A stretch of DNA of 64,000 nt from Aestuariivita sp. GTDB lineage: Bacteria > Pseudomonadota > Alphaproteobacteria > Rhodobacterales > Rhodobacteraceae. The notes beneath the pieces are model-generated. The model did no database searches, had not been told where the DNA came from, and saw only the letters and a list, made by a program, of their open reading frames with translations. The position numbers were made by a program, and so were the translations under genes. The DNA is taken from positions 868,001 to 932,000 of the forward strand of contig JAGYKE010000004.1 of the NCBI GenBank assembly GCA_018401465.1, written 5' to 3'. This document shows positions 1 through 64,000 of the stretch, one piece after another. Numbering within the stretch: the stretch's first letter is position 1; each line of letters opens with the position of its first letter.

Positions 1-48
1 GACTGGGCCTATCAGGCCGAGATCGCCGCGCAATCCCAGGCCGCCTGA
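1..48 (+). CDS. 3' end of an upstream gene, probably phosphoserine aminotransferase (serC)
   Basis: Only the last 15 codons and a TGA stop are inside the window (ending AEIAAQSQAA). The fragment carries no diagnostic motif. The serC call is inference from position: serC commonly lies directly upstream of serA in Rhodobacteraceae, on the same strand and at short distance. If right, it would make 3-phosphoserine from 3-phosphohydroxypyruvate, the step after SerA. Confidence 0.4.
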   Translation, partial: DWAYQAEIAAQSQAA

Positions 49-61
49 CACCCTACCCGCA

Positions 62-84
62 GGATGGGTGCTCTGCACCCATCC
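62..84. terminator. 10-bp perfect hairpin between the upstream gene and serA
   Basis: GGATGGGTGC pairs perfectly with GCACCCATCC across a TCT loop. It lies 13 nt after the upstream stop and 22 nt before the serA ATG. There is no T-run, so it may be a processing or attenuating hairpin in the serC-serA message rather than a true intrinsic terminator. Confidence 0.5.
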
Positions 85-106
85 CGCCATTCAAAGGACC
101 ACCCCC

Positions 107-1702
107 ATGGCCCCCAAGGTACTCATTTCCGACGCGCTGTCGGACGCCGCCGTCCAGATCTTCCGCGATCGCGGCATCGATGTCGATTTCCAGCCCGATC
201 TCGGCAAGGACAAGGACAAGCTCGCCGAAATCATCGGCCAGTATGACGGTCTCGCCATCCGGTCAGCCACCAAGGTGACCGAGAAGATCCTCGAAGCCGC
301 CACCAATCTCAAGGTGATCGGCCGCGCCGGGATCGGCGTCGACAACGTCGACCGCGAGGCGGCGTCGAAGAAGGGCGTCATCGTGATGAACACGCCCTTC
401 GGCAACACGATCACCACCGCCGAACATGCCATCGCCATGATGTTCGCGGTCGCGCGGCAAATCCCCGAGGCCAGCGCCTCGACCCATGCGGGCAAATGGG
501 AAAAGTCGCGCTTCATGGGCGTCGAACTCACCGCCAAGGTGCTGGGCGTGATCGGCGCGGGCAATATCGGGTCGATCGTCTGCGACCGCGCGCGGGGCCT
601 GCGCATGAAGGTCATCGCCTATGATCCCTTCCTGTCGGACGAGAAGGCCACCAAGATGGGCGTCGAGAAGGTCGAACTTGACGATCTTCTCAAGCGCGCC
701 GATTTCATCACGCTGCACGTGCCGCTCACCGACGCGACGCGCAATATCCTGAGCCGCGAGAACCTTGAAAAGACCAAGCCCGGCGTGCGCATCATCAACT
801 GCGCGCGCGGCGGTCTGGTGGACGAGGCTGCTTTGGCCGACATGCTGAAAACCGGCCATGTCGCGGGCGCGGCCTTCGATGTCTTCAGCGTCGAACCGGC
901 GACCGAGAACTCGCTGTTCGGCCTGCCCAACGTGGTCTGCACGCCGCATCTGGGCGCCGCCACGACCGAAGCGCAGGAAAACGTCGCCCTGCAGGTGGCC
1001 GAGCAGATGTCGAATTACCTGCTGACGGGGGCGGTGGAAAACGCGCTCAACATGCCCTCGATCACGGCGGAAGAGGCCAAGGTCATGGGCCCTTGGGTGA
1101 AACTTGCCGGTCATCTGGGCGCCTTCATCGGCCAGATGACGGACGAACCGATCAAGGCGATCAACATCCTTTATGACGGTGTCGTGGCCGAGATGAACCT
1201 CGACGCGCTGAACTGCGCCGTGGTGGCGGGCATCATGAAGCGGGTGAACCCCGACGTGAACATGGTCAGCGCGCCGGTGATCGCCAAGGAACGCGGCATC
1301 CAGATTTCCACCACCAATCAGGACAAGTCCGGCTCCTTCGACGGTTACATCAAGGTCACCGTGGTCACAGCGGTGCGCGAACGGTCGGTGGCGGGGACGT
1401 GTTTCTCGGACGGCAAGCCGCGCTTCATCCAGATCAAGGGCATCAATATCGACGCCGAAGTGGGGGCGCACATGCTCTACACCACGAACGAGGACGTGCC
1501 CGGCATTATCGGCATGCTGGGCCAGACCATGGGCCAGAACGGCGTGAACATCGCCAACTTCACCCTTGGCCGCGCCCTGCGTGGGGGTGAGGCGATCGCC
1601 CTTCTGTACGTCGACGATCCGGTGCCCGCGCCGGTGCTCAAGAAGCTGGAAGCGACAGGCCTGTTCAAGCAGGTCAAGCCGCTGGCATTCGAAGTGGCCT
1701 GA
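107..1702 (+). CDS. serA: D-3-phosphoglycerate dehydrogenase
   Basis: SerA oxidises 3-phosphoglycerate to 3-phosphohydroxypyruvate with NAD+, the committed step of cytosolic serine synthesis. The 531-residue protein has the long SerA layout: a 2-hydroxyacid dehydrogenase core with the nucleotide-binding motif VIGAGNIGS near residues 148-156, the signature NCARGGLVDEAAL, the HLGAAT catalytic-His region, an intervening ASB-type domain, and a C-terminal ACT domain (ending in TGLFKQVKPLAFEVA) that usually senses serine. The ATG at 107 starts MAPKVLISDALS, the usual SerA N-terminus; an upstream in-frame ATG at 68 would run through the serC-serA hairpin and is less likely. A strong terminator follows. 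Confidence 0.97.
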   Translation: MAPKVLISDALSDAAVQIFRDRGIDVDFQPDLGKDKDKLAEIIGQYDGLAIRSATKVTEKILEAATNLKVIGRAGIGVDNVDREAASKKGVIVMNTPFGNTITTAEHAIAMMFAVARQIPEASASTHAGKWEKSRFMGVELTAKVLGVIGAGNIGSIVCDRARGLRMKVIAYDPFLSDEKATKMGVEKVELDDLLKRADFITLHVPLTDATRNILSRENLEKTKPGVRIINCARGGLVDEAALADMLKTGHVAGAAFDVFSVEPATENSLFGLPNVVCTPHLGAATTEAQENVALQVAEQMSNYLLTGAVENALNMPSITAEEAKVMGPWVKLAGHLGAFIGQMTDEPIKAINILYDGVVAEMNLDALNCAVVAGIMKRVNPDVNMVSAPVIAKERGIQISTTNQDKSGSFDGYIKVTVVTAVRERSVAGTCFSDGKPRFIQIKGINIDAEVGAHMLYTTNEDVPGIIGMLGQTMGQNGVNIANFTLGRALRGGEAIALLYVDDPVPAPVLKKLEATGLFKQVKPLAFEVA

Positions 1703-1727
1703 CCGTCGCCGCAGGTGACTGAAAGGA

Positions 1728-1756
1728 CGCCGCCCCCACCCGGGGGCGGCGTTTTT
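1728..1756 (+). terminator. Intrinsic terminator of serA
   Basis: CGCCGCCCCC pairs with GGGGGCGGCG over a 4-nt loop and is followed by TTTTT, 25 nt after the serA stop. This is a textbook rho-independent terminator on the + strand, separating serA from the cupin gene that follows. Confidence 0.93.
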
Positions 1757-1864
1757 CGTCCCGGGGCGGAAACCGACCAGACAGCGTCGCCTTTCACTGC
1801 GACCGGGAAGCCGCGCAGCCGCATGAGGGCGCATCGGATACCCCCGTGCGAAAGGCCCCGGACG

Positions 1865-2473
1865 ATGCAGGACGAAGCCCTTTTCCCCCTTCTGTCGGCG
1901 ATGGCCGCCGTCTATGCCGCCGAGCCGCGTGAAGAGGCCGGGCGCACCGCGCGCCTCTTGGTCGAACAGGGGCCGATGCATCTGGGCGACCGTTATCCCA
2001 ATGACGCGGTGCTGGCCGAAATGGCCGCCGCGCTCGACGCCTCCGACCACCCCGCGCTGGCCGCGATCCGGGCTGGGCTGCACCTCATGCCCTGGGGCGA
2101 CAACCCGGTGGCGGCGCAGGTCGGTGCCGCGGGCGACGTCTATGTTGTCTGCACGCTCATGGGCCCCGATGGCCCGATCCCGTCGGACGATCTGCGCATG
2201 GGTCTCTTCTGGCAGCGCCCCGGCACCTATTACCCGCTGCACGCCCATGACGCGGACGAAACCTATGTCATCCTTGCCGGTGACGCCGAATGGACAGCAG
2301 GCGATGACACCCGCCTGCGCGGCGCGGGCGAGGCGATCCACCACCCGTCCCTCATGCCGCATGCCTTCCATGCCGGCGACCGCGGGTTCCTCGCGCTGTG
2401 GCGCTGGAGTGGGGACGTGAACACCCATTCCTACACCCTGCTCCCCGATCCCAAGGCGGCGGTCGCGGCCTGA
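1865..2473 (+). CDS. Cupin of the DMSP lyase family (DddQ/DddL-like)
   Basis: The 202-residue protein has the fold signature of cupin DMSP lyases, which cleave dimethylsulfoniopropionate to dimethyl sulfide and acrylate. A helical N-terminal half leads into a GPDGPIPSDDLRMGLF segment with the family layout, then the complete cupin motif G-x5-HxH-x3-E-x6-G (G120, H126, H128, E132, G139) and a second-motif histidine H166. Y122, Y123 and Y134 sit where the family has catalytic or substrate tyrosines. The ATG at 1865 is chosen because upstream in-frame residues are low-complexity and overlap the serA terminator. A tripartite carboxylate-type transporter follows on the same strand. Family membership is well supported; actual DMSP activity is inference, since other cupin functions are possible. 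Confidence 0.72.
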   Translation: MQDEALFPLLSAMAAVYAAEPREEAGRTARLLVEQGPMHLGDRYPNDAVLAEMAAALDASDHPALAAIRAGLHLMPWGDNPVAAQVGAAGDVYVVCTLMGPDGPIPSDDLRMGLFWQRPGTYYPLHAHDADETYVILAGDAEWTAGDDTRLRGAGEAIHHPSLMPHAFHAGDRGFLALWRWSGDVNTHSYTLLPDPKAAVAA

Positions 2474-2575
2474 TCGCCTTACATTCGTTGCTATGTTATC
2501 TAAATCATGGCATGCTCCTCCCCGAGCGGACGCGAAACCAAAAAAGAAACGCGCCGCAAAAAGGGAGGAAGTAAC

Positions 2576-3514
2576 ATGCGTATCAAGTCATGGATCGCCG
2601 GTCTTGCCACCGGTCTTGCACTCAGCGTCGCCACCACGGCGCAGGCGGAATGGGCACCAAAAGGCCCCCTGACCCTCGAGATCGGCTTCGGCGCCGGTGG
2701 GTCCACCGACACGATCGGCCGCATCGTCGCCAAGGTGATGAAGGAACAGACCGGCTGGAACGTGATTGCCGAGAACAAGCCCGGCGGCGGCGGCATCGCC
2801 ATGTTCACCGGCATCGCGAACCGCCCCGCGGACGGTCAGACCATCGGGCTGGGCGTCAACATGCCGATCCTCGTCAACCTCGTCACGCGGCCGGGCGAGA
2901 TGGCCTTTAACCTCGACAGCTTCGACTATCTCGGCACTGCCGGGCGGGCGCAGCTTGCCATGATCGCGCGCGCCGACGCGCCCTTCGATGACGTGGCGGG
3001 CCTTGTCGAATACGCCAAGGCGAACAACGCTCCCATCGCCTTCGACGCCAAGCCGCAGGAACTGGCCATGCGCAAGGTGATGCAGGCCGCAGGCGTCGAG
3101 TTCCAGTTCCTGTCCACCAAGGGCGGGGCCGAGAACGTGCAGCTCATCCTTGGCGGTCAGGCCATTGCAGGGTTTGAGGCGGGCGAACATCTGCCCTTCC
3201 TCGAAGCCGGTCAGCTCAAGATGATCGCCTCGATGAACAACGAACGGCATAATTACGCGCCCGACACGCCGACGCTGGTGGAACAGGGCTACCCGATCTA
3301 TGTGGACCCGGTCTTCTTTTTCGCCACGGCCAAGGGCACGCCCGAAGACGCGCGCGCGGCGCTGACAAAGGCGCTGGCCGACGCGCTGGCCAGCGAAGAG
3401 GTCGCGACCGTCGTGCTGAACTCGCTCAAGTCTCCGATCCTGAACATGGGTCCGGACGGAACCGAGGCGATGCTGCGTGACGGGCTGGAGAATGTCGGCC
3501 AGCTTTTCAAGTAA
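2576..3514 (+). CDS. Tripartite tricarboxylate transporter substrate-binding protein (Bug/TctC family)
   Basis: A 312-residue periplasmic receptor. Residues 1-23 form a signal peptide ending TAQAEW, and the mature protein opens with the Bug-family pattern GFGAGGSTDTIGR and ENKPGGGG, the loops that hold the carboxylate of the ligand. The ATG at 2576 has a good GGGAGGA ribosome site 6 nt upstream, which rules out the earlier in-frame ATG at 2507. It is the first gene of a tctC-tctB-tctA transporter operon (3-nt gap to tctB) that takes up small organic acids using an ion gradient. The ligand cannot be read from the sequence; the neighbouring DMSP-lyase-like gene hints at DMSP, acrylate or a related acid. 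Confidence 0.88.
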   Translation: MRIKSWIAGLATGLALSVATTAQAEWAPKGPLTLEIGFGAGGSTDTIGRIVAKVMKEQTGWNVIAENKPGGGGIAMFTGIANRPADGQTIGLGVNMPILVNLVTRPGEMAFNLDSFDYLGTAGRAQLAMIARADAPFDDVAGLVEYAKANNAPIAFDAKPQELAMRKVMQAAGVEFQFLSTKGGAENVQLILGGQAIAGFEAGEHLPFLEAGQLKMIASMNNERHNYAPDTPTLVEQGYPIYVDPVFFFATAKGTPEDARAALTKALADALASEEVATVVLNSLKSPILNMGPDGTEAMLRDGLENVGQLFK

Positions 3515-3517
3515 GTG

Positions 3518-3934
3518 ATGCAGACCGACCGCATCACCGGGGCCGCCCTGATCTGTCTGGGCGGCCTGCTGATCTGGTGGATCATCCCCTGGCAGGCCGA
3601 GGAAGTCGGCTATGGCTGGCTGCGCCCGCGCACGCTGCCCTACATCATCGCGGTCAGTCTTGCGATCTGCGGCGCATGGATGATGTTGCGCCCGGTGGCC
3701 GAGGCGCTGCCCCACGCCAACTGGCCGCGCGCCGCGCTCTATGCCGGGATCCTGATTGCGGGGCTCGCGCTCATGTCGCGGTTCGGGTTCCTGTGGGTCG
3801 GGCCGCCGATGGCGCTGGTGCTGATGCTGATCGCGGGTGAACGGCGGCCGCTCTGGCTGACGGCCGGCGCGGTGGGCACGCCTGCCGCGATCTGGGTCTG
3901 CGTCGCGGTCCTTCTGGAACGGCCACTGCCATAG
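3518..3934 (+). CDS. TctB-like small membrane subunit of the TTT transporter
   Basis: A 138-residue, very hydrophobic protein with about four membrane segments (for example ITGAALICLGGLLIWWII and AALYAGILIAGLALM), the size and layout of TctB, the poorly conserved small subunit of tripartite tricarboxylate transporters. It starts at ATG 3518 (a GTG lies immediately before it at 3515) just after the tctC stop, and its TAG is one base from the tctA ATG, so the three genes are translationally coupled. Assignment rests on size, hydrophobicity and position. Confidence 0.8.
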   Translation: MQTDRITGAALICLGGLLIWWIIPWQAEEVGYGWLRPRTLPYIIAVSLAICGAWMMLRPVAEALPHANWPRAALYAGILIAGLALMSRFGFLWVGPPMALVLMLIAGERRPLWLTAGAVGTPAAIWVCVAVLLERPLP

Positions 3935-3935
3935 G

Positions 3936-5423
3936 ATGTTGGATACCGCCACCATACTCGCCGGTCTCGGCGATGCCTTCCAGCCGGTGACGCTCCTGTA
4001 CGTGCTGGCAGGCGTCATCATGGGCCAGTTCGTCGGCGCCGTTCCGGGGATCGGGCCGGTCATGGCCACCGCCATCGCCATTCCCTTCACCTTTGGGATG
4101 GACCCGCTTGCGGGCATCGGGTTCCTTGTCGGGATCAACAAGGGCGGGCTGGTGGGGGGCGCGATCCCGGCGGTCCTGATCAACACGCCCGGCACGCCCG
4201 ACGCGGCGGCGACCGCGCTTGACGGCTATCCGATGGCGCAGCAGGGCAAGCCGCTCAAGGCGACCAAGATGGCGCTCTATTCCTCGGTCACGGGCGACAC
4301 GTTCAGCGACATCGTGCTGATCACGGTCTCCGCGCCCCTTGCCATCCTCGCGCTTCGCATGGGCCCGGTCGAGGTTCTGGGGCTGATGCTTCTGGCTTTC
4401 GCGGTGATCGCGTCGCTGATGGGTGCGTCCATCGCGCGGGGGCTTGCGGCGGCCGCGCTGGGCCTTCTGGCGGCGATGGTCGGAACCGATCCGGAACATG
4501 CCACGCCCCGCCTCATCTTCGGCAATTTCGAAGTCTATGACGGCCTGCCGCTGGCCGCCGTCGCCATCGGGATGCTGGCGATCTCGGAACTTCTCGCCCG
4601 CCTCGCCCGCACCCGCAGCGCGCAGGCCGCCACCATCGACATCCCCCGCGACCAGCTGCCCGAGGACCGCCGCGTCTCCTTCGCGGAATACTGGGCCTGC
4701 CGCTTCACCGTGCTGCGCGGCGCAGTGATCGGCACGCTGATCGGCGCGCTGCCGGGCATCGGGTCGACCGCGGCGGCCTTCATGTCCTATGCCTCGGCCA
4801 AGCAGGTCAGCCCCGACCGCGCCAGCTTCGGCCGCGGCAACATCCACGGCATCGCCGCTGCCGAAAGCGCCAATTCCGCGGTCATGGGGGCGAACATGAT
4901 CCCGATGCTGACGCTTGGCATTCCCGGCAGCGTGAGCGCGGCGCTCATCGTGTCGGCCTTCATGATCCACGGGGTGCAGCCGGGGCCGTTCCTGTTCGAA
5001 CAGCAGGGGCGGCTGATCTACGGGCTTTTCGGCGCGATGATCCTTGCCAACATCATGAACCTTCTGGTGGGGCAGGTGGGCATGCGCCTCTGGGTGCGGG
5101 TCATCACCGCGCCGGAAAGCTTCGTTCTCACCTCGGCGCTCCTGTTGTGCTTCGTCGGCGTGTCGCTGGCGGCGGGCGGGCTGTTCGGCATCGGCGTGAT
5201 GCTGGCCTTCGCGGTGCTGGGCTTCGTCATGACCGCCTTCGGCTTTTCCGTCGTCGTCTTCATCATCGCCTTCTTCCTTGGCCCGCGGTTCGAGATTTCG
5301 CTGTCGCAGACGCTGGCGCTTCTGAACGGCGACCCCTTGTGCCTGCTGGACTATCCCTTCGGATTAGCCATGATCTTGGCGGCACCGGTTCTCGCGGTGT
5401 GGCTGGCACGTCGCCGCGCCTGA
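3936..5423 (+). CDS. TctA-like large membrane subunit of the TTT transporter
   Basis: A 495-residue integral membrane protein with about twelve segments. It shows TctA hallmarks: the repeated GxxPGIG loops (VGAVPGIGPVMATA near residue 30 and IGALPGIGSTAAAFM near residue 270), INTPGTPDAAATALDGYP near residue 85, and NMIPMLTLGIPGS. TctA carries out the membrane step for the ligand delivered by the Bug protein. It is the last gene of the transporter operon; the phosphatase gene starts 14 nt downstream and may be co-transcribed. Confidence 0.93.
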   Translation: MLDTATILAGLGDAFQPVTLLYVLAGVIMGQFVGAVPGIGPVMATAIAIPFTFGMDPLAGIGFLVGINKGGLVGGAIPAVLINTPGTPDAAATALDGYPMAQQGKPLKATKMALYSSVTGDTFSDIVLITVSAPLAILALRMGPVEVLGLMLLAFAVIASLMGASIARGLAAAALGLLAAMVGTDPEHATPRLIFGNFEVYDGLPLAAVAIGMLAISELLARLARTRSAQAATIDIPRDQLPEDRRVSFAEYWACRFTVLRGAVIGTLIGALPGIGSTAAAFMSYASAKQVSPDRASFGRGNIHGIAAAESANSAVMGANMIPMLTLGIPGSVSAALIVSAFMIHGVQPGPFLFEQQGRLIYGLFGAMILANIMNLLVGQVGMRLWVRVITAPESFVLTSALLLCFVGVSLAAGGLFGIGVMLAFAVLGFVMTAFGFSVVVFIIAFFLGPRFEISLSQTLALLNGDPLCLLDYPFGLAMILAAPVLAVWLARRRA

Positions 5424-5437
5424 CAGGAAGATTTCGC

Positions 5438-6172
5438 ATGACCCGACCCATTTACGCCGTGGGCGATATCCACGGCCAGCTTTCCATGCTCGACGATGCG
5501 CTGGCGCGGATCGAAGCCGATGGCGGCGCGGCCGCGCCGGTGGTGTTTCTGGGCGATTACGTCGACCGCGGCCCCGACAGCGCGGGTGTCCTCACCCGGC
5601 TTGCGGGCGGCATCGACGCAGGCCGCGACTGGATCTGTCTTCTGGGCAATCACGACCGGATGTTCCGCGGGTTCATCGGCGACACGCCGCGTGGCGACCC
5701 CTACCTCATGGTCGGGTGGGACTGGTTTCACCCCCGCCTCGGCGGGGCCGACACGCTCGCCTCCTACGGGGCCGGACCCGAGGAAGGCGAACGCGTCTTC
5801 CGCCTGCACCGCCGCGCCCGCGCCGTGGTGCCGCAGCGCCATCTCGACTTTCTCGACAGCCTGCATACCCATTATGAACGGGGTGGGCTTCTCTTCGTCC
5901 ACGCGGGCATCCGCCCCGGTGTCGCGCTCGAGGACCAGACCGAGGATGACCTGATCTGGATCCGGACCGAATTCCACAACCACACCGACCCCCACCCGTG
6001 GTTGGTGGTGCATGGCCACACGCCGGTGCCGAAGGCCACGCATTACGGCAACCGCGTGAACCTCGACACCGGGGCGGGTTATGGCGATCCGCTGACCGTG
6101 GCCGTCTTCGAAGAGGGTCAGGTCTTCAACCTCACCCCGCAGGGCCGCGTGCCGCTGCCGCCGCCGCCCTAG
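5438..6172 (+). CDS. Metallophosphoesterase (serine/threonine protein phosphatase-like)
   Basis: A 244-residue cytosolic phosphoesterase with the complete PPP/bis(5'-nucleosyl)-tetraphosphatase-type signature: GDIHG near residue 8, GDYVDRG near residue 38, GNHD near residue 69, and the later histidines of FVHAGIRPG and VVHGHTPVP that complete the two-metal site. Targets could be phosphoproteins or dinucleoside polyphosphates; the sequence does not decide. It starts 14 nt after tctA. Its TAG stop overlaps the TAG of the convergent MFS gene in a shared CTAG. Confidence 0.9.
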   Translation: MTRPIYAVGDIHGQLSMLDDALARIEADGGAAAPVVFLGDYVDRGPDSAGVLTRLAGGIDAGRDWICLLGNHDRMFRGFIGDTPRGDPYLMVGWDWFHPRLGGADTLASYGAGPEEGERVFRLHRRARAVVPQRHLDFLDSLHTHYERGGLLFVHAGIRPGVALEDQTEDDLIWIRTEFHNHTDPHPWLVVHGHTPVPKATHYGNRVNLDTGAGYGDPLTVAVFEEGQVFNLTPQGRVPLPPPP

Positions 6173-7386
6173 GCGACCGCCGCCTGAGGCGCGCGCGGCC
6201 GGCTGCGCATCAAAAGCCAGGCCATGATCGCGATGTTCAGACCGTTCCAGACGATCCCGTTGATGAAAGCGAGCTGATAGCTGCCCGTCTGGTCATAGAT
6301 CCAGCCTGACATCCAGCCGCCCAGCGCCATCCCGAGGATCGTCATCATCATCACGAAGCCCACCCGCTGCCCCGCTTCGCGCGCGGGCATGTATTCGCGC
6401 ACCACCAGCGCGTAGGACGGCACGATCCCCCCCTGCGCCAGCCCGAACATCAGGCTGATGACGTAAAGCGACACCATCCCGTCCCAAGGCAGGTAGAGAA
6501 ACAGCGCGATGCACTGCAGCACCGACCCGATGAGCAGCGTCATGACGCCGCCCAGCCGGTCGGCGACCAGCCCCGAGATCACGCGGCTTACCACGCCGCC
6601 CAGCAGCATCAGCGACAGCATCTCGGCCCCCACCGCGGGCCCGTATCCAAGGCCCACGCAATAGGCCACGATATGCACCTGCGGCATCGACATCGCGACG
6701 CAGCAGCCGATCCCGGCCAGCCCCAGCAGGTATTGCAGCGTGCGGGGGCTCAGCCCCACGCTGCGGGCGCGCAAGGACGCCGCCGCTTCGGACGCCCCGT
6801 GCGCCGCGTCGGGCACCCGGCGGCGCAGCATCAGCGACAAGGGCACGATCACCACCACCGCGATGATCGCCAGCGTCAGATAGACCTGCCGCCAGCCGCT
6901 GTCGGCCAGCATGTCGGCCAGAAGCGTGGGCCAGATCGCGCCCGAGAGGTAATTCCCGCTTGCCGCCAGTGCCACCGCGATCCCGCGCCGCCGCAGGAAC
7001 CAGTGCGAGATGTCGGCAATCAGCGGCCCGAACCCCACCGCCGTGCCGAGGCCCAGCAGAAGATGCGTCACCGACAGCACGGCCATCGACGGCGCGAAGG
7101 TCGACAGGACGAACCCCGCCGCGATCACCACCGCCGCCCCGTTCAGGGCGAGCGTCACGCCGAACCGGTCCACGACGCGGCCCAGCCACAGGTTGCCTAA
7201 GGCAAAGCCGATCATGGTCAGCGTATAGGGCATGGAAGACGCCGCCCGGCCCGACCCGAATTCGGCCTCGACCGCCGGCATGATGACGATGATCGCCCAC
7301 ATGCCCACATTCGCCACCATCCCGATGGACAGCGTGATCAGCAGGCGTGCCCATGAATAGGCGCTGTCATGGATGGAATGGCTCAT
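6169..7386 (-). CDS. MFS transporter
   Basis: A 405-residue twelve-segment major facilitator carrier. The first half has the pattern LWLGRVVDRFG (the MFS loop 2-3 motif) and the second half the related GLVADRLGGVMTLL. The general appearance (RLLITLSIGMVANVGMWAII, VVREYMPAREAGQRVGFVMM) matches the oxalate/monocarboxylate-type MFS group; the substrate is unknown. ATG 7386 is preferred to an in-frame ATG at 7428 because the protein then starts close to the first membrane helix. It is transcribed toward the phosphatase gene and shares a 4-nt CTAG stop overlap with it. Confidence 0.88.
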   Translation of the reverse strand: MSHSIHDSAYSWARLLITLSIGMVANVGMWAIIVIMPAVEAEFGSGRAASSMPYTLTMIGFALGNLWLGRVVDRFGVTLALNGAAVVIAAGFVLSTFAPSMAVLSVTHLLLGLGTAVGFGPLIADISHWFLRRRGIAVALAASGNYLSGAIWPTLLADMLADSGWRQVYLTLAIIAVVVIVPLSLMLRRRVPDAAHGASEAAASLRARSVGLSPRTLQYLLGLAGIGCCVAMSMPQVHIVAYCVGLGYGPAVGAEMLSLMLLGGVVSRVISGLVADRLGGVMTLLIGSVLQCIALFLYLPWDGMVSLYVISLMFGLAQGGIVPSYALVVREYMPAREAGQRVGFVMMMTILGMALGGWMSGWIYDQTGSYQLAFINGIVWNGLNIAIMAWLLMRSRPRAPQAAVA

Positions 7387-7526
7387 GCGGGCGACGCTAG
7401 TCGCCGGGTGCGCGCCTGTATAGGTCAAGTTTCACCCCGCCACGGGGTCACCGCGCGCGCGGACCGGCATGGACGCCGCCCCGCGACCAGGGCTAGGCTG
7501 TCCCGGCCCCGATCAAGGATGCAGAC

Positions 7527-8159
7527 GTGACCGCCCACCCCTTCGACGCCGCCCTCCGCGACCGCATCGCGGCGCGCCTTGCGGCTTTTCCGCGCCAGCC
7601 GGTCGATCAGCCCGGCCTGCGGCTCGCGGCGGTCGCGCTGGTGGTGACGCGCCTGCCCGAGACCGGTGAAGGCGCGGTGCTGGTGACACTGCGCCCCTCG
7701 GGGCTCAACCGCCACGGTGGACAATACGCGCTGCCCGGCGGACGGCTTGACCCGGGCGAGACGGACGAGAACGCGGCGCTGCGCGAGTTGGACGAGGAAC
7801 TGGGTCTGCGCCTGCACGTGGGCGCGATCCTGGGCCGCCTCGACGATTTCCCGACCCGCTCGGGCTTCCGCATCGCGCCGCTGGTGATGTGGGACGAGGC
7901 CGGGGTGCTCGCCCCCGACCCGGCGGAGGTGGCCGAGGTCTACCGCCTGCCGCTCTCCGAACTCGACAGCCCCGACATCCCCCGCCTGACCCAAGCCCGC
8001 GAGGGCGACCAGCCCGTCATGTCGGCCTTCTTCCCGACCTTGGGCCACTTCATGTACGCCCCCACGGCGGCGATCCTCTACCAGTTCCGCGAGGTGGCCT
8101 TGCGGGGGGTGCCGACGCGGACCGCGCATTTCGAGCAGCCGAGGTTTGCGTGGAAGTGA
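7527..8159 (+). CDS. Nudix hydrolase, CoA pyrophosphatase type
   Basis: A 210-residue protein with an exact Nudix box (GRLDPGETDENAALRELDEELGL, here split as G-x5-E-x7-RELDEELGL) around residues 72-94, preceded by LRPSGLNRHGGQYALPGG, the UPF0035-like region typical of NudL/CoAse enzymes that hydrolyse coenzyme A to phosphopantetheine and 3',5'-ADP. It begins with GTG at 7527; the next in-frame ATG lies far inside the domain. It is divergent from the MFS gene across a 140-bp gap. Confidence 0.88.
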   Translation: MTAHPFDAALRDRIAARLAAFPRQPVDQPGLRLAAVALVVTRLPETGEGAVLVTLRPSGLNRHGGQYALPGGRLDPGETDENAALRELDEELGLRLHVGAILGRLDDFPTRSGFRIAPLVMWDEAGVLAPDPAEVAEVYRLPLSELDSPDIPRLTQAREGDQPVMSAFFPTLGHFMYAPTAAILYQFREVALRGVPTRTAHFEQPRFAWK

Positions 8160-8203
8160 GGGGGGGTAAACCCGTCATCCTCCGGATGCCGGACCCACCC
8201 ATT

Positions 8204-8974
8204 CTATTGGAATGATACGCCTTCTACGGATTGTGTCGCCCTTTCATGTGGGACGATCACCTTGCAACCATCCCGCGCCTGCAGCACTTCTACGGATACG
8301 GTCCAGCAATCATCGATGCGGTGTTCTGACAGGACCTCCGCTGTGGGACCCGACATCACTTCCTTGCCATCCTTGAGCAGCAGCAACCGGTCGCAGAACC
8401 GGGCGGCAAGTGTCAGATCGTGAAGCGCCATGACAGCCACAGCTTGACGCGTCTGCGCATAGGTCCTGAGGTGCCGCAGGATCAGCAGCTGGTGGTGCAG
8501 GTCGAGGGCTGACGTCGGTTCATCAAGCACAAGAAGGCGAGGGGCGCGGAGAACACGTTGCGCCACAAGGACCATCTGTTGCTGCCCACCGGAAAGCCGA
8601 TCCATGCTGCGGCCTTCCAGATGAGAAAGTCCAAGGTAGGACAAGACATGGGCCGCCTCCTCCAGATCAGCCTGGGCAACGCGCCAGCCAAGAGCTTCGC
8701 GCCTGCCCAGAAGAACGGCCTCAAGCACGGACAGACGCGCATTCATCTGAAAGGCTTGCGGCATGAAGCCGATCTGTTCTCGCGGCAACGGCATGCCGTT
8801 CCATTTGGCGTGCGGTTTGTCGAGACCGGCAAGACTGCGCAGAAGGGTGGATTTTCCAGCACCGTTCGGGCCGATCACCCCGAGCACCTGGCCCGCTGGG
8901 ACCACGATCTGCACGGGATGCAGGATTTGCGTGCGACCCATGAACACGGAAGGCAGGTCGGCACCGAGCATCAT
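8204..8974 (-). CDS. Iron-siderophore ABC transporter ATP-binding protein (FecE/FhuC type)
   Basis: A 256-residue ABC ATPase with Walker A GPNGAGKST near residue 35, Q-loop FMPQAF, signature LSGGQQQMVLVAQ, Walker B LLVLDEPTSALD and the switch histidine in ALHDLTLAARFC. The permease gene upstream ends inside this start (ATGA overlap at 8971-8974), so it is the last gene of a four-gene iron-uptake operon. It powers import of a ferric chelate or heme-like ligand across the inner membrane. Base composition is somewhat lower in GC than the flanking genes, so the operon may have been acquired laterally. Confidence 0.93.
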   Translation of the reverse strand: MMLGADLPSVFMGRTQILHPVQIVVPAGQVLGVIGPNGAGKSTLLRSLAGLDKPHAKWNGMPLPREQIGFMPQAFQMNARLSVLEAVLLGRREALGWRVAQADLEEAAHVLSYLGLSHLEGRSMDRLSGGQQQMVLVAQRVLRAPRLLVLDEPTSALDLHHQLLILRHLRTYAQTRQAVAVMALHDLTLAARFCDRLLLLKDGKEVMSGPTAEVLSEHRIDDCWTVSVEVLQARDGCKVIVPHERATQSVEGVSFQ

Positions 8975-10026
8975 CTTGTCCCCGTCGGCTTGAGCGTCAG
9001 GATGACAGCCATCAGCATCGGGATACCCGCAATTGCGGTGATGATGCCCACGGGGACGATCGCGCCGGGCGAGATCAGCTTGCCGATGACGGACGCCGCA
9101 ACAAGGATGACCGCTCCCATGAGCGCGGCGGTCGGCAGGGCAAAGCGGTGATCTTCGCCCACGACCGCACGCGCGATATGCGGGGCGATCAACCCGACAA
9201 ACCCAATCGTGCCGGTGAAACAGACGGCCCCCGCCGTCAGGGCGGCGACCAGCAGAAAACCGCGCCTTCGCAAGCGGTTAACGTCTAGCCCGAGGCTGGC
9301 GGCATTGGCGTCGCCCATGCGCAGCGAGGTCAGATTCCACGCATCGCGCAGCACCAATGGCAGACACACCAGCAAGATGGTGCCGCAGACCAGAACGGAG
9401 GTCCAACTGGCTTTCAGGAGGCTTCCGAACAGCCAGAAGACAATCTGTTGCAAGACCTCGGGCGAGGCCATGAACTGTGCGAGCGATTGCAGCGATTTAA
9501 AGAAGAACAAGACCGCGATTCCCGCCAGAACCAGAACCTCCGGAGCGGAACCCTTGACACGTGCGACCACGTAGATCAGCGCGGCGGCGGCAAGGGTCAT
9601 GGCAAAGGCGGCAATCGGTGTTTGCAGCCATTGCGGAAGCCCCCATAGTGCGCCGACCAGGATCGACAGGGCCGCACCGAACCCGGCGGCAGCGGAAAAC
9701 CCAAGGGTGAATGGGCTGGCAAGGGGGTTGTTCAGGATGGTTTGCATCATCAATCCCGCCAGACCAAGCGAAGCGCCGACCAGCGCTGCCATGATGCTTT
9801 GTGGCAAGCGGATGTGCCACAGGATGGCCGCGGCGCCGCGGTCTTCGCCCGCCGGGCCTGCCCAAAAGGCCTTGTTCAGATCGGCCAGCGACATGCCCGA
9901 TGGTCCGGTGACCAAATCGGCTGCAAGCAGGGCGCAAAGCAGCATGGCTGCCCCAAGAAGTGCCGCCATGCGCGCCCTGATCTGGCGGGCATAAAGCCCG
10001 CCAGAGGTCATGGCTGCATCCGTCAT
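8971..10026 (-). CDS. Iron-siderophore ABC transporter permease (FecCD/BtuC family)
   Basis: A 351-residue permease with about nine to ten membrane helices. BtuC-family markers include RLPQSIMAALVGASLGLAG near residue 55, NPLASPFTLGFSAAAGFGA and the EAA-like coupling loop GTIGFVGLIAPHIAR near the C-terminal third. It overlaps the binding-protein gene upstream and the ATPase gene downstream by 4 nt each, which indicates tight stoichiometric expression. Confidence 0.93.
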   Translation of the reverse strand: MTDAAMTSGGLYARQIRARMAALLGAAMLLCALLAADLVTGPSGMSLADLNKAFWAGPAGEDRGAAAILWHIRLPQSIMAALVGASLGLAGLMMQTILNNPLASPFTLGFSAAAGFGAALSILVGALWGLPQWLQTPIAAFAMTLAAAALIYVVARVKGSAPEVLVLAGIAVLFFFKSLQSLAQFMASPEVLQQIVFWLFGSLLKASWTSVLVCGTILLVCLPLVLRDAWNLTSLRMGDANAASLGLDVNRLRRRGFLLVAALTAGAVCFTGTIGFVGLIAPHIARAVVGEDHRFALPTAALMGAVILVAASVIGKLISPGAIVPVGIITAIAGIPMLMAVILTLKPTGTR

Positions 10027-11120
10027 TGCAGCTTTTGCACGAAGATCCCGTCCAGTGGGATGGGCAGCCAGTCTGCGTAATAGGCGGCAAGCTCGGCCTG
10101 CGGATCCACATCGGCGAAAGCCTCCGGATGCAGGACCTTACCCAGATAGCGGGCAAAGACGAAGTCCGACAAGGAGCGCGCGCCACCATGGTAGATCGCA
10201 TGAACTTCGCCCGCTTTCGCGGCCGGAAGGTCTGCCCAGCCCGGACGGGTCAGATAGGCTGCCATCTTTTCCTGAGCCGCCGCCGCGTCGGCCTTGAAGC
10301 CTACCCGCACAGCCTCGGGCGCGTTCATCCATTCCGACCCGGCAAGAAGGATGACGTCTGGTTGCTCTGCAAGAACATATTCGGGTGCCAGAGGGCCCCA
10401 GTTTTCAATCCGACCCTTTGCGATGTTCAGCCCGCCGACCAAGTCGATCACGCCCGCCCACATGCCTCTGCCATAGGAATTGCCGACCTCGGCCGGACCT
10501 CTTCTGGCCAGTTCGACATAGACCTTCTTCGGCGCGCCACCCGCGGCAGCCACCCGTGCGATCGTATCGGTGATCATGCCTTCGTACAGTCCTGCCAAGG
10601 CTTCGGCCCGATCTTCGGTGCCCATCAGCGTGCCGATCACGCGGGTCGAGGCCAGATGCGCCTCCAGTGTCTGGGCGTTGTAATCCACCACGACAACCGG
10701 GATGCCTGCGGCCTCCAGCTGCGCGATGCCTTCACCAAGGGCATCAAACTGCCAGCCTGCCAGAAGCGCGACATCCGGGTTGGCAGCGATGGCGGCTTCC
10801 ACGCTGAATGTGCTGCTTTCGGTGTCGCCGACATCGGGAAGCGTGTCGATCTGCGGATAGACGGCCTTGTAGGCTTCCCATTGCATAGGGCGCCATTCCG
10901 CCCAAGGCGTGCGGGAGATCGCCACGACCTTGTCGATGCCGCCCGGGCCGGTGATCGCGATGAAGTCTTCATAGTAAAAGCCGAGCAGAACCCGATCAGG
11001 AGTATCGGCCAGAATGACAGTCCGGCCCTTGAGGTCGGTCAGGGTGATTTCGGCCCAGGCGGGCAAGGCTGTGGTCAAGGCAATTGCGCCAAGACCGATG
11101 AGTTTGAACACGGATTTCAT
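10023..11120 (-). CDS. Iron-siderophore ABC transporter substrate-binding protein
   Basis: A 365-residue protein with an N-terminal signal peptide (LIGLGAIALTTALPAWAE) followed by a class III periplasmic-binding fold of the FepB/FhuD type: LKGRTVILADTPDRVLLG at the start of the mature chain, NPDVALLAGWQFDAL, IPVVVVDYNAQTLEA in the first lobe and PDVILLAGSEWMNA in the second. It would capture a ferric siderophore or related chelate for the FecCD-type permease encoded next. The exact ligand is not readable. Confidence 0.88.
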   Translation of the reverse strand: MKSVFKLIGLGAIALTTALPAWAEITLTDLKGRTVILADTPDRVLLGFYYEDFIAITGPGGIDKVVAISRTPWAEWRPMQWEAYKAVYPQIDTLPDVGDTESSTFSVEAAIAANPDVALLAGWQFDALGEGIAQLEAAGIPVVVVDYNAQTLEAHLASTRVIGTLMGTEDRAEALAGLYEGMITDTIARVAAAGGAPKKVYVELARRGPAEVGNSYGRGMWAGVIDLVGGLNIAKGRIENWGPLAPEYVLAEQPDVILLAGSEWMNAPEAVRVGFKADAAAAQEKMAAYLTRPGWADLPAAKAGEVHAIYHGGARSLSDFVFARYLGKVLHPEAFADVDPQAELAAYYADWLPIPLDGIFVQKLQ

Positions 11121-11192
11121 AAGATTACCCTCAGGTAATGCTGACGCAGCAAAGGCGCAGCAAGTTGCATTGATCGACGAAGATTGTGGCGA

Positions 11193-11606
11193 TCAAGCCA
11201 GAGGGGGGGCGCGCACCGGTGTTGCCGGGTTGGTGGTGCGGCCAAAACCACGCATATGTGCCGGGACAAGGATAGCCGCGGCAGCGCGCAGTTCCATCTC
11301 GGCAAAGCCTGGAAGGGGGGCCGGAAGCAGAAGTGACCCTGCCAGATTGCAGGCAGGGCAATCGCCTGCGTCAAGCCCACCGTCAGCATTACCGGGTGCG
11401 ATGCAAAGGTCGGCAAGGGTCAGACCCATTTCCGCCAGATCGGCCGACTGACTGATCTGCGCGGCCGTCGGCATATGTCGATGAGCAAGGCCGCCAAGCA
11501 GGAGACCTATCGCGGACAGCAGGAAAATCGTGGTCCTTGCAAGCGCAAGGGGCAGAGTCCATTCCATGGCTTTGCCTAGCATTTTGCGATGAAGTGGCAA
11601 ACGCAT
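11193..11606 (-). CDS. Small DUF2946-like membrane/periplasmic protein leading the iron operon
   Basis: Up to 137 residues with one N-terminal membrane segment (TTIFLLSAIGLLLGGLAH), a central cysteine pair motif DCPACN, a second isolated Cys, and a C-terminus TPVRAPPLA. This layout is that of DUF2946-type proteins often found beside metal-uptake genes. It lies 72 nt upstream of the binding-protein gene on the same strand and probably heads the operon. The start is uncertain: ATG 11606, 11582 or 11564 are all possible, and the ATG at 11564 would leave MEWTLPLALAR before the helix. Function unknown; a metal-related role is inferred from context. Confidence 0.6.
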   Translation of the reverse strand: MRLPLHRKMLGKAMEWTLPLALARTTIFLLSAIGLLLGGLAHRHMPTAAQISQSADLAEMGLTLADLCIAPGNADGGLDAGDCPACNLAGSLLLPAPLPGFAEMELRAAAAILVPAHMRGFGRTTNPATPVRAPPLA

Positions 11607-11698
11607 AATTCTCTAACTTGCGACTGGCTTGTCAGGCGAAGCTTCTCGACTCCGCATGGCAAAGGCAAAGGCAAGGGCATCCAGGGCTGGGGGGCAAC

Positions 11699-11721
11699 CC
11701 TGTTCGCGCAGCTCGAACAGG
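11699..11721. repeat. 8-bp hairpin upstream of the iron operon
   Basis: CCTGTTCG pairs with CGAACAGG over a 7-nt loop. It lies in the 200-bp non-coding stretch between the gyrB end and the iron operon start. There is no T-run; it may be a regulator site or part of a decayed repeat. Confidence 0.4.
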
Positions 11722-11746
11722 CCGAGCTTGCGTGGCGGTGAGCGGG

Positions 11747-11793
11747 GTAGGGTGGGTGGTTCCGGCGCATCTCGCCGGCCTCACCAACCCTAC
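11747..11793. repeat. Nested inverted repeat of the GTAGGGTGGGTG family, downstream of gyrB
   Basis: The outer arms are GTAGGGTGGGTG and CACCAACCCTAC (one mismatch); inside is a perfect CCGGCG-CATCT-CGCCGG hairpin. The outer arm is the same sequence that forms a perfect 23-bp inverted repeat at 36228-36293. It ends 13 nt from the gyrB stop codon, so it may act as the gyrB transcript terminator or 3' stabiliser. Confidence 0.6.
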
Positions 11794-11806
11794 GGACACA
11801 CCCCCC

Positions 11807-14920
<3,114 letters not shown>

Positions 14921-14924
<4 letters not shown>

Positions 14925-16021
14925 GTCGCCGCCTTCACATGGCTTTCGCCGTGCTCTTCCGTCACTTCCAGATACTGCGCCCGCGCGCCCAGTTCGCTGA
15001 ACAATTCCGGCCCCGTCCCCGTCATCCAGGCCTGCGCGCCCAGCGCACAGACCTCGTCATAAAGCGCCGCGCGCCGTCCCGCGTCCAGATGCGCCGCGAC
15101 CTCGTCGAGCAGCAGGATCGGCGGCGCGCCGATCTCGTCCGCGAGTGCCCGCGCATTCGCAAGGATCAGCGACACCAGCAGCGCCTTCTGTTCCCCGGTG
15201 GAACAGTCGCGTGCGGGCACGCCCTTGGCGGCATAGACCGCGTTCAGGTCCGTCCGGTGCGGCCCGACCAGCGCGCGGCCTGCGCCCATGTCGCGGAACC
15301 GGCTGTCCGCCAATGCCGCGCGCAGATCGTCCTCGCCCCCGGGCATCTCGCCTTCGCTTTGCTGCAACTCGAGATCGGCCGCCGGAAAGGCCGTCGCGGC
15401 CCCGTCCTGCGCGTCGCGCAGCCGCGCCAACGTAGCGACCCGGGCCGCGTGGATGCGCGCGCCTGCCCCGGCCATCTGGCGTTCCAGCGCGGCATACCAA
15501 TGCGCGTCGCGCACCTGGTCTTTCAGCAATCGGTTGCGGTCGCGCATGGCCTTGTCATAGGCCAGCACCGCCTCGGCGTGATCGGGAAAGAAGCTCATCA
15601 CCATCCGGTCGAGAAACCGCCGCCGCCCGTCCGCCGCCTCGATCCAGAGCCGGTCCATGGCCGGCACCATCCACAGCACCCGCGCGATCCGCCCCAGCGC
15701 CACCTGCGGCGCCGCCTTGCCATCTATCGTCACGGACCGCGCCGCGCCGCCTTCCGACCAGGTCTCGATTTCGTGCGCATGGCCGGGCGTCACCACCTGC
15801 GCCCCCAGCTTCCAGCCGATCGCATCGGGGCGCCGCGCCATTTCCTCCGCGCTCGCCCGCCGCAGGCCACGACCCGGCGAAAACAGCGATACCGCTTCCA
15901 GGATGTTCGTCTTGCCCGCCCCGTTCGGCCCCCAGATCGCCACGGGCCGCCCGTCGCAGGCGATGCGCGCGCGCCGGTGCGACCGGAAGTGAGACAGGCT
16001 CAGGTGAGACAGGAACAGCAT
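14921..16021 (-). CDS. recF: DNA replication and repair protein RecF
   Basis: A 366-residue SMC-like ATPase that helps load RecA at gaps. Features: N-terminal LSLSHFRSHRRARI (the usual F/Y-RN region, here with RSHRRA), Walker A GPNGAGKTN near residues 33-41, signature-like DCSTGEQKALLVSLILANA and Walker B PPILLLDEVAAHLD. Length is normal for RecF. The ATG at 16021 is preceded by a GAGAGGAAGGA ribosome site that lies at the edge of the dispersed repeat separating it from dnaN. Confidence 0.96.
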
Positions 16022-16026
16022 CCTGT

Positions 16027-16079
16027 CCTTCCTCTCGCTTCAAATATCCCCGCCGGAGGCATCGCGGCAAAGCCGCGAT
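16027..16079 (-). repeat. Hairpin plus GGATATTTG-type repeat (copy A) between dnaN and recF
   Basis: On the minus strand an ATCGCGGC-TTT-GCCGCGAT hairpin (16061-16079) overlaps the dnaN stop codon and is followed by GCCTCCGGCGGGGATATTTG. The hairpin-then-GATATTTG layout is shared with 30681-30740 and 61534-61605. The hairpin could pause or end dnaN transcripts. Confidence 0.6.
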
Positions 16080-17197
16080 CAAACCCGCATCGGCATCACG
16101 ACGTAGACCGCGCTCTGGTCGTTGCCTTCGCGCATCAGCGTGGGGTCGCCCGAGGAGTTGAACAGGAACACCGCGTTCTCGCGGTCCACCTGGCTCGCGA
16201 TTTCCAGCAGATACTTGGCGTTGAAGCCGATCTGCAGCGGGTCGTCGCCATAGGCCACGGCCAGTTCCTCTTCCGCCGCACCGCTGTCAGGGGCGTTGAC
16301 CGACAGGATCAGCCGGTCTTCCGACAGTTCCAGCTTGACCGCGCGCGACCGTTCGGAACTGACCGTCGCCACCCGGTCCACTGCCTGCGCGAATTCCGCT
16401 GCATCGACTTCCAGCCGCCGCGTGTTGTTCTGCGGGATGACCCGGCTGTAATCGGGGAAGGTGCCGTCGATCACCTTCGAGGTCAGCGTGATCTCGGGCG
16501 TGGCGAAGCGGATCTTCGTCTCGCTCACCGAAACGGCGATCTTCGCCTCGTCGTCGTCCAGCAGCTTGCGCAATTCGCCCACCGTCTTGCGGGGCACGAT
16601 CACGCCGGGCATGCCCGCCGCGCCGTCGGGCAGGTCGGCGTCGATCCGGGCCAGCCGGTGGCCATCGGTCGCCACGCAGCGCAGCACGCGGCCGCCATCG
16701 GCCTCGGCCACATGCAGGTAGACGCCGTTGAGGTAATAGCGCGTCTCTTCCGTCGAGATCGCGAATTTCGACTTGTCGAAAAGCCGCCGCAGCACGGTCG
16801 CCGGGGCCGAGAAATTCGACTGGTATTCCGACGATGCCATGACGGGGAAATCTTCCTTCGGCAGCGTGGCGAGAGAGAAGTTCGACCGCCCCGCCTCGAC
16901 CGTCAGCCGCCCCGCCGCGCCGTCGGCGGTGAGCGTGACCAGCGCCCCGTCGGGCAGCTTGCGCACGATCTCGTGCAGCGTGGTGGCCGACACCGTGGTC
17001 GCGCCCGCGCGCTCCACCTTGGCCGGGGCCTTGTCGACCACCTCGATATCCAGATCGGTCGCCCGGAAGCGCACCATGTCGCCTTCGGCCTCGATCAGGA
17101 CATTGGCAAGGATCGGGATGGTGTTGCGCCGTTCGACCACAGATTGCGCCTGAGACACCGCCTTCAGAAGCGCGCCGCGTTCAATGCTCAGTTTCAT
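16079..17197 (-). CDS. dnaN: DNA polymerase III beta subunit (sliding clamp)
   Basis: A 372-residue clamp with the standard MKLSIERGALLKAVSQAQSVVERRNT-type opening, NVLIEAEGDMVRFRATDLDIEV in domain I, YYLNGVYLH and LRCVATDGHRLA in domain II, and the C-terminal tail DQSAVYVVMPMRV that forms the partner-binding pocket. It is the processivity factor for replication. Gene order on the minus strand is dnaA, then an opposite-strand dioxygenase gene, then dnaN and recF. Confidence 0.98.
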   Translation of the reverse strand: MKLSIERGALLKAVSQAQSVVERRNTIPILANVLIEAEGDMVRFRATDLDIEVVDKAPAKVERAGATTVSATTLHEIVRKLPDGALVTLTADGAAGRLTVEAGRSNFSLATLPKEDFPVMASSEYQSNFSAPATVLRRLFDKSKFAISTEETRYYLNGVYLHVAEADGGRVLRCVATDGHRLARIDADLPDGAAGMPGVIVPRKTVGELRKLLDDDEAKIAVSVSETKIRFATPEITLTSKVIDGTFPDYSRVIPQNNTRRLEVDAAEFAQAVDRVATVSSERSRAVKLELSEDRLILSVNAPDSGAAEEELAVAYGDDPLQIGFNAKYLLEIASQVDRENAVFLFNSSGDPTLMREGNDQSAVYVVMPMRV

Positions 17198-17387
17198 ATG
17201 CCGTCCCTGTCGATGTCCCGGGATGGGAAAGGTAGCGGTTTGCCGCCACGGTACAAGGGTTTTTCGACTGTTTTTCCGGGGGTCCCGGCTGGAATCGCGG
17301 GCTGGCAGGGGCGCTCCCCATCGCCGCGATTGCCGCGTGCCCGGCGCCGTGGCACTCTGCCCGCGACAAGGTCAGGGAGGATGCCAC

Positions 17388-18266
17388 ATGTCGATCACCG
17401 CACAGGCCGCGCGCGCGGCCGCGGACCAATACCGCGAGGAAGGCTTCGCCATACTCCGGCAATTCGTGGACGGCGACGAACTGACCCGCCTTCGGGCGGA
17501 AACGGCACGCATGTACGACGAAGGCATGACGCATCCCACCACCTTCCGGCACGGAAACCTCTGCTTCGAAATCCTGCCCGAACGCGACTTCGGCCGCCGC
17601 TATGTCATTCAGGCCTACTGGATGAGCTGGATTTCCGACTACTACGAACGCTTCCGCCGGTCCGAGGATACGTTCACCCTTCTCGAACCCTTCCTTGGCC
17701 GCGACATCAAGCAGATCGCGCAGCAGATCCACTGGAAACCGCCGGGCGCAGGTCTCACGGGTTATCGCTGGCATCAGGACCTGCGTTTCCGCCCCAAACG
17801 CGAGGAGTTCCGCGAGATCGAGGAATCGTCCGTCACGATCGGCCTCGCCATCGACCCGTCGACGCGGGAAAACGGCTGCTTGCAGGTCATCCCGCGGTCG
17901 CACCGCATGGGGTATCTCGGCCTGTCCGACGACGGCGACGGCCAGATCATGAAAGGGATAAGCAGCGACGACCAGCTGCGCGCGGCAGGCCTTGAACCCG
18001 CGGATGTCGTCTGGCTCGAACTCGAACCCGGCGATCTGGCGATCTGGGGACTGATGACGGTGCACGGGTCGCTGCCCAACACCTCCCAGAATGACCGCGC
18101 CTTCGCGCTGTCGTCCTATGTGCGCGCCGACACCACCGACCGGGGCGAATGGGTCTTCCGCGACGGCGTGTCCACGCCCATCGGCGACACCCCCGCCCTG
18201 TGCAAGTACGAGGCGCTCCGCGAACGCCCCGAACCGCATTACATCGATCAGAAGTGGTACGCCTGA
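17388..18266 (+). CDS. Phytanoyl-CoA dioxygenase (PhyH) family protein
   Basis: A 292-residue Fe(II)/2-oxoglutarate dioxygenase. The iron facial triad is visible as WHQD in the segment YRWHQDLRFRP (about residues 125-135) and the distal His in LMTVHGSLPNTS near residue 225; AFALSSYVRAD follows and may contain the 2-oxoglutarate-binding Arg region. The substrate is unknown. A GTCAGGGAGGATGCCAC stretch gives a good ribosome site before ATG 17388. The gene lies on the + strand between the minus-strand dnaA and dnaN, which are normally adjacent, and shares a palindromic end with dnaA. Confidence 0.88.
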   Translation: MSITAQAARAAADQYREEGFAILRQFVDGDELTRLRAETARMYDEGMTHPTTFRHGNLCFEILPERDFGRRYVIQAYWMSWISDYYERFRRSEDTFTLLEPFLGRDIKQIAQQIHWKPPGAGLTGYRWHQDLRFRPKREEFREIEESSVTIGLAIDPSTRENGCLQVIPRSHRMGYLGLSDDGDGQIMKGISSDDQLRAAGLEPADVVWLELEPGDLAIWGLMTVHGSLPNTSQNDRAFALSSYVRADTTDRGEWVFRDGVSTPIGDTPALCKYEALRERPEPHYIDQKWYA

Positions 18267-18282
18267 GGCCCCGGGGCCTCAG
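18263..18282. terminator. 20-bp perfect palindrome carrying the stop codons of phyH and dnaA
   Basis: The segment reads CTGAGGCCCC followed directly by its reverse complement GGGGCCTCAG. Its first TGA is the stop of the + strand dioxygenase and its last TCA is the dnaA stop on the minus strand, so one palindrome ends both genes. It could work as a compact bidirectional terminator, although there is no T-run on either side. Confidence 0.6.
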
Positions 18283-19646
18283 CCTTCCAGCGACCGGCGC
18301 AGGATCTCGATATCCTCGGCGATCTGGCCGTCGGTCGCTTTCAGCTCCTCGATCCGGCGTACGCCGTGCATGATCGTGGTGTGATCGCGCCCACCGAAGC
18401 GCCGCCCGATTTCGGGCAATGACCGCGAGGTGAGCTGCTTGGCCAGATACATCGCCACCTGCCGGGGCCGGGCATAGCTGCGCACGCGCTTCGGCCCGAT
18501 CAGATCGCTCATCCGGATGTTGAAATATTCGGCCACCTGACGCTGGATATCCTCGACGGTGATCTTGCGTTCGGATTGCTTGAGCACATCGGCAAGGCAG
18601 TCCTGCGTCAGGTCCATGTCGATGGGTCGGCCCACCAGCGACGCAAAGGCGAAAAGCCGCGTCAGCGCCCCTTCCAGGACCCGCACATTGGTCGAAATAC
18701 GCTGCGCCAGAAATTCGAGCACGCCGCCCTCGATCCGCAGGTCGGGATAGCTGTCGCGATAGACCTCGACCTTCGACTGCAAGATGCCGAGGCGCAGCTC
18801 GTAATCGGTGGGGTGCAGATCGACGACCAGCCCGCATTGCAGGCGCGACTTCACCCGGTCTTCCAGATGCTTGATCTCGCCCGGGGCGCGGTCGGCGGAA
18901 ATGATGATCTGCTTGTTCTGGTCCACCAGCGCGTTGAAGGTGTGGAAGAATTCCTCCTGCGTGCTGTCCTTGCCGGCGATGAACTGGACATCGTCCACCA
19001 TCAGCACGTCGACCGACCGGAAGAGATGCTTGAAATCCATCATCCGCCGTTCGCGCAGCGCCTGCACAAAGCGGTACATGAACTGCTCTGCCGACAGATA
19101 CAGCACGGTCAGTTCCGGCTGGCGCGCGCGCAGCTCCCACGCGATCGCGTGCATCAGGTGCGTCTTGCCCAGACCGACACCGCCATAGAGGAACAGCGGG
19201 TTGAACGTCACCGGCCCGCCTTCGGCCACGCGGCGCGCGGCGGCATGGGCCAGTTCGTTGGGCTTGCCCACCACGAAGGTGTCGAAGGTGAACCGCGCAT
19301 CCAGCGGCGCCGCCTGCAGGCTTTCCACCACCGCGGGGGAAGGGGCGCCCTTCGCAGCATGCGCGGGGGCCTTCGCCGCCGCGCGCGCCGGCGCCCGAGC
19401 CACATTTGCGGGCGCATGAAAGGACAGGCGCTGCACCTTTTCGCCCGCACTGTTCAGTTCATACAGGATCAGGTCTGAAAAGTTCTGACTGACATAATTG
19501 CCCAGAAAGGTCGTCGGCACGTTGAACAGGGCCACGCCATCTTCCAGCGACGCGAATTCCAGCGGTTCGATCCAGGTGGTGAAATTGTTCCGTCCGACCG
19601 TCTTCAACAACCGCTGGCGCAATTGGCCCCATTTTTCTTGTGTCAT
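18279..19646 (-). CDS. dnaA: Chromosomal replication initiator protein DnaA
   Basis: A 455-residue AAA+ initiator. Domain I spans about residues 1-75; an Ala/Pro-rich linker covers 80-115; Walker A GGVGLGKT is at 155-162, Walker B in VDVLMVDDVQFIAGKDS, and the C-terminal DNA-binding signature is GGRDHTTIMHGVRRI. ATG 19646 (MTQEKWGQLRQRLLK) matches the normal DnaA start; further in-frame codons upstream are not DnaA-like. DnaA binds the origin and loads the replicative helicase. Confidence 0.98.
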   Translation of the reverse strand: MTQEKWGQLRQRLLKTVGRNNFTTWIEPLEFASLEDGVALFNVPTTFLGNYVSQNFSDLILYELNSAGEKVQRLSFHAPANVARAPARAAAKAPAHAAKGAPSPAVVESLQAAPLDARFTFDTFVVGKPNELAHAAARRVAEGGPVTFNPLFLYGGVGLGKTHLMHAIAWELRARQPELTVLYLSAEQFMYRFVQALRERRMMDFKHLFRSVDVLMVDDVQFIAGKDSTQEEFFHTFNALVDQNKQIIISADRAPGEIKHLEDRVKSRLQCGLVVDLHPTDYELRLGILQSKVEVYRDSYPDLRIEGGVLEFLAQRISTNVRVLEGALTRLFAFASLVGRPIDMDLTQDCLADVLKQSERKITVEDIQRQVAEYFNIRMSDLIGPKRVRSYARPRQVAMYLAKQLTSRSLPEIGRRFGGRDHTTIMHGVRRIEELKATDGQIAEDIEILRRSLEG

Positions 19647-20088
19647 GCGTGCTTCAACGTCCCTGTATTGCCATTCGGCGCGTTCTTCGATGCCCGGCTC
19701 GAAAGCCGACGCGGACCACAGGCATAGGAATACTACCCGCCGCACCCCATGCGACGGCGCCCCATACCAAGGCGCACACCGGTTCATAGTCGAGCCGCAC
19801 GGGCCAATGGCCCGCTTCCCAACGGCTCTGCGCCCGGCGCAGCAATGTAATGACAGGGCCGCACGGCAGAGCCTGCCTGCCTGCGGCGTCCGTCGAACGG
19901 TGAGTGCAGCACCACCTGTTCAACTGTCATCCGGTCTGCGGTGCGATCCGCGGCCCGGATGGCCTGTCCCCCCAGCGAGTGGAATCGCTGCACCCTTGGT
20001 AGCAAGCCGTCTTGCACCCCATCAATCAAACTATGCGCTTGACTCAGGAAGGGTGGCAAAGGAATCGCCGAGCTGCCCACCACAAACG
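19647..20088. other. Intergenic region between dnaA and rpsT (about 440 bp before the terminator)
   Basis: This stretch should hold the dnaA promoter. Reading both strands, no consensus DnaA box (TTATNCACA), no AT-rich unwinding element and no convincing open frame were seen; GC stays high. It therefore shows no sign of being the replication origin, despite its place next to dnaA. Confidence 0.5.
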
Positions 20089-20115
20089 AAAAATGCCGCC
20101 CGGGGGCGGCATTTC
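20089..20115 (-). terminator. Intrinsic terminator of rpsT
   Basis: On the minus strand AAATGCCGCC and GGCGGCATTT pair around a CCCG loop and continue into TTTC, about 40 nt after the rpsT stop. It is a strong rho-independent terminator; an A-run on the other side could also make it work in the + direction. Confidence 0.88.
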
Positions 20116-20153
20116 AGTGCAAAAGCATGTTTTTCATGTATCGAAAACAGGCC

Positions 20154-20417
20154 TCAGCCCAGCGATTTCACCCGCGACGACAGGCGCGACATTTTGCGCG
20201 AAGCGGTGTTCTTGTGGAAGACGCCCTTGGTGACGCCCCGCATCAGTTCGGGCTGGGCGGCGCGCAGCGCGGCGCCTGCGGCGTCCTTGTCGCCAGAGGC
20301 GATGGCCTCTTCGACCTTGCGCAGGAAGGTACGGATGCGCGACCGGCGGGCCTTGTTGATGGCAAAGCGGGCTTCGTTCTGACGGGCGCGTTTCTTGGAC
20401 TGCGGCGTATTGGCCAT
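20154..20417 (-). CDS. rpsT: 30S ribosomal protein S20
   Basis: An 87-residue, strongly basic protein starting [19 protein letters not shown] and containing [15 protein letters not shown] and [20 protein letters not shown], the standard S20 pattern. It binds 16S rRNA during 30S assembly. A single-gene transcript is likely, given its own terminator. rpsT next to dnaA is usual in alphaproteobacteria. Confidence 0.98.
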
Positions 20418-20589
20418 GTCTTGTGTTCCCTCTTTCGGGTCTGATCGGTTCTCAAGCGTGCGAACGCCGGATCAGATCCGGGGGACGAAGTGTCCAGTCT
20501 GGCCAAGGCGGGCCGCACGCGCATGTATGGCGGCGGCTTATAGCCAAGATCGCCGATTGTTCAAGCGCTTTGTCGACGGGCGGGCCGCA

Positions 20590-21150
20590 TCACAGCCCGA
20601 AGGCGTCGCGGATCTCCGCAGCGATCCGTTCGGGGTCGGCCTCCGGATTGTCGACGATCAGGTCATAGCCGTCCTCGCGCGAAAAGCTGTCGACCTGTCC
20701 CCGCGCCAGCCCGATCTCGCGGTCGCCGCGCGCAGCCTCGCGCGCTTCCAGAACCTCCAGCGGCAGGAAGAACCCGACGAATCGCAGATCGGCGAACGGC
20801 AAGAGGTCGCGATAGATCGCGATCTCGCCCCGCAGCATCACGTCGTCCACGATCAGATCGTTGCCCGCCCGCGCCAGCGCCGCGACGGACGCACGCATCC
20901 CCGTAAGCAGCCGTTCGCAGACCGGGCCGGTCCGCACGATGATAGTCCGGTGACCTTCGATCTGCACGGCATCAAAGGCCAGCCCGTCGGGATGCCCGAT
21001 GAGGCTGTCGGGCAGCATGTCCAGGAAGGCGTCCATCGCCACGTGTATCAGGGGTCCCCGGGCGATCTTCTGCAGCGCGCGCGCCGCGCTCGACTTGCCC
21101 GAGCTTCCCGGCCCGTTCAGGACGATGACCCGGGGCCGCGCGGCCGTCAC
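20590..21150 (-). CDS. Chloramphenicol phosphotransferase-like (CPT family) P-loop protein
   Basis: A 186-residue P-loop kinase-like protein. The Walker [10 protein letters not shown] is at residues 14-22; [12 protein letters not shown] and [12 protein letters not shown] carry the acidic residues of the CPT fold; [24 protein letters not shown] provides the Arg-rich lid. CPT homologues phosphorylate hydroxyl groups of small molecules, but most are uncharacterised and the family name does not prove chloramphenicol resistance. Its start overlaps the enoyl-CoA hydratase stop by 4 nt (21147-21150). Confidence 0.8.
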
Positions 21151-21923
21151 TTGTCGCGGAACTGGGGCGTGCGCTTTTCAAGGAAAGCCGCCATGCCTTC
21201 CTTCTGGTCCTCGGTCGCGAACAGCGCGTGGAACACGCGGCGCTCGTAGTTCAGACCTTCGGTCAGCGTCGTCTCGAAGCTGCGGTTGACCGCTTCCTTC
21301 ACGGTCAGTGCCGCGACCTGCGACTTCTCGGCGATCTTCTGGGCGGCGCTCATCGCCTCGTCCATCAGCTTCTTGGCAGGCACGATCCGGCTCACGAGGC
21401 CTGCGCGTTCCGCTTCCTCGGCGCCCATGAAGCGGCCCGTGAGGTTCATGTCCATCGCCTTGGCCTTGCCCACGGCGCGGGTCAGCCGCTGGCTGCCGCC
21501 GAGGCCCGGGATGACGCCCAGGTTGATCTCGGGCTGGCCGAACTTCGCCGTGTCCGACGCGATGATGAAATCGCAGGCCATGGCCAGCTCGCAACCCCCG
21601 CCCAGCGCATAGCCCGACACCGCCGCGATAACCGGCTTGCGGATCGCCGCGAGCCGCCGCGCCGCATCGGCGAAGAGATCGGCATAGAAGACATCGACAT
21701 AAGACATGCCCGACATCTCCTTGATGTCGGCGCCCGCGGCGAAGGCCTTCTCGCTGCCGGTGATGACGACGCAGCGCACCTTGTCGTTCTCGTCCGCCTC
21801 TTCCAGCGCGGTGCACAGCTCGCCCAGCAGCTGCTGGTTCAGCGCGTTCAGCGCATCGGGTCGGTTCAGCCTGATCAGGCAGACGTGGTCTTCCGTTTCG
21901 ACGATGATGGTCTCAAAAGCCAT
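21147..21923 (-). CDS. Enoyl-CoA hydratase
   Basis: A 258-residue crotonase-fold enzyme that hydrates 2-enoyl-CoA to 3-hydroxyacyl-CoA in fatty-acid or amino-acid breakdown. The oxyanion-hole segments are [16 protein letters not shown] and [14 protein letters not shown]; both catalytic glutamates are present (GGGCELAMA and the Glu in [13 protein letters not shown]). ATG 21923 starts [16 protein letters not shown]; an in-frame ATG 12 nt further upstream is less typical. It lies upstream of the CPT-like gene, as often seen near mutM in this group. Confidence 0.93.
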
Positions 21924-21988
21924 GGTCGGCAGCATCCCTGGTTCTGTCTGAGGGTGGTTTCCTAAAGCCCGCCCCCTTGGGGTTCAAG

Positions 21989-22840
21989 CTATCTTTGGCA
22001 TTGGGCGCAGAAGAAGGACGACCGCCCCGACTGCACGATTCGCCGGATCGTGCCATCGCAGCCGGGCCGACGGCAAGCCTCGTCTTCCCGGCCATAGACG
22101 TCAAAGGCATGCTGGAAATAGCCCAACTCGCCATCCGCCTGCCGGAAATCCCGCAAGCTCGACCCCCCAGCCGCGATCGCCTCGGCCAGAACCTGCCGGA
22201 TCACCGGCACCAGCTCCGCGACCCGCGCCGCCGCGATCCGACCCGCACGGCGCCCCGGATGGATGCCCGCGCGGAACAGCGCCTCGCAGACATAGATGTT
22301 GCCCAGCCCCGCCACGATCCCCTGATCCAGCAGCGCGGCCTTCACCGGTGTCATCTTGCCCCGGAAGGCTTTGACCAGATGATCCTCGTGGAAATCGTTG
22401 CCCAAGGGTTCGGGCCCCAGCACCGACAGAAGCTTGTGCCCTTCGGCCCCGTCGGTCGCCATCAGGTCCATCGCGCCGAAGCGGCGCGGATCGTTGAAGG
22501 TGATGCGCGCGCCGCCTTCCATGTGCAGCACGACATGGTCATGCTTCTGCGGCGCGGGATGGTCATGCACGAAGCGCCCCAGCGGATCGCCCGACACCAG
22601 CATCCGCCCGCTCATCCCCAGATGGACAAGCAACGTCTCACCGGTCGACAGGTCCGCCAGGATGTACTTCGACCGCCGCCGCAGCCGGTCCACCCGCGCG
22701 CCGGTCAGCCGCTCGGCCATGCGCGGCGGAAAGGGCCAGCGCAGGTCTGGCCGGTTCACATCGGCCCGTGCGATCACCCGGCCCTCCATCACGGGGGCCA
22801 GTCCGCGCCGGACCGTTTCAACCTCGGGCAATTCGGGCAA
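21989..22840 (-). CDS. mutM: Formamidopyrimidine-DNA glycosylase (Fpg)
   Basis: A 283-residue base-excision repair enzyme that removes 8-oxoguanine and formamidopyrimidines. The true start is almost certainly TTG at 22840: this gives (M)[13 protein letters not shown], which puts Pro2 and Glu3 in the required catalytic position after Met removal. A more upstream TTG at 22855 would bury the nucleophilic proline at residue 7. The helix-two-turn-helix follows the core ([17 protein letters not shown]), and the C-terminal zinc finger has CRRPGCDG and FFCAQCQ. It is divergent from ubiE across 82 bp. Confidence 0.96.
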
Positions 22841-22922
22841 GTGTGACCTCGTCAAAGGGGCGCATTGTGCCCGCCGGACAGGGCCCTATAACAAGGGCGA
22901 AACCGGCAGACGGCAAGAGCGC

Positions 22923-23675
22923 ATGACAGAAAGCCCCGACAACACAACCCATTTCGGCTTCCAGACCGTGCCCGAGGCCGAAAAGGCCGGGCGCGTGCGC
23001 GGCGTCTTCAACTCGGTCGCCTCGAAATACGACGTCATGAACGACGTGATGAGCGCGGGCGTCCACCGGCTCTGGAAGGACGCGATGATGGACTGGCTGG
23101 CACCACGCCCGGGCCAGCGCCTGCTCGACGTCGCGGGCGGCACCGGCGACATCGCCTTCCGCTTCCTCAAACGCGCAGGATCCGGTCACGCCACCGTGCT
23201 CGACCTGACCGAACCCATGCTGATCGAAGGCCGCAAGCGGGCCGAGGCCGAACGCATGGCGCAAAGCCTCGACTGGATCGTGGGCGACGCGATGGCGCTG
23301 CCCTTCGAGGACAATACCTTCGACGTCTACACGATCAGCTTCGGCATCAGGAACGTGACGCGGCCACAGGACGCGCTGGCGGAAGCCTACCGCGTCCTGC
23401 GCCCCGGCGGCCGGCTCATGGTGCTCGAATTCAGCCACTTGCCGAACGATGGGCTGCAGAAGCTTTACGATCTCTACAGCTTCAACGTCATCCCCCGCAT
23501 GGGCCAGATCATCGCGGGCGACCGCGACAGTTACCAATACCTCGTCGAATCGATCCGCAAGTTCCCCGATCAGGACACGTTTCTGCAGATGATCCGCGAC
23601 GCGGGTTTCGGGAACGCCAAGTACCGCAACCTCTCCATGGGCATCGCGGCGCTGCATTCGGGGTGGAAGATTTGA
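22923..23675 (+). CDS. ubiE: Demethylmenaquinone/2-methoxy-6-polyprenyl-1,4-benzoquinol methylase
   Basis: A 250-residue SAM-dependent methyltransferase of ubiquinone synthesis. UbiE signatures are [20 protein letters not shown] near residue 30, the SAM-binding [30 protein letters not shown] and the motif [20 protein letters not shown] 22923 follows a GCAAGAGC stretch. It forms an operon with ubiB (28-nt gap), a common arrangement in alphaproteobacteria. Confidence 0.97.
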
Positions 23676-23703
23676 CTGCCCCCCACCCCCGCAAGGCCTC
23701 CTG

Positions 23704-25236
23704 ATGCGCGGCCCCCACAACATCTGGCGCCTCATCCGCACCGGGGCCACGCTCGAACGCACCGGCGCCATGCGCGTCGTGCTCGATGCCTTCGATGCGC
23801 CCAAATCCGTGCGCGTCGTCGCGCACGCGCTCGGCTTTCCGTTCCAGTGGCTGGGCTACAAGGGCGATCCGGCCATGCCGCCCGCCACCCGCGCGATCAC
23901 CGCGCTCGGCCCTGCCTATATCAAGTTCGGCCAGATCCTCTCGACCCGCCCCGATGTGGTGGGCGAGGACATGGCCAACCAGCTCCGCGTCCTGCAGGAC
24001 AAGCTGCCGCCCTTCTCGGTCATCGACGCCCGGACCGAGGTGGAGCGCGAACTCGGCATCCGCATCGACGACGCCTTCTCCGAATTCAGCGACCCCATCG
24101 CCGCCGCCTCGATCGCGCAGGTCCACAAGGCCCGCCTGCGCAGCACCGGCGAAGCCGTTGCCGTCAAGGTCCTGCGCCCGAATGTCGAACGCGCCTTCAC
24201 CCGCGATGTCGACGCCTTCTACTTCGCAGCCTGGATGGTGGAATTCTTCGCGCCCTTCTCGCGCCGCCTGCGCCCGCGCGACGTCATCGCCCATTTCGAC
24301 GGCGTGGTGCAGGGCGAGCTTGACCTCCGCCTCGAAGCCGCCGCCGCTTCGGAATACGCCGCCAATACCGAACGCGACGAAGGCTTCCGCCTGCCGCGCG
24401 TGATCTGGCCGCTGTCGAACCGCCGCGTGATGACGCTGAGCTGGGCCGAAGGCGCCAACATGGGCGACAACGCCGCACTCGACGCGGCGGGACATGACCG
24501 CCGCGCGCTGGGCGAACGTGTGCTGCGCCTGTTCCTGAACCATGCGCTGCGCGACGGCTTTTTCCACGCCGACATGCATCAGGGCAACCTCAAGGTCGCG
24601 CCCGACGGGGCGATCATCGCGCTCGATTTCGGGATCATGGGGCATATCGACGAATATACCCGCCGCGTGTACGCCGAGATCCTCTATGGCTTCATCCGCC
24701 GCGACTACAAGCGCGTCGCCGAAGTGCATTTCGAGGCGGGCTATGTTCCCCCCGACCGCGATGTCGATGAATTCGCCCGCGCGCTCCGCGCCGTGGGCGA
24801 ACCCATCTTCGGCATGGACGCGACGCAGATCTCCATGGGCCGCGTCCTCGCCTATCTGTTCGAGGTGACGGAACGCTTCGGCATGGAAACCCGCACCGAA
24901 CTGATCTTGCTGCAGCGCACCATGGTGGTTGTCGAAGGCGTTGCGCGGTCGCTTCATCCGTCGGTCAACATGTGGGAAGTCGCCCGCCCGGTGGTCGAGG
25001 ATTACATCAAGGGGTCGATCGGCCCCCGCGCCATCCTGACCGATCTCGCCAATACCGCGCGCGTGCTCGCCCGGTTCGGCCCCCGCCTGCCGCGGCTGGT
25101 CGAGGATGCGCTGATCCGGCAGTCGCAATATCAGCCCAAACCCGAAAAGCGCCGCTTCTGGCGCTATGTCTTCGTGGGCATCATCGGGCTTCTTCTGGGT
25201 GCCAGCGGCGTGATCGCATTGATGGAACTTTTCTGA
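23704..25236 (+). CDS. ubiB: Ubiquinone biosynthesis accessory protein kinase-like UbiB
   Basis: A 510-residue protein of the ADCK/UbiB family, membrane-anchored by two C-terminal helices (YVFVGIIGLLLGASGVIALM). It has the family KxGQ motif in YIKFGQILSTRPD, the alanine-rich loop AAASIAQVHKARL, the ATP lysine in VAVKVLRP and the catalytic segment FFHADMHQGNLKVAPDGAII with ALDFGIMGHI. It helps hydroxylated intermediates reach Coq enzymes in the membrane. It lies directly downstream of ubiE. Confidence 0.96.
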   Translation: MRGPHNIWRLIRTGATLERTGAMRVVLDAFDAPKSVRVVAHALGFPFQWLGYKGDPAMPPATRAITALGPAYIKFGQILSTRPDVVGEDMANQLRVLQDKLPPFSVIDARTEVERELGIRIDDAFSEFSDPIAAASIAQVHKARLRSTGEAVAVKVLRPNVERAFTRDVDAFYFAAWMVEFFAPFSRRLRPRDVIAHFDGVVQGELDLRLEAAAASEYAANTERDEGFRLPRVIWPLSNRRVMTLSWAEGANMGDNAALDAAGHDRRALGERVLRLFLNHALRDGFFHADMHQGNLKVAPDGAIIALDFGIMGHIDEYTRRVYAEILYGFIRRDYKRVAEVHFEAGYVPPDRDVDEFARALRAVGEPIFGMDATQISMGRVLAYLFEVTERFGMETRTELILLQRTMVVVEGVARSLHPSVNMWEVARPVVEDYIKGSIGPRAILTDLANTARVLARFGPRLPRLVEDALIRQSQYQPKPEKRRFWRYVFVGIIGLLLGASGVIALMELF

Positions 25237-25262
25237 CGGAAATCCGTGCTAGCATCACGCGC

Positions 25263-26252
25263 ATGGCCCGCCCGAATCCCCACCGCCCCTTCACGCCCGA
25301 CCCCGAACAACTGGCCCGCGTGCCCGATGTCAGCGGCAATTCCATCAACGGGCTGGGCGAGGCCGACTTCCGCCGCCCCGACGTCGTCTACTGGGCGACC
25401 GACATGACGAAGATCCCGCATGGCAAGATGCAGGAATACTTCTACATGCGCTCGAACGCCGCCGACGGCTTTGCCGAGGCGCGCGAAAAGCGCCGCCTGA
25501 TCAACGAAGCGCCCCTGCCGCCGCTGGCCCCGACACAGACGGACCGCGCCCCCGAAGACTGGACGGCGATGCTGTCGCGCTTCACCCGGGACGGCGATTG
25601 CGAAATGACGGGCGTGGCAGCTATGAACCCCGACTGGGCCTATGCGGGCGTCACCATCCCGCAGGCCAATGTCATCGTCATCGGCGTGCAGCACGATTAC
25701 GACCAGATTGCCACCGCGCCCGACTGGCCCGCGGGGCGCGAGGTGCTCGAACAATATACCCGCGCCGGGGCCGCCGCGAAGAAGATCGCAGGCTGGCTGC
25801 GCACCGAAGGCTGGGAGGCGGAACCGGTCACCGGCCCCCTTTGCGGGACGACCACGCTGATCCCACCCGCGCTGGCCTGCGGCTTCGGCGAACTGGGCAA
25901 ACACGGGTCCATCATCAACCCTGAACTCGGCGCGTCCTTCCGGCTCTCTGCGGTCTTGACCGACGCGCCCTTCGCGCCGACCCCGCCGCGCGATTTCGGC
26001 GTGGACGAATTCTGCGGCAACTGTCGCATCTGCGAGGACGCCTGCCCGCCCGAGGCGCTTTTCCCCGAGAAGAAGACCGTGCGCGGCGTGACCAAGTGGT
26101 ATGTCGATTTCGACAAATGCATCCCCTTCTTCAACGAAACCCATGGCTGCGGCATCTGCATTGCCGTCTGCCCCTGGTCGCGCCCCGGGGTCGGCCTGAA
26201 CCTTGCGGCGAAACTGGCCCGCCGGGCAGAGCGCACCGGCGGGGAAGGGTGA
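25263..26252 (+). CDS. Double 4Fe-4S protein of the reductive dehalogenase/epoxyqueuosine reductase superfamily
   Basis: A 329-residue soluble protein with no signal peptide. Its C-terminal third has two ferredoxin-type clusters: C251xxC254xxC257xxxC261P, and C296xxC299xxxC303P with C286 nearby. The segment HGSIINPELGASFRLSAVLTD (about 214-234) matches the cobalamin-enzyme core shared by QueG and reductive dehalogenases. It is shorter than respiratory RdhA, has no Tat signal and lacks the QueG C-terminal repeat, so neither function is assured. The gene starts 26 nt after ubiB. The substrate is unknown; a corrinoid-dependent reduction is the best guess. Confidence 0.62.
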   Translation: MARPNPHRPFTPDPEQLARVPDVSGNSINGLGEADFRRPDVVYWATDMTKIPHGKMQEYFYMRSNAADGFAEAREKRRLINEAPLPPLAPTQTDRAPEDWTAMLSRFTRDGDCEMTGVAAMNPDWAYAGVTIPQANVIVIGVQHDYDQIATAPDWPAGREVLEQYTRAGAAAKKIAGWLRTEGWEAEPVTGPLCGTTTLIPPALACGFGELGKHGSIINPELGASFRLSAVLTDAPFAPTPPRDFGVDEFCGNCRICEDACPPEALFPEKKTVRGVTKWYVDFDKCIPFFNETHGCGICIAVCPWSRPGVGLNLAAKLARRAERTGGEG

Positions 26253-26261
26253 GCGCCGCAC

Positions 26262-26310
26262 CCCTGCTTCTTCTCGTCCCAAATACGCAAATCCCGCCCG
26301 GGACGCGGGC
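26262..26310 (-). repeat. Degenerate copy (D) of the GGATATTTG/GAAGAAGCAGGGG repeat
   Basis: On the minus strand this reads a CCCGC/GCGGG hairpin, then CGGGATTTGCGTATTTGGG, then GAAGAAGCAGGGG. The end is identical to copies B (30681-30740) and C (61534-61605); the middle carries a short insertion. It fills the gap between two convergent genes. Confidence 0.5.
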
Positions 26311-26316
26311 CAAAGG

Positions 26317-27426
26317 TTAACGCGGTGTAAATCCGCCCCCGCAAGCGCCTGATTTCGTTGGGCTGTCAGGCCGTCCCATCATGGGACACCCCCGCCAATC
26401 AAGCACGACCTTGCCGCTCTGCCCCGACCGCATCGCCTCGAACCCCGCCCCGAAATCGCGCGCGGCAAAGCGGTGCGTGATGACCCCCCGCACGTCCAGC
26501 CCGTTCTCCAGCATCGCGATCATCTTGTACCAGGTCTCGAAGATCTCGCGCCCGTAGACGCCCTTGATCGTGATCGCCTTGAAAACGATCCGCGACCAGT
26601 CCACCGGGGATTTCCCCGGCGGAATGCCCAGCAGCGCGATGCGGCCCCCCATCACCAGCGTCTCGACCATCTGGTCGAGCGCGGCCTGATTGCCCGACAT
26701 CTCCAATCCGACGTCGAAGCCTTCCTTCATCTTCAGGGCACCTTCCACCTCGCGCAGGTCCTGCCGCGCGACATTCACCGGCACCACATCCGCCACCCGC
26801 GCGGCCAGGTCCAGCCTGTCCTGATTGACGTCCGTGATCACCACATGCCGCGCGCCCACATGCCGCGCGACGGCGGCGGCCATGATGCCGATGGGCCCCG
26901 CCCCGGTGATCAGCACATCCTCGCCCACCAGATCGAAGGACAGCGTGGTGTGGACCGCATTGCCCAGCGGATCGAGGATCGCGCCGATTTCGTCGTCGAT
27001 CCCGTCCGGGAGGGGGACGACATTGAAGGCGGGCAGGCGCAGGTATTCGGCGAAGGCGCCCGGTTCATTGACCCCGATCCCCCGCGTCGCGGGGTCGAGG
27101 TGGAACTTGCCCGCGCGGGCCTGCCGGCTTTTCCGGCCGATCAGGTGGCCTTCGCCCGAACAGCGCTGCCCGATCTCCAGCCCCTCGACATTGCGTCCGA
27201 TCTCCACGATCTCGCCCGCGAATTCGTGCCCGGTGATCAGTGGCACGGGAACGGTCCGCTGCGCCCAGTCGTCCCAGTTCCAGATATGGACATCGGTGCC
27301 GCAGATGCCGGTCTTGTTGATCCGGATCAGCACGTCATCGGGCCCGATCTCGGGGATGGGCGCGGTCTGCATCCAGAGCCCCTCGCGCGGCTCGGCCTTC
27401 ACAAGGCATGTCATCTTGTTGGTCAT
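26317..27426 (-). CDS. tdh: L-threonine 3-dehydrogenase
   Basis: A 369-residue zinc-type alcohol dehydrogenase fold that oxidises L-threonine to 2-amino-3-ketobutyrate. The catalytic zinc site is intact (C42, T44, H47 in [15 protein letters not shown] and H67-E68 in ITGHEFAG), as is the NAD fold ([17 protein letters not shown]). The structural-zinc cysteines at the positions equivalent to E. coli 93, 96, 99 and 107 are replaced by G97, S100, A103 and D111. The C-terminus has about 25 extra residues beyond the family end (...VVLDW), encoded by a dispersed repeat. It overlaps kbl by 4 nt (27423-27426). Confidence 0.95.
26323..26400 (-). repeat. GTCCCAT palindromic repeat, copy 1, read as the tdh C-terminal tail
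   Basis: A roughly 75-bp element holding GTCCCAT-C-ATGGGAC at 26373-26387, bounded by GATTG on the tdh side and AATCCGCCCC on the other. It aligns well with 36306-36379. Here it is in frame and adds [20 protein letters not shown] and five more residues to Tdh. Confidence 0.65.
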
Positions 27427-28607
27427 GTCAGGACTCCGGTGGCGCGGCCTGCCGCCTCAAACGCGGTCAGGGCGAAGGTGAGGTCGTCGCGGGTCAGCGC
27501 GGCATTCATCTGGGTGCGGATGCGTGCCTGCCCGCGCGGCACGACCGGGAAGAAGAAGCCCGAGACATAGACGCCTTCCCCGAACAACCGCGCCGCCATG
27601 TCCTGCGCCAGCCGCGCCTCGCCCAGCATAACGGGGATGATCGGGTGTTCGCCGGGTAAGAGGTCGAAGCCCAGCTTCGTGAGGCCCGCGCGCCAGAACC
27701 GCGCGTTGTCGAAGAGTTGCGCCCGCAGGTCGTCGCCCTGTTCCACAAGCTCCAGCGCCGCGATCCCCGCCGCCACGATCGCGGGCGGCAGCGAGTTGGA
27801 AAACAGGTAAGGCCGCGCCCGCTGGCGCAGCAGGTCGATCACCGGCTGCGGCCCGGCGACATAGCCGCCGATCGACCCACCCAGCGCCTTGCCGAGCGTG
27901 CCGGTCAGGATATCGGCCCGCACGCCCGCATGATGCGGCGTCCCATGCCCCTGTGGCCCCATGAAACCCGTGGCGTGGCAATCGTCGACCATCACGACAG
28001 CGTCGTACCGGTCGGCCAGCGCGCGGATGTCGCGCAGGGGGGCGAGATATCCGTCCATGCTGAAGACGCCGTCGGTGGCGATCATGATGTGGCGCGCGCC
28101 GTCCGTGCGGGCGGCTTTCAGCCGGGCCTCCAGATCCTCCATGTCGGCGTTCGCATAGCGATAGCGCCGCGCCTTCGACAGGCGGATGCCATCGATGATG
28201 CTCGCGTGGTTCAGCGCGTCCGAGATGACGGCGTCTTCCGGGCCAAGGAGCGGCTCGAACAGCCCGCCATTCGCGTCGAAACAGGCGGCAAACAGGATCG
28301 CGTCGTCCATGCCCAGAAAGGCGGCGAGCCGCGTTTCCAGTTCGCGGTGTAGATCCTGCGTGCCGCAGATGAACCGGACCGAGGCCATGCCAAAGCCATG
28401 GTCGTCCATCGCGGTCTTCGCGGCGGCGATCAGCGCGGGGTGATCGGCCAGACCAAGGTAGTTGTTGGCGCACAGGTTGATCACCTGCCGCCCGCCCACG
28501 TCGATCCGCGCGCCCTGCGGCGAGGTGATGAGGCGTTCGCGTTTCGTCAGCCCCTCGGCCTCGATCTGCGCCAGCGTGTCGGTCAGGTGGGCGAGGTATG
28601 CGGACAT
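27423..28607 (-). CDS. kbl: Glycine C-acetyltransferase (2-amino-3-ketobutyrate CoA ligase)
   Basis: A 394-residue PLP enzyme of the alpha-oxoamine synthase family. It cleaves 2-amino-3-ketobutyrate with CoA to glycine and acetyl-CoA, finishing threonine breakdown begun by Tdh. Family marks are [19 protein letters not shown] near residue 45, [17 protein letters not shown] and the PLP-lysine region [15 protein letters not shown]. The start ATG at 28607 lies 98 nt beyond the hairpin array, and the tdh ATG overlaps its stop. The XRE-cupin regulator gene lies upstream on the same strand. Confidence 0.96.
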
Positions 28608-28704
28608 GGGGCGACTCCGTTGGCTGCGGGTATTCTGCCATAACGGAGGGGATTCCGGAATGGGGGATATCCGGCTTGACGGAAAAAATCCGAAATGACG
28701 GAAG

Positions 28705-28801
28705 CGGATCGCGACGCGCGATCCGGCCCGGAAACCGACGCGGTTTCCGCGCGCCCGGAGCCTGCGTCAGGCTCCGCCCGATTTTCCGCGTCGGAAAATC
28801 G
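28705..28801. repeat. Array of four tandem hairpins with complementary 5-nt loops
   Basis: Four perfect hairpins lie end to end: 28705-28725 (8-bp stem, loop GACGC), 28729-28749 (8 bp, GACGC), 28756-28776 (8 bp, GCGTC) and 28779-28801 (9 bp, GCGTC). Spacers are 3, 6 and 2 nt. Stem sequences all differ. The first two loops are the reverse complement of the last two, so loop-loop (kissing) pairing is possible, and the array reads the same way from either strand. It begins 2 nt after the XRE regulator stop and ends 98 nt before kbl on their shared strand. I do not recognise it as a named RNA family. Confidence 0.85.
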
Positions 28802-28803
28802 CC

Positions 28804-29370
28804 TCAGGCGTCGCGCACAACCAGAAAGGCCCGCGCCGGGCCGCCCTGCGCGCTGATCCGGTGCGCCACATCGGCGGCATAGCGCGCCGTGTCCCCGGGC
28901 CCCAGCGTCTGGCGCACCTCGCCAGACCGGACCTCGACTGAGCCCTCGATCACGGTCAGCTGCTCGCGCGCCCCGCGCCGGTGCGGCCGGCTGTCGAGCA
29001 CGCCGCCTTCCGTGAATTGCAGCTCGTAAAGCTCGTGATCGCCCGCGTCCTCGGGTGGCGACAGGATCAGGATGCGGCAGCCTTCGCCGCGCCGGTCGAT
29101 GCTGGGGGTCTGGGCGGCGCGGATCACCTCGATCCGGGCAGGGCCCGGCCCCTCGTCCAGCAGCCCCGCGAAATCCACCTGCAGGGCCCGCGTCAGGTTC
29201 CACAGCGTCGCGATGGTGGGCGAAGATTCCCCGCGTTCGATCTGGCTCACCATCGACCGCGACACGCCTGACAGCTTCGCCACCGCATCCAGCGACAGGC
29301 CCTTTGCGCGCCGCGCCTCGCGCAGGCGGGCGGGCAGCTGGCCCAGGATGCGGTCGGGATCCTCCGTCAT
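28804..29370 (-). CDS. XRE-family transcriptional regulator with C-terminal cupin domain
   Basis: A 188-residue regulator. The helix-turn-helix is in residues 10-65 (LREARRAKGLSLDAVAKLSG then VSRSMVSQIERGESSPTIAT); a small cupin sensor domain fills residues 100-188 (EQLTVIEGSVEVRSGE, LGPGDTARYAADVAH). Such proteins often control amino-acid or polyamine catabolism and bind a metabolite in the cupin. Its place directly upstream of kbl-tdh on the same strand suggests it controls threonine degradation. The start ATG 29370 (MTEDPDRILGQL) is preferred to an ATG 36 nt upstream. Confidence 0.88.
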   Translation of the reverse strand: MTEDPDRILGQLPARLREARRAKGLSLDAVAKLSGVSRSMVSQIERGESSPTIATLWNLTRALQVDFAGLLDEGPGPARIEVIRAAQTPSIDRRGEGCRILILSPPEDAGDHELYELQFTEGGVLDSRPHRRGAREQLTVIEGSVEVRSGEVRQTLGPGDTARYAADVAHRISAQGGPARAFLVVRDA

Positions 29371-29493
29371 GACGGATATGTCCTCCGCTTTCGCGCCGCC
29401 TGTCAAGCGGGCTGCGACGCCGGGTCAGGGCTGACGGCGGCGGGCGCACGGCGCATACTGCAGACCGAATCCGGGAGAGAAGGGAAGACCCGC

Positions 29494-30669
29494 ATGAAAG
29501 ACATCGTCATCCTCGACGGCGCGCGCACGGCCATCGGCACCTTCGGCGGCGCGCTCGCGTCCACCGCGCCCATCGATCTGGCCACCGTGGCGACCGAAGC
29601 GGCGCTGGAACGCTCGGGCGCGGAGCCCGGACAGATCGGGCATGTGGTCTTCGGCCATGTCATCAACACCGAACCGCGCGACATGTATCTGTCGCGCGTG
29701 GCGGCGATGCAGGCGGGTATCCCCAACGGCACGCCCGCGATGAACGTGAACCGCCTCTGCGGGTCGGGCGCACAGGCCATCGTGTCGGCCATCCAGTCGC
29801 TGGCGCTGGGCGACGCCGATTTCGCGCTGGCGGGCGGCGCGGAAAGCATGAGCCGTTCGCCCTTCATCGTTCCCGCCCAGCGCTGGGGCCAGAAGATGGG
29901 CGACGTCAAGACGCTCGACATGATGCTGGGGGCGCTGAACTGCCCCTTCGGCACCGGGCATATGGGCGTGACGGCGGAAAACGTGGCGCGCGAACACCAG
30001 ATCACCCGCGAAGATCAGGACGCCTTCGCCCTGCAAAGCCAGATGCGTGCGGCCGCCGCGCTGGACGCGGGATTCTTCGCCAGCCAGATCGCCCCGGTCG
30101 AAGTGATGGTCAAGCGCGACAAGGTCCCCTTTGTCCGCGACGAACACCCCAAGGCCACGACGGCCGAGGCGTTGGCGGGCCTGCGTCCGGTCTTCCAGAA
30201 GGACGGGACCGTCACGGCGGGCAATGCAAGCGGCATCAATGACGGTGCGGCGGCGCTTGTTCTTGCCAGCGCCGAGGCCGCCGAAAGGGCGGGCCTCAAG
30301 CCCCGGGCGCGCGTGCTCGGCTATGCCCATGCGGGCGTGCGCCCCGAGGTGATGGGCATCGGCCCGGTTCCGGCAGTGCGCATCCTGATGGAGCGCACGG
30401 GGCTGTCTGCTGCCGATTTCGACGTGATCGAATCGAACGAGGCCTTCGCGGCGCAGGCGCTGGCGGTGAACAAGGAACTGGGGCTGGACCCCGCGAAGGT
30501 GAACCCAAATGGCGGGGCCATCGCGCTGGGCCATCCGGTGGGCGCGACCGGCGCGATCATCACGATCAAGGCGCTGTACGAGCTGGAGCGGATCGGCGGA
30601 CACCGCGCGCTGGTGACCATGTGCATCGGCGGCGGGCAGGGCATCGCGCTGGCCATCGAACGGCTTTGA
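29494..30669 (+). CDS. Acetyl-CoA C-acyltransferase (thiolase)
   Basis: A 391-residue thiolase that condenses or cleaves acyl-CoA and acetyl-CoA. The nucleophilic Cys lies in NVNRLCGSGAQAIVSA (about residue 88), the catalytic His in GGAIALGHPVGATGA and the second Cys in VTMCIGGGQG. IESNEAFAAQALAVN is the thiolase signature. ATG 29494 follows a GGGAGAGAAGGGAAG ribosome site. It could serve polyhydroxybutyrate synthesis or beta-oxidation; no partner gene is adjacent, so the pathway is not fixed. Confidence 0.93.
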   Translation: MKDIVILDGARTAIGTFGGALASTAPIDLATVATEAALERSGAEPGQIGHVVFGHVINTEPRDMYLSRVAAMQAGIPNGTPAMNVNRLCGSGAQAIVSAIQSLALGDADFALAGGAESMSRSPFIVPAQRWGQKMGDVKTLDMMLGALNCPFGTGHMGVTAENVAREHQITREDQDAFALQSQMRAAAALDAGFFASQIAPVEVMVKRDKVPFVRDEHPKATTAEALAGLRPVFQKDGTVTAGNASGINDGAAALVLASAEAAERAGLKPRARVLGYAHAGVRPEVMGIGPVPAVRILMERTGLSAADFDVIESNEAFAAQALAVNKELGLDPAKVNPNGGAIALGHPVGATGAIITIKALYELERIGGHRALVTMCIGGGQGIALAIERL

Positions 30670-30680
30670 GACGGCAAGCC

Positions 30681-30740
30681 CCGGGGGCTTTGCGCCCCCG
30701 GACCCCCGCAGGATATTTGTGAACCCGAAGAAGCAGGGGG
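30681..30740 (+). repeat. Hairpin plus GGATATTTG/GAAGAAGCAGGGG repeat (copy B)
   Basis: CCGGGGGC-TTTGC-GCCCCCGG (30681-30701) is followed by ACCCCCGCA, GGATATTTGTGAACCC and GAAGAAGCAGGGGG. The last 30 nt differ from copy C at 61534-61605 by only a few bases. It lies between the thiolase gene and the cysteine-synthase-like gene. A further GGGCCCG/CGGGCCC hairpin follows before the ribosome site of the next gene. Confidence 0.75.
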
Positions 30741-30769
30741 CCCGTGCAGCGGGCCCGTCCGGAGGCGAC

Positions 30770-31726
30770 ATGGCGCATGCGTCCATCCTTGGTGCGATCG
30801 GGGCGACGCCGTCGGTCTGGCTTGACCGGATGGTGGCGCGGCGCGGGCTGTCGGGGCGCATTCTGGCCAAGCTTGACTATCTGAACCCCGGCTTTTCCAA
30901 GAAGGACCGCGCCGCTTTGGGCATCATCGACGCGGCCGAGGCTGCGGGCGCGCTGGGGCCGGGGCAGACGGTGGTGGAGCTGACCAGCGGCAACATGGGC
31001 ACGGGGCTGGCCATCGTCTGCGGCATCCGGGGCTATCCTTTCGTTGCCGTCATGTCGCGGGGCAATTCGGTGGAACGCGCGCGGATGATGGCGGCACTCG
31101 GGGCCGAGGTGGTGCTGGTCGATCAGGCCCCGGGGTCGGTGCCGGGGCAGGTGTCGGGCGCGGATCTCGCGCTGGTCGAGGAGGCCGCGCGCAGGATCAC
31201 CGCCGACCGCGCCGCTTTCCGCGCCGACCAGTTCCACCACCCCGGCAACGCGGCGGCACATGAGGCGGGGACGGGGCCCGAGCTTTGGGCCGACAGCGGC
31301 GGCAGGCTGACGGCTTTCGCCGATTTCGCCGGGTCGGGCGGCACCTATGCGGGCACGATCCGTGCGCTGAAGGTGCTGAACCCGTTCTTGCGCGGTTATG
31401 TTGTGGAACCCGACGGGGCCGAGGCACTGGCGGGCCGCCCCGTCACCCGGCCCGATCATCCGATCCAGGGCGGCGGCTATTCCATGGCGAACCTCGCCTT
31501 CATGGGGGATGCGCCGGTGGATGGCTACCTTTCGGTCTCGGGCGAGGCGGCGCGCGACACCGCGCGCGCCCTGGCGCGGGAGGAAGGCATCTTCGGCGGT
31601 TTCTCGGCCGGGGCGAACGTGGCGGTTGCGCTCGACCTGCTGGGGGGGCGCGAGGCAGGCGGTGTTGTCGGTGTCGTCATCTGCGACAGCGGGCTCAAAT
31701 ACCTGTCAACCGATCTCTGGGACTAA
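30770..31726 (+). CDS. Cysteine synthase/cystathionine beta-synthase-like PLP enzyme
   Basis: A 318-residue fold-type II PLP enzyme. The PLP lysine lies in NPGFSKKDRAALGII (residues about 37-51) and the substrate-binding loop in VVELTSGNMGTGLAIVCG, close to the CysK pattern TSGNTGIALA; GGTYAG is the phosphate-binding glycine loop. It probably makes cysteine or a related beta-substituted amino acid, but sequence drift from housekeeping CysK (GNMG for GNTG) leaves the substrate open. The start ATG 30770 has a GGAGGCGAC site; an upstream in-frame start would translate the repeat. Its TAA overlaps the trhO stop. Confidence 0.8.
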   Translation: MAHASILGAIGATPSVWLDRMVARRGLSGRILAKLDYLNPGFSKKDRAALGIIDAAEAAGALGPGQTVVELTSGNMGTGLAIVCGIRGYPFVAVMSRGNSVERARMMAALGAEVVLVDQAPGSVPGQVSGADLALVEEAARRITADRAAFRADQFHHPGNAAAHEAGTGPELWADSGGRLTAFADFAGSGGTYAGTIRALKVLNPFLRGYVVEPDGAEALAGRPVTRPDHPIQGGGYSMANLAFMGDAPVDGYLSVSGEAARDTARALAREEGIFGGFSAGANVAVALDLLGGREAGGVVGVVICDSGLKYLSTDLWD

Positions 31727-32631
31727 TCCAGCCCCGCCAGATGCGCCTCGCCCCGCGCGCGGGCGAGCGCGATCTGCTTATGCCGTTCGCGGAAGCGGGC
31801 CTTGTCTTCGTCGGTGGTCTCATGCGCGCACTGGTGGCAGGACACGCCGTCCTCGTATTCCGGGCGATTGCGGTCTTCTGGCAGGATCGGGCGGCGGCAG
31901 CCGTGGCACAGAAGATGCGGGCCTTCGCGCAACCCGTGGCCCACGCTGACGCGGTTGTCGAACACGAAGCAGTCGCCCTTCCAGGCGCTGTCCTCTTCCG
32001 GCACCTCTTCGAGGTATTTCAGGATCCCGCCCCTGAGGTGAAACACCTCCTCCACCCCCTGACCCAGCAGGTAGTTCGTCGATTTCTCGCACCGGATGCC
32101 GCCAGTGCAGAACATCGCGATCTTGCGGTTGTGGAAGCGGTGGCGGTTTGCTTCCCACCACGCGGGGAAATCGCGGAAGCTGGCGGTGCCCGGATCGACC
32201 GCGTTCTCGAAACTGCCGATGGCCACTTCGTAATCGTTGCGCGTGTCGATCACGGCGACCTCCGGGTCGCGGATCAGGGCGTTCCAATCCTTCGGGTCCA
32301 CGTAATGGCCCACGCGGGCACGTGGGTCGATGTCGGGTTGCCCCATCGTCACGATCTCGCGCTTCAGCCGCACCTTCATCCGGGCGAAGGGCGGATGATC
32401 CGACCGGCTTTCCTTCCAGTCCAGATCGCCGCAGCCCGGCAACGCGCGGATGTGCTCCAGCACCTCGGACACCGCCGCATCCGGCCCCGCGATGGTGCCG
32501 TTGATCCCCTCGCGCGCCAGCAGCAGCGTCCCCTTCACGCCGCTTGAACAGCACAGCCGCGCCAAGGGCCCCTGCACTGCGGCGGGGTCGTCGAAACGCG
32601 TGAAGTGATAAAGGGCGGCGATCCGGTACAT
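31723..32631 (-). CDS. trhO: tRNA uridine(34) hydroxylase (rhodanese-like)
   Basis: A 302-residue protein of the TrhO/YceA family, which hydroxylates wobble uridine in certain tRNAs. An N-terminal ferredoxin-like domain (CSSGVKGTLLLAREGINGTI) precedes a rhodanese domain with DPEVAVIDTRNDYEVAIG and the active-site loop MFCTGGIRCEKSTNYLL; a Cys-rich tail has CHGCRRP and CHQCAHE. The start ATG 32631 gives MYRIAALYHFTR, as in homologues. It converges with the PLP enzyme gene and shares a CTAA stop overlap. Confidence 0.95.
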   Translation of the reverse strand: MYRIAALYHFTRFDDPAAVQGPLARLCCSSGVKGTLLLAREGINGTIAGPDAAVSEVLEHIRALPGCGDLDWKESRSDHPPFARMKVRLKREIVTMGQPDIDPRARVGHYVDPKDWNALIRDPEVAVIDTRNDYEVAIGSFENAVDPGTASFRDFPAWWEANRHRFHNRKIAMFCTGGIRCEKSTNYLLGQGVEEVFHLRGGILKYLEEVPEEDSAWKGDCFVFDNRVSVGHGLREGPHLLCHGCRRPILPEDRNRPEYEDGVSCHQCAHETTDEDKARFRERHKQIALARARGEAHLAGLD

Positions 32632-32727
32632 GGGCCGCCAGATACGGCAGTCCGGCCCCGCGCGACAAGGGCCTGCATTGACGCGGGCACGCCACGACCA
32701 TACCCCTTGACCCAAAGGAGGCCGCCC

Positions 32728-33324
32728 ATGACCCATGCCCTCATCGTCATCGACGTCCAGAATGATTTCTGCCCCGGCGGGGCGCTTGCCGTGCCAGAAG
32801 GCGACGCCATTGTCGCGGGCATCAACGCGCTCATGGCGGATTTCCCGGTAGTCATCCTCACGCAGGACTGGCACCCGGCGGGCCATTCCTCTTTCGCGTC
32901 TTCGCACGCCGGCAAAGCCCTCTACGACATGACCGACATGCCCTATGGCCCCCAGGTCCTCTGGCCCGACCACTGCGTGCAAGGGACCCAAGGCGCCGCC
33001 TTCCACCCCGGCCTCGACACCACCCGCGCCGACCTGATCATCCGCAAGGGCATGAACCCCGCCATCGACAGCTATTCCGCGTTCTTTGAAAACGACCGCA
33101 CCACGCCCACCGGGCTCGAAGGCTACCTGCGCACGCGTGGCATCACCGACCTTACCCTCACCGGCCTCGCCACCGATTTCTGCGTGAACTACTCCGCCCT
33201 CGACGCCGCGCGCCTGGGCTTCACCGTCACAATCCGCGAAGACCTCTGCCGCGCCATCGACCTGAACGGCTCGCTTTCCGCTGCCCACGCCGCGATGCGG
33301 GATGCCGGCGTCTCCCTGACCTGA
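32728..33324 (+). CDS. pncA: Nicotinamidase
   Basis: A 198-residue isochorismatase-fold amidohydrolase converting nicotinamide to nicotinate for NAD salvage. The catalytic triad is visible: Asp in VIDVQNDFCPGG, Lys in LIIRKGMN and Cys in LATDFCVNYSALDA; the metal site is in DWHPAGHSSFASSH. ATG 32728 follows a GGAG ribosome site. It is 12 nt upstream of pncB, whose product uses its nicotinate. Confidence 0.96.
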   Translation: MTHALIVIDVQNDFCPGGALAVPEGDAIVAGINALMADFPVVILTQDWHPAGHSSFASSHAGKALYDMTDMPYGPQVLWPDHCVQGTQGAAFHPGLDTTRADLIIRKGMNPAIDSYSAFFENDRTTPTGLEGYLRTRGITDLTLTGLATDFCVNYSALDAARLGFTVTIREDLCRAIDLNGSLSAAHAAMRDAGVSLT

Positions 33325-33336
33325 AGGACACCAGAA

Positions 33337-34626
33337 TTGGACATCGCCACCCGCGTCTGGAACCACAAGTGGAAGATCGACCCGATCGTGCGGTCGCTCA
33401 TCGACACCGATTTCTACAAGCTGCTCATGTGCCAGTCGGTCTTCCGCAACCGGCCCGACACGCAGGTGACCTTCTCGCTCATCAACCGTTCGACCCACAT
33501 CCCCCTCGCCGATCTCATCGACGAAGGCGAATTGCGCGAACAGCTCGACCACATCCGCTCCCTCACCCTCAGCCGGGGCGAAGGCACATGGCTGCGCGGC
33601 AACACCTTCTACGGCAAGCGCCAGATGTTCCGCCCCGACTTCATGGAGTGGTTCGAAGGCCTCCGCCTGCCGCCCTACCATCTCGAGCGCGTCGGCGATC
33701 AATACGAACTCACCTTCGAAGGCTCCTGGCCCGAGGTGATGCTCTGGGAAATTCCCGCCCTCGCCGTGCTGATGGAACTGCGCGGCCGTGCCGTGCTGAA
33801 CCAGATGGGCAAGTTCGAACTTCAGGTCCTCTACGCCCGCGCCATGACCAAGCTGTGGGAGAAAATCGAACGCCTGCGCGCCGCACCGGGGCCGCGCATC
33901 GCCGATTTCGGCACCAGACGGCGGCATTCCTTCCTCTGGCAGGACTGGTGCGTGCAGGCCATGGTCGAAGGTCTGGGGCAAAGCTTTGTGGGCACCTCCA
34001 ACTGCCTCATCGCCAAGAACCGGGATCTGGAGGCCATCGGCACCAACGCCCACGAACTGCCCATGGTCTATGCGGCCCTTGCCGACAGCGACGAGGCACT
34101 GGCCCGCGCCCCCTATGACGTGCTGAGCGACTGGCACGAGGAACATGACGGCAACCTCCGCATCATCCTGCCCGACACCTACGGCACCGAACAGTTTCTG
34201 GCCAAGGCCCCTGACTGGCTGACGCAATGGACCGGCATCCGCATCGACAGCGGCGACCCGGCGGAAGGGGCCGAGGCCGCGATCCGCTGGTGGCAAGAGA
34301 GGGGGGAAGACCCGAGGGAAAAGCTCGTCATCTTCTCCGACGGGCTGGATGTGGACAAGATTTTGGAGCTTCACGCGCGGTTTTCAGGCCGGGTGAAGGT
34401 GTCCTTCGGCTGGGGCACGCTGCTGACCAACGATTTCCGGGGGCTGACGGCGGATGACCGTCTCGCGCCGTTTTCGCTCGTGTGCAAGGCGGTGTCGGCG
34501 GATGGGCGGCCGACCGTCAAGCTGAGCGACAATCCGAACAAGGCGATGGGGCCGGAGGGCGAGATCGCGCGGTACAAGCGGGTGTTCGGGGTGGGGGAGC
34601 AGGTGGAGAGGGAGGTTGTGGTTTAG
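33337..34626 (+). CDS. pncB: Nicotinate phosphoribosyltransferase
   Basis: A 429-residue enzyme joining nicotinate and PRPP to nicotinate mononucleotide. It opens DIATRVWNHKWKIDPIVRSL with DTDFYKLLMCQSVF, the usual PncB N-terminus, and later has GTSNCLIAKNRDLEAIGTNA and IRIDSGDPAEGAEAA. The start is TTG at 33337, 12 nt after pncA; the first in-frame ATG would remove conserved residues. The TAG stop lies inside the left arm of a 12-bp hairpin. Confidence 0.96.
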   Translation: MDIATRVWNHKWKIDPIVRSLIDTDFYKLLMCQSVFRNRPDTQVTFSLINRSTHIPLADLIDEGELREQLDHIRSLTLSRGEGTWLRGNTFYGKRQMFRPDFMEWFEGLRLPPYHLERVGDQYELTFEGSWPEVMLWEIPALAVLMELRGRAVLNQMGKFELQVLYARAMTKLWEKIERLRAAPGPRIADFGTRRRHSFLWQDWCVQAMVEGLGQSFVGTSNCLIAKNRDLEAIGTNAHELPMVYAALADSDEALARAPYDVLSDWHEEHDGNLRIILPDTYGTEQFLAKAPDWLTQWTGIRIDSGDPAEGAEAAIRWWQERGEDPREKLVIFSDGLDVDKILELHARFSGRVKVSFGWGTLLTNDFRGLTADDRLAPFSLVCKAVSADGRPTVKLSDNPNKAMGPEGEIARYKRVFGVGEQVEREVVV

Positions 34627-34651
34627 GGGCGGCTAATCTGCCGCCCCTAAA
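34622..34651. terminator. 12-bp hairpin overlapping the pncB stop codon
   Basis: TTTAGGGGCGGC pairs perfectly with GCCGCCCCTAAA over the loop TAATCT. It includes the pncB TAG and lies 10 nt from the convergent DndB-like gene end, so it may end both transcripts. A long T-run is missing. Confidence 0.7.
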
Positions 34652-34661
34652 GAAGAATATA

Positions 34662-36116
34662 CTATCGGTGCCGCGAAGGCAGCTGAAGCTGATATCGGAT
34701 CATGTCGCCGAGAATTGGATAAATATCGTTATGTTTCGCTCCAAATCTCATATACCCACCTTGATAAGAGCCGATGTCTCGATTTGCTGTTGTGTCTTGA
34801 TCTGGTAACCAGTCTGCTAGGTCCTGCAGCCCGTAGCGATCAATCTCCTGGGCGGTAAGATCATAGTAACGCCAAATCGGATTCTGATGGCTGAAGTCAA
34901 TGGAAGATAATTTTTCAATGTAGCTCGCAAAGAGATCATCTCCATTATTAGGTCTCCGATTGCTGTACAGGAGATCGTAGACGATTTTTGCCAGGGCTTT
35001 CATGACCACTGGTTGTGCCGCAACAGTCTTTTGCTTCGACTTTTCTTCCCCAAAACCAGGAATTTCCGCGATTTGCTCCCAAAGCTGTTTCACCGACCGC
35101 TCTCTCGGCTCTACGTCTGCAGGCGTTGCGCCTGAAATGTTAGACTTGTTGAGAAAGGCAAGAGCGCATACCGCTACGATATCCTTCATCGGGAGATCGC
35201 CCTTGTCGATCTCCCAGTCCTTTATCTCGCGGTCGTTGACGCGAATCAATCCATCCGCCACCAGGTTCGACTTGATGAACTGAGTTATTGGATTCGAGCT
35301 GTCGAACTCGAGCGCCATGCTGGTCGAAACCTTCTTTCCCAACTTGTTCAAGTCGTGAAAGAGTTGCCGCTCTTGCTCGATGTCAAGGCCAAGGTGAACC
35401 TCAACAGTGAGAGTGGAGTATGAGCGAGTTGCATCGTATGTTTCGTTCCACACAGTCATTTCTTCTTGTGAAACTTCTGTGCCTTTGTTTGGGAAAAGCA
35501 CCGCAGACTTCGCTGGAGATCTTCCGCTCTGCCGAACTTGTGTGAGAAAGTCCATCACCATATCCGCGGCTGCACGCCTGTGTTGACCGTCGATCACCCA
35601 TAGTGTGTGCCGCTCTGCAAGGAAAACCTTAAAAGCAGCAGTTTCACCCATGTTGGTTTGAAGTCGAATTCCCCTTATTCCGCCGTCACCTGTGCCTCCA
35701 TATGGAACTCCCCGGATATTGCAAACCAAAGGTTGGAGAGAAAAGTAGGGCTGTGTGCCCAGCTGTTCGAGAATGCCCTCGAAACTCTCAATCACTTCCT
35801 TTCCTTGAATTTCTCGGCGAAGCTTGGCCGCAGATACAAGCCCGCGAAGCATGTACTTCGCTAGATTCTTTGCGTGATTGGTATCCAACGGTCTTTGGGC
35901 GACAGGCCCAACTTCTCGATCATTGGCGACATCGGAAATTTTAAAAAACTGGCGGAAGGGAACCGACATCGTGAACACTCGGTGCCCGAGGTTGTGTCCG
36001 ATAAACACGTTAAATGGGCGTTCGTTGACGTCTCCATCCGTGGTCAAAGTGTCCAAGTCGCCAAGATCACTGGCTCCGACCAATGGCTTAGGCATGCCGT
36101 CGTTTGAGGGATACAT
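34662..36116 (-). CDS. Orphan DndB-like DGQHR-domain protein in a low-GC islet
   Basis: A 484-residue protein with the DGQHR signature (VIDGQHRRAA, DGQHR at residues 176-180), the hallmark of the DndB/DGQHR family tied to DNA phosphorothioation regulation and to mobile defence islands. Other family-like segments are RPLDTNHAKNLAKYML near 75-90 and LFHDLNKLGKKVSTSMALEF near 265. Base composition is far lower in GC than the neighbours and codon use is A/T-tolerant, indicating transfer. No dndA, C, D, E, F, G or H, restriction or phage gene lies nearby. ATG 36116 has a strong CAGGAG site. The role here is unknown; regulation or DNA binding is inference. Confidence 0.78.
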   Translation of the reverse strand: MYPSNDGMPKPLVGASDLGDLDTLTTDGDVNERPFNVFIGHNLGHRVFTMSVPFRQFFKISDVANDREVGPVAQRPLDTNHAKNLAKYMLRGLVSAAKLRREIQGKEVIESFEGILEQLGTQPYFSLQPLVCNIRGVPYGGTGDGGIRGIRLQTNMGETAAFKVFLAERHTLWVIDGQHRRAAADMVMDFLTQVRQSGRSPAKSAVLFPNKGTEVSQEEMTVWNETYDATRSYSTLTVEVHLGLDIEQERQLFHDLNKLGKKVSTSMALEFDSSNPITQFIKSNLVADGLIRVNDREIKDWEIDKGDLPMKDIVAVCALAFLNKSNISGATPADVEPRERSVKQLWEQIAEIPGFGEEKSKQKTVAAQPVVMKALAKIVYDLLYSNRRPNNGDDLFASYIEKLSSIDFSHQNPIWRYYDLTAQEIDRYGLQDLADWLPDQDTTANRDIGSYQGGYMRFGAKHNDIYPILGDMIRYQLQLPSRHR

Positions 36117-36149
36117 AAAAATCTCCTGGTTGATTCTTTGCGTCCATTA

Positions 36150-36192
36150 TGGATGATATAAAATACACCAGGCGTCAAGAGAAAATCATCCA
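36150..36192 (-). promoter_or_regulatory. Inverted repeat around a possible promoter of the DndB-like gene
   Basis: TGGATGAT (36150-36157) and ATCATCCA (36185-36192) are perfect inverted arms 27 nt apart. Between them on the minus strand is TTGACG (36173-36178), a good -35 hexamer, with an AT-rich stretch TATTTTATAT just downstream. The whole lies 34-76 nt before the start codon, the usual place for an operator. Confidence 0.45.
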
Positions 36193-36227
36193 GGAGGAAA
36201 AAGGTGGTGGTGCGCGCTTCAGCAACC

Positions 36228-36293
36228 GTAGGGTGGGTGAAACCCACCATCCCCACCAACCACCCGCGCCATGGTGGGTTTCACCCACCCTAC
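36228..36293. repeat. Perfect 23-bp inverted repeat of the GTAGGGTGGGTG family
   Basis: The left arm (36228-36250) begins GTAGGGTGGGTG and ends CCCACCAT; the right arm (36271-36293) is its exact reverse complement; the loop is 20 nt. Each arm is itself palindromic (GGTGGGT-GAA-ACCCACC). The same arm occurs at 11747-11793. It lies at the border between the low-GC DndB islet and the high-GC arfB region. Confidence 0.8.
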
Positions 36294-36305
36294 ATCCCTA
36301 ACAAA

Positions 36306-36379
36306 CCCTGAATCCGCCCCTGTAACCCCTTGATTTTCCGTGGCGGGCGGGCCGTCCCATCGTGGGACGCCCCTCAATC
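36306..36379 (-). repeat. GTCCCAT palindromic repeat, copy 2, abutting the arfB stop
   Basis: CGTCCCA-TCG-TGGGACG is flanked by GATTG at the arfB end and AATCCGCCCC at the other, matching 26323-26400 over about 75 bp. On the minus strand the boundary GAT TGA supplies the last codon and stop of arfB, where copy 1 has GAT TGG and lets tdh read on. Confidence 0.65.
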
Positions 36380-36790
36380 CTCCACCCGGCCCCGCGCTGC
36401 CTTCACCTCGCCCCGCACCTTCTTGGCCTTGATCCGCCGCTCGACCGATCCTTTCGTGGGCTTGGTCGGACGCCGCCGTTTCGGAACCACCGTCGCCGCC
36501 CGGATCAGCTCGGCCAGCCGGTCGCGCGCGATCTCGCGGTTGCGGGCCTGCGACCGGGTGTCGTCCACCTGAATGACGATCGCGCCCTCTTTCGTCCAGC
36601 GCCGCCCCGCCAGCCGTTCCAGCCGCCGTTTCACCGGATCGGGCAGGTTGGGGCTGCGCGCGGCCTCGAACCGCAGCTCGACCGCCGTCGACACCTTGTT
36701 GACGTTCTGCCCCCCGGGGCCGGAGGCGCGGATGAACTGCTCGGTCAGTTCCCAATCGGCGATGCTGATCTGATCCGTGATGCGCAGCAT
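36374..36790 (-). CDS. arfB: Peptidyl-tRNA hydrolase ArfB (ribosome rescue)
   Basis: A 138-residue release-factor-like protein that hydrolyses peptidyl-tRNA on stalled ribosomes. The catalytic GGQ is at residues 26-28 in IRASGPGGQNVNKVSTAVEL, and the C-terminal tail is rich in basic residues (PKRRRPTKPTKGSVERRIKA) that enter the empty mRNA channel. ATG 36790 (MLRITDQISI) matches homologues; an ATG 15 nt upstream at 36805 cannot be excluded. It is downstream of a terminator, so it must have its own promoter or depend on read-through. Confidence 0.92.
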   Translation of the reverse strand: MLRITDQISIADWELTEQFIRASGPGGQNVNKVSTAVELRFEAARSPNLPDPVKRRLERLAGRRWTKEGAIVIQVDDTRSQARNREIARDRLAELIRAATVVPKRRRPTKPTKGSVERRIKAKKVRGEVKAARGRVED

Positions 36791-36807
36791 TGGGTCCCCG
36801 GGCATGC

Positions 36808-36841
36808 AAAAAGGGCCGTCCCGAGTTCAGGACGGCCCTTT
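36808..36841 (-). terminator. Strong intrinsic terminator after the small-ORF/RNA element
   Basis: AAAGGGCCGTCC (36810-36821) and GGACGGCCCTTT (36830-36841) form a perfect 12-bp stem with an 8-nt loop; on the minus strand a TTTTT run follows. This fixes the direction of the preceding element as minus and separates it from arfB. Confidence 0.92.
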
Positions 36842-36990
36842 CGAAAGTAGCGGAGGTGGGTCGGTTAGACCACCTGGTCAATGCGGGGTTACTCCCGCCG
36901 AGGGCTGCCTCAGCAGGCGACCTCCCACACTGTTCCGACCTCGATCCCCAATCCCTTTCTAGACACTGAAGCACCTCCTTTCCTTGTTGA
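36842..36990 (-). ncRNA. Candidate structured small RNA (cloverleaf-like) ending at the 36808 terminator
   Basis: The segment 36852-36925 can close with GGAGGT/ACCTCC and encloses three hairpins: GGTC/GACC (36859-36871), GCGGG/CCCGC (36883-36898) and GAGG/CCTC (36900-36911). On the minus strand it runs from an ideal Shine-Dalgarno and an 18-codon ORF into the terminator, so the transcript is probably a short leader-plus-sRNA. It is not a canonical tRNA: there is an extra hairpin and no anticodon stem. No known family is recognised. Confidence 0.4.
36910..36966 (-). CDS. Possible 18-residue small protein with a perfect ribosome-binding site
   Basis: GTG 36966 starts MSRKGLGIEVGTVWEVAC followed by TGA. 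AAAGGAGGTG lies 5 nt upstream, the full complement of the 16S anti-Shine-Dalgarno, far better than those of most genes here. The stop lies in the base of the structured region, so translation could control folding. The protein is too short to classify; a signal peptide or known domain is absent. A leader-peptide role is possible. Confidence 0.45.
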   Translation of the reverse strand: MSRKGLGIEVGTVWEVAC

Positions 36991-37037
36991 ACTCACCCGA
37001 ATCGTCTCATGCTTTCGGCTGAATCCAAAGCGGAAAA

Positions 37038-37667
37038 TCAGGCGGGGCGGTAATTTTCCCCGAACCGCTGCACGATCAGGCGGAACGGCACCAGCGCCAG
37101 CAGCGCAAGCCCCAGTTTCACCCCCCAATCGGCGATGGCCAGCGACACCCAGAGCGGTGCGAGAGGCCCGACGCCAAGGATCGGCAGCACCTCGTTCGCC
37201 CAGGCGACATCGGTGCCGGGATGGATGAACGACACCGCGTCTGAGAACGAGATCGAGAAGAACAGCGCGGTGTCGACCGACGACCCGACCAGCGTCGATG
37301 CCAGCGGGGCGACCCACCACTTGCGGTCGCGCAGCGCCGAGAAGATGCCGACGTCCAGCAGTTGCGCGGTCAGGAACGCAAGGCCCGACCCGACCGCGAT
37401 GCGGACGGTCACGAGCGGGCCGTATTCGCCCATGATCTGCGTGCCGATCAGCGAACAGGCAACGCCGACGAGGAAGCCGGTAAAGACCACCCGGCGCGCA
37501 GCCGTGGCGCCGTAGAGCCGGTTCATCAGGTCGGTGACAAGGAAGGCGAGGGGGTAGGTGAACGCCCCCCAGGTCAGCCAGTTGCCGAAGAGGAACTGGA
37601 CGAGGATGTTGGAGGCCACGACGATGGCGGCCATGGCAAGAATGCCGGGAAGATATGTGCGTGTCAT
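37038..37667 (-). CDS. Queuosine precursor transporter (VUT family, YhhQ type)
   Basis: A 209-residue protein with about six membrane helices. The VUT/DUF165 marks are WGAFTYPLAFLVTDLMNRLYG near residue 30 (FLVTDLxNR), GTQIMGEYG and STLVGSSVDTALFFSISF (SxxVGSSxDT). It is thought to import preQ0/preQ1 or related deazaguanines for queuosine synthesis. ATG 37667 starts MTRTYLPGILAMAA; an ATG 45 nt upstream adds a soluble tail. The small RNA/ORF element lies immediately downstream on the same strand. Confidence 0.88.
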   Translation of the reverse strand: MTRTYLPGILAMAAIVVASNILVQFLFGNWLTWGAFTYPLAFLVTDLMNRLYGATAARRVVFTGFLVGVACSLIGTQIMGEYGPLVTVRIAVGSGLAFLTAQLLDVGIFSALRDRKWWVAPLASTLVGSSVDTALFFSISFSDAVSFIHPGTDVAWANEVLPILGVGPLAPLWVSLAIADWGVKLGLALLALVPFRLIVQRFGENYRPA

Positions 37668-37754
37668 GTCAGCTTCCGTTTTGACAAGGTTGCGGAGACT
37701 TGGCCCGCTCATGCGGGCGCGTGGTCCCTAGCCCCTTGCCGGGGCGCTGGCAAG

Positions 37755-38618
37755 TCAGTTCGCCGCCAGAACGTTCCGGCATTCCTGCGGCAGGTCGGCC
37801 AGCACCAGCTCGCGCCGTTGCCGCGGCGTGGGCGCGTTCGGATCGGGCGGCGGCGGGTTGAGGATGTTGTTCACCCAGTCCTGCGCCTCGTCGCAGCCGT
37901 CGCCGGGGGGCGGGGCGTCCTGATCGACGCAACCGCGCATGCCGCGCGGGCATTCGAGCCGCACGTGGAAGTGATAATGATGCCCCCACCACGGCCGGAC
38001 CTTGCGCAACCAGGCGCGGTTGCCCTTTTCGTCGGCGCACATCTGCACCTTGGCGCCGGGGAAGACGAAAATGCGCGCCACGCGGCGGTCGCTGGCGGCG
38101 GCCCTGATGATTTCGTGGTGCTGGCGTGTCCACGCGTCGTTGACATAGGCGCCTTCCGCCCGGCGCAGCGAGATGGACGAGATGTCCTCGCGCTGCTGGC
38201 GCGACAGGCCGAGGTTGGATGCGGGCAGCATCCAGATGTCGACATCAAGCCCGATCTGGTGGCTGGAATGCCCGGTCAGCATCGGCCCGCCGCGCGGCTG
38301 GCTGATGTCGCCGATGTACAGGCCGCGCCAGCCCGGCTGGGTCGCGGCAAAGCGCGACAGGTCCTCGATGAAGGTGATGACCTCGGGGTGACCCCAGTTG
38401 CGGTTGCGCGACAGCCGCATCGCCTGCCATGTCGGCCCGGTTTCGGGAAGTTCGGCCGCCCCGGCCAGACACCCCTTGGCATAGCTGCCCAGCGGCTCGG
38501 CCGGCTGGGTCGTGGCGGTGCGCTTGGCGCCGAACAGCTGCTTTGCCGCAGGTTCCGCCTGCGCAGGCAGGGCCAGCGACAGGATCAGGGCGGCCGCGGC
38601 GGCAAGGCGGGTCAGCAT
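37755..38618 (-). CDS. mepA: Penicillin-insensitive murein endopeptidase MepA
   Basis: A 287-residue periplasmic LAS-type zinc endopeptidase that cuts D-Ala-mDap cross-links in peptidoglycan. A signal peptide covers residues 1-21 (LILSLALPAQAE). The zinc/catalytic motifs are GHSSHQIGLDVDIW (H120 and D127 likely) and WGHHYHFHVRLECP. Six further Cys near the C-terminus suggest disulfides, as in E. coli MepA. Its ATG overlaps the TGA of the upstream MFS gene at 38618-38620, so the two are coupled. Confidence 0.95.
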   Translation of the reverse strand: MLTRLAAAAALILSLALPAQAEPAAKQLFGAKRTATTQPAEPLGSYAKGCLAGAAELPETGPTWQAMRLSRNRNWGHPEVITFIEDLSRFAATQPGWRGLYIGDISQPRGGPMLTGHSSHQIGLDVDIWMLPASNLGLSRQQREDISSISLRRAEGAYVNDAWTRQHHEIIRAAASDRRVARIFVFPGAKVQMCADEKGNRAWLRKVRPWWGHHYHFHVRLECPRGMRGCVDQDAPPPGDGCDEAQDWVNNILNPPPPDPNAPTPRQRRELVLADLPQECRNVLAAN

Positions 38619-40015
38619 CAGTCGGTCTTCTCTCCGTCCGGTTTGACCCAGATCAGCAGCACAAGCCCGATTGCGAAAAGCGCGACAAGGGGGGTCACCC
38701 CCAGCCGCTGGTCGCCCGTGATGTCCGATGTCACCGCGATCAGTGCAGGGGCAAGAAAGGACGTCGCTTTGCCAGACAGCGCGTACAGGCCAAAGGCCTC
38801 GGTCATCCGTTCGGGGTTGCCCTGCCGGGTCAGCATGTTCCTGCTCGAGCTTTGCAGGACGCCGCCGGCCGCGCCGATCAGAAGACCGGCCAGATAGAAG
38901 AGCTGGTCGGGCAATGCGCTGCCTTCGGGCACGGGCGTGCCGAAAACCGACGTGGGCGTGAGCCCGATGATGAGGATCGCGGTCAGCATCAGGATGAGGC
39001 AGCACAAGGCTATAACCGGTTTCGGGCCGATGGCGCGGTCGACATACCCGCCGATCCAGCAGAAGACCGCGCCGCTGATCGCGGCGGCGATCCCGAAGAT
39101 ACCGATTTCGATGATCGACCAGCCCAGCACGCCCGCGGCGTAGATTCCGCCGAAGGTGAACATCCCGTTCAGCCCGTCGCGATAGAACATCGACGAGCCC
39201 AGATAGGCCAGAAGGCTGGGATTGCGGGGCAGGTTCTTGAGTGTTGCGCCCAGTTCGGAAATGCCCTTGCCGAAGCGGTAGGCGAGCCGCGTCCCGTGCG
39301 GTTCGTCCCGGACCCAGAGGAAGAATGGGATCATGAAGACCGCGAACCAGACCGCGGTCAGCGGCCCGACGATGCGGGTGTCTTCCTTGCTGGCGGGATC
39401 AAGCCCGAAAAGCGGTGTCAGGCCCACCATCGTCTTGCCGTTGGCACCTGCCTGAAACAGCGCCAGCATGATCGCGAGGGCGACGACCCCTCCGACATAG
39501 CCGAAGGCCCAGCCCGAACCCGAAATGCGGCCCAGTTCCTTCTTCGACCCCATCGAAGGCATGTAGGAATTGGTGAATATCGTTGCGAACTCCATCCCGA
39601 TAAGGCCGATCCCGAAGAAGACAAGCGTCAGCACGGGCGAGAACGCCTCGGGCGCGGACCACCAGGTGCCCATCGCGCCTACGAAATACATGACCGAAAA
39701 CAGCCAGATCCATGGCATGCGCCTGCCGGTGCCATCGGCGACCGACCCGAGCACAGGCGCCAGAACCGCAATCAGGATGCCCGTCAGCGTCAGGCCATAG
39801 CCCCACCAGGCCTGGGCCTGGGCGGCCGCTGCAGGTTGGGACATACCGCCCGCCATGAGATGCCCCGCGGCCACCTGCGCGAAATAGGGACCGAAGATGA
39901 AGGTCAGCATCAGCGTGTTGTAGGGCTGGCTGGCCCAGTCGAAGAAATACCAGCCCCAGATGCGCCGCTTGACTGAAATGCCGCCGAACCCGGCGGGATG
40001 CGCCACGTCTGTCAT
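38618..40015 (-). CDS. MFS transporter, UMF1/Atg22 type
   Basis: A 465-residue twelve-helix carrier with the Atg22/UMF1 opening RRIWGWYFFDWASQPYNTLM and FIFGPYFAQVAAGHLMAGG, followed by GYGLTLTGILIAVLAPVLGS. Bacterial members are thought to move amino acids or sugars out of or into the cytoplasm; the substrate is unknown. ATG 40015 follows GAGGGGGTCTTC; an upstream in-frame ATG at 40066 would add a soluble tail. It is upstream of mepA in the same operon, so a peptidoglycan-fragment role is possible but unproven. Confidence 0.88.
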   Translation of the reverse strand: MTDVAHPAGFGGISVKRRIWGWYFFDWASQPYNTLMLTFIFGPYFAQVAAGHLMAGGMSQPAAAAQAQAWWGYGLTLTGILIAVLAPVLGSVADGTGRRMPWIWLFSVMYFVGAMGTWWSAPEAFSPVLTLVFFGIGLIGMEFATIFTNSYMPSMGSKKELGRISGSGWAFGYVGGVVALAIMLALFQAGANGKTMVGLTPLFGLDPASKEDTRIVGPLTAVWFAVFMIPFFLWVRDEPHGTRLAYRFGKGISELGATLKNLPRNPSLLAYLGSSMFYRDGLNGMFTFGGIYAAGVLGWSIIEIGIFGIAAAISGAVFCWIGGYVDRAIGPKPVIALCCLILMLTAILIIGLTPTSVFGTPVPEGSALPDQLFYLAGLLIGAAGGVLQSSSRNMLTRQGNPERMTEAFGLYALSGKATSFLAPALIAVTSDITGDQRLGVTPLVALFAIGLVLLIWVKPDGEKTD

Positions 40016-40139
40016 GAAGACCCCCTGTTTTGACGGGATGAGACACGGGAAATGTGACATGGGCAAGTCTTTCTGCCTGCTTGCCCTTTGCCCGGGGGCG
40101 GCTTACCTCTGTCGCACCGCGACGGGAAAGGACGCCACC

Positions 40140-40427
40140 ATGCTTGCCATCTATGGACCGCTGCAACTGATCCTTGGCGTCGTCTATTTCGTGATGATCG
40201 CGCACATCATCATGTCGTGGCTGATCAACTTCAACGTCCTGAACGCCCGCCAGCCGCTTGTCGATCAGATCTGGAGCGGGTTGAACCGGTTGCTCGAACC
40301 GATCTATCAGCCGATCCGGAGGGTGCTGCCGGACACGCGGCCGCTTGACCTTGCGCCGCTGGTGGCGCTGATCATCGTGATTTCGCTGCGTGCCTATATC
40401 CTGCCGGTGATCTTCGGATTTGCCTGA
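40140..40427 (+). CDS. YggT family membrane protein
   Basis: A 95-residue protein with two membrane helices and the YggT signature ARQPLVDQIWSGLNRLLEPI followed by RRVLPDTRPLDLAPLVAL. YggT proteins are linked to cell division/osmotic tolerance and membrane protein assembly, without a settled function. ATG 40140 follows AAAGGACGCCACC. It is transcribed alone, divergent from the UMF1-type gene. Confidence 0.93.
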   Translation: MLAIYGPLQLILGVVYFVMIAHIIMSWLINFNVLNARQPLVDQIWSGLNRLLEPIYQPIRRVLPDTRPLDLAPLVALIIVISLRAYILPVIFGFA

Positions 40428-40463
40428 CGGGCCTTGTTCACCGAATCTTAGTATGGGACAGTC

Positions 40464-40495
40464 CCTGTAAGAGCAGACAATAAACGCCTTACAGG
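40464..40495. promoter_or_regulatory. 8-bp inverted repeat upstream of recQ
   Basis: CCTGTAAG and CTTACAGG are perfect inverted arms 16 nt apart, ending 13 nt before the recQ ATG. GGGACAGTCCC, a second small palindrome, lies at 40455-40465. Together they could form a regulator site or a 5' leader hairpin that occludes the ribosome site. Confidence 0.4.
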
Positions 40496-40508
40496 TCCAA
40501 TCCCCCCC

Positions 40509-42551
40509 ATGCAGGCTGCCGCCACGCTTTTGCGCGATGTCTTCGGCTTCGACGCCTTCCGCCCGGGTCAGGAAGAGATCGTCACGGCGGTGACAGCGGG
40601 CGAACCCGTGCTGGCGATCATGCCGACGGGCGGGGGCAAGTCGCTCTGTTTCCAGCTGCCCGCGCTGATGCGCGACGGGGTGACTGTGGTGATATCGCCC
40701 CTGATCGCGCTGATGCGCGACCAGGTCCGTGCGCTGCAGGAGGCGGGTGTGAACGCGGGCGCGCTGACATCGGGCAACACGGCGGAAGAGACGGATGCGG
40801 TCTGGGCCGCGCTCGAGGCGGGGGAGCTGAAGCTGCTCTACATCGCGCCGGAACGGCTGGCGTCATCGGGGGCGGTGGCGATGCTGCGCCGGATCGGCAC
40901 CAGCCTGATCGCGGTGGACGAGGCGCATTGCGTCAGCCAGTGGGGCCATGACTTCCGCCCCGATTACTTGCGCATCGGGGCGGTGCGGCGGGCGCTGGGC
41001 GTGCCGTTGGCCGCCTTCACCGCCACGGCGGATGCCGAAACCCAGGCCGAGATCGTGCAGAAACTGTTCGACGGGACCCCGCCGCGCAGTTTCCTGCGCG
41101 GGTTCGACCGGCCGAATATCCACCTGGCCTTTGCCACCAAGGACAATCCCCGCCGCCAGATCCTTGGTTTCGCTGCTGCGCGGCGGGGGCAGTCGGGGAT
41201 CGTCTATTGCGGCACCCGCGCCAAGACCGAAACGCTGGCGCAGGCGCTGCGCGAGGACGGGCACAACGCCTGTCACTATCACGGCGGGATGGAGGCCGAA
41301 GACCGCCGCATCGTCGAGACGCGCTTTTCCCGCGAGGACGGGCTGATCGTGGTGGCGACCATCGCCTTCGGCATGGGGGTGGACAAACCCGATATCCGCT
41401 GGGTCGCGCATGCCGATCTGCCCAAGTCGATCGAAGCCTATTACCAGGAAATCGGCCGCGCGGGACGCGACGGGGCGCCTGCCGAAACGCTGACGCTGTA
41501 TGGGCCCGACGACATCCGCCTGCGCCGGTCGCAGATCGACGAAGGCCTTGCGCCGCCCGAACGGCGCGCGGCGGATCACGCGCGGCTCAACGCGCTTCTG
41601 GGTCTGGCCGAGGCGCTGGAGTGTCGCCGCAGGACGCTTCTGGGATACTTCGGGGAAACCGAGGTCACCTGCGGCCTGTGCGATCTTTGCGATGCGCCCG
41701 CCGATACCTTCGACGGCACGACGGCGGTGCGGATGGCGCTGTCGGCGGCGTTGCGCACCGACGAATCCTTCGGCGCGGGTCACCTGATCGACATCCTGAC
41801 CGGAACGGTGACGGACAAGGTGCGGGCGCGCGGCCATGACGGGTTGCCCACTTTCGGGGTCGGCCGCGACTGGGACCGCCGCCAGTGGCAGGCGATCTTC
41901 CGGCAGATGATGGGGCGCGATCTGGTGCGCCCCGATCCCGAGCGCCACGGCGCGCTGCGCATGACCGACGCAGCACTTCCCGTCCTGCGGGGCGAAGCGC
42001 CGGTCACGCTGCGCCGCGACAGCATCGCCGCCGCTGCGCGGCGGCCCGTGGTGCGCGCCATGGTCTCGGACGAGGATGCGCCGCTTCTGTCTGCGCTGAA
42101 GGCCAAGCGGCGCGCGCTGGCCGAAGCGGCGCGCGTGCCTGCCTATGTCATCTTTCCAGACCGCACACTGGTCGAGATGGCCGAGAAACGTCCCCAAAGT
42201 CTCGACGAGATGGCGCGCATCGGCGGTGTGGGCGCCAAGAAGCTGGAAAGCTATGGCACGACCTTTCTGGCGGTCATCACCGGAGAGGCGGCGGTGCCCA
42301 CCCATCCTGCGCGCCGCAAACTGGCCGGGCGTGATGCGGGCAATCTTTACGACCGACTGCTGGCCGTGCAGGCCGATCTGACGCGCGGGGAAAGCGGTTC
42401 GGACAAGCCGCTGAGCTGTTCCGCATCGCTTCTGGCGAAGGTGGCCGAATTGCGCCCGGTGGACGAAGACGCTCTCGAACGGCTGCTGGGTGACCGGCGG
42501 GCGGAACGCTTCGGGGCGGCGTTTCTGGACGTGCTGCGCGCAGCGGGCTAA
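40509..42551 (+). CDS. recQ: ATP-dependent DNA helicase RecQ
   Basis: A 680-residue superfamily 2 helicase. Walker A is IMPTGGGKSLCFQLPAL near residue 38, the DExH box and aromatic loop are VDEAHCVSQWGHDFRPDYL, motif VI is YYQEIGRAGRDGAP. The RQC zinc finger has LECRRRTLLGYFGE and CGLCDLCDAP; an HRDC domain covers the C-terminal third (PAYVIFPDRTLVEMAEKRPQ). RecQ unwinds recombination and stalled-fork intermediates. The short 5' region carries inverted repeats. Confidence 0.97.
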   Translation: MQAAATLLRDVFGFDAFRPGQEEIVTAVTAGEPVLAIMPTGGGKSLCFQLPALMRDGVTVVISPLIALMRDQVRALQEAGVNAGALTSGNTAEETDAVWAALEAGELKLLYIAPERLASSGAVAMLRRIGTSLIAVDEAHCVSQWGHDFRPDYLRIGAVRRALGVPLAAFTATADAETQAEIVQKLFDGTPPRSFLRGFDRPNIHLAFATKDNPRRQILGFAAARRGQSGIVYCGTRAKTETLAQALREDGHNACHYHGGMEAEDRRIVETRFSREDGLIVVATIAFGMGVDKPDIRWVAHADLPKSIEAYYQEIGRAGRDGAPAETLTLYGPDDIRLRRSQIDEGLAPPERRAADHARLNALLGLAEALECRRRTLLGYFGETEVTCGLCDLCDAPADTFDGTTAVRMALSAALRTDESFGAGHLIDILTGTVTDKVRARGHDGLPTFGVGRDWDRRQWQAIFRQMMGRDLVRPDPERHGALRMTDAALPVLRGEAPVTLRRDSIAAAARRPVVRAMVSDEDAPLLSALKAKRRALAEAARVPAYVIFPDRTLVEMAEKRPQSLDEMARIGGVGAKKLESYGTTFLAVITGEAAVPTHPARRKLAGRDAGNLYDRLLAVQADLTRGESGSDKPLSCSASLLAKVAELRPVDEDALERLLGDRRAERFGAAFLDVLRAAG

Positions 42552-42586
42552 GTCCCGCAAGGACGATGCACGAGAGGGGATAGACG

Positions 42587-43372
42587 ATGCTGGTTGTGAT
42601 CTCGCCCGCGAAGCGGCTGGACTGGGATGCCCGCGACGTGGACATGACCGCGCCGGATTTCGCGGAAGACGCGATGCGGCTGGCGAAGACGGCGCGCAAT
42701 CTGACGCTGGACGACCTGCAGAACCTGATGGACATCAGCCCCGATCTGGCCCTGCTGAACCGTGACCGGTTCCGGGACTTTTCCGATACGCCCGAAGCAG
42801 GGGCGCTGCGGCCTGCCGCCTTCGCCTTTGCGGGCGACACCTATCAGGGGCTCGAGGCGGGCAGCCTCGATCCCGACGAACTGGCCTTCGCGCAGGACCA
42901 TCTGCGCATCCTGTCGGGGCTTTACGGGATGCTGCGCCCGCTGGACGGCATCCTGCCCTACCGGCTCGAGATGGGCAGCCGCCTGAAAACGCGGCGCGGC
43001 GCGAACCTGTACGATTACTGGGGCGACCGGATCGCGCAGGCGCTGAACGCGCAGGGCGCGGCGCTGGGCACCGACGTGCTGGTGAACTGCGCAAGCCAGG
43101 AATATTTCGGAGCCGTCGATCCCAAGGCGCTGAAGCTGCGCGTGATCACCCCAGTCTTCATGGAGGACAAGCCGAAAGGCCCCAAGATCGTGTCCTTCTT
43201 TGCCAAGCGGGCGCGCGGCGCGATGGCGCGGTTCATCGTGACGCGCCGCATCACCGACCCCGCGGCGCTGGCCGATTTCGATCTGGGCGGATATGTCTAC
43301 CGGCCCGACCTGTCGGCGGCGGACAAGCCCGTCTTCATCCGCCCGGCCGAGGCCGCGGGCGCCGCGGCCTGA
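42587..43372 (+). CDS. yaaA: Peroxide stress protein YaaA (DUF328)
   Basis: A 261-residue cytosolic protein with the YaaA opening LVVISPAKRLDWDARD, LMDISPDLALLNRDRF, FAGDTYQGLEAGSL, LSGLYGMLRPLDGILPYRLE and NCASQEYFGAVDP. YaaA binds DNA-like structures and lowers free intracellular iron damage during peroxide stress. It lies 35 nt after recQ and could be co-transcribed. The gene ends 7 nt from the convergent histidine kinase gene. Confidence 0.95.
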   Translation: MLVVISPAKRLDWDARDVDMTAPDFAEDAMRLAKTARNLTLDDLQNLMDISPDLALLNRDRFRDFSDTPEAGALRPAAFAFAGDTYQGLEAGSLDPDELAFAQDHLRILSGLYGMLRPLDGILPYRLEMGSRLKTRRGANLYDYWGDRIAQALNAQGAALGTDVLVNCASQEYFGAVDPKALKLRVITPVFMEDKPKGPKIVSFFAKRARGAMARFIVTRRITDPAALADFDLGGYVYRPDLSAADKPVFIRPAEAAGAAA

Positions 43373-43379
43373 GCGGGGG

Positions 43380-45539
43380 TCAGGCCGACGCTTCGTCATC
43401 CGCCTGCGGCGGGCGGCAGTCTGCAGGGCAGGCGGCCAAAATGCGCGCGCGGATCGCCTGCTTCTGCAGCGGCTTGGTGAGGTAGAAGTCGAGCCCCGCC
43501 TTCAGGATCGCATCACCATCCCCGGTCAGGGCATGGGCGGTCAGCGCCACGATGGGCGTGCGCCGCCCGGTGCCCTGTTCGGCGGCGCGGATGTGGCGCG
43601 TCGCCTCGCGCCCGTCCATCGCGGGCATCGAGATGTCCATGAAGATCAGATCGGGCGCGAAGTCCGCATGGGCCGCCACGGCTTCGGCCCCGTCATTGGC
43701 GAAGCGCAGGTCGATGTCGAGATCCCGCACCATGCCCGAAAAGACCAGCCGGTTGGTGCGGTTGTCTTCGGCGGCAAGGACGCGCATGGCGCGGCGGGCG
43801 GGTTCCCCGCTGGCGGGTGGCTCGGGCACGGCAGGCCCGGGCGCGACTTCGGGCGGCGCGATCTCGAGAAGCGCGCGCAGCGCCTGCCGCCTTGCGGGCA
43901 GTGTCAGCACGCGCACGCGCCCCGGATCGGCAAAGCCCGACAGGTCGGGCGCGCGTTGATCCGTCGCCAGCACCACCTGACAGCCATGGTCGAACGGGGC
44001 GGCCTCCATGTCGGGCGGTGCCTCGCCCAGGATGACGAGCGCCGGGGCCTGGGGCAGGGCCGCGCGCACCTCGTCCGCCGTTGCGGCGGTGAGAACATCG
44101 GCGCCCATCCGCGCCAGTTGCCGGGCAAGGACCGCGCGGTGTACCGCGCGCGTCTCGACGATCAAGACCGGCCCGGCGATGGGTGCATCGGCGGGCGCGG
44201 GCCAGTCCCCGCCCAGCGGCAAGGTCAGGTCGAAGCCGAAGCACGACCCCTGCCCGGGATCGGAATGCAGCCAGATGTCGCCCCCCATCAGCCGGATCAG
44301 CCGCTGCGAGATGGCAAGGCCCAGCCCCGTGCCTTCGTAGCGGCGGTTGCGGTCGTCATCGACCTGGTTGAATTCGCCGAAGATATGGGCGGTCTTGTCC
44401 GGCGGCACGCCGATCCCCGTATCCTCGATCGTGATGCGCAGGTCGGCGGTGCCGACCCGTTCGCCGGGGCGGCCCGTGGCGCTGACCAGCACATGGCCCG
44501 CATGGGTGAACTTGACCGCGTTGCCCACAAGGTTGGTGAGCACCTGCCGCAGGCGACCCGGATCGCCGGTGAAGTCGGCGGGCAGACCCGGGTCGTAATC
44601 GACCGCCATGGTCAGCCCCTTGTCGCGCGCGGCGGGCAGCAGCAGCGTGGCGACGTCGTGGATGCAGCGTTCGAGATCGAAGGGTTCGGGGTGCAGGACC
44701 AGACGCTCGGCCTCGATCTTGGAGTAGTCGAGCACGTCGTTGATGATGACCAGAAGCGCCTCGGCCGAGGTCTTGATCGTGTCGACGTAAAGCCGCTGTT
44801 CGTCGCCAAGGGCGGTTTCTGCCAGCAGGTCGGCCATGCCGACCACGCCGTTCATGGGCGTCCTGATCTCGTGGCTCATGTTGGCAAGGAAGGCCGACTT
44901 GGCGCGGTTCGCGGCCTCGGCCCGGGTGCGGGCGGCCTTCAGGTCGGCCTCGGCCCGGACGCTGTCGGTGATGTTGAGCGCGAGGCTCACCACGTCGCCG
45001 CCATGGCCGCGCTGGTCAAGAAGGCGGATATACTGGTTGTTCCAGAGCCGGATCACGACAGGTTCCGGCACGGGCGACACCCAGCGGTCGGTCATCCGGG
45101 CGCGCCAGTCCGCCGGGCTGAGGTCTTCGGTGTTCACGATCCCTTCGTCTGTCAGAAGCTGCAGGATGCGGATGTAACTTATGCCGGGTCCCACCTCCTC
45201 CAGATCCTCGAAGACCGAGAGATAAGCGGTGTTGGCCCCGATCATGCAGCCATCGCGGTCGAAGAAGGCGAACCCGTCTTGGATCGACTGGATCGACAGC
45301 CACAGACGACGCTCTGCGATTTCGATCTTCTCATTCGCGACGGTGAGGTCGGATTTCACGCGGGCGTTTTCGTCACGGACGGTCGCAACCTCGGCCTGGG
45401 TGACGCCGATCTGCCGGGTCAGCGCCAGCGCGTGTTGGCCCAGCTTGCGATTCGCGGCGTGAAGTTCCGCCTGCTTGAGTTCCAGCAGGCGTTCGGCCGC
45501 CAGACGGGCGCGGCGTTCTTCGGCAAGTTTGTTGGCCAT
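43380..45539 (-). CDS. Hybrid sensor histidine kinase with PAS, degenerate and intact receiver domains
   Basis: A 719-residue, apparently soluble kinase. A coiled-coil N-terminus (residues 1-75; AERLLELKQAELHAANRKL) leads to a PAS domain (SIQDGFAFFDRDGCMIGANT), a HisKA box with the phosphorylated His in FLANMSHEIRTPMNGVVG and a complete ATPase site (NLVGNAVKFTHAG, EDTGIGVPPDK, YEGTGLGLAIS). After it comes a receiver-like domain lacking the acceptor Asp (VILGEAPPD) and then a full receiver (LAAEDNRTNR, LIFMDISMPAMDG, FYLTKPL). No HPt domain. The signal and partner are unknown. ATG 45539 is one of three close start choices. Confidence 0.92.
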   Translation of the reverse strand: MANKLAEERRARLAAERLLELKQAELHAANRKLGQHALALTRQIGVTQAEVATVRDENARVKSDLTVANEKIEIAERRLWLSIQSIQDGFAFFDRDGCMIGANTAYLSVFEDLEEVGPGISYIRILQLLTDEGIVNTEDLSPADWRARMTDRWVSPVPEPVVIRLWNNQYIRLLDQRGHGGDVVSLALNITDSVRAEADLKAARTRAEAANRAKSAFLANMSHEIRTPMNGVVGMADLLAETALGDEQRLYVDTIKTSAEALLVIINDVLDYSKIEAERLVLHPEPFDLERCIHDVATLLLPAARDKGLTMAVDYDPGLPADFTGDPGRLRQVLTNLVGNAVKFTHAGHVLVSATGRPGERVGTADLRITIEDTGIGVPPDKTAHIFGEFNQVDDDRNRRYEGTGLGLAISQRLIRLMGGDIWLHSDPGQGSCFGFDLTLPLGGDWPAPADAPIAGPVLIVETRAVHRAVLARQLARMGADVLTAATADEVRAALPQAPALVILGEAPPDMEAAPFDHGCQVVLATDQRAPDLSGFADPGRVRVLTLPARRQALRALLEIAPPEVAPGPAVPEPPASGEPARRAMRVLAAEDNRTNRLVFSGMVRDLDIDLRFANDGAEAVAAHADFAPDLIFMDISMPAMDGREATRHIRAAEQGTGRRTPIVALTAHALTGDGDAILKAGLDFYLTKPLQKQAIRARILAACPADCRPPQADDEASA

Positions 45540-45698
45540 GGTCATTTCAGATGATTCCGGTCGGGACACCGGGGCGGACCTTGCCGGGGTGTGGTTGATT
45601 TTGGCTTAAAAACGGCCCGCGCATCACCCGTGTTGCCAGACCGCCTTTGCCCGTGTCACCCTTGGAGCGTATAGATTTCAGACCGAAGGATTGACCCG

Positions 45699-48600
45699 AT
45701 GGCCCGTTTTCCTGGTGCCCTTGCCGCATGGCTTCTGACCGCGACGCTGCTTTCGGCGCAGGGCGCGGTGCCCGACAACCGCTTCGTGGTGACGGGTGAT
45801 GTCGATTTCTACGGTTCGGACCTCGACTCGATCTTCGACACCGACCTGCAGACCTGCGCGCGCGCCTGCGCGATCAATCCCGATTGCCGGGCGTTCACCT
45901 TCAACGGCCGGTCGAATGCGTGCTTCCCGAAATCCGCGGTCAGCGACCGCACGCCCTTTGTCGGTGCGATTTCCGCAGAACGCGTGCCGACCGATCCTGC
46001 GGTTCTGGCCGGGGCGGATGCGTTGGCCGCGCGGCTGGCCTTCGTGGACGAGGGCGATCTTCGCTATGCGGGGGAACTGACCCGCGATATCGCTTTCGAG
46101 AATCCGCTGTCCGCGCAGACGTTGGAGGATGTGCTTGCCGCCGCGCAGGCCAGCCGGGGCGCGGGCGACACCCCGGGCGCGCTGCGCTGGCTGGGCATGG
46201 CGGTCGCGATGACCGACCGGGCCGATCTGTGGACCGAATACGCCTGGATGACGCTGTCGCTGCCCGACCGCGGCTGGCAGGACCAGCAGCGCAACCTGCG
46301 GCGTGCGCAACTGGCAGCGCTCAACGGTTATCTGCGGGGCCAGACGGGCGCGATCCGCGCCGGGGCGCTGGCGGCGATGGCCGAAGGGCTTGAACGGCAG
46401 GGCCGCCACCGCGACATGATCGGGGTTTTGCGCGTGGCCTTCGACGACGCCCCGCGCGAGGATATCGCGGCCGCGCTTGACCGGGCGATCGGGCTTTACG
46501 GGTTCCGCATCCTCGACACGCGCGTCGAAAGCGACGCCGCCGCGCCGCGTATCTGTGCCGATTTCTCGGAACCTCTCGTGCGGTCGGGCGTCGATTACGA
46601 ACCCTTCGTGCAGATGGGTGACGCGGCGCTGGCGGTCTCGGTGGACGGATCGACGCTCTGCCTCGACGGGGTGGAGCATGGCGCGCGCTACCGGATGACC
46701 TTCCGCGCGGGCCTGCCCGCCGCCTCGGGCGAGGCACTGACGAAGGACGTCACGATCACGCAATACGTGCGCGACCGCAGCCCGCAGGTGCGCTTCCCGG
46801 GGCGGACTTATGTCCTGCCCAAGGCCGCCGACGCCGCAATCCCGGTCGAGACGGTGAACCTTGCCCGGGTGGAACTGCGGCTGCGCGCGGTCTCTGATCG
46901 CAACCTTCTGCGCGCGGTGCAGGACGGCTATTTCGGGCGGCCCTTGTCGAAATGGGAGGACGACGCCTTTTCCGCCGACATCGCGCGCGAGGTCTGGACC
47001 GGCACGGGCGAGGTGCGGATGGAGCTGAACCGCGACGTCACCACCCGCCTGCCGCTGGGCGAGGTTCTGGCGGGCCTTCCCACGGGGATCTATGCGCTGA
47101 GCGCGCGTGACCCCAACGGCGACGAATGGGAAGGGGCCGGGGCGATGCAATGGTTCGTGCTGTCCGATCTGGGCCTGACGGCCTTCGCGGGCACCGACGG
47201 TCTGCACCTGAACGTGCGCGCCCTGTCGGATGCGGGCCCGCGCGACGGCGTAACGCTGACGCTGGTGTCGCGCGCGAACGAGGTTCTGGGCACCACAATC
47301 ACCGATGCCGAAGGCTGGGCGAGCTTCGCCGCCGGACTGACGCGCGGTTCGGGGGCCGGTGCCCCCGCGCTGGTGCTGGCCGAGGACGGGACCGACGATC
47401 TGGCCTTCCTGACGCTGACCGATCCCGCCTTCGATCTGTCCGACCGCGGCGTCGAAGGGCGCGCATTGGCCGGGCCGGTCGATGTGTACCTGACGCCCGA
47501 CCGCGGTGCCTATCGCGCGGGCGAGGTGATCCATGCCACGGCGCTGACCCGCGATGCGCGCATGCTCGCGGTGGACGGGCTGCCGCTGGTCGCCACGCTG
47601 TCGCGCCCCGACGGGGTGGAACATGCGCGTCTGGTGTCGGACGGCGGTGTCGCGGGCGGGCATGTCTTCGCCTTCGGCCTTGGCGAAACCGTGCCGCGCG
47701 GGACCTGGACGCTGGCGCTGCGCTCTGATCCAGAAGGGCCGGTCCTGGCCGCCCGGCAGGTCCTGGTCGAGGATTTCCTGCCCGAACGCATCGACTTCAC
47801 GCTTGGCCTGCCAGACGCGCCGCTCCGCCCGGGCGACGCGCCGCCGCTGAGTGTCGAGGCGCGCTATCTCTTCGGCGCGCCGGGCACCGGTCTGACGGTC
47901 GAGGGCGATGTCTTCCTGCGCGGCACGCGCGAGCTGGCGGACTGGCCGGGATACCGGTTCGGCCGCCATGACGACGTGCCGCGCACGCGCAACAGCTATT
48001 TCTCGGGCGGGCCGACCGACGGGAACGGCCGCGCGGTGGCCCGGATCGAAATCCCCGAGATCGACGCGACGGGCGTCCCGCTGACCGCGACCGTGGTCGC
48101 GCGCATCGCCGAAGGATCGGGGCGGCCCGTGGAACGGCGGCTCAGCGTTCCGGTGCAGCCTTCGGGGCCGGTGATCGGTATCCGCCCGCTGTTCGAGGAC
48201 GTGGTGCCCGAAGGGTCGGATGCGTCGTTCCAGGTCGTGGCGCTGTCGCCCGACCTCTCCGCCCGACCCATGCAGCTGCGCTGGACGCTGAACCGGGTCG
48301 AGACGCGCTATCAATGGTTCCAGCTTTACGGATCGTGGGACTGGGAGGCGGTCACCCGCCGTACCCGCATCGCCACGGGCGAGATCGCCTTCGACGGCAG
48401 TCCGCTGCGCCTTGACGCGCCGGTCGACTGGGGCCGCTACGAGCTGATCGTCGAAGCTGTGGGCGGCGAGCCGGTTTCCGCTTCGCAGGATTTCCACGCG
48501 GGCTGGTATGCGCCCGCCGACAGTTTCGACACACCCGACACGCTGGACTTGTCGCTTGACCGGCCGGGATACGCGCCGGGCGACACCGCGCGGCTGCGTA

Positions 48601-51125
48601 TCGTGCCGCGATATGCGGGCACCGCGCTGATCACGGTGCTGTCGTCCGAGGTCATCGCCCGGCAGATCGTCGAGGTGACCGAGGGCGAGAACCTGATCCC
48701 GATCGAGGTGACCGATGCCTGGGGCGCGGGCGCCTATGTCACGGCCAGCGTGATCCGGCCCATGGATGTGGCGGCGGGTCAGAACCCGGCGCGGTCGCTG
48801 GGTCTGGCCTATGCGGCGGTCAGCCCCGGCGACCGGCAGCTTGCCGTGACGCTGGACGCGCCCGAGGTGATCCAGCCCCGCACGACCCAGCGCGTGGGCC
48901 TTCGCGTCGATGGTGCCACGGCGGGCGATCCGGTCTGGGTGACGCTGGCGGCGGTCGATCTGGGCATCCTGAACCTGACCGGGTTCGAGGCGCCCGATCC
49001 GTCGGCCCATTACTTCGGCCAGCGTCGGCTTGGGGTCGAATTGCGCGATCTCTATGGTCGTCTCATCGACGGGATGAACGGGGCGGCGGGGATCGTCAGG
49101 TCCGGCGGCGACGGCAATGCCGGTCTGCGCATGAAGGCCCCGCCGCCGACCGAGAAGCTGGTGGCGCAGTTCACCGGCCCCGTCCGCGTGGCCGAAGACG
49201 GAACGGCCTGGGTCAATCTGGACATTCCCGCCTTCAACGGCACCGTCCGGCTGATGGCCGTCGCGTGGAGCCCTCGCGCCGTGGGTCAGGCCAGCAGCGA
49301 CATGATCGTGCGCGATCCGGTGGTGGCGCAGGTCAGCCGGCCGCGCTTCCTTGCTCCGGGCGACACATCGCGCATGCGGATCGAGCTGATCCACGCCGAA
49401 GGGCCCGCAGGCGCGGTGCAGATCGCTATTGACGCGCCCGGTGCGGTGACTTTGTCGGCCCGCGCGGCCGAGACGGTGCTGACCGAACAGGGGCGGCAGA
49501 CCATCGACCTGGCGCTGTCGTCGGACGTGATCGGCGACCACGCGCTGCGGCTGTCGCTGACCACGCCGGGGGGCGAGGTGCTGACCCGCGACTATGTCCT
49601 GCCGGTGCGCGCCAATGACCCCGAGATCGCGGTCACGCGCCGCTTCTCGCTGGGCGCGGGCGAGACGTTCACCCTGGATACCGCCGTCTTCGCCGACATG
49701 CGGCCGGGCACGGGGTCGACGCTTGTCTCGGCGGGGCCACTGGCGCGGTTCGACGCGCCGGGTTTGCTGACGCTTCTGAACCGCTATCCCTATGGCTGCA
49801 CCGAACAGGTGACGTCGCAGGCGATGCCGCTTCTCTATCTGAGTTCCGTGGCGCAGGCGGCGGGCCTCGGGTCGCAGGGCGACATCGACCGGCAGGTTGA
49901 GGCCGCCATCGGCCAGATCGTGGCGCGGCAGGCGTCGAACGGGGCCTTCGGGCTTTGGAGGGCGGAATCGGACGGCGATCTCTGGCTGGATGCCTATGTC
50001 ACCGATTTCCTCGGACGCGCCCGGGTCGAAGGGCACAGGGTGCCTGACCGGGTGTTTTCCATGGCGCTCGACAACCTGCGGAACCGGCTGAACTATGCCT
50101 CCGACTTCGAGAGCGGGGGCGAGGATATCGCCTATGCCCTTCTGGTGCTGGCGCGCGAAGGGGCGGCGTCGATGGGTGACCTGCGCTATTATGCCGATGA
50201 ACGCGGCGACGCCTTCGGCAGCCCGCTGGCCGCCGCGCAGATCGGTGCGGCGCTGGCCGCCTATGGCGACCAGTTGCGGGCCGACCGGATGTTCGCGCAG
50301 GCGCAGCGGCAGCTCGATGCGCTGCAGGGCGACGGGATGCCGGTCTGGCGCGCGGATTACGGCACGCGCCTGCGCGATGCGGCGGGTGTGCTGACCCTTG
50401 CCGCCGAGGCGGGCAGTCAGGCGATCGACCGCGACGCCCTGACGACCCGCGTCGCGCTGACCGACACGCGGCGGTCCACGCAGGAGGCGGCCTGGTCGCT
50501 TCTTGCCGCGCATGCGCTGATCGCGTCGCCGGGGGCGCAGGGCCTTGCCGTGAACGGCGTGGCGGTGGACGGGCCCTTCGTGCGGCTTCTCGAAGACCGC
50601 ATGACCGAAGGGCTTGCCATCACCACGACACTTGAGGCGACCGATCTGACGCTGACCACCATCGGCGTGCCGGTGATCGCGCCGCCTGCAGGCGGCACCG
50701 GCTACGCCATCCGGCGCGAACATTTCACGCTTGACGGTGAACGGCTGGACGCATCGGCTCTGCGGGTCGGCCAGCGCTTCGTGACGGTGCTGACCGTCGA
50801 TCCCGCCAGCGATCTGGGCGCGCGGCTCATGGTGGACGATCCGCTGCCCGCGGGGGTCGAGATCGACAACCCCAGCCTGTTGCGGTCGGGGGATGTGCGC
50901 GCGCTTGACTGGCTGACGCTGTCCGAAGCGCGGCATGCCGAATTCCGCTCCGACCGGTTCCTCGCGGTGGTCGATCTTCGGGGGCGGGACCGGGTGACGC
51001 TGGCCTATGTCGCCCGCGCGGTCAGCCCGGGCGCGTATCACCACCCCGCTGCGTCGGTCGAGGACATGTACCGCCCGACCCAGCGCGCGCGCACCGATAC
51101 GGGCCGGGTGACCATCGCGGAATGA
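45699..51125 (+). CDS. Bacterial alpha-2-macroglobulin with N-terminal PAN/Apple-like domain
   Basis: An 1808-residue periplasmic protease trap. A signal peptide (residues 1-22) is followed by a Cys-rich PAN/Apple-like module (CARACAINPDCRAFTF and CFPK), then MG domains and the A2M core. The thioester motif is intact as YPYGCTEQ with Cys1367. After thioester reaction with a protease the molecule is thought to cage it, protecting the envelope. Its TGA overlaps the PBP1C ATG (ATGA at 51122-51125), the usual A2M-PBP1C pair, which suggests joint repair of damaged peptidoglycan. The Cys near the N-terminus for lipidation is absent. Confidence 0.95.
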   Translation: MARFPGALAAWLLTATLLSAQGAVPDNRFVVTGDVDFYGSDLDSIFDTDLQTCARACAINPDCRAFTFNGRSNACFPKSAVSDRTPFVGAISAERVPTDPAVLAGADALAARLAFVDEGDLRYAGELTRDIAFENPLSAQTLEDVLAAAQASRGAGDTPGALRWLGMAVAMTDRADLWTEYAWMTLSLPDRGWQDQQRNLRRAQLAALNGYLRGQTGAIRAGALAAMAEGLERQGRHRDMIGVLRVAFDDAPREDIAAALDRAIGLYGFRILDTRVESDAAAPRICADFSEPLVRSGVDYEPFVQMGDAALAVSVDGSTLCLDGVEHGARYRMTFRAGLPAASGEALTKDVTITQYVRDRSPQVRFPGRTYVLPKAADAAIPVETVNLARVELRLRAVSDRNLLRAVQDGYFGRPLSKWEDDAFSADIAREVWTGTGEVRMELNRDVTTRLPLGEVLAGLPTGIYALSARDPNGDEWEGAGAMQWFVLSDLGLTAFAGTDGLHLNVRALSDAGPRDGVTLTLVSRANEVLGTTITDAEGWASFAAGLTRGSGAGAPALVLAEDGTDDLAFLTLTDPAFDLSDRGVEGRALAGPVDVYLTPDRGAYRAGEVIHATALTRDARMLAVDGLPLVATLSRPDGVEHARLVSDGGVAGGHVFAFGLGETVPRGTWTLALRSDPEGPVLAARQVLVEDFLPERIDFTLGLPDAPLRPGDAPPLSVEARYLFGAPGTGLTVEGDVFLRGTRELADWPGYRFGRHDDVPRTRNSYFSGGPTDGNGRAVARIEIPEIDATGVPLTATVVARIAEGSGRPVERRLSVPVQPSGPVIGIRPLFEDVVPEGSDASFQVVALSPDLSARPMQLRWTLNRVETRYQWFQLYGSWDWEAVTRRTRIATGEIAFDGSPLRLDAPVDWGRYELIVEAVGGEPVSASQDFHAGWYAPADSFDTPDTLDLSLDRPGYAPGDTARLRIVPRYAGTALITVLSSEVIARQIVEVTEGENLIPIEVTDAWGAGAYVTASVIRPMDVAAGQNPARSLGLAYAAVSPGDRQLAVTLDAPEVIQPRTTQRVGLRVDGATAGDPVWVTLAAVDLGILNLTGFEAPDPSAHYFGQRRLGVELRDLYGRLIDGMNGAAGIVRSGGDGNAGLRMKAPPPTEKLVAQFTGPVRVAEDGTAWVNLDIPAFNGTVRLMAVAWSPRAVGQASSDMIVRDPVVAQVSRPRFLAPGDTSRMRIELIHAEGPAGAVQIAIDAPGAVTLSARAAETVLTEQGRQTIDLALSSDVIGDHALRLSLTTPGGEVLTRDYVLPVRANDPEIAVTRRFSLGAGETFTLDTAVFADMRPGTGSTLVSAGPLARFDAPGLLTLLNRYPYGCTEQVTSQAMPLLYLSSVAQAAGLGSQGDIDRQVEAAIGQIVARQASNGAFGLWRAESDGDLWLDAYVTDFLGRARVEGHRVPDRVFSMALDNLRNRLNYASDFESGGEDIAYALLVLAREGAASMGDLRYYADERGDAFGSPLAAAQIGAALAAYGDQLRADRMFAQAQRQLDALQGDGMPVWRADYGTRLRDAAGVLTLAAEAGSQAIDRDALTTRVALTDTRRSTQEAAWSLLAAHALIASPGAQGLAVNGVAVDGPFVRLLEDRMTEGLAITTTLEATDLTLTTIGVPVIAPPAGGTGYAIRREHFTLDGERLDASALRVGQRFVTVLTVDPASDLGARLMVDDPLPAGVEIDNPSLLRSGDVRALDWLTLSEARHAEFRSDRFLAVVDLRGRDRVTLAYVARAVSPGAYHHPAASVEDMYRPTQRARTDTGRVTIAE

Positions 51126-53167
51126 GACGCGCGGGCCTTGCCCTGATCCTTGCCGGCGGCCTTCTGGCCGCGGGCGCAGGCACGCGCGACGCGGTGTCGG
51201 ACTGGGTCGACCTGACCGACCTGCCGCCCGTCCTTACGGATACCTCGGTCGAAGTGCTGGCGCGCGACGGCACGCTTCTGCGCGCCTTTCCGGTCGAGGA
51301 CGGGCGCTGGCGGCTCGCGCTGTCGCTGGCCGGGACGGACCCGGCCTTCATCGACATGCTGATCGCCTATGAAGACCGGCGCTTCCGGTCGCATGGCGGG
51401 GTCGATGCGCTGGCGCTGCTGCGTGCGGCGGGGCAGGCCGCATGGAACGGGCGCGTCGTATCGGGGGGATCGACGCTGACCATGCAGGTGGCGCGGCTGC
51501 TCGAGAACGGCAGCACGGGGCAATGGCCGGGCAAGCTGCGCCAGATGCGCGTGGCGCTGGCGTTGGAGCGGCGGTTTACAAAGGATCAGATCCTGGGGCT
51601 TTACCTTTTGCACGCGCCTTACGGCGGCAATGTCGAAGGGCTGCGCGCGGCGTCGCTTGCGTGGTTCGGGAAGGACCCGCGCCGCCTGACGCCGGCCGAG
51701 GCGGCACTTCTGGTCGCCCTGCCGCAATCGCCCGAGGCGCGCCGCCCTGACCGGCATGCAGAGGCCGCCCGCGCCGCGCGTGACCGCGTGCTCGACCGCA
51801 GCCTGCGGGCAGGCCTCATCGACGGGGCCGGGGCAGAGGCGGCGCGGATCGACCCGATGCCACGGCGCCTGCGGCCCTTCCCGGCCCTTGCGCCGCATCT
51901 GGCCGAACGCGTCGCGGCGGGCGCGCCCGACCGCCGGGTGCACCGTACGACGATCGATCCCCGCATCCAGCGCGGGGCCGAGACGGCGCTGGCCGCCGCG
52001 ATGCGGGACGCACCGCCGCAGGTGTCGGGCGCGGTGGTGGTCGCCGATCACCGCACCGACGAAATTCTTGCGCTGGTGGGCTCGCCCGACCATACCGACA
52101 CCGCGCGGCAGGGCTTTGTCGACATGACGCAGGCGGCGCGGTCGCCGGGATCGACGCTGAAACCGCTGGTCTATGCGATGGCCTTCGACCGTGGCCTCGC
52201 CCATCCCGAAACGTTGATCCATGACGGCCCGGTCAGTTTCGGCCGCTATGCGCCACAGAACTTCGACGGCGTGTTCCGGGGCGATGTCCGCATGCGCGAG
52301 GCGCTTCAGGTCTCGCTCAACATCCCGGTGATCAAGCTGACCGATGCGCTGGGGCCCGCGCGGGTGATGGCGGCGCTGGCCCGGGCAGGGGTGAAGGCGG
52401 AACTACCGGGTGGCAGGCCGGGGCTGGCCGTGGCGCTGGGCGGGCTGGGGGTGAGCCTTCAGGACATGACCCAGCTTTACGCGGGGCTGGCCCGGGGCGG
52501 GGTGGCGGTGCGGCTGACCCATCTGGCCGGAGAGGGGGGGGAAGACGGCGCGCCCATCGTGTCGCCCACCGCCGCGTGGTACGTGGGCGACATCCTTGCG
52601 GGCCTCGCACCGCCGGCGGGTGCGCCCGCGCGTGCGGTCGCCTACAAGACCGGCACGAGCTACGGGCACCGCGATGCCTGGGCCATCGGCTGGGACGGGG
52701 CGCATGTTGTGGGCGTCTGGCTGGGCCGTGCTGACGGCACGCCGGTGCCCGGAGCCTATGGGGCGGATGCCGCCGCGCCGGTCCTGTTCGACGTCTTCGC
52801 GCGGATCAAGCCCGATTTCGCCGCGCTGCCCGCGCCGCCGCCGCAGGCGCTACTTCTCGGGGCGGCGTCGCTGCCGCGCCCGCTGCAACGGTTCGAGGAT
52901 CGCGGCACCGATCCGGCGGCTGCCGACCGCCCGGTCCTGACCTTTCCGCCCGACGGCGCGGCACTTGCCCCGGGGCCTGACGCGCTGACCGTCAAGCTGC
53001 GCGGCGGGCGCGCGCCCTTCACCCTGTTGGCCGACGGTCTGCCCGTCGCCACCGGGCAATTTGCGCGGGAAATCGAAGTGCCGCGCCCCGGTCCGGGGTT
53101 TTCGGCGCTGGTGCTGGTGGATGCGGACGGGCGGTCAGACCGTGTGACGATCCGGCTGCTTGATTAA
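51122..53167 (+). CDS. pbpC: Penicillin-binding protein 1C
   Basis: A 681-residue bifunctional peptidoglycan synthase. After an N-terminal helix the glycosyltransferase domain has the catalytic Glu84 in YEDRRFRSHGGVD and GGSTLTMQVARLLENG; the transpeptidase domain has the SxxK serine S344 in SPGSTLKPLVYA, and K509TGTSYGHRDAWAIG. A C-terminal BiPBP_C-type domain follows. It starts within the A2M stop. Its TAA overlaps the stop of the convergent membrane-protein gene by 4 nt. Confidence 0.96.
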   Translation: MRRAGLALILAGGLLAAGAGTRDAVSDWVDLTDLPPVLTDTSVEVLARDGTLLRAFPVEDGRWRLALSLAGTDPAFIDMLIAYEDRRFRSHGGVDALALLRAAGQAAWNGRVVSGGSTLTMQVARLLENGSTGQWPGKLRQMRVALALERRFTKDQILGLYLLHAPYGGNVEGLRAASLAWFGKDPRRLTPAEAALLVALPQSPEARRPDRHAEAARAARDRVLDRSLRAGLIDGAGAEAARIDPMPRRLRPFPALAPHLAERVAAGAPDRRVHRTTIDPRIQRGAETALAAAMRDAPPQVSGAVVVADHRTDEILALVGSPDHTDTARQGFVDMTQAARSPGSTLKPLVYAMAFDRGLAHPETLIHDGPVSFGRYAPQNFDGVFRGDVRMREALQVSLNIPVIKLTDALGPARVMAALARAGVKAELPGGRPGLAVALGGLGVSLQDMTQLYAGLARGGVAVRLTHLAGEGGEDGAPIVSPTAAWYVGDILAGLAPPAGAPARAVAYKTGTSYGHRDAWAIGWDGAHVVGVWLGRADGTPVPGAYGADAAAPVLFDVFARIKPDFAALPAPPPQALLLGAASLPRPLQRFEDRGTDPAAADRPVLTFPPDGAALAPGPDALTVKLRGGRAPFTLLADGLPVATGQFAREIEVPRPGPGFSALVLVDADGRSDRVTIRLLD

Positions 53168-55206
53168 CGCCGCCCTTCGCGCAGCCAGCCCGCCAGCAGG
53201 AACCCCGACGCCAGCAGCAGAACAAGCCATGCAGGCAGAAGCGGGATCTGCGTGACGTTCAGTGTCTCATACGCGTCGCGGGGGGTCAGGCCTATCCAGC
53301 CGCGCCCTGCGGCGGGGCGGCCTTCGCGCACGTTGCGCAGGCCCGGCACGCCGTCTTCCAGCCGCAGCACGCCGCCGCGCAGGCTGGCGACCACGGGGTC
53401 GACGATGTCGCCCGTGGCGATGGTTTCCTCGAATTCACGGGGCGCGGCAGGGCCAAGGCCGATCACCGCCTCGCGGTCGCCTTCGGCCAGGCGGTAAAGC
53501 CCGATCTCGGGGCCGCGCCATGTGGCCTCGAACCGGCCCGGGCTCACTTCGGCCAGCGGCACCTCGACCGTTTCGCCCGACGGCGTCGTGACCGTCACCG
53601 CGCCCACATCGGTCCCAAGGCTGCGGCGGATGATGCGCATGGTCTGGCCGGTCGCATCGGCCCAGAGCGCTTCTTCCTCAAGCTCGGGTTCCTTCATCAT
53701 CCAGTGCGCCAGACGGCGCAGCAGTTCGAGCTGCGGGCCGCCGCCCTCGTATCCCCGGCTCCAGAGCCAGGCGTGATCGGAGGCCAGCAGCGCCACCCGC
53801 CCCTCGCCCACCCGGTCGAGGATCAGCAGCGGGCGGCCATCCTTGCCCTCCATCACGATGTCGCCGCTTTTGGCGGTGACGTCGATCTGGCGCAACCACG
53901 ACCCCCATGTATCGCCCGCACCCAGATCGGCGGTCACCGGGTGGCGCTGGCCGAGTTCGGACACGGTGGGGCGGTAGCGTTCGTCGATCACGCGGGCCGT
54001 CGGTTCGCCCGGCACGATCGAGGCGAGCGGCGACCGGTACAGGCTGTCGGCGCCCGCGAAATCGGGACCTGTCGCCATCAGCACCGCACCGCCTTCGCGC
54101 ACGTAATTCGCGACGTTTTCCAGATAGATCGACGGCAGGATGCCGCGCCGCTTGTAGCGGTCGAAGATGATCAGGTCGAAATCGCCGATCTTTTCAAGGA
54201 ACAGCTCGCGCGTGGGGAAGGCGATGAGGCTGAGTTCGTTGACCGGCACGCCGTCTTGCTTTTCCGGCGGGCGCAGGATGGTGAAATGCACCAGATCGAC
54301 CGCGCTGTCGGATTTCAGCAGGTTGCGCCAGGTGCGGCTGCCCTGATGCGGTTCGCCCGACACCAGCAGCACCCGCAGCCGGTCGCGCACGCCGTTCATC
54401 TGGATGAGCGCGGTGTTGTTGCGGTCGGTCAGTTCGCCGTCGGCCATGGGCAGCGTGAACTGCAACACGTTGCGCCCGCCATGGGGCAGCGTCACCGGCA
54501 CGTCGAGGTCCTGCCCGATGGGCACCTCGACACGCTGCGGCTCGCCCCCGTCAATCGAGATGTCGAGCGGCGCCATGACCAGCCCGGGGGGCACGTCGCC
54601 CGTATCCTCGACCCGAAGGGTCAGGGTCACGGTTTCGCCGATGATGGAGAAGGCAGGCGCGTTGCGCACGATCAGGCGGCGGTCCCAGTCGCCGTCCCGC
54701 CCGGTCAGCAGGACATGCAGCGGCGCGGGCAGGTCGGGCGCGCGGTCGATGTCGTGCAACCGCCCGTCGGTGAGCGCGATGATCCCCGCGATGCGGGCGC
54801 GCGGTTCCTCGGCCAAAGCCTCGGCGATGGCGGTCATGAGTTCGGTGCCCGCGTCGCCTTCGCCGTCTGCCAGCGTGATGCGGCGCAGTTCGGTATTGTC
54901 GCGCGCGGCGATCCGTTGGGCGAGGTCTTCCGCCGCCGCGTCGGTCTGGGCGGGGCGGTCCGACAGCGACTGGCTGGCGCTGCGGTCTTCCACCATGATC
55001 ACGATGTCGGAGAGCGCGGCGCGCTCTTCCTCCTGATAGGCCGGACCGGCAAGCGCCGCGACGATCACCGCGGCGGCCAACATGCGCAGCCCCCAGCCAG
55101 ACAGGCCGCGCAGGCCCGCCAGAAGGACGGTCGCCAGCGCCACCGCCATGACGGCGTAGAACGCGGACCACGGGATCAGCGGGTCGAAGACGATGGTCCC
55201 GGTCAT
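53164..55206 (-). CDS. Membrane protein with glutamine-amidotransferase-like periplasmic domain
   Basis: A 680-residue protein with two N-terminal helices (AFYAVMAVALATVLLAGLRG, WGLRMLAAAVIVAALAG) and one at the C-terminus (LPAWLVLLLASGFLLAGWL). The middle holds a von Willebrand A-like segment (DIVIMVEDRSASQSLSD), beta-sandwich regions and a class I GATase-like region (DLIIFDRYKRRGILPSIY, NYVREGGAVLMATGPDFAG). It is the last gene of the MoxR-DUF58-BatA/DUF4159 operon, overlapping its neighbour by 4 nt. The role is unknown; envelope quality control is inferred from the operon. Confidence 0.82.
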   Translation of the reverse strand: MTGTIVFDPLIPWSAFYAVMAVALATVLLAGLRGLSGWGLRMLAAAVIVAALAGPAYQEEERAALSDIVIMVEDRSASQSLSDRPAQTDAAAEDLAQRIAARDNTELRRITLADGEGDAGTELMTAIAEALAEEPRARIAGIIALTDGRLHDIDRAPDLPAPLHVLLTGRDGDWDRRLIVRNAPAFSIIGETVTLTLRVEDTGDVPPGLVMAPLDISIDGGEPQRVEVPIGQDLDVPVTLPHGGRNVLQFTLPMADGELTDRNNTALIQMNGVRDRLRVLLVSGEPHQGSRTWRNLLKSDSAVDLVHFTILRPPEKQDGVPVNELSLIAFPTRELFLEKIGDFDLIIFDRYKRRGILPSIYLENVANYVREGGAVLMATGPDFAGADSLYRSPLASIVPGEPTARVIDERYRPTVSELGQRHPVTADLGAGDTWGSWLRQIDVTAKSGDIVMEGKDGRPLLILDRVGEGRVALLASDHAWLWSRGYEGGGPQLELLRRLAHWMMKEPELEEEALWADATGQTMRIIRRSLGTDVGAVTVTTPSGETVEVPLAEVSPGRFEATWRGPEIGLYRLAEGDREAVIGLGPAAPREFEETIATGDIVDPVVASLRGGVLRLEDGVPGLRNVREGRPAAGRGWIGLTPRDAYETLNVTQIPLLPAWLVLLLASGFLLAGWLREGRR

Positions 55207-57968
55207 TGGCCCAGCCTGTCGAGAAGGGCAGGCACGTGCACCTGGTCGGATTTGTAGTTGCCGGTCAGCACGTGCATCACAAGGTTGATGCCGAAGCGGA
55301 AAGCCAGTTCGCGCTGGCGTTCCCCGGCGAAACCCCGGCCCACCGGCACCATCGGGCGGCCCTGTTCATCGACGGCCCAGGCGGCGGCCCAGTCGTTGCC
55401 GCCGATCACCACCGGCGTCACCCCGTCATTGAGGTTGCGGAAGGGCATGCCTTCGATCTGTTCGGCGTCGGGCGGCGCGGCTTCGACCCAGATGTCGCGG
55501 CCCGCGTGGCGGCCCGGGAAATCCTGCAGCAGGTAGAAGGTGCGCGTGATCACGTGATCGGGGGGCAGCGGTTCGAGCGGCGGAATGTCAAGCGGTGCGG
55601 CCAGTTGCTGGAGCCGGCGACCGTTCGGACTGGCCGCGCCGAAGCCCGCGATGTTGGCGTCGCGCGTGTCGAAGACGATCATGCCGCCCGAGCGCAGGTA
55701 ATCGTTCAGCCGCGCATAGGCGCCATCGCTGGGGCGCGGCTGGTCGGGCGTGACCGGCCAGTAGAGGATCGGGAAGAAGACAAGTTCGTCGGTTTCGAGG
55801 TTCACGGCCAGTGGGTTCGTCGGCTCGACCGAGGTTCGGAAGAACAGCATGTCGGACAGCCCGCGCAGGCCCGCGTCGGAAATCCTGTCGATCTCGCTGT
55901 CGCCGGTCAGAACATAGGCAAGGACGACTTCGCCCGTCGCGGCGAGCGCCAGCGCCTCGTCGCTGTCCTGTGCGTGGCCGGGGCGTGGCAGGATGATCAG
56001 CGCCAGTGCCAGCGCGGCGGTCGTGCCCACCGCGCGCGCGCGGCCCAGCCGCCCGGACAGGGCGAGCGCCGCGATCACGTCCAACAGAAGAAGCCCGATC
56101 GCGGCGGTGAGCAGCAGCCCGCCCAGGGGCAGTTCGGCGCGCACCGCCATGCCTGCGACCGGGACATCGGCAGGCCAGATCGCGGGGGCCAGCGCATCGC
56201 CTGCCGCCACCACGTTGCGGGCCAGCCACCGGTCGCCGCTGTCGTAGAGACCGGGCAAGAGGTCAGGCCCAAGCGCCTCGGTCACCAGCCGCGGGCCGTC
56301 GACGCCCGGCATGGTGCCCGCGTCGCGCAGCCGCCCGAAGCCGTCCATCACCAGTTCGGGCTGCCAGACCGTGCCTTCGAGGTCTTCCGCCGCCGGTGCC
56401 TTGGCCGAGGACGACACGGCCAGCCGTTCGAGCATTTCGACGAAGAGACCCGACAAAGGCAGGCTCGACCATTCCGCATTGGCCGTCACGTGGAAGAGAA
56501 CGATCTGGCCCTGACCCACCTCTTTCCGCGTCACCAGCGGGGTGCCGTCGGCCAGTTGCGCGATGACGCGGTCGGCCAGCGTCGGGTCGGGCTGCGCCAT
56601 GACCTGCGCCGTGACCGACACGTCGCCGGGCAGCGCCAGACCGAAGAAGGGCGATCCTTCCGGGAAGGGGGCCAGCGCCTTGGGCTCCCCCCAGCTCATC
56701 GCGCCGCCGACGGTGCGGCCGCCTTCGCGCAGGCGCACGGGCATGAGGGGGTCTTCCTCCTCGCGGCTCACGTCGCTGGCGGCAAGGCGCGGCCCGGCAA
56801 AGCGCAAAAGCATGCCGCCCGCCTCGATCCATCCGGTCAGCGCCGTGGCCTCGGCGGGCGACAGGGTCGCCACATCGGCCAGCACGATCACGTCGGGATT
56901 GGCGGGCAGAAGATCGGTGATCGACCCCGACAGAAGGTCTGCCGTGGGGATCAGCGCCTGTTCGAGGTAATGCAGCGGCGACAGCAGTTCGAGACCTTCG
57001 CGATCCTCGCGCGCGGCGATCAGCGCGACTTCGCGCCGCCGCAGGCTGTCGTCGGACAGCGTGGTCGCCCCGGCAGACCGCTGGCCCTGAACCTCAAATC
57101 GCGACAGCCGCCCGCGCAGTTCGGCGGGCAGCACCAGCGCGGTCTCGGCGGTCAGGGCATCGGCCTCGAAGACCGGGGTCGCGGTGGCGAGCACCCGTTC
57201 GGTCCCGGCCGGATCGCGCCCGATGGCGAGAAGTGTGACCTCGCGCTGCGCGCCGGCCATGGGGCGGAGCGCGGTCAACTGGATCGCGCCGTCTTCGAAC
57301 CGCGCGGGGGCCAGCGCGAAGACCGGCTGATCGGTCTGGTAGGCGCGGACATCGCCGCGGGCCTGAAGATCGGAAAGGAGCCTGTCGCGGCCCGGGTGGG
57401 CAAGGCCGTCGCTGATCCAATGCGTGTCGAAGCGCGCGTCGCCAAAGGCCGCGATCAGGTCATCGACCCGCGCCTCGCTGCCCTGCCAGGGCTGGGGGGC
57501 AAGGCCCGGAAGGCGCGAGCGCCAGACATCGGCGGCCTGAAAGACCGGCGCCTCGGGCTGGGCGAGCGAGACGACCGCGACGGTGCGGCCCGCGCGCTGC
57601 GCATCGGTCAGTTGCGCGTCGATAAGCTGGGCGCGCTCGGCCCAGCGGGGGGCGCCGGCCCAGCTGCCATCGACCAGGATCAGAAGCGGCCCGGTTCCTT
57701 GGGCGCGGTCGTCGGGGTTCAGGACCGGACCGGCAAGGCCAAGGATCACGGCAGCGACCGCCAGTGTGCGCAGCAGCAAAAGCCACCACGGCGTGCGGTC
57801 GGACACGCTTTCGTCGTCCTTCAGCCCCAGCATCAACGCGACACCGGGGAAGCGGCGCCGGATCGGCGCGGGCGGCACCGCGCGCAGGATCAGCCACAGG
57901 ATGGGCAGCGCGATCAGCCCCAGCAGAAGCCAGGGCGCGGTGAAGCCGATGCCGCCCAGAATGGTCAT
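55203..57968 (-). CDS. BatA-like DUF4159 membrane protein
   Basis: A 921-residue protein. An N-terminal BatA (aerotolerance) region has APWLLLGLIALPILWLIL and a second helix LLLRTLAVAAVILGLAGPVL, followed by a VWA-like part (LLILVDGSWAGAP). Two helices in the middle (LLLTAAIGLLLLDVIAALAL and ALALALIILPRPGHA) precede a periplasmic DUF4159 domain (AYVLTGDSEIDRISDAGLRG, FFPILYWPVTPDQPRPSD, YLRSGGMIVFDTRDAN). It overlaps both operon neighbours by 4 nt. It is likely part of the MoxR-controlled envelope complex. Confidence 0.88.
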   Translation of the reverse strand: MTILGGIGFTAPWLLLGLIALPILWLILRAVPPAPIRRRFPGVALMLGLKDDESVSDRTPWWLLLLRTLAVAAVILGLAGPVLNPDDRAQGTGPLLILVDGSWAGAPRWAERAQLIDAQLTDAQRAGRTVAVVSLAQPEAPVFQAADVWRSRLPGLAPQPWQGSEARVDDLIAAFGDARFDTHWISDGLAHPGRDRLLSDLQARGDVRAYQTDQPVFALAPARFEDGAIQLTALRPMAGAQREVTLLAIGRDPAGTERVLATATPVFEADALTAETALVLPAELRGRLSRFEVQGQRSAGATTLSDDSLRRREVALIAAREDREGLELLSPLHYLEQALIPTADLLSGSITDLLPANPDVIVLADVATLSPAEATALTGWIEAGGMLLRFAGPRLAASDVSREEEDPLMPVRLREGGRTVGGAMSWGEPKALAPFPEGSPFFGLALPGDVSVTAQVMAQPDPTLADRVIAQLADGTPLVTRKEVGQGQIVLFHVTANAEWSSLPLSGLFVEMLERLAVSSSAKAPAAEDLEGTVWQPELVMDGFGRLRDAGTMPGVDGPRLVTEALGPDLLPGLYDSGDRWLARNVVAAGDALAPAIWPADVPVAGMAVRAELPLGGLLLTAAIGLLLLDVIAALALSGRLGRARAVGTTAALALALIILPRPGHAQDSDEALALAATGEVVLAYVLTGDSEIDRISDAGLRGLSDMLFFRTSVEPTNPLAVNLETDELVFFPILYWPVTPDQPRPSDGAYARLNDYLRSGGMIVFDTRDANIAGFGAASPNGRRLQQLAAPLDIPPLEPLPPDHVITRTFYLLQDFPGRHAGRDIWVEAAPPDAEQIEGMPFRNLNDGVTPVVIGGNDWAAAWAVDEQGRPMVPVGRGFAGERQRELAFRFGINLVMHVLTGNYKSDQVHVPALLDRLGQ

Positions 57969-58840
57969 GCCGTGCCCCCGTCGAGCGCGCGGTAAAGCCA
58001 GAGCAGCGCCGACTGCGCACTGTCGGACGTGTGGTGAAGGCCCAGCCGCCAGCCGGTCGCGCGGGTCAGATCGGCCAGTTCGGCCTTCCGCGCGGCGAGA
58101 CGGTCAAGATAGCGGTCGCGCAGGTCCGACGCCTTGAGCGTTTCATGCGCCATGGTGCCGCCGATGCTTTCGAAGATGGTGCGGCCGCGGAAGGGAAAAG
58201 CCTCTTCCACCGGGTCGAGGATCTGGAACAGCACGCCGCGCACACCGCGATCCGCCGCCTTGGTGAGCGCAAGCCGCACATCCGTCATGTCGCCCAGAAA
58301 ATCCGACACGAAGACGGCGCGCGCGTGCGGGATCATCGCGCGGTGCTCGGGCGGGGCGTAGTCGGCGGGCGAATCCTGCGTGAACATCTGCGCAAGGCGC
58401 ACGATCTGCGCGCCGCCGCTGCGGGGCGGCAGCGAGGTGCCGGTCAGGCCCACCCGTTCCCCCGCACGGACCAGCAGGATCGCGGTCGCCAGCGCGATGA
58501 GCCGCGCGCGGTCGATCTTCTGTGGCAGGTCGGCGGCCGAGGAAAACCGCATCGACGCGCCCTGATCGACCCACATCATCACCGATTGCGCGATCTGCCA
58601 TTCGCGTTCGCGGACATATTGCGTGTCGCCCTTGGCCGAGCGGCGATGGTCGATCAATCGGCGGGAATCGCCCGCCTGCGCCGGGCGGTACTGCCAGAAA
58701 TTGTCCCCCATCCCGGCGCGGCGGCGCCCGTGTTCGCCCAGAAGCACGGTTCCCGCCAGATGTTCGGCCCGCGCCAGAAGCGGCGGCAGGCGCGATGCCT
58801 CGCCTTCGGCCCTGGCGCGCAGGTCGAGCGGATCGGTCAC
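57965..58840 (-). CDS. DUF58 domain-containing protein
   Basis: A 291-residue cytosolic protein with the DUF58 core: QYRPAQAGDSRRLIDHRRSA near residue 50, YVREREWQIAQSVMMWVDQG, and a VWA-like fold with VFVSDFLGDMTDV (MIDAS-like Asp). DUF58 proteins work with MoxR ATPases, which are thought to use them as substrate or metal-binding adaptors. Overlaps by 4 nt with MoxR upstream and the DUF4159 gene downstream. Confidence 0.9.
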   Translation of the reverse strand: MTDPLDLRARAEGEASRLPPLLARAEHLAGTVLLGEHGRRRAGMGDNFWQYRPAQAGDSRRLIDHRRSAKGDTQYVREREWQIAQSVMMWVDQGASMRFSSAADLPQKIDRARLIALATAILLVRAGERVGLTGTSLPPRSGGAQIVRLAQMFTQDSPADYAPPEHRAMIPHARAVFVSDFLGDMTDVRLALTKAADRGVRGVLFQILDPVEEAFPFRGRTIFESIGGTMAHETLKASDLRDRYLDRLAARKAELADLTRATGWRLGLHHTSDSAQSALLWLYRALDGGTA

Positions 58841-59844
58841 GCCGCGGCCTCGGCCCGGGCAAGGCTGGCGGCGGTGCTGTCGATCAGATCGGCCAGACTG
58901 TCGCCGCGGGCACGGGCGGCGAAGTTCAGCGCCATGCGGTGGGACAGGACGGGCCGCGCCATGTCGAGCACGTCTTCGGCACTGGGGGCAAGGCGCCCCT
59001 GCAGCAGCGCGCGTGCGCGCACCGTCAGCATGAGCGCCTGCGCCGCGCGCGGCCCCGGGCCCCAGGCGACGGTGTCGCGCACCCGCGCGCTGACGCCGGG
59101 TTCGTCGGGGCGGAAGGCGCGGACGAGATCGAGGATCATCTCGACCACCGCGTCGCCGACGGGCATGCGGCGCAAGAGCTTCTGGGCCGCCATAAGCTCA
59201 CCTTCGGCGAAGACCTGCGTGGATTGGTCTTCCTCGACCCCGGTCGTGGCCAGCAGGATGTCCTTTTCGGTCTTGCGGTCGGGATAGGGCACGTCGATCT
59301 GCACGAGGAAGCGGTCAAGCTGCGCTTCGGGCAGGGGATAGGTGCCTTCCTGTTCGATCGGGTTCTGCGTGGCCAGGACGTGGAAGGGTTTCGCCAGCGG
59401 CCGGGTCTGGCCCGCCACCGTCACCACCTTTTCCTGCATCGCCTGCAGCAGCGCGGACTGGGTGCGCGGGCTGGCGCGGTTGATCTCATCCGCCATCAGA
59501 AGCTGGCAGAAGATCGGGCCCGGAACAAAGCGGAAGGCGCGCCCGCCATCCTTTCCGGTGTCGAGGATTTCCGAGCCGAGGATATCGGCAGGCATCAGAT
59601 CGGGCGTGAACTGAACGCGGTTGCCGTCAAGCCCCATGACGGTGGAGAGCGTTTCCACCAGCCGCGTCTTGCCCAGCCCCGGCAGGCCGATCAGCAGCGC
59701 GTGGCCCCCGCACAGAAGGGCCGTCAGCGTCAGGTCGACGACGCGTTCCTGCCCGATGAATCGCCGGGTGATCGAGGCGCGCGCCTCGGCCAGCTTGACC
59801 TCAAGGGCTTCGATCTCAAAGACGAGGTCATCGGGCTGGGACAT
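58837..59844 (-). CDS. MoxR family AAA+ ATPase
   Basis: A 335-residue AAA+ chaperone. Walker A is GLPGLGKTRLVETLS near residues 55-69, Walker B plus sensor are LMADEINRASPRTQSALLQA, MQEKVVTVAG and ATQNPIEQEGTYPLPEAQLD. MoxR proteins remodel VWA-domain partners. ATG 59844 (MSQPDDLVFEIEALEVK) is chosen; an ATG 54 nt upstream adds an untypical tail. It heads the four-gene operon, divergent from the DUF1285 gene across 61 bp. Confidence 0.94.
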   Translation of the reverse strand: MSQPDDLVFEIEALEVKLAEARASITRRFIGQERVVDLTLTALLCGGHALLIGLPGLGKTRLVETLSTVMGLDGNRVQFTPDLMPADILGSEILDTGKDGGRAFRFVPGPIFCQLLMADEINRASPRTQSALLQAMQEKVVTVAGQTRPLAKPFHVLATQNPIEQEGTYPLPEAQLDRFLVQIDVPYPDRKTEKDILLATTGVEEDQSTQVFAEGELMAAQKLLRRMPVGDAVVEMILDLVRAFRPDEPGVSARVRDTVAWGPGPRAAQALMLTVRARALLQGRLAPSAEDVLDMARPVLSHRMALNFAARARGDSLADLIDSTAASLARAEAAA

Positions 59845-59905
59845 GACATTCCTTTCAAGGGGCGTATATGGTCCGTGACGGATAAGTGTATCTCGCATCG
59901 GTGAA

Positions 59906-60499
59906 ATGGCAAAAGCTATGAGCGGACAAAAGGCCGTTACCCCATCGGCCGAGGGGCTGGCTGCCTCGGTCAGGGCAACGAAAACGCGCGGGTTGCCGCC
60001 GGTTCACCTGTGGAACCCACCCTTCTGCGGCGATCTCGACATCCGGATCGCGCGGGACGGGACGTGGTTCTATCTGGGCACCCCGTTCGGGCGGCCCGAA
60101 CTGGTGAAGCTGTTCGCGTCGATTCTGAAGAAGGAAGGCGAGAAATATTACCTTGTCACCCCGGTCGAGAAGGTCGGCATCCGCGTCGATGACGCGCCCT
60201 TCGTCGCGGTGGATTTCGACGCCGAGGGGCAGGGCCGGGACCAGATCCTGTCCTTCCGCACGCAGGTGGGCGATCTGGCCCCGGCGGGCCCCGATCACCC
60301 GATCCGGGTGGAGCGCGATCCGGAAACGGGCGAGCCGTCGCCCTACGTCCTGGTGCGCACGAACCTCGAGGCGCTGATCGACCGCAAGAGCTTTTACCGG
60401 CTGGTCGACCTGGGCTGTCATCACGACGGCTGGTTCGGCATCTGGTCAGGCGGGCAGTTCTTCCCGATCATCCCGTCAGGGGACCTCGACGGCATCTAG
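59906..60499 (+). CDS. DUF1285 domain-containing protein
   Basis: A 197-residue cytosolic protein with the DUF1285 pattern: PPVHLWNPPFCGDLDIRIAR, GTWFYLGTPFGRPELVKLFA, YYLVTPVEKVGIRVDDAPFV and YVLVRTNLEALIDRKSFYRL. The function is unknown. It sits next to the MoxR operon in a head-to-head layout that is common in alphaproteobacteria and probably shares control. The TAG stop overlaps the EamA gene stop by a CTAG. Confidence 0.9.
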   Translation: MAKAMSGQKAVTPSAEGLAASVRATKTRGLPPVHLWNPPFCGDLDIRIARDGTWFYLGTPFGRPELVKLFASILKKEGEKYYLVTPVEKVGIRVDDAPFVAVDFDAEGQGRDQILSFRTQVGDLAPAGPDHPIRVERDPETGEPSPYVLVRTNLEALIDRKSFYRLVDLGCHHDGWFGIWSGGQFFPIIPSGDLDGI

Positions 60500-61416
60500 C
60501 GCCGCTGCGACAGGATCACGCCCGCCCCGACGATTGCCGCGCCGATGGCCTGCGCCCAGCTCCAGTCCGAGCCGAGCGCGAGCAGGATCAGCATGACGTA
60601 GAAGGGCGCGATGTTGATGTGAAAGCTGGCCACCGCGATGCCGAGACGCCCGACCGAGGCGATGAAGAGCACCTGGCTCAGCGCCATGCCGGCCATGGCG
60701 TAGATGGCGAGAAGGCCCAGTTGCGCGGGGTCGATCGCGGTCGCGGGCGTCATGTCCTGCCCGAGGATCGCCGCACCGGCCAGCAGCGCCACCGTCATCG
60801 CGCCGCCCCCCGCGAGCGTCACGGTGGACCGGCCAAGCGCCGAGAGGTCGGGAAAATCGCGCACCGTCTCGAAGCTGCCCCAGGAAAACAGGAAGCACGA
60901 CGTCACGGCCGCCAGCGCGCCAAGGCCCAGATCGGCCGTAAGCCCGCCCGCGCCGCTGGCGATGATGCCGCCCACAAGGCTGAAGACGAGGCCGAGGATG
61001 AAATTCGCCCGCAGGCGGCGCTGGCCGGTCGCGACCTCGATGATCGTCGCGGCAAGCGGGCAGGTCGAGGCGATGATGGCCACGGTCACGGGATCGGTCA
61101 GGTCCTGCGCGATCAGCAGAAGCCAGGCCCCCAGCCCGAAGCAGATGCTGCCCACCCGCAGCCCTTTCCCCCAGCGCGCCCGCATCAGCGGCCCGGGCCC
61201 TTCGAGAAGCAGCCAAAGCCCGATGAGGAGCCCCAGCGCAAGCACGAAGCGCGCGGTGATCAGCGTCAGCGGCGGCCATGTGGCAAGCAGGATTTCCGCC
61301 GCCGGAAAGCCTGCGGACCACAGCACCATGGAAGCCACGCCCAGTGCGTTGCCGCCCAGAACCTGCGCACGCGGCAGGCCGGCCGTGCCGCCGATGGGAT
61401 CGGGCGCCGTGGTCAT
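60496..61416 (-). CDS. EamA/DMT family transporter
   Basis: A 306-residue carrier with ten membrane helices in two EamA repeats (GVASMVLWSAGFPAAEILLA and VTSCFLFSWGSFETVRDF). The second repeat ends SFHINIAPFYVMLILLALGS with SWAQAIGAAIVGAGVIL. Substrates of such drug/metabolite transporters are usually unknown small metabolites. It converges with DUF1285 with a 4-nt stop overlap. Confidence 0.9.
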   Translation of the reverse strand: MTTAPDPIGGTAGLPRAQVLGGNALGVASMVLWSAGFPAAEILLATWPPLTLITARFVLALGLLIGLWLLLEGPGPLMRARWGKGLRVGSICFGLGAWLLLIAQDLTDPVTVAIIASTCPLAATIIEVATGQRRLRANFILGLVFSLVGGIIASGAGGLTADLGLGALAAVTSCFLFSWGSFETVRDFPDLSALGRSTVTLAGGGAMTVALLAGAAILGQDMTPATAIDPAQLGLLAIYAMAGMALSQVLFIASVGRLGIAVASFHINIAPFYVMLILLALGSDWSWAQAIGAAIVGAGVILSQRR

Positions 61417-61533
61417 GTCCGGTCCTTTCCATGGGGTCCGCGCCGCGGTCCGGCGTTCTTTCGCATTGCCCGCAACACCGAAGGGGGTCTGTCGCGTTTC
61501 CGACCCTTTGTCGTTTTCGGGTCACGGGCGCGG

Positions 61534-61605
61534 GGGGGCTCTGCCCCCGTCGCCCGTTCCGGGCGACTCCCCCGGGATATTTGGAAACCCGAAGAAGCAG
61601 GGGAC
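61534..61605. repeat. Double hairpin plus GGATATTTG/GAAGAAGCAGGGG repeat (copy C)
   Basis: GGGGGC-TCT-GCCCCC (61534-61548) and GTCGCCCG-TTC-CGGGCGAC (61549-61567) are followed by TCCCCCGGGATATTTGGAAA and CCCGAAGAAGCAGGGGAC. The last 30 nt closely match copy B at 30711-30740. The rest of the 219-bp gap around it shows no gene. Confidence 0.75.
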
Positions 61606-61635
61606 GCTTCTACGCCAGAAGGGGGGTGGGGCCCG

Positions 61636-62217
61636 TTACGGGCGCAGTTCTTTCCACTGGCCGGGTTTGATCCCCTCCACCGTATGCGGGCCGACCGACC
61701 AGCGCACCAGCCGCAGGACCGGCAGGCCCACATGGGCGCACATGCGCCTGACCTGCCGGTTGCGGCCTTCGGTGATGGTGAGGCGCAGCCAGCCGTCAGG
61801 CACCGCCTTGCGGAAGCGCACGGGCGGGTCGCGCGGCCAGAGCCAGAGGGGTTCGTCGATTTGGTCAACCGTGGCGGGACGGGTGGGCCCGTCGTTCAGG
61901 GTGACCCCGTCGCGGAGCGCGCGCAGGGCGGCATCGTCGGGCGTGCCTTCGACCTGGACCACGTAGGTTTTCGGCGTGTGTGATTTCGGATCGGTCAGCC
62001 GGGCCTGCAGGATGCCGTCATTGGTGAGCAGCAGAAGGCCTTCGCTGTCGCGGTCGAGCCGGCCTGCGGGATACATCCCGGGCATGTCGAGCACGCGCCC
62101 CAGCCCCGGCCAGTTGCCGTCATCGGTGAACTGGCTGAGCATGTTCATCGGCTTGTTGAAGGCGATGAGGCGGGTTTCGCCTTTCGGGATGCGCGGGCGG
62201 GGGCGCGGGCGGCTCAT
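61636..62217 (-). CDS. RsuA/RluE-family pseudouridine synthase
   Basis: A 193-residue enzyme that isomerises a uridine in rRNA. It lacks the S4 domain and begins with [17 protein letters not shown]; the catalytic Asp lies in [20 protein letters not shown], and the C-terminal [20 protein letters not shown] is the RsuA/RluE signature. Its size fits RluE (23S U2457) best. ATG 62217 starts [20 protein letters not shown], and the YjbR stop overlaps it by ATGA. Confidence 0.9.
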
Positions 62218-62567
62218 GCCTGCCCTGCCTGCCACTTTGCCAGCCAGCGTTTCGGGGCCATCTCTTCCCAGGTGCGGTGCAGGCGGGCGCGGGCCCAGTC
62301 AGGGTCAATTCGCCCCGCGGCGACGAGGATCAGGCCGTGGCTGGCATAGTGGTCGTGGTGCAGGAAGGTGGCGGGGTCGGCGGCGATCAGCGCCTCGCGT
62401 TCCTCGATGGTTCCCTTGAAGACGGCAGCGTCGATCATGGGCGACCACCAGACCCACATCTTGCCATGCGCCTTGAGGTTGGGGTTGCCCCAGCTGACCG
62501 CGTCTTCCACCTTCGGCAGGTTCAGCGACAGGGCGAGGGTGCGCAGGTCGGGCCAGGTAGCGATCAT
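62214..62567 (-). CDS. MmcQ/YjbR family DNA-binding protein
   Basis: A 117-residue protein with the YjbR pattern [20 protein letters not shown] near residue 18, [16 protein letters not shown] and [20 protein letters not shown]. The fold is a double-wing, with CyaY-like topology; function is poorly known. It overlaps its neighbours on both sides by 4 nt (with the pseudouridine synthase start and the GIY-YIG stop), so it belongs to a short operon reading away from polA. Confidence 0.9.
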
Positions 62568-63100
62568 GGTTTTGCCTTGCTTCGGTCTTGCCGCGCCTCT
62601 TCAAGCATTTGCGATCTGCCGGCCTTCAAGGCTTGGTGTCGGGGGGTCTGAATGCAGAGGTCAAGATTGAGCGGCGGTGCATGCTGGGCAATCAGTGTTT
62701 TTTCTGCGGCTGCGGGCTGCGGGTTTGGCGTGACCGCAAGAAGTAGGTTTTCATGCATCCATAGAGACAATCGTTCCTCGGAAGCATAATCAAGCCCCCA
62801 AGTCGGCGGGGAATTCGGTTTGGGAAGGTAGGTCGCTGTCAGTTCGAGCTGGTCACTGAGAAGATAAGCCAAGCTCTTGCGTGGAGAATGGTTCCTCGTC
62901 TTTCCAGCGAAATGGCACCGACCCAACAAACCGCGCTTGCCTGCTGCCTTGCCGATGTAAATCAAGCCTTCGCGACATGGTTCGATCCATGGAAGCACGG
63001 AGTTCGGCTGGAGGAACAGCGCATACAGACCTGTCACCGGTTCAAGAGTAATGTCGCGTCGTGCTGTTCTTGGCCAATCGTAGGGGTTCAACATCGACAT
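62564..63100 (-). CDS. GIY-YIG nuclease-like protein
   Basis: A 178-residue protein with a GIY-YIG core: TGLYALFL near residue 23 and EGLIYIGKAAGKRGLLGR near residue 45, then an Arg/His-rich helix and a conserved-looking Glu in LSLWMHENLLLA. Such folds cut one DNA strand at a time, but the catalytic set here is only partly typical. GC content is clearly lower than in the flanking polA and yjbR. ATG 63100 is chosen; a TTG at 63118 overlapping the polA stop is possible. Confidence 0.62.
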   Translation of the reverse strand: MSMLNPYDWPRTARRDITLEPVTGLYALFLQPNSVLPWIEPCREGLIYIGKAAGKRGLLGRCHFAGKTRNHSPRKSLAYLLSDQLELTATYLPKPNSPPTWGLDYASEERLSLWMHENLLLAVTPNPQPAAAEKTLIAQHAPPLNLDLCIQTPRHQALKAGRSQMLEEARQDRSKAKP

Positions 63101-63114
63101 CGGGCCTTGCTTGC

Positions 63115-64000
63115 TCAATGCGCCTCGGCCCAGTTGGCGCCTTTCCCGGCATCCACCGTCAGTTTCACGGCGAGCTTCACCACCGGATCGCAGGCGCCTT
63201 CCATCACGTCGCGGGCGCGGGCGATGGTGTCGTCCACCGCGTCTTCGGCCACCTCGAACAGAAGTTCGTCATGGACCTGCAGCAGCATCTTCGCGGGCAG
63301 GCCTTCTATGGCTGCCTCCATCCGGATCATGGCGCGGCGGATGATGTCGGCGGCGGTGCCCTGAATGGGGGCGTTGATCGCGGCGCGCTGGGCGAAGCCT
63401 GCGGTCGGGCCTTTTGCGTTGATCTCGGGCGTGTGGATGCGGCGGCCGAAAAGCGTCTGGACATAGCCCTTGTCCTTCGCGAAGGCCTTGGTCGCGTCCA
63501 TGTAGTCGCGGATGCCGGGGAAGCGTTGGAAGTAGCGGTCGATGAAGCCCTGCGCCTCGGCCCTTGGTATCCGCAGGTTGCGGGCGAGGCCAAAGCCCGA
63601 AATCCCGTAGATCACGCCAAAATTGATCGCCTTGGCGCGGCGGCGGATGTCGGGGGTCATCTCGGCCAGCGGCACGTCGAACATTTCCGACGCGGTCATG
63701 GCGTGGATGTCGAGCCCGTCGGCAAAGGCCTGTTTCAGCTGCGGAATGTCGGCGATATGGGCAAGGATGCGCAGTTCGATCTGGGAATAGTCGAGGCTGA
63801 CAAGGACGCGCCCCGGTTCGGCGACAAAGGCTTCGCGGATGCGGCGGCCTTCTTCCGTGCGCACGGGGATGTTCTGCAGGTTCGGGTCGGTCGAGGCGAG
63901 GCGGCCCGTGGAGGCCCCCGCGATGGAATAGGAGGTGTGGACGCGCCCCGTTTCCGGGTTGATGTGGTCCTGCAGAGCGTCGGTATAGGTGGATTTCAGT
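63115..64000 (-). CDS. polA: DNA polymerase I, C-terminal part (gene runs off the window)
   Basis: The last 294 codons of family A polymerase. GASTGRLASTDPNLQNIPVR opens the visible palm; motif A is DYSQIELRILAHIADIPQL, motif B RRRAKAINFGVIYGISGFGL, motif C QVHDELLFEV. It ends GKGANWAEAH. The enzyme fills gaps in repair and removes RNA primers. The 5' part lies beyond base 64000, so its start, 5' nuclease and proofreading domains are not visible. Confidence 0.96.
   Translation of the reverse strand, partial: LKSTYTDALQDHINPETGRVHTSYSIAGASTGRLASTDPNLQNIPVRTEEGRRIREAFVAEPGRVLVSLDYSQIELRILAHIADIPQLKQAFADGLDIHAMTASEMFDVPLAEMTPDIRRRAKAINFGVIYGISGFGLARNLRIPRAEAQGFIDRYFQRFPGIRDYMDATKAFAKDKGYVQTLFGRRIHTPEINAKGPTAGFAQRAAINAPIQGTAADIIRRAMIRMEAAIEGLPAKMLLQVHDELLFEVAEDAVDDTIARARDVMEGACDPVVKLAVKLTVDAGKGANWAEAH

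Follow-up and report, generated by a model that had tools for sequence, protein, structure and literature searches.

The four tandem hairpins at positions 28705-28801 of the window, that is, of the whole 64,000-nucleotide stretch analysed, are very probably a copy of a dispersed element of the Rhodobacteraceae which resembles REPs and BIMEs, is placed behind stop codons and has long been kept there. In this element, two units of tandem hairpins with GACRC loops and a pitch of 23-24 nt are inverted with respect to each other and separated by a short variable spacer. The overall explanation, in which this element also forms a two-directional structure at gene ends, is in our judgment evenly balanced between right and wrong. 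A structured-repeat family is defined here in a much-studied group of marine bacteria, with no match in the libraries searched, and is supported by strong compensatory evidence at orthologous sites. Since the stems are free while polarity, pitch and loop are fixed, the family offers a clean natural system for finding out if REP-like palindromes next to stop codons work as RNA, work as DNA or are selfish.

The array and its locus

The array and its two neighbouring genes comprise the following features.

28705-28725, plus strand: hairpin H1, CGGATCGC-GACGC-GCGATCCG, arms of 8, unit polarity F, a perfect palindrome
28729-28749, plus strand: hairpin H2, CGGAAACC-GACGC-GGTTTCCG, arms of 8, polarity F, loop-to-loop pitch from H1 24 nt
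28756-28776, minus strand: hairpin H3, CGGAGCCT-GCGTC-AGGCTCCG on the plus strand, arms of 8, GACGC loop on the minus strand, polarity R
28779-28801, minus strand: hairpin H4, CGATTTTCC-GCGTC-GGAAAATCG on the plus strand, arms of 9, polarity R
28704-28750, plus strand: F-F half-array, covariance model R1 match G000:C3:896704-896750
28755-28801, minus strand: R-R half-array, covariance model R1 match G000:C3:896755-896801
28804-29406, minus strand: XRE-cupin regulator, an open reading frame with Pfam HTH_3 and Cupin_2, stop codon adjoining the array
27423-28607, minus strand: kbl (2-amino-3-ketobutyrate CoA ligase), Pfam Aminotran_1_2, co-directional with the regulator and downstream of it

All four hairpins are perfect, with the loops GACGC, GACGC, GCGTC and GCGTC in this order. 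When the G-C pair within the loop is included, H1 to H4 reach 9, 9, 9 and 10 bp and are closed by the triloops ACG, ACG, CGT and CGT. Model R1 represents one half-array, and its E values of 4.2e-11 (F-F) and 3.9e-10 (R-R) were obtained with the window copy among its building sequences. The window holds 58 perfect hairpins (at least 7 bp, loop of 3-8 nt), and GACGC or GCGTC loops are found only in H1-H4; five first-order shuffles of the window, with 34-50 hairpins each, gave no hairpin with either loop. RNA folding of 28600-28810 yields z = -4.5 and beats 200 of 200 shuffles. The original prediction thus described the hairpins correctly in position, arm length and loop, and its remark that stems vary around fixed loops holds for the window copy as well as for the aligned half-arrays discussed below. 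The repeat nature of the array is not visible from the window.

The name kbl is based on the original prediction and on a tdh-like neighbouring gene. H4 ends 2 nt from the stop codon of the regulator. Among 80 regulator orthologues, the array accompanies only two, one in the same genus (L069) and one in Aestuariivita sp. FE80 (L070). Where four hairpins are present, regulator and kbl lie 195-196 nt apart; the three hairpins of Aestuariivita FE80 go with a gap of 179 nt, and most array-less relatives have ~95-113 nt. From these lengths, the array is a ~97-bp insertion behind the stop codon of the regulator and ahead of a conserved, putative kbl promoter block. This block (28625-28703, minus strand) lies upstream of kbl and carries repeated TCCG..CGGA inverted motifs, TTCCGTCATTTCGGATTTTTTCCG...TTCCGGAATCCCCTCCGTTATGGCAGAA. 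It probably contains the kbl promoter together with operators for the XRE-cupin regulator, and it is also present in relatives without the array. Control of threonine degradation by the array, as had been suggested, is not supported, since the same element stands behind unrelated genes and 78 of the 80 regulator orthologues lack it.

A dispersed repeat behind stop codons

The covariance-model search with R1 places the element at ~18 loci in its own genome, the window copy included, and the array is therefore not the kbl-tdh-specific feature it had been taken for. In all 14 of these loci with two confidently matched halves, the plus-strand half precedes the minus-strand half. Blast of 28600-28820 against 61 genomes returned 19 matches in the own genome, 13 in one same-genus genome and few elsewhere. 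At nearly all of these sites, two GACGC hairpins are followed by a spacer and then by two GCGTC hairpins, with different stems. A covariance-model search of Rhodobacteraceae genomes, of the kind which the original prediction had proposed, found R1 matches in 43 of 395 (own genome included), and several genomes have at least 12-15 matches. In other families of the Alphaproteobacteria, ~330 sampled genomes gave no R1 match; among 337 genomes sampled across the class, matches are confined to the own genome and one other member of the Rhodobacteraceae. The loops depend on the genus: Aestuariivita sp. FE80 (G061) possesses its own array set with loops GACRC and GYGTC, and GGCGC/GCGCC loops occur in genome G010. 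The F-F-R-R layout is seen in 53 of 102 arrays; most of the remaining ones are shortened forms, and R before F is almost absent.

Rfam 15, searched at gathering and relaxed thresholds, gave nothing relevant and no family at gathering score. Plasmids and phages, searched by Blast with the array, yielded no family member (one weak, chance-like match is in Deinococcus), and a Rhodobacteraceae repeat of this kind was not found in the open-access literature.

Most copies are located at stop codons. Relative to the stop codon, the majority of hairpin edges fall between -13 and +12 nt, where gene starts and stops are those of a codon-usage gene caller trained in the analysis rather than of a curated annotation. 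The gene context is convergent for 53 of 105 arrays, co-directional for 47 (45%) and divergent for five. This convergent excess (p = 0.0002) compares arrays drawn from many genomes with the window's own neighbouring gene pairs, of which 9 of 49 are convergent. In the group with edges at -10 to -13, the TGA of the upstream gene sits inside the loop of the first hairpin (e.g. L194, L152, L248, L247, L160), and the 5′ arm is therefore coding sequence. L194 and L152 form an orthologous pair in which the TGA occupies this loop in both genera despite different stems. Genes ahead of the copies include dddP, gshA/plsY, ispG, metG, rimO, fructose bisphosphate aldolase, guanine deaminase and others. The neighbours are metabolic and mutually unrelated, with no functional theme.

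Within an array, the stems alternate. Across 65 arrays from 14 genomes (window copy included), H1 resembles H3 and H2 resembles H4 at 5.2-5.3 of 8 positions, against 3.6-4.2 of 8 for the other combinations, a likeness reached by none of 5000 within-array permutations. In most cases, stems with an A core alternate with stems with a T core (ATAT 16, TATA 10). If the second unit were a simple inverted duplicate of the first, H1 should be similar to H4, contrary to the likeness observed. RNA folding was considered as the cause of the alternation and rejected, the real order being no better than permuted ones (mean rank 0.50).

Upkeep of the stems

An alignment of 50 half-arrays over 47 columns, with the second halves reverse-complemented, defines a 20-pair structure. 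In these half-arrays, which were preselected by a near-perfect-hairpin filter, 94.6% of cells are paired, two-sided changes occur at 18 of 20 pairs and two-sided cells number 281, compared to 86 in shuffles. Because of this filter, the pairing test was redone without it. With a perfect hairpin as anchor and a partner with any stem of at least 4/8 pairs taken at 22-25 nt, 1800 pairs read along the adjacent gene comprise 1741 Watson-Crick, 7 G-U, 19 A-C and 33 other combinations. The mRNA strand shows no preference for G-U, and hardly any wobble occurs on either strand; an RNA helix in which wobble is free would show more G-U than 7 in 1800.

Orthologous arrays, identified via neighbouring proteins or DNA, display 101 two-sided Watson-Crick changes (12 of which belong to the misplaced L176-L056 chain and are to be disregarded), 32 one-sided changes and 9 two-sided unpaired changes. 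One-sided changes outnumber two-sided ones within the genus, whereas nearly all changes between genera are two-sided, as two-step compensation under selection predicts. The compensatory changes by which the original prediction wished to see the structure judged are therefore present both in the half-array alignment and at orthologous sites. Furthermore, nine of ten arrays sampled in a same-genus genome are orthologous to array loci of the own genome and several arrays are common to different genera, so that movement of the array is old.

Both halves of the element are kept. Co-directional arrays retain 7.82 of 8 pairs in the near half and 7.65 of 8 in the far half, the one without a preceding stop codon. 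Synteny breaks at one array of the same-genus genome (L060): in the own genome (C4 550.5-553.7 kb), the counterparts of its two flanks are separated by 1.6 kb in which there is no array match.

Known systems and possible roles

The closest published group is that of the CGTC-tagged REPs of alphaproteobacteria (Di Nocera et al. 2013, PMC3733652). These share 8-9 bp stems, 4-5 nt loops, the arrangement as inverted dimers, a location no more than 20 bp from either 3′ end in convergent gene pairs and the lack of an association with a transposase. In contrast, CGTC is an unpaired end motif there, while GCGTC/GACGC forms the loop of the palindrome in the copies aligned or listed here; a CCA tail is described there, while only 4 of 65 arrays here have A as the third base behind H4; and the tandem hairpin pairs, fixed pitch and F-F-R-R order belong to the present element. 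Rhodobacter, Roseobacter and Paracoccus are not named in the text of that paper (PMC3733652). Since neither the unpaired CGTC end nor the CCA tail is found, we set the array apart from this family, as a REP-like repeat which is apparently undescribed.

GTAG REPs and the REPIN-RAYT system (PMC3116915, PMC3733652) are likewise dispersed palindromes, often in inverted pairs with a variable spacer, but they have a cognate RAYT transposase and none is associated here. The Y1_Tnp domain (PF01797) is absent from both array-rich genomes of the same group (G000, G001); one of the 43 array-positive genomes has a weak match, and across the family there is no association. Identity with REP/RAYT is rejected on this ground.

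In E. coli, BIMEs form a mosaic of inverted palindromes at the 3′ ends of genes and bind gyrase, IHF or Pol I; REPs near stop codons influence the stability of the mRNA, termination and the release of ribosomes. The Rhodobacteraceae element shares the mosaic of inverted palindromes at gene ends but is apparently unrelated in sequence, and its loops are conserved while its stems are free.

As to function, we tentatively favour a two-directional transcript-end structure which would protect mRNA 3′ ends. The element is inserted immediately after a stop codon, in some cases across it, and has been retained for long periods. Around the stop codon of each flanking gene, the mRNA would fold into two short hairpins, and these could keep exonucleases off the 3′ end and reduce read-through to the neighbouring gene, from either direction. 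Such two-directional action would explain why Watson-Crick pairing is kept on both strands. A role in RNA alone would predict decay of the far half and favoured G-U pairs, and the data go against both. The kept far half and the near absence of wobble therefore fit a two-directional or a DNA element better than an RNA acting from one strand. Against this reading, only ~18 gene ends in the genome carry the element, and these share no gene theme. It is improbable, if conceivable, that the F-F-R-R loops and alternating A-core/T-core stems constitute a new gene-end device, selected in both strands across genera, in which the transcripts of both neighbours would finish with one and the same tandem-hairpin signal, read by a dedicated loop-recognising protein.

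A rather doubtful alternative is that the element acts as DNA, either as a duplex or as an extruded cruciform, and could for example be a topoisomerase or nucleoid-protein site at the supercoils between convergent genes; such a DNA-level role has reportedly been proposed for E. coli BIMEs. The strand-symmetric layout, the almost complete lack of G-U on the mRNA-sense strand, the similar upkeep of near and far halves and the enrichment in convergent gaps would all agree with it. However, 45% of the copies are co-directional, the stems offer no fixed sequence to a duplex-binding protein beyond the A/T core, and the copies are tightly linked to stop codons, not to the centres of gaps.

We consider it unlikely that the element is a non-autonomous, selfish repeat which does nothing for the host, is tolerated at gene ends and has its arms kept by hairpin-templated correction. 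Like other REPs it is dispersed and patchily present and was inserted behind a stop codon at the kbl locus, and perfect Watson-Crick arms would suit templated correction. Yet there has been little recent movement, as the orthologous copies within and between genera attest, PF01797 provides no candidate mobility gene, and one-sided changes prevail at short divergence, as in two-step compensation.

Bidirectional intrinsic terminators would likewise place hairpins between convergent stop codons, and in one copy of the own genome (L186, C3 ~520.4 kb) a hairpin of the family is joined to a canonical intrinsic terminator, AAAAGGCCCGGAAACC-GCGTC-GGTTTCCGGGCCTTTTCTTTT. This reading is very unlikely and was rejected because there is no T tract (U in the transcript): at least 4 T in 8 nt are found in only 57 of 538 hairpin tails. 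In addition, a separate canonical terminator accompanies the array in the same gap at L235, L249 and L299.

The kissing-loop RNA cluster controlling kbl-tdh of the original prediction is scarcely credible: the loops are complementary, but loops 3 and 4 match loops 1 and 2 because the second unit is inverted, the ~18 copies stand beside unrelated genes, and relatives which lack the array also conserve the kbl promoter block. Most non-consensus loops have no matching partner in their array. Over 65 complete arrays, 166 of 260 loop pairs match, against 158.6 (sd 3.4) in within-genome shuffles, a slight excess (p = 0.024); taken singly, the loop pairs give p = 0.05 to 0.48.

Follow-up and report, generated by a model that had tools for sequence, protein, structure and literature searches.

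Between a transporter gene and a ribosome-rescue-type gene of an Aestuariivita genome lies a short stretch of DNA with a very strong Shine-Dalgarno (SD) sequence, a tiny ORF and an extensive predicted fold. What is made here: a very small protein, a structured RNA, or a leader that controls the next gene? A sequence-only reading of the window, by which we mean the whole 64,000-nt stretch of DNA analysed, had offered either a highly translated tiny protein or a regulatory RNA that captures ribosomes. Our answer, held with moderate confidence, is a self-closing mini-mRNA of the dual-function type, encoded by a free-standing RNA gene of about 180 nt that belongs to an extended CC2171 family.

Layout of the element

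The apparent stand-alone RNA is encoded at 36989-36808 on the minus strand (Table 1). From 5′ to 3′ the element runs CAACAA-GG-AAAGGAGGTG-CTTCA-GTG, followed by the 18-codon ORF, the fold and the terminator; its leader is presumed to lie near the RNA 5′ end. The SD sequence, 5 nt from the GTG, and the 18-codon ORF were both found on the minus strand as described in the sequence-only reading. That reading had also expected a match to the 16S rRNA 3′ end, and against the genome's own 16S, which ends in GGATCACCTCCTTTCTAAGG and whose identity was confirmed with Rfam, the complement is indeed exact over 11 nt, extending to as many as 15 nt in most relatives. In the whole genome GAAAGGAGGTG occurs three times: in the 16S antisense, in the element and upstream of a frame that we take, from its protein sequence, to be aroQ-like. 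AAAGGAGGTG is invariant across the 42-sequence alignment, where for many rows it was part of the search pattern; as the searches were keyed to the 5′ motif, much of its conservation is circular.

The minimum free energy (MFE) of the fold is −92.9 kcal/mol, compared with −67.9 ± 4.5 kcal/mol for shuffled sequences (z −5.6; 0 of 200 as stable). In the MFE structure GGAGGTG of the SD pairs with CACCTCC, and this closing stem encloses three hairpins, just as had been proposed. The proposed cloverleaf holds as far as a multiloop is concerned; Rfam at curated gathering thresholds, on the other hand, found no tRNA, no riboswitch and no other family match in the element. The stop codon, which had been assigned to the base of the fold, lies instead inside the 5′ arm of the central hairpin. 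The terminator with its T5 is present, with arms measured here at 15 nt. Scanning the window for the promoter consensus gave no match; in many relatives CTTG(AC)-N17-TATA-like pairs are seen by eye just ahead of the CAACAA leader. The neighbours are the expected ones, a transporter upstream, presumably YhhQ/QueT-like, and downstream a gene that we take to be arfB; the true start of the latter may be at 36788.

Table 1. Features of the element and its surroundings, in window coordinates
Feature	Position	Strand	Remarks
Putative promoter region	37000..37030	(-)	weak; position relative to the promoters of relatives
-35-like CTTTGG; weak -10 region	37030-37025; ~37009-37000	(-)	
CAACAA leader	36984..36989	(-)	RF01867 match begins here; most relatives have the same leader
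Shine-Dalgarno GAAAGGAGGTG	36972..36982	(-)	11-nt perfect complement of the 16S rRNA 3′ tail
18-codon ORF MSRKGLGIEVGTVWEVAC	36910..36966	(-)	GTG 36966-36964, TGA 36912-36910
Central hairpin	36895..36916	(-)	CAGC loop 36907-36904; covariation in 41 sequences; helices 5-6
CACCTCC, closing-stem partner of the SD	36852..36858	(-)	pairs with GGAGGTG (36978-36972); 96.3% of cells paired
Intrinsic terminator	36808..36841	(-)	15-nt arms 36841-36827/36824-36810; T5 at 36812-36808; 9/9 counted pairs with both-side changes (helix 8)
Upstream neighbour, Vut_1 family transporter, PF02592	37038..37712	(-)	
Downstream neighbour, RF-1-domain protein, PF00472 (arfB-like)	36374..36805	(-)	
Perfect 23-nt inverted repeat GTAGGGTGGGTGAAACCCACCAT	36228-36293		20 nt between arms; between the DndB-domain and arfB-like genes
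Gene with DndB (DNA-sulfur modification-associated) domain, PF14072	34662-36116		

Relation to CC2171 and distribution

A permissive Rfam search aligned the full model of CC2171 (RF01867), positions 1-159, with the element at 35.8 bits (E 4e-6), which falls below the RF01867 gathering cut-off of 75 bits; five other loci, of rhizobial or caulobacterial type, score 79.7-91.5 bits with the same model. Of 21 genomes, the window's own included, 14 match the model, each at a single place; Caulobacter vibrioides is also matched, among 14 control genomes. Judged by these alignments, the element and the Caulobacter-type sRNA that Rfam lists as CC2171 belong to one family, of which the element is the Rhodobacterales form. 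Further sub-threshold Rfam matches, to sX14, RcsR1 and AS1726 (E 0.04 or worse), were discarded as weak.

By DNA similarity the element is present in 13 of 41 genomes, its own included, and since relatives carry it in this way it is not a chance occurrence. With one mismatch allowed, the pattern AAAGGAGGTGNTYCARTGTC is carried by 75 of the 385 alphaproteobacterial genomes searched, and the reversed control pattern matched none among the genomes listed; exact-match records named below phylum were all alphaproteobacterial among the 80 of 120 stretches listed. A sequence-only search model matched 132 of 387 genomes in the class, missing the window's own variant, and its weak tail at about 19-20 bits is probably 16S antisense, to go by the matched positions. 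This model recovered the element in 21 of the 24 further genomes from the window's own family and in 48 of 61 genomes of the family of genome G531, probably Rhizobiaceae. Within a sample of the phylum 26 of 150 genomes were matched, all 26 in Alphaproteobacteria, and none of about 109 genomes of other Pseudomonadota classes (class share judged from sort order). Homologues found in this way are spread through much of Alphaproteobacteria, at about one copy per genome. One genome (G036) has two copies, L083 and L084, with different ORFs. A plasmid-borne element was also considered and dropped, the plasmid search giving no match.

Constraint on frame, peptide and fold

After exclusion of 12 duplicate loci, we examined 211 loci for an ORF of 10-65 codons; three have no qualifying ORF (L055, L100, L214) and six repeats were merged, leaving 202 elements. 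Their starts are GTG (136), ATG (62) and TTG (4), and their stops TGA (106), TAA (50) and TAG (46). The terminator finder missed 8 of the 202, the window's copy included, so that the frame, closing-helix, accessibility and SD-pairing tests use at most 194; the codon 2-5 closing-helix tests use a non-redundant set of 183. Frame 0 has a stop ahead of the terminator in all 194, never earlier than codon 15 (which makes the ORFs at least 14 codons long), a result partly preselected by the 10-65 codon rule, though that rule removed only 3 loci. Frames +1 and +2 have no stop ahead of the terminator in 41 and 44 of 194, respectively, and often have one within the first few codons. Group labels used here (RHODO, RHIZ, EQP, BRADY, OTHER) denote groupings by peptide motif, not phylogeny. 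Rhodobacterales members were chosen by a loose peptide pattern with an ORF of up to 30 codons and no fixed length, and in their alignment (A1, with L003 kept and L161 left out) all 42 ORFs have 18 codons, with stops TGA 17, TAG 17 and TAA 8. A short ORF is therefore kept on a small stand-alone transcript, predicted from the terminator and the promoters of homologues; a short ORF apparently under selection on a small transcript is one of two features expected of a dual-function (coding) sRNA, the other being that the RNA would regulate in trans.

The peptide itself appears far less constrained. Over codons 2-17 pN/pS is 0.80 in frame compared with 0.73 and 0.76 in the wrong frames, and the rhizobial sets give 0.72-0.93. 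Start, frame and stop are kept, yet pN/pS resembles that of the wrong frames; the act of translation, rather than the peptide, thus seems to be selected and conserved. Codons 2-12 in Rhodobacterales give 0.56 in frame compared with 1.25 and 1.13 out of frame, so that some peptide constraint is possible there, and codons 13-18 are free to vary. In the same alignment TTG, GAG and ACA codons keep their third base, which indicates constraint at the nucleotide level. AGA, ATA, TTG and ACA codons, which are rare in GC-rich alphaproteobacteria, are seen in relatives' ORFs. The peptides look hydrophilic by eye, where a type I toxin mRNA would be expected to encode a hydrophobic membrane peptide opposed by an antisense RNA. 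Between clades they have little in common beyond MS; NCBIfam and Pfam searches with seven of them gave matches only below curated cut-offs, the 18-aa window peptide being too short to search. Six loci with the same 5′ block (L029, L094, L097, L143, L167 and L176; Azospirillum where named) have ORFs of 55-59 codons, whose products look like secreted proteins or lipoprotein precursors.

These data bear on the most serious rival, that of a plain small mRNA that acts through its short peptide, the strong SD serving only high output. The kept start, frame and stop and the low ratio in codons 2-12 speak for it, as do the 18-29 aa members in the G531 family and the highly translated SEP1 of Sinorhizobium meliloti described in the available part of PMC10117765. 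It leaves unexplained, however, that clade peptides share so little, that whole-ORF ratios resemble wrong frames and that codons 13-18 are free, and base pairing in part fixes the early codons. We therefore regard it as unlikely, and an ORF that is kept while its peptide hardly is speaks for an RNA gated by translation rather than for the gene of a small protein. Of the tiny protein first proposed, the translated ORF stands, with its fixed frame and varying start and stop codons, whereas amino-acid selection is at most slight; likewise, in the suggested comparison of peptide with structure among relatives, stems and frame are conserved and the peptide barely.

The structured RNA of the sequence-only reading is borne out by stems that covary in relatives. 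In Rhodobacterales the fold has 90.3% of cells paired, compared with 84.8% when shuffled and 41-56% when slid, and 24 pairs changed on both sides, compared with 13.0 in shuffles. The SD-closing helix (helix 1) is without double changes because the SD columns are invariant. For the stop-codon hairpin, covariation reaches 6.22 of 7 pairs, compared with 5.22 ± 0.12 (maximum 5.66; n = 41, one of 42 sequences being excluded for a shifted stop), so that changes in the stop codon tend to be matched on the partner strand.

Class-wide, codons 2-5 are complementary to the sequence immediately ahead of the terminator, with very different letters from case to case (CATTGTC/GACAATG, GTGAG/CTCAC, ATGAGATT/AATCTCAT, CATGAAT/ATTCATG, CGAGATC/GATCTCG). 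The helix with an element's own partner has −10.17 kcal/mol, compared with −6.60 ± 0.22 kcal/mol when partners are swapped (n = 183) and −8.50 ± 0.17 kcal/mol when they are swapped within groups. Its observed covariation was reached by 0 of 5000 shuffles in OTHER, 3 in EQP and 26 in RHIZ; no covariation of this helix was found within Rhodobacterales (2401 of 5000) or the Bradyrhizobium type (3927 of 5000). Rhodobacterales, on the other hand, have an SD-closing score of 20.1 compared with 14.5 when shuffled, a predicted mean unpaired value of 0.02 for the SD, and SD sequestration at p<0.05 in a fraction of 0.60 of loci, compared with 0.00-0.08 in other groups. Since covariation and enrichment split by clade, there are two closures rather than one conserved helix: the 3′ part is predicted to fold back on the initiation region, onto the SD in Rhodobacterales and onto codons 2-5 in other clades, where the pairing covaries between clades. 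Predicted structure borders on the initiation region, or overlaps it, in most groups. A further pairing considered in Rhodobacterales, between the loop of the start hairpin and the pre-terminator stretch, was dropped, within-clade covariation being absent. Directly before the SD-pairing strand, columns 163-166 of the Rhodobacterales alignment show a strongly conserved CTAAC, mostly unpaired in the model. At two loci of the G531 family, L311 and L314 (about 1511), one inserted A changes the SD; the changed SD has its complement in the sequence following the stop codon in L311 and, similarly but with a bulge, in L314. By this complementarity L311 is an independent case of SD closure.

Two other rivals turn on these strands. 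In the first, the extended SD would hold a 30S subunit on folded RNA without accommodation, thereby lowering or storing translation capacity. The very long SD would allow ribosome capture, structure at the initiation region fits, and extended SD helices on the 30S are documented in Staphylococcus aureus in the accessible text of PMC13009471; but a kept frame and stop would be needless for such a trap, and the Rhodobacterales SD is predicted to be paired, which makes it quite improbable in our estimate. In the second, an anti-SD-like 3′ strand would repress other mRNAs by base pairing, the ORF being incidental. CAYCTCC is present in Rhodobacterales members, and anti-SD sRNAs are known in Alphaproteobacteria according to excerpts of PMC3927594 and PMC12559287. 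The strand shows no such enrichment in other clades, however, and an incidental ORF would not give the observed contrast between frames; we give this reading little credence.

Proposed mode of action and known systems

The neighbours finally speak to the attenuator suggested earlier. Among Rhodobacterales-type loci with room, 39 of 40 have Vut_1 upstream, compared with 0 of 62 loci of the rhizobial type. A leader-peptide attenuator of arfB, which requires a conserved downstream gene, was rejected as highly improbable: arfB comes immediately after the element in the window and at 25 of 35 Rhodobacterales-type loci that have room, but at none of the 59 rhizobial-type, 22 EQP-type and 9 Bradyrhizobium-type loci, and naive ORF calling puts the next frame on the opposite strand in some Rhodobacterales. 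These counts, which show conserved neighbours in Rhodobacterales alone, together with the apparent own promoter and terminator, make the element most likely its own gene and not a leader. Locus L006 (2-956) has, beside the full arfB gene, additional matches to its C-terminal part.

For the self-closing mini-mRNA that we favour, the following course can be envisaged. First, a ribosome would load on the RNA 5′ end during transcription. Second, as the ORF codons form the 5′ strand of a long hairpin, translation would melt the fold. Third, if initiation failed, the RNA would close, hiding SD and start; by this geometry, translation and closure would be mutually exclusive. Finally, 30S availability would set which of the two exclusive states is adopted, and an output could follow from that state, through RNA stability, pairing of the 3′ strand with other RNAs, or the peptide. 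A broader version is tentative and, we think, doubtful: a class-wide switch that reads free 30S, single-copy and with one of the cell's longest SDs, in which translation of the tiny ORF, and not its peptide, is selected, the closing helix has re-evolved per clade and the output is regulatory. If it were true, ribosome supply would set the open or closed state of the RNA and thereby its regulatory output.

Rfam holds the family as an sRNA without stated function that lies above the cut-off only in part of the class, and our literature search on CC2171/RF01867 found no functional study of the RNA. CC2171 is listed in Rfam 15 and as one entry of a Mesorhizobium huakuii survey, so far as these sources were available; the accessible portions of PMC5082802, PMC2873474 and PMC11005374 make no mention of a CC2171-type RNA. 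As far as can be told from these searches, three points are new: the extension across the class, the conserved mini-ORF and closing helices that differ by clade. Read as an RNA with a conserved mini-ORF and an initiation site that closes on itself, the family is a candidate link between ribosome supply and RNA regulation in Rhodobacter relatives, Caulobacter, rhizobia and Azospirillum; it also cautions that a translated gene can sit behind an 'sRNA' label. In Caulobacter, two earlier ncRNAs were reported to be translated, without being named in the consulted part of PMC4117421.

Several known systems share features with the element, as far as the consulted parts of their descriptions go. Pos19 of Rhodobacter sphaeroides (PMC5036791) is likewise a small RNA with a translated ORF, in a related genus, but it is longer (219 nt, with a 150-nt ORF) and is an RpoE-dependent stress sRNA. 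In S. meliloti, rnTrpL/peTrpL (PMC10117765) is a short RNA with a translated ORF of 14 codons; it is a leaderless trp attenuator, whereas the element has a strong SD and no operon. The extended-SD sites of S. aureus (PMC13009471) also combine a long SD-aSD helix with small ORFs, in ordinary mRNAs and uORFs, though the excerpt describes no closing fold. SEP1 (23 aa, pI 4.18, Rhizobiaceae-conserved; PMC10117765), with the highest translation efficiency (TE) among non-annotated sORFs, resembles some of the G531-family members by description in size and acidity. CC2171 itself shares the 5′ block CAAC..GAAAGGAGGUGAU.CAGUGUCU, a terminator, about one copy per genome and alignment over the full length. 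It stands in Rfam as an sRNA, whereas the element has a conserved ORF, and the closing helix of the CC2171 type uses codons 2-5 where that of the window uses the SD.
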